The notes under the pieces are model-generated. The model saw nothing but the letters and a program-made list of their open reading frames with translations. It searched no databases and was not told the origin of the DNA. From NCBI GenBank assembly GCA_944386605.1, contig CALXBS010000010.1, positions 1 to 43,531 of the forward strand: DNA of 43,531 nt, given 5' to 3'. Of this stretch, positions 1-43,531 are shown one piece after another. A program made the translations under genes and the position numbers. The stretch is from an uncultured Clostridia bacterium. Lineage in GTDB: Bacteria; Bacillota; Clostridia; TANB77; CAG-465. Each line of letters opens with the position of its first letter. Position 1 is the stretch's first letter.

Positions 1-52
1 CATTCGGCTGTTAACCGAAGGGTCGTAGGTTCGAGCCCTACTTGAGGAGCCA
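1..52 (+). tRNA. tRNA-Asn (GUU), 3' part, truncated by the window edge
   Basis: The window opens in the D-loop/anticodon-arm region. The anticodon stem-loop contains GTT between CGGCT and AACCG, followed by a variable loop, a T-arm (GTAGGTTCGAGCCCTAC) and the acceptor strand ending in GAGGAGCCA, so the CCA end is encoded. The anticodon GUU and the loop context identify asparagine. The 5' half lies upstream of the window. A hairpin with a T-rich tail follows at 84-130, and the accessory tract starts beyond it. Confidence 0.95.
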
Positions 53-83
53 AGTTTAACAACGAATTTTGTTGTAGAATAGT

Positions 84-130
84 AAGAGTGATAGATAGAG
101 TATCTTTATCTATTACTCTTATTTCTTTTA
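84..130 (+). terminator. Intrinsic terminator after tRNA-Asn
   Basis: A 14-bp stem (84-97 with 107-120, one G-T wobble) closes a 9-nt loop and is followed by ATTTCTTTTA. It lies about 30 nt after the CCA end and would terminate the tRNA transcript. Confidence 0.75.
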
Positions 131-328
131 TATAGCATTTAAAAAATTATTTTTTTGTCTTTTCCCGACTTTTTCCCGACTCAGTTTCTATGAATTAACA
201 AAATTACAATTAAATCAACAGTTTTTTCTTATCTTCAGGTAAAAAATATATAATATTTTTCTATATTTTAGTAAATCTATATCTTATATAATAGTTCAAA
301 TATCTTTTGCACGACCATAAAATAAGCA
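131..328. other. AT-rich gene-free stretch next to tRNA-Asn
   Basis: The 390 bases between the tRNA and the first gene contain no credible coding region on either strand. They hold a tandem 11-bp repeat (160-181), a degenerate copy (196-211) of a repeat seen at several unit borders further on, an orphan terminator (329-359) and a sigma-A promoter (367-395). A terminator with no gene in front of it hints that a gene has been lost here; that is inference. Confidence 0.5.
160..181. repeat. Perfect tandem duplication of an 11-bp GC-containing unit
   Basis: The unit TTTTCCCGACT occurs twice without gap (160-170, 171-181) in otherwise very AT-rich DNA close to a tRNA 3' end. Read on the minus strand one frame gives a short Gly/Lys-rich stretch (VGKKSGK) bounded by stops, so it is not a gene now. 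Confidence 0.8.
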
Positions 329-359
329 AAATCAAGGCTAAATATGACCTTGATTTTTT
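329..359 (+). terminator. Orphan terminator-like hairpin
   Basis: AAATCAAGG (329-337) pairs perfectly with CCTTGATTT (348-356) around a 10-nt loop and is followed by TTT. No gene on the + strand ends just upstream, so it may be what remains of a lost gene. Confidence 0.6.
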
Positions 360-366
360 ACATAGT

Positions 367-395
367 TTGATTTGAAAAATAGCTTTTTTTATAAT
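367..395 (+). promoter_or_regulatory. Sigma-A promoter for the HEAT-like gene
   Basis: TTGATT (367-372), 17-nt spacer, TATAAT (390-395); a second overlapping TATAAT lies at 395-400. The start codon at 443 follows after about 40 nt of leader. Confidence 0.65.
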
Positions 396-442
396 ATAAT
401 ATCTCTAAATAGAAAGAATAATTTGTGGAAGTGATTTAACTT

Positions 443-1087
443 ATGGAATTTGATATTTTATATAAGGATAGTATCAGAAAAGAAATAGAAAGCAGAAAAC
501 TAGAAAAAAATAAAAAAGATTATGAATTAGTAGACAAAATGAGAAAAGAATTATTAGATAAACTAGGCGTTGAAAGTAATTATTTATCTGATCTAGTTTA
601 TCAAAGAATTATAGATGATAGATGTATTCCTATTTTAACAAAGTATATTCCTTTGTTTGAAAATGTTGGAATAAGTTTAGGACTAATACAACAGCAATTT
701 TATAGAAAAAATAATAAAGAATGTTCAGATTTTTTAGAAAAATGGTATCTTGATTTAAAGAAAAATAATGCTTTAACAAATGTTTTAGATAATGCTTTTG
801 TTAAAATTGGCGATAAGAGTAAAATATCTTTTTATATAGACCTCATCAAAGAAAAAGATAAATTCTCTTTTGTAATGGTAATGCTTGCAAAGTGGAATGT
901 AAAAGAAGCAAAACCAGTTATAATAAACAGATTAGAAAATGATAAGATAAAAACACTTTCAATAAGAGCGTTAGGGTATTATAAAGATAAAACAACAATA
1001 CCACTTGTAGAAAAATATTTAGATTCAGAATATTCTGGTGTAAGAACAGAAGCCAAAAAAGTTTTAGAAAAATTAAATAATATATAA
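443..1087 (+). CDS. HEAT-repeat-like protein of unknown function
   Basis: A 214-aa soluble protein without signal peptide or membrane segment. The first about 40 residues are a charged, probably helical segment rich in Lys and Glu. The C-terminal half has helix-pair organisation typical of HEAT-like repeats: a helix pair near residues 138-170, then a segment ending in TLSIRALGYYKDKTTIPLVE and a last pair ending in VRTEAKKVLEKL, which matches the usual HEAT pattern of a conserved Arg/Ala helix followed by an 'EVR.EA..AL' helix. A Shine-Dalgarno GGAAGTGA lies 8 nt before the ATG. Such proteins are usually binding scaffolds; no partner can be named. It heads a short run of genes (HEAT-like, DUF2185-like, tiny membrane protein) that share a direction and are closely spaced, so they are probably co-transcribed. 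Confidence 0.6.
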   Translation: MEFDILYKDSIRKEIESRKLEKNKKDYELVDKMRKELLDKLGVESNYLSDLVYQRIIDDRCIPILTKYIPLFENVGISLGLIQQQFYRKNNKECSDFLEKWYLDLKKNNALTNVLDNAFVKIGDKSKISFYIDLIKEKDKFSFVMVMLAKWNVKEAKPVIINRLENDKIKTLSIRALGYYKDKTTIPLVEKYLDSEYSGVRTEAKKVLEKLNNI

Positions 1088-1107
1088 TATTGTAAAGGAG
1101 ATTAGAT

Positions 1108-1471
1108 ATGGGTATATTCGATAAATTAAAAAAGAAAGAAAAAGAAGAAAATACAATTTTTATAAAAAATGCTGGAGGTTGTGTTATTACAAAATCTATC
1201 TATAACGGAGAGTCAAAATTAAAATGGATTTTTAGAGAAGAATCTAAAAACGAAAATGATAACCGGTTGGAGAGCTATCGGAGATACAGATACACAAGAA
1301 TACTTGAATAATCCAAATAATTCACTGATAGTAGATTTCAATACTCTTGCTAATATTGAGCCTGCTATTTTAAAGATTTATAATATGCCAGTAGGTACTG
1401 ATTTAGAATTTCGTTATGATAATACAGGAAGATATTTTATTGACACAAAAACAGGTAAGAGAATTTTATAA
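1108..1471 (+). pseudogene. DUF2185 / Imm33-like protein gene interrupted by a +1 frameshift
   Basis: Two overlapping frames together encode one protein of about 120 aa of the DUF2185 (Imm33-like) family. The first part, from ATG 1108 behind AAAGGAG, contains GGCVITKSIYNG and KWIFREES. The second part, in the +1 frame, continues as GWRAIGDTDTQEYLNNPNN, then IVDFNTLANIEPAILKIY and PVGTDLEF, the typical family C-terminus. Reading AAC-CGG-TTG at 1261-1269 breaks the protein; dropping one C (1263 or 1264) gives AAC-GGT-TGG and restores N-G-W-R. The family is found among bacterial immunity-type proteins, but no toxin partner is visible here. The break could be a true mutation, a sequencing error, or a recoding site; the divIVA-like gene shows the same kind of break. 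Confidence 0.75.
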
Positions 1472-1508
1472 ACAATAAAAAATAGTAATTTGTAGTTCGG
1501 AGGTTTAT

Positions 1509-1709
1509 ATGAAAGATAAAAAAGTTAGAAATGGTGGAATGGGTTTTATAAGTGTATTAACTTTAATATTTATTGTATTAAAATTAACAAACAATATTAG
1601 CTGGTCTTGGATATGGGTATTATCACCAATTTGGATTTCAATAATTTTAATAGTAATAATATTTGCTATTATTTTAATTGCTGGAAGAATAAAAAAAGGA
1701 AGATGGTAA
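1509..1709 (+). CDS. Small membrane protein resembling the bacterial 'transmembrane Fragile-X-F' type
   Basis: A 66-aa protein with two hydrophobic helices: residues about 12-29 (FISVLTLIFIVLKL) and about 34-60 (WIWVLSPIWISIILIVIIF), ending in a basic GRIKKGRW tail. The pattern 'GLLTLIFIVLKL....SWSWxWVLSPIWI' is familiar from small proteins in Clostridia annotated as transmembrane Fragile-X-F proteins; their function is unknown. The start is set by GGAGG (1499-1503) 5 nt before ATG. It ends exactly where an 18-bp repeat (1708-1725) and a terminator begin. Confidence 0.7.
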   Translation: MKDKKVRNGGMGFISVLTLIFIVLKLTNNISWSWIWVLSPIWISIILIVIIFAIILIAGRIKKGRW

Positions 1710-1725
1710 TAACAAATTACAAGTT
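1708..1725. repeat. 18-bp repeat, copy at the end of the small membrane gene
   Basis: AATAACAAATTACAAGTT, starting inside the stop codon of the preceding gene. An identical copy lies at 3293-3310, again at a stop codon, and looser versions lie at 196-211 and 2678-2697. Confidence 0.75.
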
Positions 1726-1757
1726 ATAGATTAGTTAAAAATAACTAATCTATATTT
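1725..1757 (+). terminator. Terminator closing the first accessory unit
   Basis: A perfect 13-bp stem (1725-1737 with 1742-1754) has an AAAA loop and is followed by TTTCATT. It overlaps the end of the 18-bp repeat. Confidence 0.7.
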
Positions 1758-1762
1758 CATTC

Positions 1763-1827
1763 AACTATTTAGAGAAAAACCTAAATAGTTATTGACATTA
1801 ATTTATATCATAGTATAATCTATTTAG
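1763..1827 (+). promoter_or_regulatory. Promoter and likely ArsR-family operator of the sdpRI-like operon
   Basis: The promoter is TTGACA (1792-1797), 16-nt spacer, TATAAT (1814-1819). A perfect 10-bp inverted repeat, AACTATTTAG (1763-1772) and CTAAATAGTT (1781-1790), sits directly before the -35 box, and the half-site CTATTTAG recurs at 1820-1827 directly after the -10 box. Three half-sites around the promoter fit autorepression by the regulator encoded next. The promoter call is firm; the assignment of the operator to this regulator is inference. Confidence 0.75.
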
Positions 1828-1862
1828 ATATATATCGAAATACCATGAGTGAGGTGATTCAT

Positions 1863-2144
1863 TTGGGAATGTCAGAAACATTAAAAGCAATTAGTGATCC
1901 TGTAAGGAGAGAAATACTAGAATTATTAAAAGATGGAAGAAAAACAGCAGGAGAAATATCAAGTAGTTTTAACTTAACAGGAGCAACAGTATCATATCAT
2001 TTATCAAACTTAAAAAAAGCAAATCTAATAACTGAAACAAAACAGAAGAATTTTATATTTTATGAATTAAATAGTTCTGTATTTGAAGATGTTTTAGTAT
2101 GGATTTATAAGTTGGGAGGAAATAAAGATGGAAAAGAAAAATAG
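1863..2144 (+). CDS. ArsR-family transcriptional repressor, SdpR-like
   Basis: A winged-helix repressor of about 93 aa. It shows the ArsR/SdpR signature LKAISDPVRREILELLKDG, then a helix-turn-helix (TAGEISSSFNLTGATVSYHL) and the wing with NFIFYELN. No metal-binding cysteines of the classical ArsR kind are present, as in SdpR. An upstream ATG (1845) is in frame, but the ribosome-binding site GAGGTGA (1851-1857) lies inside that extension, so TTG 1863 or ATG 1869 is the likely start. The gene overlaps the next one by 17 nt, giving translational coupling. In Bacillus subtilis SdpR represses its own operon and is sequestered by the immunity protein SdpI; the same logic is inferred here. Confidence 0.85.
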   Translation: MGMSETLKAISDPVRREILELLKDGRKTAGEISSSFNLTGATVSYHLSNLKKANLITETKQKNFIFYELNSSVFEDVLVWIYKLGGNKDGKEK

Positions 2145-2670
2145 AAATAAGTTGATAATAACTGTGCTTGTTTGCTTATTACCAATGATATTAGGAATAG
2201 TTTTATATAATAGGTTACCAGAACAAATGCCAATTCATTTTACAATAGGAGATACACCAGATAATTATGCGAATAAAAATTTTGCACTATTTGGAATACC
2301 TTTAATTATGGCTATTGTTCAAGCAATATGTATGTTTAGTACAACAAATAAATTAAAAAACAAGGAAAAACCTAGAATTGTAAAAATAATGGAGTGGTTT
2401 ATTCCTATTGTTACAGTATTAGTATATATTATTATGGTAGAAGTTCCTTTAGGAAGTGATGTTTATGTTGGAAAAAGTATATGTTTAATATTAGGAATGC
2501 TATTTATGATAATAGGGAACTATCTTCCTAAAATGAGTTATGATACTGCTAAAGGCATGTTTCATCCAACACCTAGTAATGAAAAAACATTTAGGAAAAT
2601 GAGTAAATTAATGGGAATAGGTTTTATTGGGATAGGACTATTTTTACTTATTATGATTATATTTGTATAA
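2128..2670 (+). CDS. SdpI-family membrane protein (immunity/signal protein)
   Basis: A 180-aa integral membrane protein. It has a hydrophobic helix at 9-26, then the DUF1648-type motif LPEQMPIHFTIGDTPDNYANK, further helices at about 48-69, 88-104, 115-130 and 160-180, and the SdpI C-terminal stretch GNYLPKMSYDTAKGMFHP before FRKMSKLMG. This layout is that of the SdpI family. In Bacillus SdpI protects against the SdpC toxin and binds SdpR at the membrane. No sdpABC toxin genes are in the window, so this may be an orphan immunity or sensor pair. Its own GGGAGG site lies inside the regulator gene. It may share its promoter at 1792-1819. Confidence 0.85.
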   Translation: MEKKNRNKLIITVLVCLLPMILGIVLYNRLPEQMPIHFTIGDTPDNYANKNFALFGIPLIMAIVQAICMFSTTNKLKNKEKPRIVKIMEWFIPIVTVLVYIIMVEVPLGSDVYVGKSICLILGMLFMIIGNYLPKMSYDTAKGMFHPTPSNEKTFRKMSKLMGIGFIGIGLFLLIMIIFV

Positions 2671-2677
2671 ATAAAAT

Positions 2678-2697
2678 ATAACAAGAAATTACAATTC
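2678..2697. repeat. Degenerate copy of the unit-border repeat
   Basis: ATAACAAGAAATTACAATTC differs from the 18-bp repeat mainly by a short insertion after ATAACAA. It sits 7 nt after the SdpI-like stop, between two accessory units. Confidence 0.45.
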
Positions 2698-2712
2698 AGG
2701 AGTGAGCCTATA

Positions 2713-3297
2713 ATGAATCGTGAAGAAATGAAAAAATATAAAGAGATGAAAAAATATTTAGAAAATAAAACAAAAGAAGTATATAAAACATATAACTTAA
2801 AAAAGAAAGATTATATGTTCTATTTGTCTAAAAATAATATGTTTTATTCAATAATGTTTTTAATGTCAAATAACATTATTAAAGTATCTTTCTATGCTAA
2901 GCCATTGTGGATAGATGATATTTTATGGGATATTCTTAATATGAGTGAAAATAAAAAAGCACCAATTAGTTTAAGAAGCGTAGGTGCATTTACTATAAAT
3001 TCGCAAATAAAAATAAATGAATATAATGTTGAAAATGAAAAAGAAATCGATAATATTATAAATAGTTCGTTTAATGATTTATTGGAATTATCTAATATTT
3101 GTGATGAAGATTATTATTTGAAGAATTATACCAATATTAGTTATCAAAAAGAAATGATATATACTATCGTTTTAATTCATAATAAAGAATATGAGAAAGC
3201 ACTTGATTTTTTGAATAATACCAAAATAAATAATTTTATATCAAATAATAAATGTTTTTCAGATTTAGCAATAGAATATATCAATAAAATACAATAA
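2713..3297 (+). CDS. Hypothetical 194-aa protein
   Basis: I do not recognise this protein. It is soluble and begins with a very basic helical region (residues 1-32, MNREEMKKYKEMKKYLENK and on), continues with a mixed alpha/beta part that contains aromatic and Trp-rich motifs (KPLWIDDILWDILNM at about 63-77), an acidic middle, and a C-terminal helical segment with NKEYEKALDFLNN, reminiscent of a single tetratricopeptide-like helix pair. GGAG is 10 nt before the ATG. Its isolated setting between two repeat copies and its small size fit accessory cargo such as immunity-type genes, but that is only an analogy. Confidence 0.6.
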   Translation: MNREEMKKYKEMKKYLENKTKEVYKTYNLKKKDYMFYLSKNNMFYSIMFLMSNNIIKVSFYAKPLWIDDILWDILNMSENKKAPISLRSVGAFTINSQIKINEYNVENEKEIDNIINSSFNDLLELSNICDEDYYLKNYTNISYQKEMIYTIVLIHNKEYEKALDFLNNTKINNFISNNKCFSDLAIEYINKIQ

Positions 3298-3310
3298 CAA
3301 ATTACAAGTT
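3293..3310. repeat. 18-bp repeat, second exact copy
   Basis: Identical to 1708-1725 and again begins in the last codon and stop of a gene. Both copies are followed by ATAGATTA within a few bases and by a hairpin-forming stretch (an imperfect one here, about 3316-3345). Confidence 0.75.
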
Positions 3311-3411
3311 GTAAAATAGATTATTTGTTAAAAAGATTAATTCTACTTCTAGTTCGTGTAAAAGATATCCTTTACATTGTAAAATAGAATGTGAAAGGAG
3401 ATGTATGAAAT

Positions 3412-4575
3412 ATGAATCAAGAGAAAATAGGAAAATTTATTGCAGAAAATAGGAAATTAAAAAAGATGACACAAGTGGAACTTGCTGAAAAATTAGGAGT
3501 ATCAGATCGTTCTGTATCAAAATGGGAAAATGGAAGATGTATGCCAGATTTATCATTATTTGAACCGCTATGCACAGAATTAGGGATCACCATAAATGAG
3601 TTGTTAAGTGGTGAGCGATTAAAAAAAGAAGAATATCAAAAAGAATTAGAAAAAAATATTGTAAATACTATAGATTATTCCCAAAAACAAATTGAAAATC
3701 AAAAAAGAAAACTATCATATATAATAATGGTTATAGGGATATTAATTAGTGTCAGTGCATTTATAATATTTAGTCCAGAAAGTAGCTGGAGTTCAATTTA
3801 TTCTATGCTAGGAATATTGATATTTATAGTTGGAGTATTTAAGAAACTAAAAACCCAAAATAAAATAAAAAAATTAGGAATTTCTGTCTTGGTAATGGTG
3901 GTTATCTTTTTCTTATTTTACATCATCGATTTTGTTAGTGTTATGTCTTTCCATCGACCTCCAATATATCGCTATATAACTGCAACAGAGTGGAAAGAAT
4001 CAAAAATAATAACTTATAAAAGTTTATTTTATAATGTATATAGAATAAATGCAGATACATCAAACGAGTATTATATAGTAGATACTAAAAAAGAATATAA
4101 TTCAGATACAATTCCAATTACTCCATTTAATAGAGATAAAAGTGGTATAGATAATATTATAAATTACAGGAATAAATATATCGGAAATAATAGTAATATA
4201 GGTAATTTGATTTCTAATTTACCTTTATCAGAATATGGTTATGTTTTTGAGATAGATAGTAAAAATAATGGTTTAATCATAAGTTATAATACAACAGACT
4301 GGTATTATAATGAAAATCAATATATTAATAAGGCTTTAATATATAATTCTGTATCAATTTTTATGTTAATTGATAATGTAAATTATATTACTTTTAATTT
4401 TAGTGGTGGAACTTATAAAGTTGAAAAGTCTGTAATACAAGAGAATTATCCAAACTATTTTGACATTTTATCAGATGGTAAAATAGATAAAAATAAATTT
4501 AATGAATATGTAGAAAATAAAATGAATGATAATACATTTGTAGAAAAAATATTTAGAGAATGCTTTAGTTCATAA
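3412..4575 (+). CDS. Membrane-anchored XRE-family transcriptional regulator
   Basis: A 387-aa protein whose residues 1-66 are a classical Cro/C1 helix-turn-helix: IGKFIAENRKLKKMTQVELA, then VSDRSVSKWENGRCMPD and TELGITINELLSGER. A linker of about 35 charged residues follows. Hydrophobic helices lie at about 102-118, 122-142 and 154-176, and the rest (about 180-387) is a hydrophilic, Asn/Tyr-rich domain that should lie outside the membrane. The architecture (cytoplasmic DNA-binding head, membrane segments, outer sensor domain) suggests a one-component membrane sensor. The outer domain is not recognised. AAAGGAG precedes the ATG by 9 nt. The target may be the MATE gene downstream, but only proximity supports that. 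Confidence 0.8.
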   Translation: MNQEKIGKFIAENRKLKKMTQVELAEKLGVSDRSVSKWENGRCMPDLSLFEPLCTELGITINELLSGERLKKEEYQKELEKNIVNTIDYSQKQIENQKRKLSYIIMVIGILISVSAFIIFSPESSWSSIYSMLGILIFIVGVFKKLKTQNKIKKLGISVLVMVVIFFLFYIIDFVSVMSFHRPPIYRYITATEWKESKIITYKSLFYNVYRINADTSNEYYIVDTKKEYNSDTIPITPFNRDKSGIDNIINYRNKYIGNNSNIGNLISNLPLSEYGYVFEIDSKNNGLIISYNTTDWYYNENQYINKALIYNSVSIFMLIDNVNYITFNFSGGTYKVEKSVIQENYPNYFDILSDGKIDKNKFNEYVENKMNDNTFVEKIFRECFSS

Positions 4576-4632
4576 TATTAAGTTAAAATAAACTTAAACA
4601 ATTAAAAGCTTTTAAAAATTTAAGAAAAAGTA

Positions 4633-4661
4633 TTACAAAAAAATAAAATTTGTGATATAAT
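4633..4661 (+). promoter_or_regulatory. Sigma-A promoter of the MATE fusion gene
   Basis: TTACAA (4633-4638), 17-nt spacer, TATAAT (4656-4661) preceded by TGTGA. Transcription would start near 4668, upstream of the hairpin at 4681-4710. Confidence 0.7.
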
Positions 4662-4680
4662 ATAAAAATCGAGTAGCGAA

Positions 4681-4718
4681 AGCGTAAGTCCAGAGAAAAG
4701 GGCTTACGTTATTTTTTT
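4681..4718 (+). terminator. Leader terminator (possible attenuator or riboswitch expression platform)
   Basis: An 11-bp stem (4681-4691 with 4700-4710, two G-T pairs) with an AGAGAAAA loop is followed by A and seven T. It sits between the promoter at 4633-4661 and the Shine-Dalgarno site at 4732-4737, so it would cut the transcript before the MATE gene. A tiny GC-GAAA-GC element lies just before it. I do not recognise a known riboswitch class. Confidence 0.7.
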
Positions 4719-4745
4719 GCTCAAAATATAGAAGGAGTGTGTAAA

Positions 4746-6710
4746 ATGGAAGGGACACAAAAAAATAAAATGGCAGAAATACCAATAAAAAAGTTAGTAT
4801 TAAAAATGGGACTGCCAATGATTATCTCTATGGTTCTACAAGCTTTATATAATGTTGTTGATAGCGTATTTGTAGCAAATATGGGAGAAAAAGGAGCAAT
4901 TGCAAATCAAGCTCTAACACTTGCTTTTCCTATTCAAATTTTAATTATTGCAATAGGCGTTGGAACTGGAATAGGATTAAATGCCCTATTATCCAAAAGT
5001 TTAGGAGAAAAAAATCAAGAAAAAGTAAATAAAGTAGCAGGAAATGGAATATTTTTAAGTATTTGTATTTTTATAGTATTCTTTTTATTTGGGGCTTTTG
5101 GTTCAGAATGTTTTATATCCTTATTTGCAGGTGGAAATTCGGAAGTCATATCTATGGGAACGATATATTTAAAAATTTGTACTTGCTTGTCATTAGGATC
5201 TATTGGATATACAGTTTATGAAAGATTTTTACAAGCAACAGGAAAAACAATGTTGTCTACTATTGCACAAATATCAGGTGCAGTTGCAAATATTGTTTTA
5301 GATTATATATTTATATTTCCGCTAGGAATGGGAGTAGCTGGTGCAGCTTGGGCAACAGTTATAGGACAATTTATTTCGTTATTTGTAGCAATGTTTTTTC
5401 ACTATACTAAAAATAAAGAAATAAATGGTAATTTAAAATATATTAGACCAGAATTTAGTTTAATGAAAGCTATTTATAAAATAGGAATTTCAGCAGCAAT
5501 TATGCAAGCATTACTTTCTGTTATGATGGCTGGCATGAATGCAATACTTGGATTATCAAAAGCAGATCCCACAATTCTTGTCGGCTCATTTGGAATTTAT
5601 TATAAAATACAGCAAATAGCATTGTTTTCTGCTTTTGGATTATCTAATACTATCATATCTATATTATCATTTAATTATGGTATGAAAGATAAAGAAAGGA
5701 TAAATGATTGTATCAAATATGGAATTATAGATACTGTAATTGTTACATTTATATTAACAATTATATTTGAAATCTTTGCAAAACCATTATCAAGTCTGTT
5801 TGCTTTAGCTGGAGGTACAAGTAAAGAAATCATTGAAGTTTGTACTATTTCATTAAGAATAGCAAGTATTGGATATATTTTTATGGGATTTTCTGTTGCA
5901 GTACAAGGAGTATTACAATCACTTGGATATGCATTAAGACCTTTAATAATATCTTTATTAAGATTAGTTGTATTTGTATTTCCAATTGCTTTTTTCTTTA
6001 CAATGTCCGACAATGTAACCAATATAGTTTGGTGGACTTTCCCAATAGCTGAATTTTTAACTTGTATCATATCAATATTTATATTAAAAAAGACATATAA
6101 AGAAAAAGTAGCAATACTAGAAGAAACTGATAAAAAAGCAGTTATGAATAAAAAGCTAATCATATCTATTTCAAGACAACATGGAACAGGTGGAAAAGAA
6201 ATAGCTAGAAAAGTAGCAGAAAAATTAGGACTAAAATTTTATGATAAAGAAGAAATCAAGAAGTTTGCAATTAAAAACTCTTTGATTGAAGATACTTGTA
6301 GCGATGATGATTTATACAAATTCTATTTGTCATTAGATGCTGAAAAAGATTCTATTATAAAACAAGCTGAAACAATAAGAATGATTGCTTCACAAGAAGA
6401 TTGTGTGATTGTGGGAAGATGTGCAGATTATATCCTAAAAGATAATCCAAATTTAATCAAAATATTTTTATATGCACCAATGAAATATAGAATTGAAAAA
6501 GTAAAAGAGATGTATAAAGATACTTATAATGAAGCCAAAAAGCATATAAATCAATCTGATAAATCAAGAGCCTCTTATTATGAAATAATTGCAAATAAAA
6601 AGTGGGGAGATAAAGAAAATTATGATATATGTCTTGATTGTTCTATTGGAAATGATAAAATTGTAAATATTATTTGTGAGTATGTAAAAGAAATGAATAA
6701 GAAAAATTAA
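4746..6710 (+). CDS. MATE-family efflux transporter fused to a cytidylate-kinase-like domain
   Basis: A 654-aa two-part protein. Residues 1 to about 455 are a MATE multidrug/Na+ antiporter with about twelve helices; typical stretches are KLVLKMGLPMIISMVLQALY, VVDSVFVA, and GVAGAAWATVIGQ. From about residue 466 (MNKKLIISISRQHGTGGKEIA) comes a P-loop domain of the Cytidylate_kin2 type, with the SRQxGTGGxxIA nucleotide loop, LGLKFYDKE, CVIVGRCADYIL and a terminal CLDCS. The upstream in-frame GTG (4737) lies inside the GGAG site, so ATG 4746 is the start. Such fusions are known in gut Clostridia, but how the soluble kinase-like domain serves the transporter is not established. Expression is probably gated by the leader hairpin. 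Confidence 0.9.
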   Translation: MEGTQKNKMAEIPIKKLVLKMGLPMIISMVLQALYNVVDSVFVANMGEKGAIANQALTLAFPIQILIIAIGVGTGIGLNALLSKSLGEKNQEKVNKVAGNGIFLSICIFIVFFLFGAFGSECFISLFAGGNSEVISMGTIYLKICTCLSLGSIGYTVYERFLQATGKTMLSTIAQISGAVANIVLDYIFIFPLGMGVAGAAWATVIGQFISLFVAMFFHYTKNKEINGNLKYIRPEFSLMKAIYKIGISAAIMQALLSVMMAGMNAILGLSKADPTILVGSFGIYYKIQQIALFSAFGLSNTIISILSFNYGMKDKERINDCIKYGIIDTVIVTFILTIIFEIFAKPLSSLFALAGGTSKEIIEVCTISLRIASIGYIFMGFSVAVQGVLQSLGYALRPLIISLLRLVVFVFPIAFFFTMSDNVTNIVWWTFPIAEFLTCIISIFILKKTYKEKVAILEETDKKAVMNKKLIISISRQHGTGGKEIARKVAEKLGLKFYDKEEIKKFAIKNSLIEDTCSDDDLYKFYLSLDAEKDSIIKQAETIRMIASQEDCVIVGRCADYILKDNPNLIKIFLYAPMKYRIEKVKEMYKDTYNEAKKHINQSDKSRASYYEIIANKKWGDKENYDICLDCSIGNDKIVNIICEYVKEMNKKN

Positions 6711-6714
6711 TATG

Positions 6715-6757
6715 AATAGTTGTAATTTAAGATAAAAATTTAAATTACAACTATTTA
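6715..6757 (+). terminator. Terminator after the MATE fusion gene
   Basis: A perfect 16-bp stem (6715-6730 with 6740-6755) with a 9-nt loop starts 5 nt after the stop codon. The tail TATTATTTATCCCTTT is only moderately T-rich. Confidence 0.7.
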
Positions 6758-6774
6758 TTATTTATCCCTTTAGT

Positions 6775-6803
6775 TTGTAAAAATAACCGTTATATTGTAT
6801 AAT
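6775..6803 (+). promoter_or_regulatory. Sigma-A promoter for the two-helix membrane protein
   Basis: TTGTAA (6775-6780), 17-nt spacer, TATAAT (6798-6803). Confidence 0.6.
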
Positions 6804-6836
6804 AGTTTCAATAAATAGTGTATGATTAGGAGGAGT

Positions 6837-7019
6837 ATGAAAAATAAATATATAAAATATTTAACTTATATAGTGATTCCAATTATTTCAGTATGTATGT
6901 GTAGAATATTAAAATTAGCACAAGGAGAAAAAAATGAAGAAATTATATTTGGTATCATGCTTGGTATATTTTTAGATATGGTATTCTATATAATTGATAA
7001 GTTAAAACGTAAAAATTAA
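6837..7019 (+). CDS. Small two-helix membrane protein
   Basis: A 60-aa protein with hydrophobic segments at about residues 8-22 (YLTYIVIPIISVCMC) and 35-52 (IIFGIMLGIFLDMVFYII), a charged loop between them (KLAQGEKNEE) and a basic tail, so both ends should be cytoplasmic. AGGAGG (6828-6833) precedes ATG 6837 by only 3 nt; an in-frame ATG at 6822 lies before that site and has no ribosome-binding site of its own. The family is not recognised. It follows its own promoter and precedes the acetyltransferase gene by 38 nt. Confidence 0.6.
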   Translation: MKNKYIKYLTYIVIPIISVCMCRILKLAQGEKNEEIIFGIMLGIFLDMVFYIIDKLKRKN

Positions 7020-7031
7020 AATTTGTGATAT

Positions 7032-7050
7032 ATAGTAATTTGTAAGGGAG
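7032..7050 (+). repeat. Recurring translation-start box upstream of accessory genes
   Basis: ATAGTAATTTGTA (7032-7044) is identical to 1482-1494, in front of the small membrane gene, and the following TTTGTAAGGGAG (7039-7050) is identical to 7798-7809, in front of the hydrolase gene. All three end in the Shine-Dalgarno site. Confidence 0.6.
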
Positions 7051-7057
7051 GAAAAAT

Positions 7058-7672
7058 GTGGAATTACAGATAAAGGCTTTAAGAAAAAAAGATTTTCATA
7101 AAGTAATTCAATATGCTATTAAAGGTATGCATTTTAATATGTATTTAGATAATAAATTAACATTAAATTTATATGGTAGATATTTCTGGTATTTAGAGTT
7201 AACCAATGCTACCCAGATTATTTCAGCATATATGGAGGATGAACTAGCTGGAGTATTAATTGCTGATATGAAAGAGGAAGAAAAAGTCTATAAATCGTTT
7301 TGGAAAAGGTTATATATTAAAGCGTTTGATTGGATTCAAAATACTCTTTTTAAAGAAAGTGTGGGAATATATGACAAAACCAATAAGGAAATGTTAAATA
7401 AATATAAAAGTAAAAATACTCCAGATGGTGAAATAAGATTTTTGGCAGCCAATCCAGATATGAAAGTAAAAGGAGTAGGAACATTATTATTACATGAACT
7501 TGAAAAACGAGAAAAGGGAAAAGAAATATACTTGTTTACAGATGATAAGTGTACGTATCAATTTTATGAACATAGAGGTTTTGAAAGAGTAGGAGAAAAA
7601 GATATTGAAATGGATATGAATAAAAAGAAGATTCCCTTAAAATGTTTATTATATAGAAAAAAGATAAATTAG
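7058..7672 (+). CDS. GNAT-family N-acetyltransferase
   Basis: A 204-aa protein of the GCN5-related acetyltransferase fold, which transfers the acetyl group of acetyl-CoA to an amine. The acetyl-CoA loop is visible as NPDMKVKGVGTLLLHELEKR (motif A, 'G-V-G-T-L-L'), followed by a strand IYLFTDDKCTYQFYEHRGF (motif B, with the usual 'FYE..GF') and ERVGEKDIEMD. The substrate is unknown. The start is GTG 7058, 6 nt after GGGAGG (7046-7051); the overlapping ATG at 7056 reads into a stop after five codons. The middle part (residues about 75-105) is longer and more basic than in minimal GNAT proteins. Confidence 0.85.
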   Translation: MELQIKALRKKDFHKVIQYAIKGMHFNMYLDNKLTLNLYGRYFWYLELTNATQIISAYMEDELAGVLIADMKEEEKVYKSFWKRLYIKAFDWIQNTLFKESVGIYDKTNKEMLNKYKSKNTPDGEIRFLAANPDMKVKGVGTLLLHELEKREKGKEIYLFTDDKCTYQFYEHRGFERVGEKDIEMDMNKKKIPLKCLLYRKKIN

Positions 7673-7768
7673 TGGAATAAAATAGTAAGTATAGATATAA
7701 GAGATAAAATCACTATAAGAACGGCTAATACTATGAGAAAAGTATTAGAAATATGTAAGAATCAATAA
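7673..7768 (+). pseudogene. Short open remnant in frame with the acetyltransferase stop
   Basis: Directly after the TAG stop of the acetyltransferase the same frame stays open for 31 codons and then ends in TAA. The text contains SIDIRDKITIRTANTMRKVL, which looks like a folded-protein C-terminus rather than random AT-rich translation. There is no start codon with a ribosome-binding site. It could be the tail of a deleted gene or of a longer ancestral protein; it may equally be chance. Confidence 0.25.
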
Positions 7769-7817
7769 AGAATATGAACAGAATAAGAATTTAATGATTT
7801 GTAAGGGAGTTAAGGAT

Positions 7818-8513
7818 ATGGATATTTCATTATTTTACCAAGAAAAAGGAAAAGGAATACCATTTATTTTTTTGCATGGTAATGGAGGAGATAGTAATTA
7901 TTTTAAAAAACAAATAGATTATTTTTCAAATAATTATCGTGTGATTGCCATTGACACAAGAGGACATGGTAAAACAGAAAGGGGAACAAGACCTTTTACA
8001 ATAGAACAATTTGCAGATGATTTAAATGAGTTTCTGAATGAGCGAAAAATAGAAAAAGCCATTATTTTAGGTTTTTCAGATGGAGCTAACATAGCAATGA
8101 AATTTGTGATGAAATATCCAAACAAGGTAAGTGCATTGATATTAAATGGTGGAAATTTAGATACTAAAGGAATTAAAAAAAGAATACAAATTCCTATTGA
8201 TATAGGTTATAGTATTACAAAGATGTTTATAAAGAAATCAGAAGTTGCAAGGCGTAATATGGAATTATTAAACTTAATGGTAAATGAGCCAAATATAAAT
8301 ATAGAGAATTTGCATAAAATCAAAGTTCCTACACTTGTGATTGCTGGAACGCATGATATGATAAAAGAAAGTCATACAAAAAAGATAGCAGAAAATATAA
8401 GTGGTTCAAAATTATCTATTATTAAAGGGAATCATTTTATAGCAATTAAAGAAGCGGAAAAATTTAATAATGAGATAGTGAAATTTTTAGAAACAAATAA
8501 AGAAAAGATATAA
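7818..8513 (+). CDS. Alpha/beta-hydrolase
   Basis: A 231-aa cytoplasmic alpha/beta-hydrolase. Visible elements are the oxyanion-hole motif FLHGNGGDSNYF, the strand RVIAIDTRGHGKT, the nucleophile elbow GFSDGA (catalytic Ser), the acid in VIAGTHDMI and the His in IIKGNHF, so the triad is complete. The length and motif order fit small esterase/lactonase-type hydrolases; the substrate cannot be told. An in-frame ATG at 7794 lies before the AAGGGAG site (7803-7809), so ATG 7818 is the start. It is followed by a bidirectional terminator shared with the convergent tetR-like gene. Confidence 0.9.
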   Translation: MDISLFYQEKGKGIPFIFLHGNGGDSNYFKKQIDYFSNNYRVIAIDTRGHGKTERGTRPFTIEQFADDLNEFLNERKIEKAIILGFSDGANIAMKFVMKYPNKVSALILNGGNLDTKGIKKRIQIPIDIGYSITKMFIKKSEVARRNMELLNLMVNEPNINIENLHKIKVPTLVIAGTHDMIKESHTKKIAENISGSKLSIIKGNHFIAIKEAEKFNNEIVKFLETNKEKI

Positions 8514-8516
8514 TGT

Positions 8517-8551
8517 AAAAAAGTCTTGAAAACTAAAAATCAAGACTTTTT
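8517..8551. terminator. Bidirectional terminator between convergent genes
   Basis: A run of A plus AGTCTTGA (8517-8529) pairs with TCAAGACTTTTT (8540-8551) around a 10-nt loop, giving a T-run in both directions. The stop codon of the minus-strand regulator (8533-8535) lies inside the loop. Confidence 0.85.
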
Positions 8552-9072
8552 CCTTTATACTCTAAATTTAAAATTTCCACCATTTCTTCCGGACTTTCTT
8601 TACATCCATTATATAGCCATTTTTTGATAATTGCAATAATACCAGCTGTAAAAAATTCTATATGATAATCTATATTTTTAGTAGTCCCTAAGACTTTTAT
8701 CGTTTCTTCATATTCTATATGTATATAATAATAATAAGAAAAATCAAAGTTAAGTTTGAATAAAGTTTTATAAAAGATCTGATTATTTTTAATATCTGTA
8801 AACATTGGTAAATAGTTGTAAGAATGTTTTTTTAAAACCTTTTCTTCTTGATATAGTTCTAAAAAATCATGGAACATTTTTTCTTTTACTTTATCAGCTA
8901 AATCATAAATATCTAAATAATTAGCATAAAAGGTTGAACGATTAATTTCTGCTAATTTACAAATATCAGAAACTGAAATTTCATTAATTTCGTATTTTTG
9001 TATAAGTTTAATAAATACTTTTTCTATTTTATCTTGTGATAATTTTCTTTTTTTATTATTTCGAGTATTCAT
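8533..9072 (-). CDS. TetR-family transcriptional regulator
   Basis: A 179-aa repressor and the only clear minus-strand gene. The N-terminal TetR helix-turn-helix is seen as KIEKVFIKLIQKYEINEISV, then SDICKLAEINRSTFYANYLD. The C-terminal half ends in GIIAIIKKWLYNGCKESPEE, typical of the TetR_C_7-like ligand domain found in DhaS/QacR-type regulators of Firmicutes. Two ATG codons lie in tandem; the second (9072) is 5 nt from GGAGGG and is preferred. It is divergently transcribed from the 9193-10692 cluster, which it probably represses together with itself. Confidence 0.88.
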   Translation of the reverse strand: MNTRNNKKRKLSQDKIEKVFIKLIQKYEINEISVSDICKLAEINRSTFYANYLDIYDLADKVKEKMFHDFLELYQEEKVLKKHSYNYLPMFTDIKNNQIFYKTLFKLNFDFSYYYYIHIEYEETIKVLGTTKNIDYHIEFFTAGIIAIIKKWLYNGCKESPEEMVEILNLEYKGKSLDF

Positions 9073-9114
9073 CATTTCCCTCCATTATTCCAACAAAAGT
9101 ATATAAATTGATGA

Positions 9115-9164
9115 TTGTTTTTTCCATTATAACCAATTATACTATAAATAGATAAAAACGACAA
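9115..9164. promoter_or_regulatory. Overlapping divergent promoters with a possible TetR operator
   Basis: On the plus strand TTGTTT (9115-9120), 17 nt, TATACT (9138-9143). On the minus strand TTGTCG (9164-9159), 17 nt, TATAAT (9141-9136). The two -10 boxes overlap, and a short inverted repeat TATAA/TTATA (9128-9132, 9137-9141) lies on them, so one bound repressor could silence both directions. The operator is inference. Confidence 0.55.
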
Positions 9165-9192
9165 GTGTTGTGTAAAGAAAGGAAGTTATTTT

Positions 9193-9405
9193 ATGGCAAA
9201 ATCAAAATTAGTAAAGGTAAACGAAAAAGTTGGGGAGAAAGTAGTTGATACCTATAAAAAGGTAGAAAATTCAGTAGTTGGTACTTATCATAAAATTGAG
9301 GATAAATTTGTAGATAAGTATTTAACAAAAGATGGAGAAACAGTTGAAGATGCTAAAAAAAGACTAAAAGAAGAAGAAAAACAAAGCCAAGAAGAAAATA
9401 AATAA
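9193..9405 (+). CDS. Small amphipathic-helix protein with 11-residue repeats
   Basis: A 70-aa, highly charged protein without membrane segment. Residues about 12-44 consist of three consecutive 11-residue units: VGEKVVDTYKK, VENSVVGTYHK and IEDKFVDKYLT. Each has paired hydrophobic residues at positions 5-6 and Tyr at position 9. Hendecad repeats of this kind form long amphipathic helices that lie on membranes, as in alpha-synuclein or apolipoproteins. The tail (GETVEDAKKRLKEEEKQ) is acidic/basic. I recognise similar small proteins in Firmicutes, but no established function. AAAGG precedes the ATG. It is the first gene of a cluster with two membrane proteins, divergent from the TetR gene, which suggests a membrane-stress role. 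Confidence 0.7.
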   Translation: MAKSKLVKVNEKVGEKVVDTYKKVENSVVGTYHKIEDKFVDKYLTKDGETVEDAKKRLKEEEKQSQEENK

Positions 9406-9422
9406 AGAAAGGAAAGCAACTT

Positions 9423-9815
9423 ATGAAAAAAGAAACATTATTAGAAATTATATTAGGAACCATTGGAGGTTTAATTTTTGCAATAGGAATGTGTATGTGT
9501 CTCATTCCAGAATGGGATATGTTGACATCAGGTGTTGTAGTTGCTATAATAGGATTTATAGTATTACTTTGTATTATTCCTGTGTATAGAAGTAATCATC
9601 CGAAGAAACAACATGAACCTATTAATTGGGGAATTGTTGCAACTTGGCTTGTTGGAATAATAGGTGCTTTAGTGATGGGATTTGGTATGAGTAAAGTATT
9701 AGTAGAGAACGCTGGTAAAACAGATATGTTAATTGGTATTATAACAGGAATTGTTGGATTGATAATATGTGTATTAAATTATCCTATTTATTCTTATATA
9801 AAAGAAAATAAATAG
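9423..9815 (+). CDS. Four-helix membrane protein of the TetR-linked cluster
   Basis: A 130-aa integral membrane protein with helices at about 9-27 (GTIGGLIFAIGMCMCLIP), 35-53, 70-90 (IVATWLVGIIGALVMGFGMS) and 101-122. The two halves resemble each other (GTIGGLIFAIGM and GIIGALVMGFGM), suggesting an internal duplication of a two-helix unit. It starts behind AAAGGAAA, 17 nt after the preceding gene, so it is co-transcribed with the hendecad-repeat protein. No transport or catalytic motif is visible and the function is unknown. Confidence 0.75.
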   Translation: MKKETLLEIILGTIGGLIFAIGMCMCLIPEWDMLTSGVVVAIIGFIVLLCIIPVYRSNHPKKQHEPINWGIVATWLVGIIGALVMGFGMSKVLVENAGKTDMLIGIITGIVGLIICVLNYPIYSYIKENK

Positions 9816-9831
9816 TCAGATGGAGGTAATT

Positions 9832-10692
9832 ATGAAAGAAAAATTATATAAAATATTTCATCCTAAAAATTTTATATTAGTCATAGGTTTTCTTTTCATA
9901 CTATTATCTCTTTTATATTTGATATATTTTGACGCATTTAATACGTCTATTTCTTATATTTTATATATTTTGATGTCATATTTTTTTGTACTATTATGCA
10001 TTAAAATATATGATGTTTTAAAAATAAATATAAACAAATTGATAGATCATAATAAATATTTAAAAAAATATAAAGAGGATCATAAATTAAAATACAGAAT
10101 ATCTTTATTTTCCTCGTTGATTCTAAATATAATTTATGTAATATTTAAATTAGTATCAGGCATATTTTATCAATCATTATGGTTTATAGCATTTGCTATA
10201 TATTATATGATATTAGTCATTTTAAGAGTAAATATTGCTGAATATGAAATCAAGAAGAAATCATCGTTAGCAGAAGAATATAAAAAATATAGGAATACAG
10301 GTATTATTTTGCTATTTATGAATGTTTTTCTTATGATAGTCATACTAGTTATTGTAAATCAGCATATTGTTATATCATATAATTTAATCATTGCTATAGC
10401 GGTTGCTTGTTATACTTTTTATTTATTAATTTTTAATATTGTTAACTTGATTAAATATAGAAAATATAAAAGTCCCTTAATGTCATCCTCTAAAATAATA
10501 AATTTTATAACTAGTTTAATATCAATGTTGTCACTGGAGGTCATTATGCTTTCGACTTTTGGAGCAGATCAAGTACAGTTTAATGAGATTATGATTATGA
10601 TAACAGGTGGGGGAATTAGTATAATGATTATTGTGATATCTTTGTATATGATTATAAGGTCTACTGAGTGGATTCATAACTCAAAAGAATAA
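9832..10692 (+). CDS. Polytopic membrane protein, unknown function
   Basis: A 286-aa protein with about eight predicted helices (near residues 11-30, 38-58, 90-108, 113-132, 153-174, 180-202, 216-236 and 245-268), separated by short Lys-rich loops. No known transporter or enzyme signature was seen. An in-frame ATG at 9820 overlaps the GGAGG site (9822-9826), so ATG 9832 is chosen, 16 nt after the previous stop. It is the last gene of the cluster opposite the TetR gene and more AT-rich and looser in codon use than the housekeeping genes. Confidence 0.7.
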   Translation: MKEKLYKIFHPKNFILVIGFLFILLSLLYLIYFDAFNTSISYILYILMSYFFVLLCIKIYDVLKININKLIDHNKYLKKYKEDHKLKYRISLFSSLILNIIYVIFKLVSGIFYQSLWFIAFAIYYMILVILRVNIAEYEIKKKSSLAEEYKKYRNTGIILLFMNVFLMIVILVIVNQHIVISYNLIIAIAVACYTFYLLIFNIVNLIKYRKYKSPLMSSSKIINFITSLISMLSLEVIMLSTFGADQVQFNEIMIMITGGGISIMIIVISLYMIIRSTEWIHNSKE

Positions 10693-10732
10693 ACTAAACT
10701 TGTAGAAATAACAAAACATTGTATTTTCAAGG

Positions 10733-10760
10733 ATTTTATGATATAAATATATCATAAAAT
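10733..10760. terminator. Palindrome after the membrane cluster, weak terminator
   Basis: ATTTTATGATATA (10733-10745) and TATATCATAAAAT (10748-10760) form a near-perfect 28-bp palindrome with almost no loop. No long T-run follows. It could be a weak terminator or a protein-binding palindrome upstream of the DHH gene. Confidence 0.4.
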
Positions 10761-10818
10761 TGATGTTAAAGTAAATAACGACTGTTCTTTTATAAAAAAA
10801 TGGAGAGGTGGAAATGGA

Positions 10819-11742
10819 ATGGAAAAAATAGGTAACATGGAAGAAAGGTTAAGACGGACTTTAGAAAACGTAAGTGAGGTTTGTATTATTGGTCACGATA
10901 ATATAGACGTAGATTCTATCTTATCAGGGATATTACTTTCAAAGCTACTAAAATTCTTAAACATAAATGCGAAGTTTATGATATTAGAACCTATTCAAAA
11001 GAATGATACATATGATATCGTTCATCATTTAACAGATATTAATTTGGATGAATATGTAGAAGAAAACGAAGATGAATTAAGAACACTTTTTTTAGTGGAT
11101 CATTATGAAACAAACCATAAAGGAAATGTAATTGGATGTATAGATCATCATCCAACTAAAAAAGAAAATTCATATGTGTTTTCATATGTAAGAAATTGTA
11201 CTGCAACTTCCTATTTGATTTATGAATTAATGAAACTGTCAAATTATCCTTTAACTACCGAAGAAGCAAAGCTGATTGTTCTTTCAATGATGGTTGATAC
11301 AGTAGCTTTTAGAAGTAGTAAAGCAATACCAGAGGAAGTAAAAGTTGCTAAATCTCTTGCACATGAATTTTCTCTTGATTATTCTTTATTAGAAAGTGAA
11401 AGTCTTTGCTTAACACCTATTGAGAAAATGAGTATGGATGAAATTACATCTAATGGAGAAAAGAAATACAATTATAATGGCCACAAAGTAAGATCAGCTT
11501 ACTTGCAACTTGATGGTATGCCAGAGGAAAGCATATTAAATAAGTGGCTAGATTATATAAAAAATAAAATGGCTCATGATACATTTAAGGCAGAACAAAT
11601 GGTATTTATTATTTTTGATGTAAAATCAAATGTGACTTATGAATATCAAATAACCTTAAATAGCACAAAAGTGATTGTCCATAATGGAATAATATCTAGA
11701 GGGAAAGATATCATGCCACAAATTGAGAAAAAATATGATTAA
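10819..11742 (+). CDS. DHH-family phosphoesterase, pyrophosphatase/NrnA-like
   Basis: A 307-aa soluble metallo-phosphoesterase. Manganese-binding motifs are in order: GHDNIDVDS (residues 25-33, with D27, D30/D32), LVDHYETNH (about 95), IDHHP (D109-H110-H111, the family signature) and MMVDTVAF (about 155). The C-terminal part with NGHKVRSAYLQLDGM resembles the DHHA2-type domain of family II inorganic pyrophosphatases more than the DHHA1 domain of NrnA. Likely substrates are pyrophosphate-like compounds or short (cyclic) nucleotides. The start is ATG 10819, behind GGAGAGGTGG; the ATG at 10814 runs into a stop. A strong terminator follows, and a degenerate relative is encoded next. Confidence 0.85.
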   Translation: MEKIGNMEERLRRTLENVSEVCIIGHDNIDVDSILSGILLSKLLKFLNINAKFMILEPIQKNDTYDIVHHLTDINLDEYVEENEDELRTLFLVDHYETNHKGNVIGCIDHHPTKKENSYVFSYVRNCTATSYLIYELMKLSNYPLTTEEAKLIVLSMMVDTVAFRSSKAIPEEVKVAKSLAHEFSLDYSLLESESLCLTPIEKMSMDEITSNGEKKYNYNGHKVRSAYLQLDGMPEESILNKWLDYIKNKMAHDTFKAEQMVFIIFDVKSNVTYEYQITLNSTKVIVHNGIISRGKDIMPQIEKKYD

Positions 11743-11749
11743 GCAAAAA

Positions 11750-11790
11750 AGTGCTGTAATAGATGATTAAAATTATTGCAGCATTTTTTT
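11750..11790 (+). terminator. Intrinsic terminator of the DHH gene
   Basis: A 12-bp stem (11750-11761 with 11774-11785, two G-T pairs), 12-nt loop, and a T-run to 11790. Confidence 0.88.
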
Positions 11791-11794
11791 ATTG

Positions 11795-11823
11795 TTGACA
11801 CTTTTTGTATAAAAATATATAAT
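11795..11823 (+). promoter_or_regulatory. Consensus sigma-A promoter of the DHH-like paralogue
   Basis: TTGACA (11795-11800), 17-nt spacer, TATAAT (11818-11823): a perfect consensus promoter, immediately after the terminator. Confidence 0.9.
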
Positions 11824-11845
11824 ATTTAGGATTTGGAGGGAATTT

Positions 11846-12334
11846 ATGAGATATGTGATATTAATGAATCAAAAGTTAAATGAAGATGATTTATGCGCAA
11901 GTTTTGCTTATGCAGAATTAATTGCTAGACTTGACTTTTCTGTTGCTGTTTATGCATCTAAAAAGAATGCTCAAAATTTGCGAAAAAGAGTACAGGAATT
12001 TATGCTAAATGTAGAGATTATAGAAGAAATAACAGATAGTGATAATATTATTTTGATAGATAGTCATGCTATTCAAAATATGGAAATTAATAAGAAATTA
12101 GTTACAGAAATAATTGTACATCAATTAATAAAACAAGAGGAGTATGAAAATGCAAACATTACTTTTGTGAAAGATAGATTATATTTAACTGAAATCCTAA
12201 ATCGTTATTTGCTTTATCAAGCTAGTTTATCTCAAGAGTTAATTAGTTATATTAGAAATAGAATAATTAGTGGTTGTCTTTTCGTAAGTGAAATAGATAG
12301 AAAAATATTAAAAGAATTTAATATACTAGACTAA
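11846..12334 (+). CDS. Degenerate DHH-like protein (probable pseudo-enzyme)
   Basis: A 162-aa protein that aligns by eye with the N-terminal half of the preceding DHH protein. 'NQKLNEDDLCASFAYAELIA' lies where the active relative has GHDNIDVDSILSG; IILIDSHAIQNM matches LFLVDHYETNH; and EIIVHQLIKQEEYENANITF matches CIDHHPTKKENSYVF. The DHH signature is replaced by V91-H92-Q93, and the first aspartate cluster is changed, so metal catalysis is unlikely. The DHHA-type C-terminal domain is absent. It has its own perfect promoter and a GGAGGG site, so it seems to be an expressed protein rather than a relic. A nucleotide-sensing or regulatory role is possible but unproven. Confidence 0.65.
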   Translation: MRYVILMNQKLNEDDLCASFAYAELIARLDFSVAVYASKKNAQNLRKRVQEFMLNVEIIEEITDSDNIILIDSHAIQNMEINKKLVTEIIVHQLIKQEEYENANITFVKDRLYLTEILNRYLLYQASLSQELISYIRNRIISGCLFVSEIDRKILKEFNILD

Positions 12335-12346
12335 AACTGGCATAAA

Positions 12347-12375
12347 TTGACATAAAAATAAAATGATGGTATAAT
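12347..12375 (+). promoter_or_regulatory. Consensus sigma-A promoter of the GC-rich gene
   Basis: TTGACA (12347-12352), 17-nt spacer, TATAAT (12370-12375), followed by an AT-rich leader and the full Shine-Dalgarno AAAGGAGG (12415-12422). Confidence 0.9.
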
Positions 12376-12428
12376 AATAATAGAGTATTTTGTATGCTCA
12401 AAAAATAATTTTTTAAAGGAGGCTTTTT

Positions 12429-13088
12429 ATGAACACAAGAGCAAAAGCAAAAGGACGGACAACAACTGAAAAGGCAGAGAATGGTTTCTTAAAGAACCTT
12501 TTTAAGGCCAACGAAGCAGAAGATGAAGAGATCACACCGTCTCCCAAAAAGGAGAAAGCACCAGCAAAAGAGGCGTCCCCTAGAAAGGTGAACGGTTATG
12601 CGTTCTATTTGAGCTCTGGCAGTAAGAGGATCTTCATTGATGAGGATTATCTTGAAGAGCTGTTGGAACTCTTTCCGGACGAGATCTATATGCAGCATGC
12701 CAAGAGCGAAGCTGTTCGCGTCAAGGCAGTCGGCAATGGAGAGATCCTTACCTTGTCAGGAAACTACATTTTGGGCAAGAAGAGTCCAGAATACTTTGAG
12801 TTTTTGCAGGAAGAGGTGCCACTGGATCTCTCAGTGACAACTTTCCTGACGGAAGCTTATGCGGTTGATCTGACGAAGATGGAAAGAAAAGATTTTGCCA
12901 GCCGTGAGTTGATCCGGATGGTAAAAAGTGAGCCGGGTAGACTTTCTATTGTTGGAAAGGAATTTCTGGCAGAGAAGGATGAGCCTGATGTGGTCATCGG
13001 GAACGTAACTAGCGCAAGCTTGTACGGTGAGGATTTCATCATCTTGAAAACCATCTCAGGGCTGGAATACGCCCTATTAGTATCGTAG
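12429..13088 (+). CDS. GC-rich orphan gene, 219-aa protein of unknown function
   Basis: I do not recognise this protein. Residues 1 to about 55 form a low-complexity, Lys/Ala/Glu/Pro-rich tail, probably disordered, with a short amphipathic patch GFLKNLFKANEAED. Residues about 56-219 look like a folded alpha/beta domain (VNGYAFYLSSGSKRIFIDED, EELLELFPDEIYM, LTLSGNYILGKKS, FIILKTISGLEYALL). There is no signal peptide or membrane helix. Base composition is about 50 % G+C by direct count of sample lines, against about 27 % on both sides, and codons such as CTG, GAG, CGC and GTC are frequent, unlike every neighbour. Yet promoter, Shine-Dalgarno (AAAGGAGG, 6 nt before ATG) and terminator are near ideal, so strong expression is expected. 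Recent acquisition or unusual selection on the coding sequence are both possible. Confidence 0.8.
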   Translation: MNTRAKAKGRTTTEKAENGFLKNLFKANEAEDEEITPSPKKEKAPAKEASPRKVNGYAFYLSSGSKRIFIDEDYLEELLELFPDEIYMQHAKSEAVRVKAVGNGEILTLSGNYILGKKSPEYFEFLQEEVPLDLSVTTFLTEAYAVDLTKMERKDFASRELIRMVKSEPGRLSIVGKEFLAEKDEPDVVIGNVTSASLYGEDFIILKTISGLEYALLVS

Positions 13089-13093
13089 CTCTT

Positions 13094-13129
13094 ATAGTGG
13101 GGAAGCAGACGTTGCTTCCCCACTATTTT
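13094..13129 (+). terminator. Strong terminator of the GC-rich gene
   Basis: A perfect 14-bp stem (13094-13107 with 13113-13126) with a GACGT loop, including GTGGGGAAGC, followed by TTTTCTT. One of the most stable hairpins of the window. Confidence 0.92.
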
Positions 13130-13130
13130 C

Positions 13131-13159
13131 TTGCTAAAAAAAGAAATTTTCGATATAAT
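13131..13159 (+). promoter_or_regulatory. Promoter of the deoxyribosyltransferase-like gene
   Basis: TTGCTA (13131-13136), 17-nt spacer, TATAAT (13154-13159), starting 2 nt after the terminator tail. The leader before the ATG at 13175 would be only about 10 nt. Confidence 0.7.
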
Positions 13160-13174
13160 AAAAGTGGTGATGAT

Positions 13175-13639
13175 ATGAAAATAAATTATTCTGATGAAAA
13201 ATTAATGAAAGAAAAACCATCCATTTTTTTAGCTGGACCTATTCCACGTGATCAGGTAACTAAAAATTGGAAAGAAGAAGCTCTTGAAATATTAAATCAA
13301 TTACAATTTTCTGGTATAGTATATATTCCAGAGAAAAAAACAAAAGTAGTAATGGAAGGAAATAAGGATGAAATGAATTGGGAAAAAGAAGCAATGGAAA
13401 ATGCAGACATTCTTGTATTTTGGATCCCAAGAAGTTTCCCTGATATGTTAGGACTAACAACTAATATTGAATTTGGAATATGGTTAAAATCTGGAAAAAT
13501 CATTTATGGTAGACCAGATGATTCATTTAGAAATGAATATTTAGATGTAATATTTGAAGAAGAATATCATGAGAAACCATATCATAGTTTAGAAGAGTTA
13601 TTAAAAGAAACAGTTAGAAGATTAACAAAAGGAAAATAA
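13175..13639 (+). CDS. Nucleoside 2-deoxyribosyltransferase-like protein
   Basis: A 154-aa cytoplasmic protein of the nucleoside deoxyribosyltransferase-like fold. Visible are the N-terminal strand and loop PSIFLAGPIPRD, a helix with NWKEEALEIL, VYIPE, the central NWEKEAMENADILVFWIPR with the Glu that in the family attacks the sugar, and LTTNIEFGIWLKSGK followed by YGRPDD. Members cleave or exchange the glycosidic bond of nucleosides or modified nucleotides; the real substrate here is unknown. An in-frame extension back to 13097 crosses the terminator and promoter and is not used. The ribosome-binding site is weak (GGTGAT), consistent with the very short leader. Confidence 0.8.
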   Translation: MKINYSDEKLMKEKPSIFLAGPIPRDQVTKNWKEEALEILNQLQFSGIVYIPEKKTKVVMEGNKDEMNWEKEAMENADILVFWIPRSFPDMLGLTTNIEFGIWLKSGKIIYGRPDDSFRNEYLDVIFEEEYHEKPYHSLEELLKETVRRLTKGK

Positions 13640-13668
13640 TATCTATATAATATTATAGGTGATATTTT

Positions 13669-13929
13669 ATGGATATAATTATAAATGTTGTTATCTATGT
13701 TATTGCAATCATAGGTATTATATTTACATACATTTCTTTAAACGATAACGAAGATATCGAGTATTTTAGAGTAGTAGAACATGAAGACGGAATTAGAAAA
13801 GTTGAAATTGAGATTCGTTTTGCAAATTATGATGAAGAAGAAAAGCAAGATATATTAAAACAAATCAAAAATGGAAATTTTGATAATTTAAATGAAGTAG
13901 TAGATAAGATTATGGTAAAAGATATTTAG
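13669..13929 (+). CDS. Small single-pass membrane protein
   Basis: An 86-aa protein with one N-terminal hydrophobic helix (residues about 3-23, NVVIYVIAIIGIIFTYISL) and a hydrophilic, acidic domain of about 60 residues (IEYFRVVEHEDGIRKVEIEI and on) that should lie in the cytoplasm or outside, depending on orientation. The family is not recognised. It begins 30 nt after the deoxyribosyltransferase-like gene behind AGGTGA and ends just before the ruvA promoter, so it probably belongs to the upstream transcript. No catalytic motif is visible. Confidence 0.65.
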   Translation: MDIIINVVIYVIAIIGIIFTYISLNDNEDIEYFRVVEHEDGIRKVEIEIRFANYDEEEKQDILKQIKNGNFDNLNEVVDKIMVKDI

Positions 13930-13932
13930 GGT

Positions 13933-13961
13933 TTGACAATCATCTAAATATTCAGTAAAAT
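13933..13961 (+). promoter_or_regulatory. ruvA promoter
   Basis: TTGACA (13933-13938), 17-nt spacer, TAAAAT (13956-13961). Confidence 0.82.
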
Positions 13962-13980
13962 ACTAGATGAGGTGATTTTT

Positions 13981-14568
13981 TTGTACGCATTTTTTAAAGG
14001 AAAAATAGAGGAAAAATACAAGGATAGAATTGTAATAGAAGTAAATCAAATAGGCTATGAAATTTATATGCCTGAGAATGAAATAGAAAATATTCATGAA
14101 AAAGAGGAAGTAAAAATATATACCTATTTTCAAGTTAGAGAAGACGATATGCGTCTTTTTGGCTTTTTATCAAAAGAAACACTTAATTTTTTCAAGAAAT
14201 TAATTAGTGTTAGTGGTGTAGGACCAAAAGTAGCATTAGGGATTGTTTCAAATATTACAGCAAGTGATATTTGTGTTGCAATTGCAACAGAGAATGTTCA
14301 AGCTTTAAAGTCTGTACCAGGAATTGGACCTAAAATGGCTCAAAAAATTATTTTTGAATTAAAAGATAAAATATTAAAAGAGGAATTTGAGGGTATAAAA
14401 GAAAAGAATGTAGAAAAAAATATAAATGTAAAAGAAGCGATTACAGCATTACAAGTATTAGGTTATTCAGAAAAACAAGTAAAAGAAGTACTTTCTAGAT
14501 TGGATGTAGATACAGATAGTGTTGAAAACATTATTAGGAAAGTATTAAAAGAAATACAAAACCTGTAG
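13981..14568 (+). CDS. ruvA: Holliday junction branch migration protein RuvA
   Basis: A 195-aa RuvA. Tetramers clamp Holliday junctions and load the RuvB motor. The N-terminal OB-fold domain (residues 1 to about 62) starts with MYAFFKGKIEEKYKDRIVIE, followed by the two helix-hairpin-helix motifs ISVSGVGPKVALGIVS and LKSVPGIGPKMAQKIIFELK, and a C-terminal three-helix domain (about 150-195, with ALQVLGYSEKQVKEVL) that contacts RuvB. The start is TTG 13981, 6 nt after GAGGTG; the in-frame GTG at 13972 is part of that site. ruvB does not follow, which differs from the common ruvAB order, so ruvB must be elsewhere. Confidence 0.97.
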   Translation: MYAFFKGKIEEKYKDRIVIEVNQIGYEIYMPENEIENIHEKEEVKIYTYFQVREDDMRLFGFLSKETLNFFKKLISVSGVGPKVALGIVSNITASDICVAIATENVQALKSVPGIGPKMAQKIIFELKDKILKEEFEGIKEKNVEKNINVKEAITALQVLGYSEKQVKEVLSRLDVDTDSVENIIRKVLKEIQNL

Positions 14569-14594
14569 ACAAAAATTTTGTTTTATGTTATTAT
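14565..14594 (+). promoter_or_regulatory. Possible ftsE promoter
   Basis: TAGACA (14565-14570) overlaps the ruvA stop; TATTAT (14589-14594) follows after 18 nt. Weaker than the other promoters, so ftsE may also be read from upstream. Confidence 0.45.
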
Positions 14595-14640
14595 GTAAGT
14601 GGAAAAATGTAAATTTTTGATATATGAAAGGAAAAAACAG

Positions 14641-15315
14641 ATGATAGAATTTATAAATGTTGTGAAAAAATATAATCATGATGTTGTAGCTTTAGATAAT
14701 ATCAATTTGAAAATGGAAAAAGGGGAATTTGCCTTTTTAGTTGGTCCTTCTGGATCAGGAAAATCTACTTTTTTAAAACTAATGATTCGAGAAGAAGAGG
14801 CAACTTCTGGAAAAATTTTAATAGATGGAAAGGATATTGGTAAATTAAAATTAAAAGAGATTCCATATTTAAGAAGAAAAATTGGATTTGTGTTCCAAGA
14901 TTTTAGGTTACTATATGATAGAACTGTTGCTGAAAATATTGAATTTGCTTTAAGAATTATTGAGGCTTCTGAAAGAGAAATACGCTCACAGATCAAAAAT
15001 GTTTTGGAAATGGTTGGATTAACAGGAAAAGAACGTTATTATCCAAATCAATTATCTGGAGGAGAGCAACAAAGAGTAGCTTTAGCCAGAGCTTTATCAA
15101 CCAAACCACCTATTATTATTGCAGATGAACCAACAGGAAATTTAGATCCTGCTACCGCAAATGATATTTTTAAATCTTTACTTGATATTAATTCAAGAGG
15201 AACAACGATTTTGATTGTAACACATGCAAAAGATATTGTTAATAATTTGAATAAAAGAGTTATCGCCCTTGATCATGGGAAAATTGTAAAAGATGAAGAA
15301 AGAGGGGGGTACTAA
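14641..15315 (+). CDS. ftsE: Cell division ATP-binding protein FtsE
   Basis: A 224-aa ABC ATPase that powers the FtsEX complex at the septum or lateral wall. Walker A GPSGSGKS (residues 35-42), Q-loop FVFQDFRLL, signature LSGGEQQR (138-145), Walker B IIIADEP with D162-E163, and the switch His in IVTHAKD are all intact. The FtsE hallmark 'TVAENIEFAL' is present. The start is ATG 14641, 8 nt after AAAGGA; the in-frame GTG at 14599 lies before that site. ftsX begins 2 nt after the stop, so the two are translationally coupled. Confidence 0.97.
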   Translation: MIEFINVVKKYNHDVVALDNINLKMEKGEFAFLVGPSGSGKSTFLKLMIREEEATSGKILIDGKDIGKLKLKEIPYLRRKIGFVFQDFRLLYDRTVAENIEFALRIIEASEREIRSQIKNVLEMVGLTGKERYYPNQLSGGEQQRVALARALSTKPPIIIADEPTGNLDPATANDIFKSLLDINSRGTTILIVTHAKDIVNNLNKRVIALDHGKIVKDEERGGY

Positions 15316-15317
15316 AA

Positions 15318-16208
15318 ATGACGACAAGAACATATTTAATTAAAGAAGGATATGAGAATTTAAAAAAGCATGGTGGAAAGACAATTTCTACTATATTAAT
15401 TATTTGTGCTACTATGTTGGTATTGGGAATTTTTATTATTCTTTTTCAAAATGTAAATAAAAATGTTGAAACAGTAAGATTAGAACAAGGTTTACAAGCT
15501 TTAATTTCTGATAATGCAACTGTAGAGGAAAAAATTTATATGCAAGATCAGATCAAAAATATTGAGCATGTAAAAGATATCGAATATCTTGATAAAGAAG
15601 CAGCTTATGAGGATGCTAAAGAACTATTTAAAGACCAGGAATATTTTTTAGAGGGACTTGAAAATGTACAAATTTTTCCAGAATCTTTTGTGATTACCTT
15701 TGATGATATTGAATATGCAGAACAAGTAAAAGCAGAAGTAGAAAAAATAGATGGTATTTATAAAGTAAAATATGATGAAAGTACAATCCAGGCGGTTATT
15801 ACCATTTCTAATATTGCAAATGTTTTCTTACTTGGAGTAGGATTTGTATTATTAGTTGTTAGTATTTTTATTATTTCTAATACAATTAAATTAGCAGTAT
15901 ATTCTAATAAAAGAGAAATCTTTATTATGAGGTATATTGGAGCTACCAATAAATTTATAAAAAGACCTTTTATTGTAGAAGGTACAATTATGGGATTACT
16001 TTCTGCTGTTATTTCATTTATTATTATTTCACTTGCTTATGTTGTATTATATGCAAGATTACCACATGTTGGTTCAACATTAGGAGTTTTTGGGTTTGTT
16101 CCTTATTCTACCTTGTGGTATCAAGTATTGATTGCATATTTAGCATTAGGATTATTTATCGGATTATTTGGTAGTGCTATTTCTATCAAGAGATATCTAA
16201 AAGTGTAG
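15318..16208 (+). CDS. ftsX: Cell division permease-like protein FtsX
   Basis: A 296-aa FtsX with one helix near the N-terminus (residues about 23-45), a large outer domain of about 120 residues, and three C-terminal helices (about 165-190, 217-243 and 265-288), the standard FtsX layout. The conserved IFIMRYIGATNKFIKRPFIV segment, a cytoplasmic loop typical of the family, is present. FtsX passes the ATPase cycle of FtsE to an outer hydrolase or its activator; the two secreted coiled-coil M23 proteins encoded just downstream are the obvious partners. Its ribosome-binding site (AGAGGGGGG) is inside ftsE. Confidence 0.96.
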   Translation: MTTRTYLIKEGYENLKKHGGKTISTILIICATMLVLGIFIILFQNVNKNVETVRLEQGLQALISDNATVEEKIYMQDQIKNIEHVKDIEYLDKEAAYEDAKELFKDQEYFLEGLENVQIFPESFVITFDDIEYAEQVKAEVEKIDGIYKVKYDESTIQAVITISNIANVFLLGVGFVLLVVSIFIISNTIKLAVYSNKREIFIMRYIGATNKFIKRPFIVEGTIMGLLSAVISFIIISLAYVVLYARLPHVGSTLGVFGFVPYSTLWYQVLIAYLALGLFIGLFGSAISIKRYLKV

Positions 16209-16217
16209 GAGGCAAAT

Positions 16218-17468
16218 ATGGTATATCAGAAAATTTCTTTAAAATATAAAACAAAAATCATAGCTATGTCATTGGTTCTAATTATATTTTTAGGAAGTTT
16301 TTGTAACCTATCTATGGCCGATAATATTTCAACATATGAGAAAGAATTAGAAAAAGTAAAGCAAGAACAAAAAGAAAATTCAATTAAGTTAACTGGAATT
16401 GAGAAAGAACTAGCGTTATATGCTTATGAAATTGCCGATTATGATAGTCAAATGCTAGATTATAGTAAGGAAATTGCTAAGGTACAAGAAGATATCGATG
16501 AAACAGATGAAAAATTAAAAGAATTAGAAGAAACTTTAGCAAATTCTGATCAAGAATATAGTATTTTACAAGATTCTTATGCAAAAAGATTACGAACTTT
16601 ATATGAAAATGGAATCCCAAGTATTTTTGATATTTATTTAAAATCTAGTACTTTAACTGAATTTTTTTTAAAAATGGAAATTTATACAACAGTATTAGAA
16701 TATGATAAAAATAATATAGGAAGATTTAAGAATAAAAAAGAATATGTAGATTATGTAAAAGAAGATATAGAATTTCAAAAATTACAATTAGAGAATTTGA
16801 AGGCTGAAAAAGAAGAAGCTTTTCAAGTTTTAGAAGGAATTCGAGAATCTAAAAACGAGCGATTAACAGAATTACAAACAACACAACAAGAACTAGTTGC
16901 AAATTCAGATCTATTAACACAAAAGAAAAAGGAAGCAATTCAACAAATAGATGATGAAGTTGCACGTGTCATTAAAGAGGCACAAAATGATATTTTAAAT
17001 GGAACTTCTACGACATTTACAGGTGGTGATTTTGTATGGCCAGTAAGTGGATATACAACAATTACAACTAGATTTGGAGAAATATATAATTTAGTTGACC
17101 CAGCTGGTAGTGCACATACAGGTGCCGACATCTCTGGTTCTAATATAATGGGAACTCCTATTCGTGCAATAGAAGCTGGAAAAGTAACAACTGCAAAATA
17201 TAGCAATTATGGTTATGGGAATTATGTGATTATTAACCATGGACAAAATACAACTGATAATAATAATTATATATCTTTGTATGGACATTGTAGCTCTTTA
17301 AATGTAGAGCAAGGAGATATGGTAGAAAAAGGAGATATTATTGGTTATGTTGGATCTACAGGAAACTCTACAGGACCACACTTACATTTAGAAATAAGAA
17401 TTAATGGAGTACTTACAGATCCATTAGAACAATATCCAGCAATACAATTTTATTTTCCATATTTATAA
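16218..17468 (+). CDS. Secreted EnvC-like murein hydrolase (coiled coil + M23/LytM), copy 1
   Basis: A 416-aa exported protein. A basic N-terminus and hydrophobic core (IIAMSLVLIIFLGSFCNLSM) form a signal peptide with probable cleavage after SMA. Residues about 40-260 are a long Glu/Lys-rich coiled coil, with the insert typical of FtsEX partners (RTLYENGIPSIFDIYLKSS). The C-terminal M23 peptidase domain has its zinc residues: H300 and D304 in HTGAD, H357 in YGHC, H388 and H390 in HLHLE. The metal ligands are intact, so it may cleave peptidoglycan itself, unlike degenerate EnvC. AGGAGG overlaps the ftsX stop region, and an immediate paralogue follows. Confidence 0.92.
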   Translation: MVYQKISLKYKTKIIAMSLVLIIFLGSFCNLSMADNISTYEKELEKVKQEQKENSIKLTGIEKELALYAYEIADYDSQMLDYSKEIAKVQEDIDETDEKLKELEETLANSDQEYSILQDSYAKRLRTLYENGIPSIFDIYLKSSTLTEFFLKMEIYTTVLEYDKNNIGRFKNKKEYVDYVKEDIEFQKLQLENLKAEKEEAFQVLEGIRESKNERLTELQTTQQELVANSDLLTQKKKEAIQQIDDEVARVIKEAQNDILNGTSTTFTGGDFVWPVSGYTTITTRFGEIYNLVDPAGSAHTGADISGSNIMGTPIRAIEAGKVTTAKYSNYGYGNYVIINHGQNTTDNNNYISLYGHCSSLNVEQGDMVEKGDIIGYVGSTGNSTGPHLHLEIRINGVLTDPLEQYPAIQFYFPYL

Positions 17469-17491
17469 ACAAAAGAAAGAGGTGATATAGA

Positions 17492-18727
17492 TTGAAAAAT
17501 AAACAAGGGATTTTTTCTAAAATAGTTGTATTCTCAACTGTTGCAGCTTTAAGTTTTCATAACTTAGTTTATGCGGATTCTCTTTCAGATGCAAGAGAAG
17601 AATTAAATAATATTAAAGAAGAAATTAGTGCAAATGAAGAGCAGATTAAATCTGTAGAAGATGAAGTTGCAGTACAAATGGCAGAAATAGATGTTTTAAA
17701 TGATAATATTGCTACTTATACCTCTAATTTAGAGGAATTGCAAGATAAAATTAATACAATTAATGAAGAAATTGATACCTTAGAAAACAATTTACAAAAT
17801 TCAGCTCAATTATATAATAGTGCTGAAGATACATATACGACTAGATTAAGGGCTATATATGAAAATGGAATGCCTAGCATGCTTACTATTTTAATCAATT
17901 CAGAAGGAATCAGTGATTTCTTTTCAAAACTTAGCGTATATACAAGTATCGTAGAATATGATCAAACTTTAGTAACCAATATGAAGAATCAAAAAGAATA
18001 TGTAGATGGTATAAAAAAAGATATTAGTGACCAAAAATTGCAATTAGAGCAATTAGAATATGATGTTCAAAAATCTACAACAGAATTAGAAAATTCAAAA
18101 GCTGCTAAAGAGGCGAAAGTAAGTGAGTTAAGTGTTTCTAAGACAAAATTATTAGCTGCTAGTAAATTGTTATTAGAGCAACAAGAAGCTGCAGAAGTAA
18201 AATTACAAGAAGAATTAAATAAATATTATAGCTCTGGAGATAATTATGGTGGGACATTTAGTGGAATATTCCAATGGCCAACTCCAGGCAATACAAATAT
18301 TACAGCAAATTTTGGTTGGTATAGTCCAGGTGGATATCCTTCATGGCATACTGGAACCGATATAGGAGTAAAAATTGGAACGCCGGTCTTAGCTGCAGAA
18401 GATGGAAAAGTTATTTCTGCGACTGTTGTTACTTCTGATCCAAACGGACCATATTATAATGGGGTAAAAGATCATAGATTGGTAGCTGCAAATGGATATG
18501 GTTATGGTAATAATGTATTATTAGATCATGGACAAGGCTCTAATGGAATTAAATATTCTACAAGATATGCTCATTTATCTGTTGTAACAGTTTCGCCAGG
18601 TCAAATTGTAACAAAAGGACAAGTTATAGGTTATAGTGGAAATACAGGAAATTCTTATGGTGCACATTTACATTTTGAAATAAGAGAAAATGGAAGTTGT
18701 GTAAATCCAATGGGATATTTCTATTAA
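17492..18727 (+). CDS. Secreted EnvC-like murein hydrolase (coiled coil + M23/LytM), copy 2
   Basis: A 411-aa paralogue of the preceding protein with the same order: signal peptide (cleavage near VYA), coiled coil (about 30-245, including RAIYENGMPSMLTILINSEG), and an M23 domain with H286 and D290 in HTGTD, then RYAHLS and H392/H394 in HLHFE. The start is TTG 17492 behind AAAGAGGTGAT, 23 nt after the first copy. The peptidase loop is about 15 residues longer than in copy 1 (VVTSDPNGPYYNGVKDHR), so the two may differ in substrate or partner. Both probably work under FtsEX control, an inference from the operon. Confidence 0.92.
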   Translation: MKNKQGIFSKIVVFSTVAALSFHNLVYADSLSDAREELNNIKEEISANEEQIKSVEDEVAVQMAEIDVLNDNIATYTSNLEELQDKINTINEEIDTLENNLQNSAQLYNSAEDTYTTRLRAIYENGMPSMLTILINSEGISDFFSKLSVYTSIVEYDQTLVTNMKNQKEYVDGIKKDISDQKLQLEQLEYDVQKSTTELENSKAAKEAKVSELSVSKTKLLAASKLLLEQQEAAEVKLQEELNKYYSSGDNYGGTFSGIFQWPTPGNTNITANFGWYSPGGYPSWHTGTDIGVKIGTPVLAAEDGKVISATVVTSDPNGPYYNGVKDHRLVAANGYGYGNNVLLDHGQGSNGIKYSTRYAHLSVVTVSPGQIVTKGQVIGYSGNTGNSYGAHLHFEIRENGSCVNPMGYFY

Positions 18728-18791
18728 AAATATGATTATGTTAAATAAATGTGAAATTTATGCAAAAATAATATACTTTCTAAAAAAACTA

Positions 18792-18820
18792 TTGACTTAT
18801 TTTAAAATTTATAGCATAAT
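18792..18820 (+). promoter_or_regulatory. sepF promoter
   Basis: TTGACT (18792-18797), 17-nt spacer, CATAAT (18815-18820). Confidence 0.75.
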
Positions 18821-18849
18821 AAAATTATAAATAACGTAGGGGGTAGTAT

Positions 18850-19374
18850 ATGAGTGCAGCAATTATAGACAAATTTAAAGGAATCATGGGATTTGGCGCT
18901 GATGATAGTGAAGATTATGAAGACAACGAAGGCTATGATAATGAAGATACAGCTGAATATGAAGAAGAAGAGGGATACAACACAGCACCAACAAGAACAA
19001 GAAGAGCTTCTTATAAAGAAAATGAAGAAAGCTATTCTGGTAGATCTACACCAACAAGAGTAATTCCAATGAATAATTCTATGGCTTCATCAAGAATGGT
19101 TATTACACAACCAACTTGTTATGATGATGTTCAAGAAGTTGGAGATTACTTAAAAGCAAAAAAATCCGTGATTATTAATTTGGAAAATGTTGGAAAAGAT
19201 GATGCAAGAAGAATTTTAGATTTTTTAAGTGGTGCAACTTTTATGATAGAAGGAACTATTCAGAAAGTTTCAAACTTAATCTATTTAATGGCACCTAGAA
19301 CGGTTGAAATTCAAAATGATTTAGAAAGAAGCCAGTATAAACAACAAAAGCAATCTTTTTCTTGGCTAAAATAG
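18850..19374 (+). CDS. sepF: Cell division protein SepF
   Basis: A 174-aa SepF, the membrane-associated FtsZ-bundling protein of Gram-positive bacteria. Residues 1-16 (SAAIIDKFKGIMGFG) are the amphipathic membrane-targeting helix. Residues about 18-75 are an acidic, Tyr-rich linker, and residues about 84-165 the SepF core (YDDVQEVGDYLKAKKSVIIN, then DARRILDFLSGATFMIEGTI and IYLMAPRTVEI). The length is usual. It has its own promoter and a terminator, and it is followed by the divIVA-like gene, as in the ylm cluster of Firmicutes, although the other ylm genes are missing. Confidence 0.96.
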   Translation: MSAAIIDKFKGIMGFGADDSEDYEDNEGYDNEDTAEYEEEEGYNTAPTRTRRASYKENEESYSGRSTPTRVIPMNNSMASSRMVITQPTCYDDVQEVGDYLKAKKSVIINLENVGKDDARRILDFLSGATFMIEGTIQKVSNLIYLMAPRTVEIQNDLERSQYKQQKQSFSWLK

Positions 19375-19382
19375 AAAGTTAT

Positions 19383-19410
19383 GCAGGCCTTTAGGTCTGC
19401 TTTTATTTTA
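19383..19410 (+). terminator. Terminator after sepF
   Basis: GCAGGCC (19383-19389) pairs with GGTCTGC (19394-19400, one G-T), loop TTTA, followed by TTTTATTTTA. Confidence 0.82.
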
Positions 19411-19428
19411 AGAAAAGGGGGAAGAAAA

Positions 19429-19879
19429 ATGTTAACACCAGTGGATATTGATAATAAAGTCTTCAAAAAAGCAAAATTTGGTCGGGTATGACATAAAAGA
19501 TGTTGAAAATTTTTTGCTGATCGTTATGGGAGATTATGAAAAATTATACAAAGAAAATGCAGAATTAAGGGATAAAGTAAATGCAATGCAAGAATCTGTA
19601 TCTTATTATAAATCTCTTGAAGAAGGAATTAAACAAACTGTTGAAAATGCGCAAGCAAATGCAGATGATATTAAAGAAAGTGCAAAACGTGATGCAGAAT
19701 CTATAAAAAAAGAAGCTGAGGTAGATGCTAGAAGAAAATTAGAAGATTTGCAAAAACAGATTATTAGAGCAGAAGCAGATTTAGAAGATAAGAAAAAACA
19801 AATGCAAATTTATAAGATTCGTGTTACATCTATGTTAGAAGCACAACTTAAAATTTTAAATGATGATAAAGATATGTAG
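19429..19879 (+). CDS. DivIVA-domain protein, interrupted by a +1 frameshift
   Basis: The natural start is ATG 19429, behind AAGGGGGAAG, giving MLTPVDIDNKVFKKAKFG, the start of a DivIVA domain. In that frame CGG-GTA-TGA follows and stops at 19491. Removing C19483 (GGT-C-GGG to GGT-GGG) restores KAKFGGYDIKDVENFLLIVM, the expected family text with the key GYD..DV..FL motif, followed by a coiled coil (YEKLYKENAELRDKVNAM and on) to 19879, in all about 149 aa. DivIVA-type proteins bind curved membrane at poles and septa. A gene of this kind is not expected to be dead, so an assembly error or a recoding event must be considered; the same signature is seen in the DUF2185-like gene. Without correction only the second part (from about 19448 in the other frame) would be called. 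Confidence 0.8.
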
Positions 19880-19903
19880 GACAAGCATAAAGGAGGTTTT
19901 TAA

Positions 19904-19927
19904 ATGAATTGTGATAATTCGTTTTAA
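19904..19927 (+). CDS. Seven-codon open frame with a perfect Shine-Dalgarno site
   Basis: AAAGGAGG (19889-19896), 7 nt, then ATG and seven codons (MNCDNSF) and TAA. This is the best ribosome-binding site of the neighbourhood but serves only a heptapeptide. It could be a leader peptide upstream of prfA or the stump of a lost gene. There is no homology evidence. Confidence 0.3.
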   Translation: MNCDNSF

Positions 19928-19960
19928 ATCTTCTTATTTTTTTAAATTGACATAAATTTG

Positions 19961-19989
19961 TTGAAAGTACATGGAAAATATGTTACAAT
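19961..19989 (+). promoter_or_regulatory. prfA promoter
   Basis: TTGAAA (19961-19966), 17-nt spacer, TACAAT (19984-19989) with an upstream TGT extension; the start codon follows 31 nt later. A TTGACA at 19947 has no matching -10. Confidence 0.65.
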
Positions 19990-20020
19990 ATAAGCTGAAT
20001 TTTTAGAATAGGAGAAAGTT

Positions 20021-21082
20021 ATGTTTGATAAATTAGAAGAAATTGAAAAAAGATATCATGAATTAACAGAAAAAATCGCTGATCCAGATGTTATATCAAA
20101 TCAAGATGTATGGAAAGAATATATGAAAGAGCAATCTGATTTAAAAGAAATTGTAGATGCATATTTATCTTATAAAAGTGTAAAACAAAATATGTTAGAA
20201 GCAGAAGAATTATTATATGATCCAGAGATGAAAGAATTTGCCTCAGAAGAATATTACAATGCTAAAAATACATTAGAAGAAATGGAAAACAATTTAAAGA
20301 TTTTATTACTTCCAAAAGATGTAAATGATGATGCAAATGTAATTATTGAAATCCGTGCTGGTGCTGGTGGAGAAGAGGCAGCTTTGTTTGCCTATAATTT
20401 ATATAGAATGTATACTATGTATGCAGAAACAAGAAGATGGACTGTAGAAGTGATAGATATTAATGAAACTGGGATAGGTGGAATAAAAGAAGTATCATTT
20501 ATGATAAAAGGAAAAGGTGCTTATAGTCGTTTAAAATTTGAAAGTGGTGTTCATAGGGTACAACGTGTTCCTGAAACAGAAGCAAGTGGAAGAATTCATA
20601 CTTCTACTGCAACCGTTGCAGTACTTCCAGAAGTAAAAGATGTAGAAGTAGAAATTAATCAAGACGATTTAAGGATTGATACTTATAGAGCAAGTGGTGC
20701 TGGTGGTCAGCATGTTAATAAAACTTCTTCAGCAATTAGAATTACACACATTCCAACAGGAATTGTAGTTGCTTGTCAAAACGAAAGATCACAATTACAA
20801 AATAAAGAAACCGCTATGAATATGTTAAGAGCAAAATTATATGAAATGAAACAAGAAGAACAAAATAAGGAAATTACAAATACTAGAAGATTACAAGTTG
20901 GAAGTGGAGCTAGAAGTGAAAAAATCAGAACTTATAATTATCCACAAAGTCGTGTGACCGATCATAGAATTAATTATACAATTTATCAATTAGAAAGCTT
21001 TTTAAATGGAAATATAGACGAAATGATTGAATCTTTAATTGCAGCAGATAGAGCAGACCGCCTTAAAGAAGGAAATATATAA
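20021..21082 (+). CDS. prfA: Peptide chain release factor 1
   Basis: A 353-aa class I release factor that reads UAA and UAG. The catalytic GGQ (residues 228-230, in [18 protein letters not shown]) and the RF1-type stop-recognition loop [16 protein letters not shown] (a P-x-T tripeptide) identify RF1 rather than RF2. The order is coiled coil (1 to about 100), then the domain with [18 protein letters not shown], the recognition domain and the GGQ domain. The full length is usual. The RdgB-like gene follows after 16 nt in the same transcript. The usual neighbour prmC, the methylase of the GGQ glutamine, is absent here. Confidence 0.97.
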
Positions 21083-21098
21083 TTAGAGGAGAGAAAAA

Positions 21099-21701
21099 AT
21101 GGAGGCACTTTTTGCAACACATAATAAGGCAAAATTACAATATTATAAAGAATTTTTAGAATTTTTAGGAATTAAGATTTATAGCTTAGATGATTTAAAA
21201 ATTGATTATGATGTTGAAGAAAAAGGAAATACATCGACAGAAAATGCAATTCAAAAAGCAAAAGAGTATTGTTCTTATACTAATATGATTACAATTGCAG
21301 TAGATGATAGTTTAGAATTAGATAACGTTCCAGAGGATTTACAACCAGGCGTTCATGTAAGAAGAATTAATGGAAATTCTAGAGCAACAGATAGTGAACT
21401 AATTGATCATTATGTAGGGTTGGTAAATCAATATGGACAAGATGGTAAATTAAATGGAAGATATATTAAATGTTTAGCAGTTGCTAAACCAAATGAAGAA
21501 GTAAAATATTGTAATTATGTAGAGGAAGAAATATTTGTTAATAAAGTATTAGAAAAGAAACATGAGGGATATCCTTTAGATTCAATGTCAATCACACCTT
21601 TTTTTAACAAATATACTGTAGAATTAACAGAACAAGAAAATCAAATTTTAAAAGAAAAAAATAATGTAGAAATGATAAATTTTTTAAAAAACACATTTTG
21701 A
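21099..21701 (+). CDS. RdgB/HAM1-like non-canonical purine NTP pyrophosphatase
   Basis: A 200-aa protein of the HAM1/ITPase fold. The N-terminal ATHNKAKLQYYKEFL replaces the usual T.N..K..E; then come EEKGNTSTENAIQKAKEYCS (the usual 'G.TF.ENA..KA') and AVDDSLELDNVP in place of DDSGL. The later substrate loop is diverged (GRYIKCLAVAKPNEE, GYPLDSMSITPFF), so it is a distant family member and may have a changed substrate. Canonical members hydrolyse ITP/dITP/XTP to monophosphates and keep damaged purines out of nucleic acids. The start ATG 21099 is behind AGAGGAGAG, 16 nt after prfA. Confidence 0.8.
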   Translation: MEALFATHNKAKLQYYKEFLEFLGIKIYSLDDLKIDYDVEEKGNTSTENAIQKAKEYCSYTNMITIAVDDSLELDNVPEDLQPGVHVRRINGNSRATDSELIDHYVGLVNQYGQDGKLNGRYIKCLAVAKPNEEVKYCNYVEEEIFVNKVLEKKHEGYPLDSMSITPFFNKYTVELTEQENQILKEKNNVEMINFLKNTF

Positions 21702-21746
21702 CATCTAAAAAGCAACAATGAAATTAATAAAGATAAAATGATTTTG

Positions 21747-21775
21747 TTGACATATAAATTGAGTTGTGATATAAT
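21747..21775 (+). promoter_or_regulatory. rpoBC promoter
   Basis: TTGACA (21747-21752), 17-nt spacer, TATAAT (21770-21775) with upstream TGTGA. The leader to the rpoB ATG is about 180 nt. Confidence 0.9.
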
Positions 21776-21887
21776 ATGAAAAATGTTGTTTCTTTTCGAA
21801 ATTACTATGTAAACTTGAATGCGAAGGATGGTTGAAATAGTTGGAAAAATTATATAATATTATAAAAAAATAAAAACGAATAAAAAT

Positions 21888-21925
21888 TCAATTTGGTTTG
21901 ATTATGTAAACCGAATTGACTTTTT
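21888..21925 (+). terminator. Terminator-like hairpin in the rpoB leader (attenuator)
   Basis: TCAATTTGGTTT (21888-21899) pairs with AAACCGAATTGA (21908-21919; one T-G pair) around an 8-nt loop and is followed by CTTTTT, with a second T-run at 21932-21936. It lies after the promoter and 35 nt before the rpoB start. An earlier stretch around 21808-21824 (TATGTAAACTTGAA) resembles the 3' arm and could take part in an alternative fold. Confidence 0.75.
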
Positions 21926-21960
21926 GTCGCCTTTTTAAACACGATATTGGGGGTATAAAA

Positions 21961-24900
21961 ATGAGTCGAGTTCATGAAGTAGTTAATGGAAAAGCCAAAA
22001 GAATGAGCTTTTCAAATATTAAAGAAGTAATCGAGATGCCAGACTTAATTGATATTCAGAAACAATCGTACGAATGGTTCTTAAAATCTGGACTTAGAGA
22101 TGTATTGGCAGATGTATCACCAATAACTGATTTTTCAGGGAATCTTTTATTGGAATTTATTGATTACAAATTAGAAGATGAAACGAAGTATAGTATCGAA
22201 GAGGCAAAGGAAAAGAACGTTAGTTATTCTTCAAGATTACAAGTACAAGTTCGTTTGATTAATCGTGAAACTGGTGAAATAAAAGAACAAGAAATCTTTC
22301 TATGCGATCTTCCAATTATGACAAATAGTGGGACATTTTTGATTAATGGTGCTGAAAGAGTAATTATTTCTCAATTAGTTCGTTCTCCAGGAGTTTATTA
22401 TGCAGCAGAAAGAGATAAAACTGGTAAGTTTTTATACTCAGCTACGGTTATGCCTAATCGTGGAACATGGTTAGAATATGAATCTGATTCTGCAGATATG
22501 CTATATGCAAGAGTAGATAGGACTAGAAAAGTTCCAATTACTACTTTAATAAGAGCATTAGGAATTGAATCAGATCAACAAATTATAGATTTATTTGAAG
22601 ATGATTTAATTAATAGTGTATTATATAAAGATCAAGCTAAAACACAAGATGAAGCTTTACTAGAAATTTACAAAAAAATAAGACCTAGTGAACCTTTACA
22701 TGTTGATGCTGCTAAATCATTACTTTTTGGTTTATTATTTGAACCTAGAAGATATGATTTATCAAGAGTGGGAAGATATAAATATAATAAAAAATTAAGC
22801 ATTGCAAATCGAATTGTAGGAGAAGTTTCAGCAAATAACATTATTAACCCTGAAACTGGTGAAGTATTAGTAAATTCTGGTGAAGTTATTTCTGAAATGA
22901 TTGCTAATGAAATTAAACAAGCAGGTATTAATGTTGTTTATATCTTAAAAGACAATAAGAAAATAAAAATTATTGGTAATAATACAGTAAATATTTCAAA
23001 ATATCTTGGTTTAGAAATTGACAAAGAAGTTATAAAAGAAGAAGTATATTTACCTGCGCTAAAATCTTTACTTGAAAGAATTGGCGAAGTAGATGAAAAA
23101 GAATTAAGAAAGCAAATTAGGCTAAATAGAGAACGTTTAGTGCTAAAATGTGCTACTTTAGATGATATTATAGCTTCTATCAATTATTTTGTAAATTTAA
23201 GATTTGGTCTTGGATCAATTGATGATATTGATCATTTGGGTAATAGACGTGTAAGATGTGTTGGTGAACTTTTACAAAATCAATTTAGAATTGGATTTGC
23301 TAGATTAGAAAGAGTTGTTCGTGAGAGAATGGCAACACAAGATTTAGATGTTGCAACTCCACAAACTTTAATTAATATTAAACCAGTTGTTGGTGCGTTA
23401 AGAGAATTCTTTGGAAGTTCACAATTATCACAATTTATGGATCAAATCAATCCACTTGCAGAACTTACACATAAGAGAAGAATTTCTGCTCTTGGACCTG
23501 GTGGTCTTTCAAGAGAAAGAGCTGGATTTGAAGTTCGTGACGTACATCATACACATTATGGTAGATTATGTCCTATCGAATCTCCTGAAGGACCTAACAT
23601 TGGACTTATTTCATCTCTTTCTACATTTGCAAAAATTAATCGCTATGGATTTATTGAAGCTCCTTATAGAGTGATAGATAAAGAAACAGGGGTTATTACA
23701 GATGATATTATTTATGTTACAGCAGATGAAGAAGACAAGTATATTGTAGCGCAAGCAAATGAACCTTTAGATGAAGAAAATAGATTTTTACATAAGAGAG
23801 TAAAAGTTAGACATCAAAATGAAATTATTGAAATTGAAAGAGAAAAAGTTGATTTAATGGATGTATCTCCTAAACAATTAGTTTCTGTTGCAACAGCAAT
23901 GATTCCATTCCTTGAAAATGATGATGCTAAACGTGCATTGATGGGTGCAAACATGCAACGTCAGGCAGTTCCATTAATTAGAGCAGAAAGCCCTATTGTA
24001 GGTACAGGTATTGAATACAAAGCTGCAGTAGATTCAGGAATTGTTATTTTAGCAAAAAACGATGGTGTTGTTTCTTATGTAAGTGCAGATAAAATTATTA
24101 TTGATACAAAAAAAGGAAAAGATGAATATCATTTAATCAAATATCAAAGATCTAACCAAGGTACTTGTATCAATCAAAAACCAATTGTTGTTAAAAACGA
24201 AAAAGTGAAAAAAGGCGATGTTATAGCAGATGGTCCATCAACTGAAAATGGTGAATTAGCTTTAGGTAAGAACATTTTAGTTGGATTCATGACATGGGAA
24301 GGTTATAACTATGAGGATGCTATTTTAATTTCTGAAGATCTTGTAAAAGATGATGTTTTAACAACCATTCATATTGAAGATTATGATTGTGAAGCAAGAG
24401 ATACAAAATTAGGACCAGAAGAAATCACTAGAGAAGTACCTAATGTTGGTGATGATGCTTTAAAAGATTTAGATGAAAATGGAATTATTCGTATAGGTGC
24501 TGAAGTTGTACCAGGTGATATCTTAGTAGGTAAAGTTACACCTAAGGGTGAAACAGAACTTACTGCAGAGGAGAAACTTCTAAGAGCAATTTTTGGTGAG
24601 AAAGCAAGAGAAGTAAGAGATACTTCTTTAAGAGTTCCACATGGTGAAGAAGGTACCGTTGTAGATGTAAAAATATTTACAAGAGACAATTGTGATGAAT
24701 TAGCAGCAGGTGTTAATAAAGTTGTAAGAATTTATATAGCACAAAAAAGAAAAATTTCTGTTGGTGATAAAATCGCAGGTCGTCATGGTAATAAAGGTGT
24801 TATTTCAAGAATACTTCCAAGAGAAGATATGCCTTATTTACCAGATGGTACTCCTTTACAAATAGTATTAAATCCATTAGGTATTCCTTCTCGTATGAAC

Positions 24901-25629
24901 GTTGGGCAAGTATTAGAAGTTCATTTAGGATATGTAGCTAAATTATTAGGATGGAAAATTTCTACACCTGTATTTGATGGAGCTAAAGAAGCAGATATTA
25001 GAGAATTATTTGAAGAACAAGGTTTAAATCCAAACGGAAAGTTTGTTCTTCGTGATGGTAGAACAGGTGAGTTATTTGATAGAGAAGTAACAGTTGGATA
25101 TATGTATATGTTAAAACTATATCACATGGTTGAAGATAAAATACATGCACGTTCTATTGGACCTTATTCTTTGGTAACACAACAACCTCTTGGTGGTAAG
25201 GCTCAATTTGGTGGACAAAGATTTGGTGAAATGGAAGTTTGGGCTCTTGAAGCTTATGGTGCTTCTTATACTTTACAAGAAATGTTAACTGTAAAATCAG
25301 ATGATATTGTAGGACGTTTGAAAACATATGAAGCGATTGTAAAAGGAGAGAGTATTCCAAAACCAGGAATTCCTGAATCATTTAGAGTACTTACAAAAGA
25401 ATTGCAAAGTTTAGCATTAGATCTTAAAATGTATAGAGAAGATGAACAATTAGAGCTTAGAGAATCAATGGAAGATGATACGGATGGAGTAGAACCTACT
25501 TTTGATGATGAGATTCCTAATATGACCTCAGAAGATGATTTTGATGGTATGATGTTTCAAGATGAAAATGGTGAAAATATAGAAGAATTATCAGATTCTG
25601 ATATTGATTTTATAAGTGATGATGAGTAA
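21961..25629 (+). CDS. rpoB: DNA-directed RNA polymerase subunit beta
   Basis: A 1222-aa beta subunit. The rifampicin-pocket region is visible ([18 protein letters not shown], then [13 protein letters not shown]), with the Asp, His and Ser positions most often mutated to resistance in their wild-type state; Ile stands at the variable position after MDQ. Other core blocks are [20 protein letters not shown], the [15 protein letters not shown] catalytic region and the C-terminal [20 protein letters not shown]. The last about 50 residues are strongly acidic. An in-frame start at 21916 lies in the leader terminator; ATG 21961 behind GGGGG is used. rplJ/rplL do not precede it. Confidence 0.98.
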
Positions 25630-25644
25630 TAAGGAGGATTTAAA

Positions 25645-28600
25645 ATGCAAGATATGGATAATTTTGATAGATTAAGTATCGGACTTGCTTCTCCAGAAAA
25701 AATAAGAGAATGGTCTAAAGGTGAAGTTAAAAAACCAGAAACTATCAATTACAGAACATTAAAACCAGAAAGAGATGGACTATTTTGTGAAAAAATATTT
25801 GGACCAACAAAAGACTGGGAATGTTATTGTGGAAAATATAAAAAAGTAAGATATAAAGGAATTATTTGTGACAGATGTGGTGTTGAAGTTACAAAGAAAA
25901 AAGTAAGACGTGAAAGACTTGGACATATTGAACTTGCTTGTCCAGTCTCTCATATCTGGTTTTTCAAAGGAATTCCAAGTAGAATGAGCTTGATTTTAGA
26001 TATTTCTCCTAAAGCTCTAGAAAAAGTATTATATTTTGCTTCATATATTGTTATTGATCCAAAAGAAACAGGATTAAAAGCTTGTGACGTAATTAATGAA
26101 AAAGAATATAGAGAAATTATCGAAAAATATGGAAGTGACGGTATTGTTGTAGGTATGGGTGCAGAAGCAGTAAGAGAGTTACTTGCTAAAATCGATTTAC
26201 AACAATTAGAAAAAGAAATTAGAAAAGAATTAGAAAAATCAACAGGTGCTAAAAAATTAAAATTAATCAAAAGAATAGAAACTGTAGAAGCATTTATAGA
26301 ATCTGGAAATAGACCAGAATGGATGATCCTTGAAGTATTACCTGTTATTCCACCTGATTTAAGACCTATGGTACAATTAGATGGTGGAAGATTTGCTACA
26401 TCTGATTTAAATGATTTATATAGAAGGGTTATTAATAGAAATAATCGTTTAAAAAGATTATTAGAATTAGAGGCTCCTGATATCATTGTAAGAAATGAAA
26501 AAAGAATGCTTCAAGAATCTGTTGATGCCTTAATTGATAATGGAAGACGTGGCAGACCAATTACAGGTGCTGGTGGAAGAGCGTTAAAATCATTATCAGA
26601 TATGTTAAAAGGTAAACAAGGAAGATTTAGACAAAACTTACTTGGTAAAAGAGTTGACTATTCAGGTCGTTCTGTTATTGTTATTGGACCAGAGTTAAAA
26701 ATTTATCAATGTGGTTTGCCTAGAGAAATGGCTCTTGAATTATTCAAACCATTTGTTATGAAAGAACTTGTAAAAAGAAAATTAGCTTTTAATATTAAGA
26801 ATGCTAAAAGAATGGTTGAAAGAACTGCAGTCGAAGTATGGGATGTTTTAGAAGAAGTTATCAAAGATAGACCAGTTATGTTAAACCGTGCTCCTACTTT
26901 ACACAGACTTGGCATTCAAGCTTTTGAACCTGTTCTAGTTGAAGGTAGAGCAATAAAATTACATCCACTTGTATGTCCTGCGTTTAACGCAGACTTTGAT
27001 GGTGACCAAATGGCAGTCCATGTTCCTTTGTCACCAGAAGCAGTTGCAGAAGCAAAATTACTTATGTTAGCTTCTAATAACTTATTAAAATTACAAGATG
27101 GAAAACCAGTTACTGTTCCTTCACAGGATATGATTCTTGGAAGTTATTATTTAACTGTAAACTTAGGGAATGAACCAGGTGAAGGTAAAATCTTCTCTAG
27201 TGTAGAAGAAGTAATGATGGCTTATGATGAAGGAATTATTGGAATGCACATTCCAATTAAAGTAAGAGTAACAAAAGAAATTGATGGAAAGAAAGTTACA
27301 GGAATTATTGATGCGACAGCAGGTAGATTAATATTTAATAGTTATATACCTCAAGATATTGGATTTGTAGATAGAAGTATCAAAGGAAATGAATTAAAAC
27401 TTGAAATTGATTTCCCAGTTAGAAAAAAAGAATTAGGACAAATTATTGATAAATGTATTGCAAAGCATGGGATCACAGAAACTGCAGTTGTTTTGGATGA
27501 TATTAAATCATATGGTTATAAATATTCTACAAAATCAGCTACAACTGTTTCTGTAGCAGATATCGAAATTCCAAAAGAAAAAGCAACAATACTTGCTAAT
27601 GCTGAAGAAGAGGCAGAGAAAGTATTGAAAAATTATAAACGTGGTTTGATTTCTAACGATGAAAGATATAATCAAATTATTAATATTTGGTCTAAAGCTA
27701 CAGATGATATTCAAGCTGCTATTATGAATAATCCTAACAAGATGAACCCTATTCAAATGATGGCTCATACTGGTGCCAGAGGTAATCCAACACAGATTAG
27801 ACAGTTATCTGGTATGCGTGGTCTTATGGCAAATACTATGGGTCAAACAATTGAGTTACCTATCAAATCTTCTTTTAAAGAAGGTCTTGACGTTCTAGAA
27901 TTCTTTATCGCTTCACATGGTGCCAGAAAAGGTCTTGCAGATACTGCATTAAGAACTGCTGACTCTGGATATTTAACTAGAAGACTTGTAGATGTAAACC
28001 AAGATGTAATTGTTATGGAAGATGACTGTGGAACTACTCATGGATTTGATGTAGAAGCAATCATGGAAAGTGGAGAAGCAGTTGAAAAATTATTTGAAAG
28101 AATTGAAGGTAGATTTTTAGCAGAAGACATCAAAGATGAAAATGGTGAAATTGTGTTTGCTAGAAATACTTATGTGGACGCAGATATTGCAGATAAAATT
28201 ATTGCAATGGGTATTACAAAAGTAAAAATTAGATCTGCACTTACATGTGAATCTGTAAGAGGAGTTTGTGCAAAATGTTATGGTAAAAACTTAGCAACTG
28301 GTGAACAAATTACTCCTGGTGAAGCAATTGGTATTATTGCTGCACAATCTATAGGTGAGCCTGGTACACAGCTTACTATGAGAACAATTCATAGTGGTGG
28401 TGTTGCTGGTAGTGATATCACACAAGGTCTTCCTAGAGTTGAAGAATTATTTGAAGCTAGAAAACCAAAGGGTGTTGCTATTGTTTCTGAAATTGATGGT
28501 ATTGTTTCTATTGGGGAACGTGGCTCTAACAAAGAAGTTATTGTTACAAGTGAAGATAAAAAACAAATAGAAAAATACTTAATTGCTTATGGTATGCGTC

Positions 28601-29217
28601 TTGTTGTAAACAATGGTGATATGATTAAAGCTGGTGATAGAATTACAGAGGGTTCTTTAAATCCACATGATATTATCAGAATTAATGGTGATATTGCAGT
28701 TCAAAATTACTTAATTGAAGAAGTACAAAAAGTATATAGAACACAAGGTGTTCATATTAATGATAAGCATATTGAAATTGTTGCACGTCAAATGTTAAGA
28801 AAAATTCATGTAGAAGATGCTGGTGAAACAAACTTAATTGCCGGATCAACTATTGATATGACAGAATTTAATAAAGCAAATAAAAAAGCAAGTGAGGAAG
28901 GAAAGAAACTTGCTATTGGTAAAAAGACATTACTTGGTATTACCAAAGTTGCTCTTTTAACAGATTCTTTCTTATCTGCGGCTTCATTCCAAGAAACTGC
29001 AAGAGTACTAACAGATGCTGCAGTTAAAGGAAAAGTAGATAAATTACAAGGATTAAAGGAAAATGTTATCATTGGACGTTTAATTCCTGCTGGTACTGGT
29101 GTTGTTAACTATAACGAAATAGAAGTAGAACCATTAGAACCTGAAGTAATTGTTCCAAAGGAAGAAAAAGAAGAAGAGATAGTAGAAGAAAAGGAAGAAG
29201 TAGAAGTAGAAGAGTAA
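25645..29217 (+). CDS. rpoC: DNA-directed RNA polymerase subunit beta'
   Basis: A 1190-aa beta' subunit, 15 nt after rpoB behind AAGGAGG. The N-terminal zinc finger ([20 protein letters not shown]), the catalytic Mg2+ loop [12 protein letters not shown], the trigger-loop region ([20 protein letters not shown]) and the second zinc site ([13 protein letters not shown]) are intact. There is no large lineage insert. The C-terminus is an acidic tail of about 20 Glu-rich residues ([18 protein letters not shown]). A strong terminator follows directly, and the next genes are not ribosomal. Confidence 0.98.
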
Positions 29218-29220
29218 TCA

Positions 29221-29257
29221 AAAAAGAAGCACTTTATTTTGAAGTGTTTCTTTTTTA
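29221..29257 (+). terminator. Terminator of rpoBC
   Basis: A 15-bp A/T-flanked stem (29221-29235 with 29243-29257), core GAAGCACTT/AAGTGTTTC, ends in six T. It separates rpoBC from the envelope genes. Confidence 0.88.
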
Positions 29258-29315
29258 TGTATAGAAGAAAATAAAGATTATCATAATAAATAGAAAAAAT
29301 TTGTAATAGGAAATA

Positions 29316-29344
29316 TTTACAAATATAGCAATATCATATAGAAT
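29316..29344 (+). promoter_or_regulatory. Possible promoter of the transglutaminase-like gene
   Basis: TTTACA (29316-29321), 17-nt spacer, TAGAAT (29339-29344); the GTG start follows 20 nt later. Confidence 0.5.
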
Positions 29345-29364
29345 ATATATAATTAGGTGATAAT

Positions 29365-30549
29365 GTGAAAAAAATAATAAAGAATATCATTTACTATACT
29401 TTTATCCTTTTTTCTATCGTATATTTTTATATTCATAGAGATCATTTTATAAATATATTTCATTCTGTAGGTTTGTATGCTGAAACAATGTTACAACCAG
29501 AAATTATATATGATGAAACATACAAAATAAATGATATTTTATTTCAGTCAGATAATTATTATTATCATTTGTTAGATGATAATAAAAAGGCAATTTATTT
29601 AGCAATTGCACAAGGAGTTAAAAATTTAGATACAGAGATTATGTTAAAAGATTATCTGTTTGAAAGTAGTGAAAAAACATTAAATGACGTAGATGTTGTT
29701 CTAAATTATTTTCATATGGATCATCCAGAAGTTTTTTATATGGATAATCAATATGAAATTTCAACTTTGTCTTCGGTACTTGGAGATAATGTTACGTTAA
29801 AATTAAATTATTTTGTAAAGGATAAAAAAGAATTAGATTCTAAAATCGTAGCAATTAATCAAAAAATTAATGAATATATTAGTTTAATTGATAAAGAAGA
29901 AGTAATTAATGCAGAGATTTCATTACATGATATGTTGGCTCAAAATGTATCTTATTATTATTTTGAGAATACAAATGAAATTCCAACTACATGTCATACA
30001 ATTGAAGGAGCTTTTTTAGAAAATCTTGCTGTTTGTGATGGTTTAGCAAAAGCATATCAGATTTTATTAAATAACATAGATTTAGAAAGTATTATTGTTT
30101 CTGGAAAATTAGAAGGAGTGCCACATGCTTGGAATATGGTGAAATTAGAAAATGAATGGTATCATGTAGATATTACATCTGCAAAGGCTATTAAAGAACA
30201 AGATATTGTAATACATTCGTATTTTAATATTACAACGGAATATATCAAAAAAACACATGAAATTGATGAGGAAACGGTTATACCAAAAGCACAAGCAAAT
30301 CAGTACCAATATTATCAATATATGGGATATTACGTAGCAAAAAATGAAGATTTAGATTCGAAAATTTCAAAAATTGTGCAAGAGAGTCGTGATCAGAATG
30401 TAATAGAGATCTATGTGGAAAATGACTATAATGTTTTAGATGATATTTATAATGTGGTTCATGAGCATTATAGGAATGTTTTTAATAACTCTAATCAAAT
30501 AAAATACTATAAAATTTTAAATGTTTATATTTTAATGAAAGTAGGATAG
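29365..30549 (+). CDS. Membrane-anchored transglutaminase-like (TGc) protein
   Basis: A 394-aa protein. Residues about 6-24 (KNIIYYTFILFSIVYFYIH) are an uncleaved signal anchor, so the rest faces outward. Residues about 40-190 are an unrecognised, mostly helical domain. The transglutaminase-like core follows: Cys210 in CHTIEGAF, the catalytic C224 in AVCDGLAKAYQILL, H254 in VPHAWNMVKL and D269 in WYHVDIT, so the Cys-His-Asp triad is complete. Bacterial members are proteases, amide-forming or structural enzymes of the wall. The start is GTG 29365 behind TTAGGTGAT; the overlapping ATG 29363 stops at once. It lies between rpoC and rpsL, next to the VWA gene, an uncommon location. Confidence 0.85.
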   Translation: MKKIIKNIIYYTFILFSIVYFYIHRDHFINIFHSVGLYAETMLQPEIIYDETYKINDILFQSDNYYYHLLDDNKKAIYLAIAQGVKNLDTEIMLKDYLFESSEKTLNDVDVVLNYFHMDHPEVFYMDNQYEISTLSSVLGDNVTLKLNYFVKDKKELDSKIVAINQKINEYISLIDKEEVINAEISLHDMLAQNVSYYYFENTNEIPTTCHTIEGAFLENLAVCDGLAKAYQILLNNIDLESIIVSGKLEGVPHAWNMVKLENEWYHVDITSAKAIKEQDIVIHSYFNITTEYIKKTHEIDEETVIPKAQANQYQYYQYMGYYVAKNEDLDSKISKIVQESRDQNVIEIYVENDYNVLDDIYNVVHEHYRNVFNNSNQIKYYKILNVYILMKVG

Positions 30550-30553
30550 TATC

Positions 30554-30582
30554 TTGCTAAAAAAATTATTTTAGTATATAAT
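30554..30582 (+). promoter_or_regulatory. Promoter of the VWA gene
   Basis: TTGCTA (30554-30559), 17-nt spacer, TATAAT (30577-30582). Confidence 0.7.
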
Positions 30583-30604
30583 TTTTAACAAGGAGAGAGG
30601 GAAT

Positions 30605-33094
30605 ATGGAATTTTTAGAAGATATATGGTTTGCCATTTTAGACTTTTTTGATGATCATAGAAAAGGTTTAATTATAACAGGAATTTTTATTGTAGTTTTT
30701 ATCATACTTTCTGTTGTAGCTTATATTATTATAGATCCAATAAAAATTGCTTGGGTTGGAGAAGATACGGTAATGATTGCTACCAGTGCAAGTAGTGTTA
30801 ATTATACTGCTGTTGCCTATAATCGAAAAGGGCAAGGATATCCAATTGAATATCAAGTGACAGGTGGAAGTGTATCTGTAGATGACGAAGGAAATGCTAT
30901 TTGGCAATTACCTGTTGAGAAAGGTACTTATTTTATTACTGCTACTTCTGATAAAGCCACTACTACAAAACAAATTACAGTTTTAGGAAATAATTTAATA
31001 AGTGATTTAGCATTAGAAGTAGAAGAAGTGTTAATGAAAGATAGAGATAATGATGGATTGCCAGATGATTATGAAACTTCTGTCTCACATACTGATCCTA
31101 ATAAAGCAGATACAGATGGAGATAATGTAACAGATGGAAATGAAATTTTACTAGGATTAAACCCATTAGAAGCAAGTAGTAAAAATGATGGAATTCTAGA
31201 TGACCAAAGAGAAGTAGAATGTATTGTTTATGATCAAGCAATAGGAGTAAGTGTGGATATCAAAGGAAAGAAAGATATTACACGTACTACGCTAGAAACT
31301 TTTAAAACAGAAACTTTAGCAAATGTGTCTGCTATTGTTACTGATTTAATTTATATACATTCTTATGGAGATGTAACAAGTGCAACAATTTCTATTGTTT
31401 ATGATGAAAGTAAATTATCTTCACTTGGAATAGATCCTAATAATTTGGCAATCTATGAATTAAATCAATTAAATAATTCTTTTGAAAGATTAGAAACAAC
31501 AATTGATACAACTAATAAATTAGTACAAACAGAAGTTTCTACATTAGGTAATTATTTTGTTGCAGATAAATCTAAACTTAGACCTAGTTTATCAACAGAA
31601 CTTGCTTTTGTAATTGATAATTCTGGATCTATGTATTCTAAAGAAGAAATTAGTGATAGTGAAGAAAATGACGTGGATTTCCAAAGAGTAGATTTGTCTA
31701 ATAAATTAATTGATAGATTGAATGGAAATTATAAATTTTCTGCTGGAAAATTTACATTTGAATATACTAATTTAGCAGATATGACAGAAAATAAAGAAGA
31801 AGTAAAAAATATGATATCTTCTATTAAGACAAGTATAGAAAGCTTTACAGGTACTTATATTGGAAATGCTATTGCCAATGCCTTAAATCAATTTAATGAT
31901 GAAGAAAGTATTAACAGAAGATATATGTTGTTATTAACAGACGGTAGAGATACTACTGGTGTTACTGGATATAACGGAGAAGTTTTAGAAAAAGCTCTTG
32001 TGGAAGCGCAAGAAAAAAATGTAAAGATCTATACAATTGGCTTAGGTCAAAGTATAGACGCTACTGCTTTAAAGAGAATCTCTGATACAACAGGTGGTAA
32101 ATATTATTTTGCTTCTACGGCAGATGATCTAGAAAATATCTTTAATCTGGTTGCCGCAGAACTAAATTATAATTTACTGGACGTAGATAATAATAATGTA
32201 GATGATCATATTTTAATATGTGATTCGGGAGCTACTACAAAACGAGATGGAATTTCTTTCTCTAATTTTCCAAATTCTACAAATCAATACGGAAGTACAT
32301 ATGGAATGGCTTTATTAAGTAAGCTTTATTATCAAAAGGCATTAGATTCTAATTATAAAGCGATTACAATTAGAGATGGTGATGTGGTTATTGAAGCAAA
32401 AGAAGTTGCTCCAAGTAGTGCAGGACTTGATTATAATTTAAATTCTTTGTATAAATCTTCTCCAGAGGTATTTGGATTATTAGCAGATTTACCTAAAAAT
32501 TTCTGGAAAACGAAAGTAGAAAACAAAGTATTAGGTATTCAAGATGAATATAAAACAGAACTTGCTGCTCTTTTATTAAATGTATATTCACAGGATTATG
32601 TAGATGAAAATACAGATTTTAATAAATATGAAAATTATATGTTGGATATCAATACTTTATATGCAGAAGACTTAAATATGGATTTATATAAAGTAGATAC
32701 GATAGACATTAATTTCTTGCGACTAATTTATCGTTTAGATGTATTTAAATATAGGGACGAAGAATTTAAATTTATTGATGATAGTGATAAAGCATATAAT
32801 AAGCTAGTAGAAGAACTAAGTAATGGAAGACCTACATTACTAAAATTAAATGAAAATTATACAGTACTTGCTTTAAAATTGATGGCAAATTTAGAGAATC
32901 CAAATAAATTAAAGATAGAAATTTATGATCCAAACTATAGTGGACAAATTAGATATCTTGATGTAGAGAGAACGCAAAACATACAGTTAGAGAATTATAA
33001 TGAATCTTTAACAAGATATGAATATAAATTTACTTATCAAGGAATTAAAACAAATGTATCTGTTAGTATTCCAAATTTAGCTTCTAATTTATAA
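30605..33094 (+). CDS. Membrane-anchored VWA-domain protein with Ca-binding repeats
   Basis: An 829-aa surface-type protein. A helix at about 20-43 (GLIITGIFIVVFIILSVVAY) anchors it without a cleavable signal. An Ig-like beta domain (about 50-135) follows, then calcium-type aspartate repeats of the thrombospondin-3/EF kind (DRDNDGLPDDYE from residue 146; DPNKADTDGDNVTDGNE), a linker domain, and a von Willebrand A domain with the MIDAS motif DNSGSM (from D338) and LTDGRDT (D446). The last about 120 residues (GRPTLLKLNENYTVLAL, IEIYDPNYSGQIRYLDV) resemble a papain/C39-like domain whose His is replaced. Probable roles are adhesion or surface assembly. AGGAGAGAGG precedes the ATG. It may act with the adjacent transglutaminase-like protein (inference). 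Confidence 0.88.
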   Translation: MEFLEDIWFAILDFFDDHRKGLIITGIFIVVFIILSVVAYIIIDPIKIAWVGEDTVMIATSASSVNYTAVAYNRKGQGYPIEYQVTGGSVSVDDEGNAIWQLPVEKGTYFITATSDKATTTKQITVLGNNLISDLALEVEEVLMKDRDNDGLPDDYETSVSHTDPNKADTDGDNVTDGNEILLGLNPLEASSKNDGILDDQREVECIVYDQAIGVSVDIKGKKDITRTTLETFKTETLANVSAIVTDLIYIHSYGDVTSATISIVYDESKLSSLGIDPNNLAIYELNQLNNSFERLETTIDTTNKLVQTEVSTLGNYFVADKSKLRPSLSTELAFVIDNSGSMYSKEEISDSEENDVDFQRVDLSNKLIDRLNGNYKFSAGKFTFEYTNLADMTENKEEVKNMISSIKTSIESFTGTYIGNAIANALNQFNDEESINRRYMLLLTDGRDTTGVTGYNGEVLEKALVEAQEKNVKIYTIGLGQSIDATALKRISDTTGGKYYFASTADDLENIFNLVAAELNYNLLDVDNNNVDDHILICDSGATTKRDGISFSNFPNSTNQYGSTYGMALLSKLYYQKALDSNYKAITIRDGDVVIEAKEVAPSSAGLDYNLNSLYKSSPEVFGLLADLPKNFWKTKVENKVLGIQDEYKTELAALLLNVYSQDYVDENTDFNKYENYMLDINTLYAEDLNMDLYKVDTIDINFLRLIYRLDVFKYRDEEFKFIDDSDKAYNKLVEELSNGRPTLLKLNENYTVLALKLMANLENPNKLKIEIYDPNYSGQIRYLDVERTQNIQLENYNESLTRYEYKFTYQGIKTNVSVSIPNLASNL

Positions 33095-33107
33095 TAAGCC
33101 TAAAAAG

Positions 33108-33146
33108 AATAACCTTATTTGTTTAAAAGCAGATAAGGTTATTTTT
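33108..33146 (+). terminator. Terminator after the VWA gene
   Basis: AATAACCTTAT (33108-33118) pairs with ATAAGGTTATT (33133-33143), followed by TTT and G-rich DNA. It isolates the envelope pair from the rpsL operon. Confidence 0.85.
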
Positions 33147-33180
33147 GTGGGAAGTTTTCTGAAAAGTTTATGTAAAATCG

Positions 33181-33209
33181 TTGACTTTTAAAGCTATATT
33201 TAGTATAAT
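33181..33209 (+). promoter_or_regulatory. rpsL operon promoter
   Basis: TTGACT (33181-33186), 17-nt spacer, TATAAT (33204-33209); about 50 nt of leader to the start codon. Confidence 0.88.
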
Positions 33210-33259
33210 TATAGACGTACCTTGTGTACATTATAAAAAAGGAAGGAAGGTGAATTTAA

Positions 33260-33676
33260 GTGCCTACATTTAGTCAATTAGTTAGAAAAGGAAGAGATAC
33301 AAAAGTATCAAAATCAAAATCTCCAGCTTTACAAAGAGGCTATAATTCAAGAAAGAAAACTGCAACTAATCAATCTTCTCCACAAAAAAGAGGAGTATGT
33401 ACAGTTGTAAAAACACAAACACCTAAAAAACCAAATTCTGCTTTACGTAAAGTTGCCAGAGTAAAACTAACAAACACTATGGAAGTAACTGCTTATATCC
33501 CAGGAATCGGACATAATTTACAAGAACATAGTGTTGTACTTATTAGAGGTGGAAGAGTAAAAGATCTTCCTGGTGTACGTTATCATATTGTTAGAGGTGT
33601 TCTTGACACTGCTGGTGTTGCAAATAGAATGCAAGCTAAATCAAAATATGGTGCAAAGAGACCAAAGAAAAAATAA
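33260..33676 (+). CDS. rpsL: 30S ribosomal protein S12
   Basis: A 138-aa S12 located at the decoding centre. Visible are [15 protein letters not shown] at the start, the [17 protein letters not shown] loop (the Lys mutated in streptomycin resistance is unchanged) and [17 protein letters not shown], also wild type, so streptomycin sensitivity is expected at S12. The C-terminus [10 protein letters not shown] is standard. The start is GTG 33260 behind GGAAGGAAGG. It is the first gene of an rpsL-rpsG-fusA-tuf block with its own promoter. Confidence 0.98.
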
Positions 33677-33685
33677 GATTTTCGT

Positions 33686-34264
<579 letters not shown>

Positions 34265-34285
34265 TATGAGAGAGGAGGAAAATTT

Positions 34286-36370
34286 ATGTCAGAAAGAGAA
34301 TATCCTCTAGAAAGAACTAGAAATATCGGTATCATGGCACATATTGATGCTGGTAAAACTACTACAACAGAGAGAATATTATTCTATACAGGAAAGACAC
34401 ATAAAATAGGTGAAGTACATGATGGCGGAGCTACCATGGATTGGATGGCACAAGAACAAGAAAGAGGTATTACAATTACTTCTGCTGCAACTACTTGTTA
34501 TTGGAACAATAATAGAATCAATATTATTGATACTCCTGGTCACGTTGACTTTACAATAGAAGTTGAAAGATCACTTAGAGTATTAGATGGTTCTGTTACT
34601 GTACTTTGTGCAAAAGGTGGAGTTCAACCTCAATCTGAAACTGTATGGAGACAAGCAAATAAATATAATGTACCAAGAATGGTATATGTTAATAAAATGG
34701 ATATTACAGGTGCAGATTTCTTTAATTGTGTAAAACAATTAAGAGAAAGATTACAAGCAAACGCAGTTCCTATTGCTCTTCCAATAGGAAAAGAAGATTC
34801 TTTTAAAGGAATTGTTGATTTGTTAACAATGCAAGCTTGTATTCATTATGATGATCTTGGAAAAGATGTAAGACATGAGCCTATTCCAGATGATATGAAA
34901 GAATTGGCTGAACAATATAGAACAGAATTATTAGAGCATTTAGCGGAACAAGATGACGATTTAATGGAAAAATATTTGGGTGGAGAAGAAATTACTGTAG
35001 AAGAAATGAAAGCAGTAATTAGAAAATCTACTATTGCAAATACAATGGTTCCTGTAACATGCGGAAGCTCATACAAAAATAAAGGTGTTCAAGAATTATT
35101 AGATAATATCGTAGATTATATGCCAGCACCAACTGATATTCCACATATCAAAGGAGTATTAGAAGATGGTACTGAAGAAGAGAGAAAATCTGATGATAAT
35201 GAACCTTTTGCCGCATTAGCTTTTAAAATTATGACTGATCCATATGTTGGAAAATTAACTTTCTTTAGAGTTTACTCTGGAACATTAGAAAGTGGATCAT
35301 ATGTATTAAATGCTAATAAGGGTAAAAAAGAAAGAATCGGAAGACTTATTCAAATGCATGCTAATTCTAGACAAGATATTGATAAAGTATATGCTGGTGA
35401 TATTGCTTGTGCTGTAGGTTTAAAAGATGTTGTAACAGGTGATACTATTTGTGATGAAAATCATCCTATTGTATTAGAATCAATTGAATTCCCAGAACCA
35501 GTTATTGACATTTCTATTGAGCCAAAGACAAAAGCAGACCAAGAAAAGATGGGTGTTGCATTACAAAAATTAGCTGAAGAGGATCCATCATTTAAAACAT
35601 ATACAAATCAAGAAACTGGTCAAACAATCATCGCAGGTATGGGTGAATTACACTTAGATATCATTGTTGATAGATTGAAAAGAGAATTTCATGTAGAAGC
35701 AAATGTAGGTAAACCACAAGTTGCATATAAAGAGACAATTAGAAATAAAGTTAAAGTAGAAGGAAAATTCATTAGACAATCTGGTGGTAAAGGTCAATAT
35801 GGTCATGTATGGCTTGAAGTTGAACCAAATGAAGCTGGAAAAGGATATGAATTTACATCTAAAATTGTCGGTGGTGTAGTTCCTAAGGAATTTGTTAAAC
35901 CTACTGATGAAGGTGTACAAGATGCAATGAAATCAGGTGTACTTGCTGGATATCCAGTTGTAGACGTAAAAGTTGCACTTGTAGATGGATCTTATCACGA
36001 TGTTGACTCATCAGAAGCTGCCTTCCACATTGCTGGTTCTATGGCATTTAAGGAAGCTTGCCGTCAAGGTAAATCTGTATTATTAGAGCCAATCATGAAG
36101 GTAGATATCATTGTTCCAGAAGAATATATGGGAGATGTTATTGGTGATGTTAACTCAAGACGTGGTAGAATGGAAGGGATGGATACAGTACAAGGTACTA
36201 CAACTATTCATTCTTATATTCCACTATCTGAAATGTTCGGATATGCTACAGATTTAAGATCTAAAACACAAGGTAGAGGTGTTTATTCAATGGAACCATC
36301 TCATTATGAAGAAGTTCCAAAATCTGTTCTTGATACAATCGTAGCACAAAGAACAAAGAAAGAAGAATAA
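34286..36370 (+). CDS. fusA: Elongation factor G
   Basis: A 694-aa translational GTPase that drives tRNA-mRNA translocation. The G1 loop [15 protein letters not shown], the switch with [11 protein letters not shown]3 DTPGHVDFT and G4 NKMD are intact, followed by the beta-barrel domain, domain IV ([12 protein letters not shown]) and a C-terminus with the usual [22 protein letters not shown] is 7 nt before ATG. The gene is full length and is the third in the operon. tuf follows after 112 nt containing its own promoter. Confidence 0.98.
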
Positions 36371-36388
36371 GGATCTAAATTTGCAAAT

Positions 36389-36430
36389 TACATTCGGTGT
36401 ATTGCAAAATGCACCGAAATGTAGTAAAAT
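36389..36430 (+). promoter_or_regulatory. tuf promoter overlapping a hairpin
   Basis: TTGCAA (36402-36407), 17-nt spacer, TAAAAT (36425-36430). The -35 box sits in the loop of an 11-bp stem with one bulge (36389-36399 with 36412-36423). The hairpin lacks a T-run, so it is not a good terminator of fusA; it could slow read-through or bind a protein. Confidence 0.6.
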
Positions 36431-36482
36431 ATACAAAACAATGCTTATAAAGCATTATAGAGATTTGAAGGAGGAATTTTAA

Positions 36483-37685
36483 ATGGCAAAAGCTAAGTTT
36501 CAAAGAAATAAGCCACACGTAAATGTTGGTACTATTGGTCACGTTGACCACGGTAAAACAACTTTAACAGCTGCAATTACAAAATACTGTAGCTTACTAG
36601 GTGGAGCAGAATTTAAAGATTATGCAAATATTGACGCTGCTCCTGAAGAAAGAGCAAGAGGTATTACAATCTCTACTGCTCACGTTGAATACGAAACAGA
36701 AAAAAGACATTATGCACATGTTGACTGTCCAGGTCACGCAGACTATGTAAAAAATATGATTACTGGTGCTGCACAAATGGATGGTGCTATCCTAGTTGTT
36801 TCTGCAACAGATGGTGCTATGCCTCAAACAAAGGAACATATCTTACTTGCTAACCAAGTTAACGTTCCATATATCGTTGTTTTCTTAAATAAATGCGATA
36901 TGGTTGACGATCCAGAAATGCTTGAATTAGTAGAAATGGAAGTTAGAGAATTATTAAATAAATATAACTTCCCAGGAGATACAGCTCCAGTTATCCAAGG
37001 TTCTGCACTTAAAGCTCTTGAATCTACTTCAACTGATCCAGAAGCTCCAGAATATAAATGTATTAAAGAATTACTTGAAGCTCTTGATACATATATTCCA
37101 GAACCAGTTAGAGATACTGAAAAACCATTCTTAATGCCTGTAGAAGATGTATTCACTATCACAGGTAGAGGAACAGTTGCTACAGGAAGAATTGAAAGAG
37201 GTATGTTAAAACTTGGAGAAGAAGTTGAAATCGTAGGTCTTTCAGAAGAAAAGAAGAAAACAGTTGTAACTGGAATCGAAATGTTCAGAAAAGAATTAGA
37301 ATTTGCTGAAGCTGGAGATAATGCTGGTGTTCTTTTAAGAGGAATTCAAAGAAATGAAATCGAAAGAGGACAAATCATTGCAAAACCAGGTTCAATTCAT
37401 CCACATACTTATTTTGAAGCAGAAGTTTATATTCTAACTAAAGAAGAAGGTGGAAGACATACTCCATTTATTCAAGGATATAGACCACAATTCTACTTCA
37501 GAACAACTGATGTTACAGGAGTTATCGAATTACCAAAAGATAAAGAAATGGTAATGCCAGGTGAAAATGTAACTATGAAAATTAAACTTATCACTCCAAT
37601 AGCAATTGAAAAAGGATTAAAATTCGCTATTCGTGAAGGTGGTAGAACAGTTGGTGCTGGATCAGTATCTGAAATTATGGAATAG
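36483..37685 (+). CDS. tuf: Elongation factor Tu
   Basis: A 400-aa EF-Tu that carries aminoacyl-tRNA to the ribosome. [34 protein letters not shown] and NKCD (G1-G4) are intact. Domain II and III blocks such as [13 protein letters not shown] and FRTTDVTG are present. GGAGG is 7 nt before ATG. C-rich codons such as AAC, TTC and GTT are used more than in its neighbours, as expected for a very highly expressed gene. A terminator follows. Confidence 0.99.
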
Positions 37686-37696
37686 TTTATTAGAAA

Positions 37697-37729
37697 AGAG
37701 GTAATAGGTTTGCTATTACCCCTTTTTTT
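37697..37729 (+). terminator. Terminator of tuf
   Basis: GGTAATAG (37700-37707) pairs with CTATTACC (37713-37720), extended by A-G/C-T pairs, and is followed by seven T. Confidence 0.9.
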
Positions 37730-37778
37730 GTTTAAATGTGAACAATCTATGAAATTTGTTAAAAAAGTAGTAATATAC

Positions 37779-37807
37779 TTGACAATATAGAGTAAATATT
37801 AGATAAT
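37779..37807 (+). promoter_or_regulatory. acpP promoter
   Basis: TTGACA (37779-37784), 17-nt spacer, GATAAT (37802-37807). Confidence 0.8.
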
Positions 37808-37844
37808 AGTGTTAGTTATATTTAGCAATCGAGGAGGTGCAAAT

Positions 37845-38081
37845 ATGGAATCAACTTTTGAAAGAGTAAGAGAAGTAATTGCTGAACAACTAGGTATTGA
37901 TGATATAGAAACAATTACCATGGAAACCACTTTTATAGATGATCTTGGTGCGGATTCTTTAGATATTGTTGAACTTATTATGGCTTTAGAGGAAGAATTT
38001 GATATGGAAATTCCAGAAGCAGAAGCAGAGAAAATTACATCCGTAAGTGATGTTGTAGAATATATAAAGAATAATCAATAG
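37845..38081 (+). CDS. acpP: Acyl carrier protein
   Basis: A 78-aa acidic ACP. The phosphopantetheine attachment site is S38 in [20 protein letters not shown]. Start and helix pattern ([15 protein letters not shown]) are standard for bacterial fatty-acid ACP. The in-frame start at 37809 lies in the promoter leader, whereas ATG 37845 follows GAGGAGGTG by 5 nt. It is a monocistronic unit with its own promoter and terminator, upstream of rnc as in many bacteria. Confidence 0.97.
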
Positions 38082-38090
38082 AAAGCATTC

Positions 38091-38120
38091 CCCTATTATT
38101 GTATATAATAGGGCTTTTTT
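38091..38120 (+). terminator. Terminator of acpP
   Basis: CCCTATTAT (38091-38099) pairs with ATAATAGGG (38105-38113), loop TGTAT, followed by CTTTTTT. Confidence 0.9.
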
Positions 38121-38133
38121 CTAATTTTTTTTA

Positions 38134-38162
38134 TTGAAAAAATAGGTAAAATTATATATAAT
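38134..38162 (+). promoter_or_regulatory. rnc promoter
   Basis: TTGAAA (38134-38139), 17-nt spacer, TATAAT (38157-38162). The Shine-Dalgarno site starts just 6 nt later, so the transcript leader is extremely short. Confidence 0.65.
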
Positions 38163-38179
38163 ATATAAAGGTGATAAAG

Positions 38180-38878
38180 ATGACTGAAGAGAATAAATTA
38201 ATGTATTTACAATCCAAACTACAATATATTTTTAATGATATATCATTATTAAAAATGGCCTTGACCCATAAATCTTATGCATATGAACAAGGAAAAACAA
38301 GTGTGGATGCATATAATGAAAGAATTGAATTTTTAGGAGACGCAATTTTAGAACATATTATATCAGATAAATTGTATTCGTGTACACCTATGTTAAAAGA
38401 AGGTGAAATGACAAAAAAAAGAGCAGCAATTGTTTGTGAAGCTTCTTTGAGTCAAGCCTTAAGAAGAATTGATGGACAGGAATATATTTATCTAGGAAAA
38501 TGTGAAAAAACAACCAACGGAAAATTAAAAGACGCTATTATAGCAGATGCCTTTGAAGCAATACTTGGAGCTATTTATTTAGATGGTGGTTATGAAATTG
38601 CTTCTGCTACTTGTTTAAGATTATTAGATAAAGAAATAGATACGGTTTTGAAAAATGGACACTTAAATGAAGATTATAAAACAAGATTACAAGAACTATT
38701 ACAAAAACATGGAAATGTAAATATTGAATATCGTTTGGTAAAAGAAGAAGGTCCTGAACATGACAAAACATTTGCGGTTGAGTTATATTTTAATGGAAAG
38801 AAGATTGGTGAAGGAATTGGAAAAAACAAAAAACAAGCAGAACAACATGCAGCACAAAATGCACTCGAACGATTCTAA
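38180..38878 (+). CDS. rnc: Ribonuclease III
   Basis: A 232-aa double-strand-specific endonuclease that matures rRNA and cleaves structured RNAs. The catalytic signature NERIEFLGDAIL (E47, D54) is intact, with the second acidic residues in DAFEAILGAIYLDGGYE. The C-terminal double-stranded RNA-binding domain (about 160-232) ends in GKNKKQAEQHAAQNALERF. The start ATG 38180 is behind AAAGGTGAT; the in-frame GTG 38171 lies in that site. The 3' end overlaps the radical SAM gene by 20 nt. Confidence 0.97.
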   Translation: MTEENKLMYLQSKLQYIFNDISLLKMALTHKSYAYEQGKTSVDAYNERIEFLGDAILEHIISDKLYSCTPMLKEGEMTKKRAAIVCEASLSQALRRIDGQEYIYLGKCEKTTNGKLKDAIIADAFEAILGAIYLDGGYEIASATCLRLLDKEIDTVLKNGHLNEDYKTRLQELLQKHGNVNIEYRLVKEEGPEHDKTFAVELYFNGKKIGEGIGKNKKQAEQHAAQNALERF

Positions 38879-39917
38879 AAAATATCATATTACTTTAGAT
38901 TTAAAAGAGGAATTGAAAAATTTCCAAGTAAAAGAAAAAAAATACACGATTCCTATTTTTATTCCGCATAAAGGGTGTAAAAATGAATGTGTGTTTTGCA
39001 ATCAAAGAAAAATTAGTGGCGTTATACAAGATGTAACTCCACAAGATGTAAAAGTTGAAATAGAAGAATATTTAAAGTACTTTAATGAGACTAAGACACA
39101 AGTAATAGAAATTGCTTTTTTTGGAGGAAGTTTTACAGGGATTCCTTTAGAATTGCAAAAACAATATTTACAAGTAGCAAACGAATATATTAAGACAGGT
39201 CAAGTAAAAAGTATTCGTCTTTCAACAAGACCAGATTATATTACCATCCCTATTTTAAAAATGTTAAAGCAATATCATGTGGAGACAATTGAACTTGGTG
39301 TACAGTCAATGGATGATACAGTTTTAAAATTGTCTAAAAGAGGACATACTAGTAAAGAAGTAGTAAGAGCGTCTAAGCTCATTCATTTATTTGATTTTCG
39401 TTTGGGACATCAAATGATGATTGGATTACCAGGAAGTAATTTACAAAGTGAATTAGAAACTATTCAAAAAGTTTTAAAGGAAAAGCCAGAAGATTTAAGA
39501 ATTTATCCAGTGTATGTGATTGATCCAAGTGAATTATATACTATGTATCAAAATAAAGAATATATGCCGCTTACATTAGAAGAAGCTATTTTTAGATGTC
39601 AGAAAGTGATTCATGTGTGTCAGAATACAAATGTAAGAATTATACGTTTAGGATTGCAATCAACAGATATTATACGTGAAAAAAATAAAGAAATTGTTGG
39701 ACCTGTATCAGATAATTTTGCAGAATATGTAATGGCAGAATTAGTAAAAGAAAAAATAGAATCTATTGTAAAAGAAAAAGGATATCGTAATGGAATATTA
39801 GAGGTTACAGTACCTTCAAAGTATGTTTCCGTTACAGTAGGCCCTAAAAAAGTAAATAAGTTATATTTTGAACAAAAGTATTCGTTAGAATATAATGTGA
39901 AAGGAGATTCCAAGTGA
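38859..39917 (+). CDS. Elp3-like radical SAM protein
   Basis: A 352-aa radical SAM enzyme of the Elp3-related group without a GNAT domain. The [4Fe-4S] cysteines are C40, C44 and C47 in GCKNECVFCNQRKISG; FFGGSFTGIPLELQ, RLSTRPDYI and ELGVQSMDDTVL are the family's SAM-site blocks, and MIGLPGSN follows. The C-terminus (about 270-352) is the Radical_SAM_C type with RIIRLGLQSTD. Its substrate is unknown. It is normally found next to rnc and smc in Clostridia; here smc is missing. The start is not firmly set: ATG 38859 is inside rnc with a weak ribosome-binding site, and longer frames to 38760 lie deeper in rnc. Confidence 0.85.
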   Translation: MHSNDSKKYHITLDLKEELKNFQVKEKKYTIPIFIPHKGCKNECVFCNQRKISGVIQDVTPQDVKVEIEEYLKYFNETKTQVIEIAFFGGSFTGIPLELQKQYLQVANEYIKTGQVKSIRLSTRPDYITIPILKMLKQYHVETIELGVQSMDDTVLKLSKRGHTSKEVVRASKLIHLFDFRLGHQMMIGLPGSNLQSELETIQKVLKEKPEDLRIYPVYVIDPSELYTMYQNKEYMPLTLEEAIFRCQKVIHVCQNTNVRIIRLGLQSTDIIREKNKEIVGPVSDNFAEYVMAELVKEKIESIVKEKGYRNGILEVTVPSKYVSVTVGPKKVNKLYFEQKYSLEYNVKGDSK

Positions 39918-40378
39918 AAAAAGTAATTTTTGCTGCTAGCTCTGGGGGACATATTACTGAAATTTTAAAGTTAGAAGAGCTGTTTCAAGAGTATGATTAT
40001 TTATTAGTGACGGAAGAGACAGAAGTTACGGCTAAGTTAAAACAAAAGTATAAAACAGAATATCTAATTTATGGTCCTAATAAAAATATATTTAAATATA
40101 TCATAAATATCATATTGAATTTATATAAATGTATTCAAATTGTAAGAAAGTTTAAGCCAGATACAATTGTCTCTACAGGTGCTCAAATTGGTGGCTTTAT
40201 GTGCTATATTGGCAAGATTTTTGGCGCTAAAGTAATTTATATAGAATCACTTGCAAAAACACAAACTTTATCTAAGACAGGAAAAAATATTTATCGTATT
40301 GCTGATAAATTTTATGTTCAATGGGAAAGTTTGGCTAAAAAATATGAGAAAGCAGAGTATTTAGGAAGGTTGATTTAA
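39914..40378 (+). CDS. PssD/Alg14-type glycosyltransferase subunit
   Basis: A 154-aa protein like Alg14/PssD, the membrane-docking half of a two-part UDP-sugar glycosyltransferase. It starts with KKVIFAASSGGHITEILKLE, with the GGH motif; a hydrophobic stretch (about 55-70, IFKYIINIILNLYKCI) fits a monotopic membrane contact; STGAQIGGFMCYIGK and IYIESLAKTQTLS are the family's second block. GTG 39914 overlaps the preceding TGA stop (GTGA) and has AAAGGAG upstream. Its catalytic partner is encoded next without a gap. The pair usually adds a sugar to a lipid-linked precursor of exopolysaccharide. Confidence 0.9.
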   Translation: MKKVIFAASSGGHITEILKLEELFQEYDYLLVTEETEVTAKLKQKYKTEYLIYGPNKNIFKYIINIILNLYKCIQIVRKFKPDTIVSTGAQIGGFMCYIGKIFGAKVIYIESLAKTQTLSKTGKNIYRIADKFYVQWESLAKKYEKAEYLGRLI

Positions 40379-40840
40379 ATGGTATTTGTAACAATAGGAA
40401 CACAAAAACAACAATTTGATCGATTAATGAAATTATTAGAAAATTCAAAAGAATTAAAAAATGAGGATATTGTTGTTCAAGCTGGATATACTAAATATGA
40501 GAATGAGAATTGGAAAATATTAGATTTCATACCTGCTGAAGAAATTGAGAACTATATGAAACAAGCAGAATTTGTTATTTGTCATGGTGGTGTTGGTTCT
40601 ATTTTTACAGCTTTAAGATTAAGAAAAAAAGTTTTAGTTGTACCAAGACTTGAAAAATATGGTGAACATATTAATGATCATCAATTAGAAATTTGTGAAC
40701 AGCTAGAAAAAGAAGGATATATTCTCTATTTAAAGCAAGATAATGACTTTGATAAACTGGTACGTAAAGTAAAAAAGAGAAATGCTAAAATGTACAGAGT
40801 GGATCATTCTTTTTTAGATAAATTAAGAAAAGAAATATAA
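40379..40840 (+). CDS. PssE/Alg13-type glycosyltransferase subunit
   Basis: A 153-aa protein with a single GT-B C-terminal half, like Alg13/PssE. It starts with MVFVTIGTQKQQFDRLMKLL, and VICHGGVGSIFTALRLRKK is the UDP-sugar binding loop, followed by VLVVPRLEKYGEHINDHQ. ATG 40379 directly follows the stop of the PssD-like gene, and AGGAAGG precedes it, so both subunits are made in step. No other polysaccharide genes are near, so the acceptor (exopolysaccharide, glycolipid or teichoic-type polymer) is unknown. Confidence 0.9.
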   Translation: MVFVTIGTQKQQFDRLMKLLENSKELKNEDIVVQAGYTKYENENWKILDFIPAEEIENYMKQAEFVICHGGVGSIFTALRLRKKVLVVPRLEKYGEHINDHQLEICEQLEKEGYILYLKQDNDFDKLVRKVKKRNAKMYRVDHSFLDKLRKEI

Positions 40841-40856
40841 AAAATGAGAGGTTATA

Positions 40857-41726
40857 ATGAAAAAGATAGAAAATAATGAATATTTAAAAATCATAATAGA
40901 TATTTTGTTAATGATTGTTGGTTCGTATTTGGTTAGTTTGGGAACAAATGTATTTTTGCTTCCACATAAGATGACAACAGGTGGAGCTAGTGGAATTGCC
41001 ACGATTTTGTATTATTTATTTGATATTCCGATGGGAGTATCGATTGTTTGTATTAATATTCCTTTATTTATCATTGCTTTTTTTGTTTTAGGATTGAAAT
41101 TTAATTTGAAAACAATATTTTCAACCGCTTTGCTTTCTTTTTTTCTAGAAGCATTTAAATATGAGACTCTTGTTTTAGAAAACACAACAGATTTATTTAC
41201 ATCCTGTGTATTTGGTGGACTTTTGGTAGGACTAGGACTTTCACTAGTTTTAAAAGCTGGAGCAAGTACAGGCGGTTCTGATCTTCTTGCACAATTAATC
41301 TATAAAAAGACGAGTATTCAAAATTTAAGCAATATATTAGTTTGTATTGAAATTGTTATTATTTCTATTATCATTATTGTATTTAAAGATTTAAATATAG
41401 GGCTATATTCTATTGTATCTTTATTTATTTCTTCTAAAGTAATTGATGTTATTTTTACCGGAGTATATTATACCAAGGTAGTAACAATTATTACGAAAAA
41501 AACAGACAAAGTAATTGACGCTATTTTAAATGATCTAAAAAGAGGTGCAACAGTTACTACTAGTATGGGAGCACATTCTAAAGAAGAGATAACGACTATT
41601 ACTTGTATTATTACAAGACCACAAATTGCTAAAATTAAAGAATTAATTAGACAAAATGATAGTAATGCAATCATGTATATTACAACTGTAAATGAAGCAG
41701 TTGGAAACGGTTTTAAAAGTTTTTAG
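40857..41726 (+). CDS. YitT-family membrane protein (DUF161 + DUF2179)
   Basis: A 289-aa protein with about six helices (residues about 10-205) containing the YitT motif LPHKMTTGGASGIATILYYL and a duplicated KAGASTGGSDLLAQLIYKK. The soluble C-terminal DUF2179 domain (about 215-289) has VTIITKKTDKVIDAIL, RGATVTTSMGAHSKEEITTI and VNEAVGNGFK. Family members are common in Firmicutes; their transport role is not established. GAGAGG is 5 nt before ATG, 16 nt after the PssE-like gene, and tktN follows in the same transcript. Confidence 0.92.
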   Translation: MKKIENNEYLKIIIDILLMIVGSYLVSLGTNVFLLPHKMTTGGASGIATILYYLFDIPMGVSIVCINIPLFIIAFFVLGLKFNLKTIFSTALLSFFLEAFKYETLVLENTTDLFTSCVFGGLLVGLGLSLVLKAGASTGGSDLLAQLIYKKTSIQNLSNILVCIEIVIISIIIIVFKDLNIGLYSIVSLFISSKVIDVIFTGVYYTKVVTIITKKTDKVIDAILNDLKRGATVTTSMGAHSKEEITTITCIITRPQIAKIKELIRQNDSNAIMYITTVNEAVGNGFKSF

Positions 41727-41736
41727 AGGAGGATAT

Positions 41737-42561
41737 ATGGAGGAAAGAAAGTTAAAGCAAATTGCAAATGAAATAAGAAAAGATATTATTCAAATGGTTC
41801 ATATGGCAAACTCTGGTCATCCAGGTGGAAGTTTATCTTGTGTTGAAATATTGGTATATTTATATCATGAGAAGATGAACTTACAAGAAGATAATTTGAA
41901 AAATAGAATAGATAAATTTGTTTTGTCGAAAGGACACGCTTCTACCGCCTATTATGCAGTGCTTGCAAGTAAAGGATATATTCCCAAAAAAGATTTACTT
42001 TCTTTTAGAAAGATTGATAGTTATTTAGAAGGGCATCCTTCCAACAAGATTCCAGGTGTAGATGTTTCAAGTGGATCATTAGGACAGGGAATGTCTGTAG
42101 CAAATGGAATGGCTTTAAACAAAAAAATATCGCAAAAAGAAGGTAATGTTTATTGTTTATTAGGAGATGGAGAAATTGAAGAAGGTCAAGTGTGGGAAGC
42201 ATTTATGACATCGCATAAATACAATTTGTCAAATGTTTATGCTATTATCGACTATAATGGATTACAAATTGATGGAACTGTGGAAAGTGTGAAAAAGTTG
42301 GATCATTTATTCGAAAAAATGACTTCTTTTGGCTTTGAAACTGTAACGGTAGATGGAAATTCATTTTCTAGTATACAAGATGGATTTTTGCAATTAAAAG
42401 ATCCACAAAAACCAAAATGTATCATTGCTAAAACTATAAAAGGAAATGGGATTTCTTTTATGGAAAATCAAGTAAAATGGCATGGTAAGGGAATAAATGA
42501 TGAGGAGTATATGTTAGCAATGGAAGAACTAGAAAAGGAGGCGCTATATGAAATCAACTAG
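41737..42561 (+). CDS. Transketolase, N-terminal subunit
   Basis: A 274-aa TPP-binding half of a split transketolase, the pentose-phosphate enzyme that moves two-carbon units. Visible are ANSGHPGGSLSCVEILVYLY, SKGHASTAYYAVL, the diphosphate site LGDGEIEEGQVWEAF with the following Asn in IDYNGLQIDG, and KTIKGNGISFMEN. In-frame 41692 lies inside yitT; ATG 41737 behind AGAGGAGGA is the start. It overlaps the C-terminal subunit gene by 14 nt. Confidence 0.95.
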   Translation: MEERKLKQIANEIRKDIIQMVHMANSGHPGGSLSCVEILVYLYHEKMNLQEDNLKNRIDKFVLSKGHASTAYYAVLASKGYIPKKDLLSFRKIDSYLEGHPSNKIPGVDVSSGSLGQGMSVANGMALNKKISQKEGNVYCLLGDGEIEEGQVWEAFMTSHKYNLSNVYAIIDYNGLQIDGTVESVKKLDHLFEKMTSFGFETVTVDGNSFSSIQDGFLQLKDPQKPKCIIAKTIKGNGISFMENQVKWHGKGINDEEYMLAMEELEKEALYEIN

Positions 42562-43510
42562 AAAAGCATATGGGGAATTCCTAGTAGAATATGGAAAAAA
42601 GGATATCAGCATTGTTGTTTTTGATGCTGATCTTGCAAGTGCAACTCAAACAGCTCTTTTTAAAGAGAAATTTCCAGAAAGACATTTTGATATAGGGATT
42701 GCAGAGCAAGATATGGTAGGAACTGCTTGTGGAATGGCAATTGATGGGGACAAGAAAGTTTTTGCTTCTAGTTTTGCAATGTTTTTAGCAGGTAGAGCTT
42801 ATGAGCAAATTCGAAATACGGCTGCTTATTCCAATATAAACATTAACTTTTGTGCAACTCATTCGGGAATATCTGTTGGAGAAGATGGGGCTACACATCA
42901 ATGTATAGAAGACATTGCTTTAATGAATGTAATACCCAATATGAAAATTTTTTCTCCAGCAGATGAGGTTTCAACGAAAAAGGTATTAGAACAATGTATA
43001 TTCCTTAATACTCCAAAATATATTAGATTAGGTAGAAAAGATACACCAGATATTTATAGTTTTGATGAGGAATTTCATTTGGGAGGTTCTAAACAATTCG
43101 GAAAAGGAACAGATGGAACTATATTTGCTACTGGTATGACAGTTAGTATTGCTTTAGAAGCAAAAGAAGAATTAAAAAAACTGGGAAAAGAAGTACGAGT
43201 AGTGGATTTATATAGTATAAAACCAATTGATGAGGAAAGAATTATTCAGTGTGCTAAAGAGACAAAAACTTTAATTTCTATAGAAGATCATAGTGTGATA
43301 GGGGGAATTGGAAGTATTATTGCGAATGTTTTGTGTCAAAAATTTCCAAAGAAATTGTATAAGATAGGAATAAAGGATGTATTTGGAACTTCTGGGGAAG
43401 CTACACTTTTGTATCAACAATTTGGATTAACAAAAGAACATATTATTCAAAAATTCACGTTAAAAACAAAAAGAAATAATTTTGTAACAAAAGAAAATAT
43501 GATAAAATAG
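42548..43510 (+). CDS. Transketolase, C-terminal subunit
   Basis: A 320-aa partner subunit with the pyrimidine-binding domain: VVFDADLASATQTALFKEKF, the catalytic Glu in GIAEQDMVGTACGMA, then HSGISVGEDGATHQCIEDI and the C-terminal domain with KVVDLYSIKP-like text (VRVVDLYSIKPIDEERI) and SIEDHSVIGGIGS. Together with the preceding gene it forms one full transketolase; split forms are common in Clostridia and archaea. AAAGGAGG lies inside tktN, 6 nt before ATG. Confidence 0.95.
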   Translation: MKSTRKAYGEFLVEYGKKDISIVVFDADLASATQTALFKEKFPERHFDIGIAEQDMVGTACGMAIDGDKKVFASSFAMFLAGRAYEQIRNTAAYSNININFCATHSGISVGEDGATHQCIEDIALMNVIPNMKIFSPADEVSTKKVLEQCIFLNTPKYIRLGRKDTPDIYSFDEEFHLGGSKQFGKGTDGTIFATGMTVSIALEAKEELKKLGKEVRVVDLYSIKPIDEERIIQCAKETKTLISIEDHSVIGGIGSIIANVLCQKFPKKLYKIGIKDVFGTSGEATLLYQQFGLTKEHIIQKFTLKTKRNNFVTKENMIK

Positions 43511-43524
43511 AATAGGTGAAAGAA

Positions 43525-43531
43525 ATGAAAA
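43525..43531 (+). CDS. Start of a further gene, cut by the window end
   Basis: After the transketolase stop, AGGTGAAAG and ATG-AAA begin a new reading frame 14 nt downstream. Only two codons are in the window, so nothing can be said about the product beyond its likely membership in the same transcript. Confidence 0.5.

Follow-up and report, generated by a model that had tools for sequence, protein, structure and literature searches.

A GC-rich orphan gene in an AT-rich Clostridia genome and a class of putatively resident, compositionally deviant, mostly single-gene units

Our analysis shows that a GC-rich orphan gene, located in a 43,531-nt stretch of DNA (contig CALXBS010000010.1, positions 1 to 43,531, hereafter the window) from an uncultured Clostridia bacterium with an AT-rich genome (G000), belongs to a class of at least 25 short, fast-evolving and mostly single-gene units, unrelated to one another, which share a high GC3 and a codon dialect of their own. 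We propose that these class genes are residents of the genome; the sister species G002 retains relatives of most of those compared, at three loci in a syntenic position. As the composition of the class persists even though silent sites have been fully turned over between the two species, we infer that something maintains it, the simplest candidate being selection that acts on codon usage or on mRNA properties. We give an even chance to this reading, that is, to resident genes with a maintained composition rather than to the residue of one old transfer.

The window gene lies among chromosomal genes (encoding a DHH protein, ruvA, ftsE, rpoB and others) and, judging from its sequence signals, would form a complete unit of its own, a single gene flanked by its own promoter and its own terminator (Table 1). 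The initial annotation had singled it out as a compositional outlier in an AT-rich genome, and the measurements bear this out: its GC3 is 0.518 against 0.152 +/- 0.031 (maximum 0.231) in the 39 other genes of the window, corresponding to z = 11.9 for GC3 and z = 5.0 for GC. The coding part is indeed GC-rich, but the original figure of about 50% G+C was slightly high, the gene measuring 0.458 overall and 0.37-0.55 in 60-nt windows. Both the TTGACA-N17-TATAAT promoter and the Shine-Dalgarno sequence that had been described were found to be exact. The shift in GC content does start at the ATG, as claimed; it does not end at the stop codon but runs on through the terminator hairpin, which deviates as well, so that the anomaly is a coding-plus-terminator unit and not confined to the coding part. 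Most bacteria have AT-rich promoters and leaders, so that a promoter of this composition is a weak argument for a flank derived from the host.

Table 1. Coordinates of the features discussed in the window.
Feature	Position	Strand	Remarks
Putative complete one-gene transcription unit (promoter, leader, ORF, terminator)	12347..13126		predicted from signals
Promoter	12347..12375	+	TTGACA (12347-12352), 17-nt spacer, TATAAT (12370-12375); exact in sequence
Shine-Dalgarno AAAGGAGG within AT-rich leader	12415..12422	+	exact in sequence; same in G002
GC-rich orphan CDS	12429..13088	+	219 aa, ATG at 12429
GC-rich terminator hairpin, then TTTT	13094..13126	+	14-bp stem, -24.4 kcal/mol, z -7.0
Downstream neighbour, nucleoside 2-deoxyribosyltransferase-like (PF15891)	13175..13639	+	marker of the syntenic site in G002
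ORF reading as MATE-type transporter fused to a C-terminal cytidylate-kinase-like domain	4737..6710	+	657 aa; putative
DHH protein	10819..11742		
Protein resembling a reduced DHH-type domain	11846..12334	+	162 aa; beside the DHH protein

The matches of these signals to consensus suggest strong expression of the window gene and of the class as a whole. The encoded protein has the basic, low-complexity N-terminus that had been noted initially (residues 1 to about 54), whereas residues from about 54 to 216 can be aligned with the G002 protein; this C-terminal part is small and probably folded, and two AlphaFold models (mean pLDDT 33-34) were too poor for use. As a guess at its function, an accessory protein of the conflict or nucleic-acid-binding type would be compatible with the basic tail, the rapid divergence and the strong signals. 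Two other products of the window drew our attention, the putative transporter fusion and the 162-aa protein, the latter having relatives with 24-35% identity in four genus members, in differing neighbourhoods.

The window protein had been presented as an orphan, and it matched no known family in Pfam, PHROGs, NCBIfam or PADLOC, no PDB sequence, and nothing in tblastn searches of phages and plasmids. Contig scans seeded with the window protein, alignment A1 or the G002 protein returned the G002 record as the sole match, and viral scans with three other class proteins, seeded with short peptides and insensitive, returned nothing. A profile search of 385 genomes of the order revealed convincing homologues in G000 and G002 only. 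When the single protein was searched against sets of 57, 385 and 391 genomes, just two borderline matches appeared (E about 1e-4), both rejected as spurious because they are located inside proteins that we take, from reading their sequences, to be Mfd and HsdR. Across the phage, plasmid, viral and genome searches, neither a donor nor a close homologue in another lineage was identified. A literature search retrieved no description of such a gene class, which is a weak negative.

The contrast between a foreign-looking gene and host-like flanks, initially regarded as an isolated case, recurs in at least 25 genes. These were found in a census of 883 kb (53% of the genome) based on a simple gene caller, from which G000:C3:1-20000 and G000:C3:40001-60000 (L053, L064) were left out, both consisting entirely of N; 25 genes, about 3%, reached a GC3 of 0.33 or more, the median being 0.167. 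Class genes are short, form mostly one-gene units, and carry a -10 box, a Shine-Dalgarno sequence and, often, a hairpin right after the stop codon. Relative to 793 ordinary genes, the 29 class genes compared, chosen without any Shine-Dalgarno filter, are enriched in AGGAGG (17/29 vs 184/793, p 7e-5), in perfect TATAAT (20/29 vs 237/793, p 4e-5) and in upstream gaps of at least 80 bp (24/29 vs 322/793, p 8e-6). The promoter pattern was rejected as an exclusive marker of the class, as it precedes AT-rich genes as well. Nearly all class members searched in Pfam are orphans, with only AAA_28 and a vWA domain above the cut-off, and hhalign detected no homology among members. Similar GC-rich genes occur in G014 and G002, while 20-kb samples of ten other genus members contained one such gene in total by a similar criterion. 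The distribution across the genus is patchy, which speaks against our reading.

The codon usage of the class is not merely that of the host scaled for GC. Genes with a GC3 of at least 0.40 use CAG (0.80), CCG (0.42), CGG (0.24) and CTG (0.20) and avoid ATA (0.04). The window gene is best described by the rest of the class (log-likelihood per codon -1.137), ahead of the GC-tilted host (-1.191) and its own genome (-1.566); the best genome of the panel, G056, a member of the same order with a GC3 of 0.39, reached -1.173, barely better than the GC-tilted host, and was discarded as a donor. The dialect is kept in relatives, in which CAG stands at 0.65 (G002) and 0.61 (G009/G011) compared with 0.19 in ordinary G002 genes. 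The genome contains genes for tRNA-Gln-CTG, tRNA-Lys-CTT and tRNA-Leu-CAA. That this second dialect marks a functional gene class, selected and maintained against the AT drift of the genome, is a tentative idea that we consider rather unlikely; little-used C34 tRNAs could, for example, translate dialect genes at times when tRNAs reading A-ending codons are in short supply or attacked.

Among genus members, G002 (Clostridia MAG record JAUNGP010000005.1) is closest to G000, with 92% identity in FtsH as opposed to 75-82% for the other members with a full match. It carries a 231-aa gene with a GC3 of 0.40 upstream of the same neighbours (the deoxyribosyltransferase-like gene, a small ORF, ruvA, ftsE and onward), the first of which, directly downstream, is 59% identical to its window counterpart. 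In G002 the gene is likewise preceded by TTGACATAAAA...TATAAT in the corresponding position and by AAAGGAGG, and a strong hairpin follows it. Its product shares the basic low-complexity N-terminus and is 24% identical to the window protein over 172 columns (E 7e-6, as a single comparison), a homologue that the genome-wide protein search had missed. The initial annotation had proposed a survey of relatives for the gene and its G+C, and had named a transient insertion as evidence against its proposal; as the corresponding locus of G002 carries a GC-rich relative, the window gene is not a transient insertion.

We compared 13 class genes in this way, 10 by a concatenated search together with the gene between ftsH and rpsB, a 509-aa gene and the window gene. 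Ten of the 13 have a G002 relative, with 22-71% identity, against 58-95% for most ordinary syntenic neighbours. The GC3 of eight of these relatives is 0.31-0.46, with flanks mostly at 0.11-0.26, and that of the other two is nearly at background (0.20, 0.23). Three loci are syntenic between G000 and G002, namely the window gene, the 106-aa gene between ftsH and rpsB, and the 509-aa gene with its small partner ORF, and at all three GC is high in both species. Downstream of ftsH, at least eight species have no gene at this site, rpsB following within about 235 bp, whereas G000 and G002 have the GC-rich gene there; G014 (GC3 0.40) and G016 (GC3 0.21) carry a probable diverged homologue there, matching each other with E 2e-4 and linked to the G000/G002 gene by position and alignment motifs, not by BLAST score. 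Low-GC3 copies of class genes were found in G016, G018 and G008, and these, like the two near-background relatives in G002, look like decay, which argues against a maintained composition.

The orphan 509-aa family (400-550 aa; L082 16929-18458, minus strand; loci L149-L163) occurs order-wide with its small partner ORF, adjoining in several families of the order a gene that is presumably purA-like. Its GC3 exceeds that of the flanks in most genomes of the order (0.61 vs 0.42 in one, 0.54 vs 0.16 in another), and a few copies are near the flank value. A GC-rich operon (L085 17405-19891, G000:C17) is found in four species of the genus only (also L165 in G002, L166 in G011 and L167 in G009); its products, as we read them, are a 337-aa nicotinamidase/isochorismatase-like protein, a vWA protein and a PP2C-like protein, and its first two genes have a GC3 of 0.21-0.47 against about 0.13-0.18 in the flanks. 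G047, which belongs to a different family of the order, has a pair of neighbouring, related small genes (L115 2385-2956) with 48-51% GC in a stretch of 31% GC, and the phenomenon may thus extend beyond the genus.

In ordinary genes with a protein identity below 85%, 54.8% of 4-fold sites differ between G000 and G002 compared with 60.3% expected when saturated, or 91% of saturation, and whether a site is GC or AT in G000 carries no information on its state in G002 (odds ratio 0.96). Class genes nevertheless have a GC4 of 0.43 in G000 and 0.23 in G002 against a background of 0.12, a sum that does not include the window pair; this pair shares only 15 4-fold sites, and the argument is made for the class. 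Per-site memory in class genes is little (odds ratio 1.52, z about 1.65, an estimate), and since the GC excess is kept all the same, composition is retained at the level of the gene and not of the site. Adenine-specific hypermutation was considered and rejected: loss of A dominates at 4-fold sites, yet T falls at third positions while G and C rise.

The main rival to maintenance is recurrent import, in which the genes would be cassettes of the moron type that come from a pool of mobile DNA of about 45% GC (unsampled phages or elements) and are exchanged time and again at the same sites, the composition being replenished and not selected. We regard this as possible, if doubtful. One-gene units with their own promoter and terminator, orphan proteins, a patchy distribution and a coherent dialect unlike the host's, matched best within the panel by a member of the same order, would all be expected from such a pool. 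The nicotinamidase-like/vWA two-gene unit, moreover, is 65% identical between G000 and G009 and 71% between G000 and G002, out of line with FtsH (79% vs 92%), which hints at exchange for that unit. Against recurrent import, phages, plasmids and viral contigs yielded no relative (the viral scans being insensitive), no class copy among the 27 other genus members is closer than 71%, and the same site would have to be hit in several species.

If each gene had been transferred once, from a donor richer in GC, and were still decaying towards host composition, this would account for the unhostlike composition and dialect and for the relatives near background GC3. Under an equal-input model (our own calculation), however, about 30% of an ancestral GC excess is expected to survive in each lineage, and the G000 class value of 0.43 would therefore need an ancestral GC4 above 1; the G002 values by themselves could be the legacy of an ancestral GC4 near 0.5. 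This saturation, and the high GC in both species at the three syntenic loci, contradict a single transfer for the class and make it improbable in our judgement, and individual members without a G002 relative could still fit. An assembly or binning artefact joining in stretches of another organism, conceivable in a fragmented assembly of 90 contigs, is hardly credible given the homologue at the same locus in the separate G002 assembly and class junctions that repeatedly coincide with gene borders.

Maintained residents, as we favour them, resemble several known systems in part. Like ameliorating transferred genes, class genes are compositional outliers with non-host codon usage; unlike them, they have a GC excess that has outlasted silent-site saturation. 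Recently transferred genes differ from the window gene in that its locus is not empty in the close relative, where a 24%-identical GC-rich gene stands. Composition outliers are routinely taken for recent transfers, and such calls are doubtful in Clostridia as AT-rich as these, where the sister-species relatives of outliers, three of them at syntenic sites, are mostly still outliers after silent sites have been rewritten. Phage morons are extra single genes with their own promoter and terminator and a deviating composition, and the window gene likewise is a one-gene, accessory, orphan unit of this kind. It sits, however, between ordinary chromosomal genes and not in a prophage, has no phage match, has a relative at the same site in the sister species, and does not show the compositional decay of a recent insert. 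The set of unrelated orphan families described here, about 3% of genes, is marked by a common dialect and strong expression signals and can be tested as a class. Bacterial ORFans are also short, fast-evolving and taxonomically restricted. In well-studied bacteria, however, ORFans tend to lie below the host in GC content, whereas the class genes are much more GC-rich than theirs and share both a dialect and strong expression signals.
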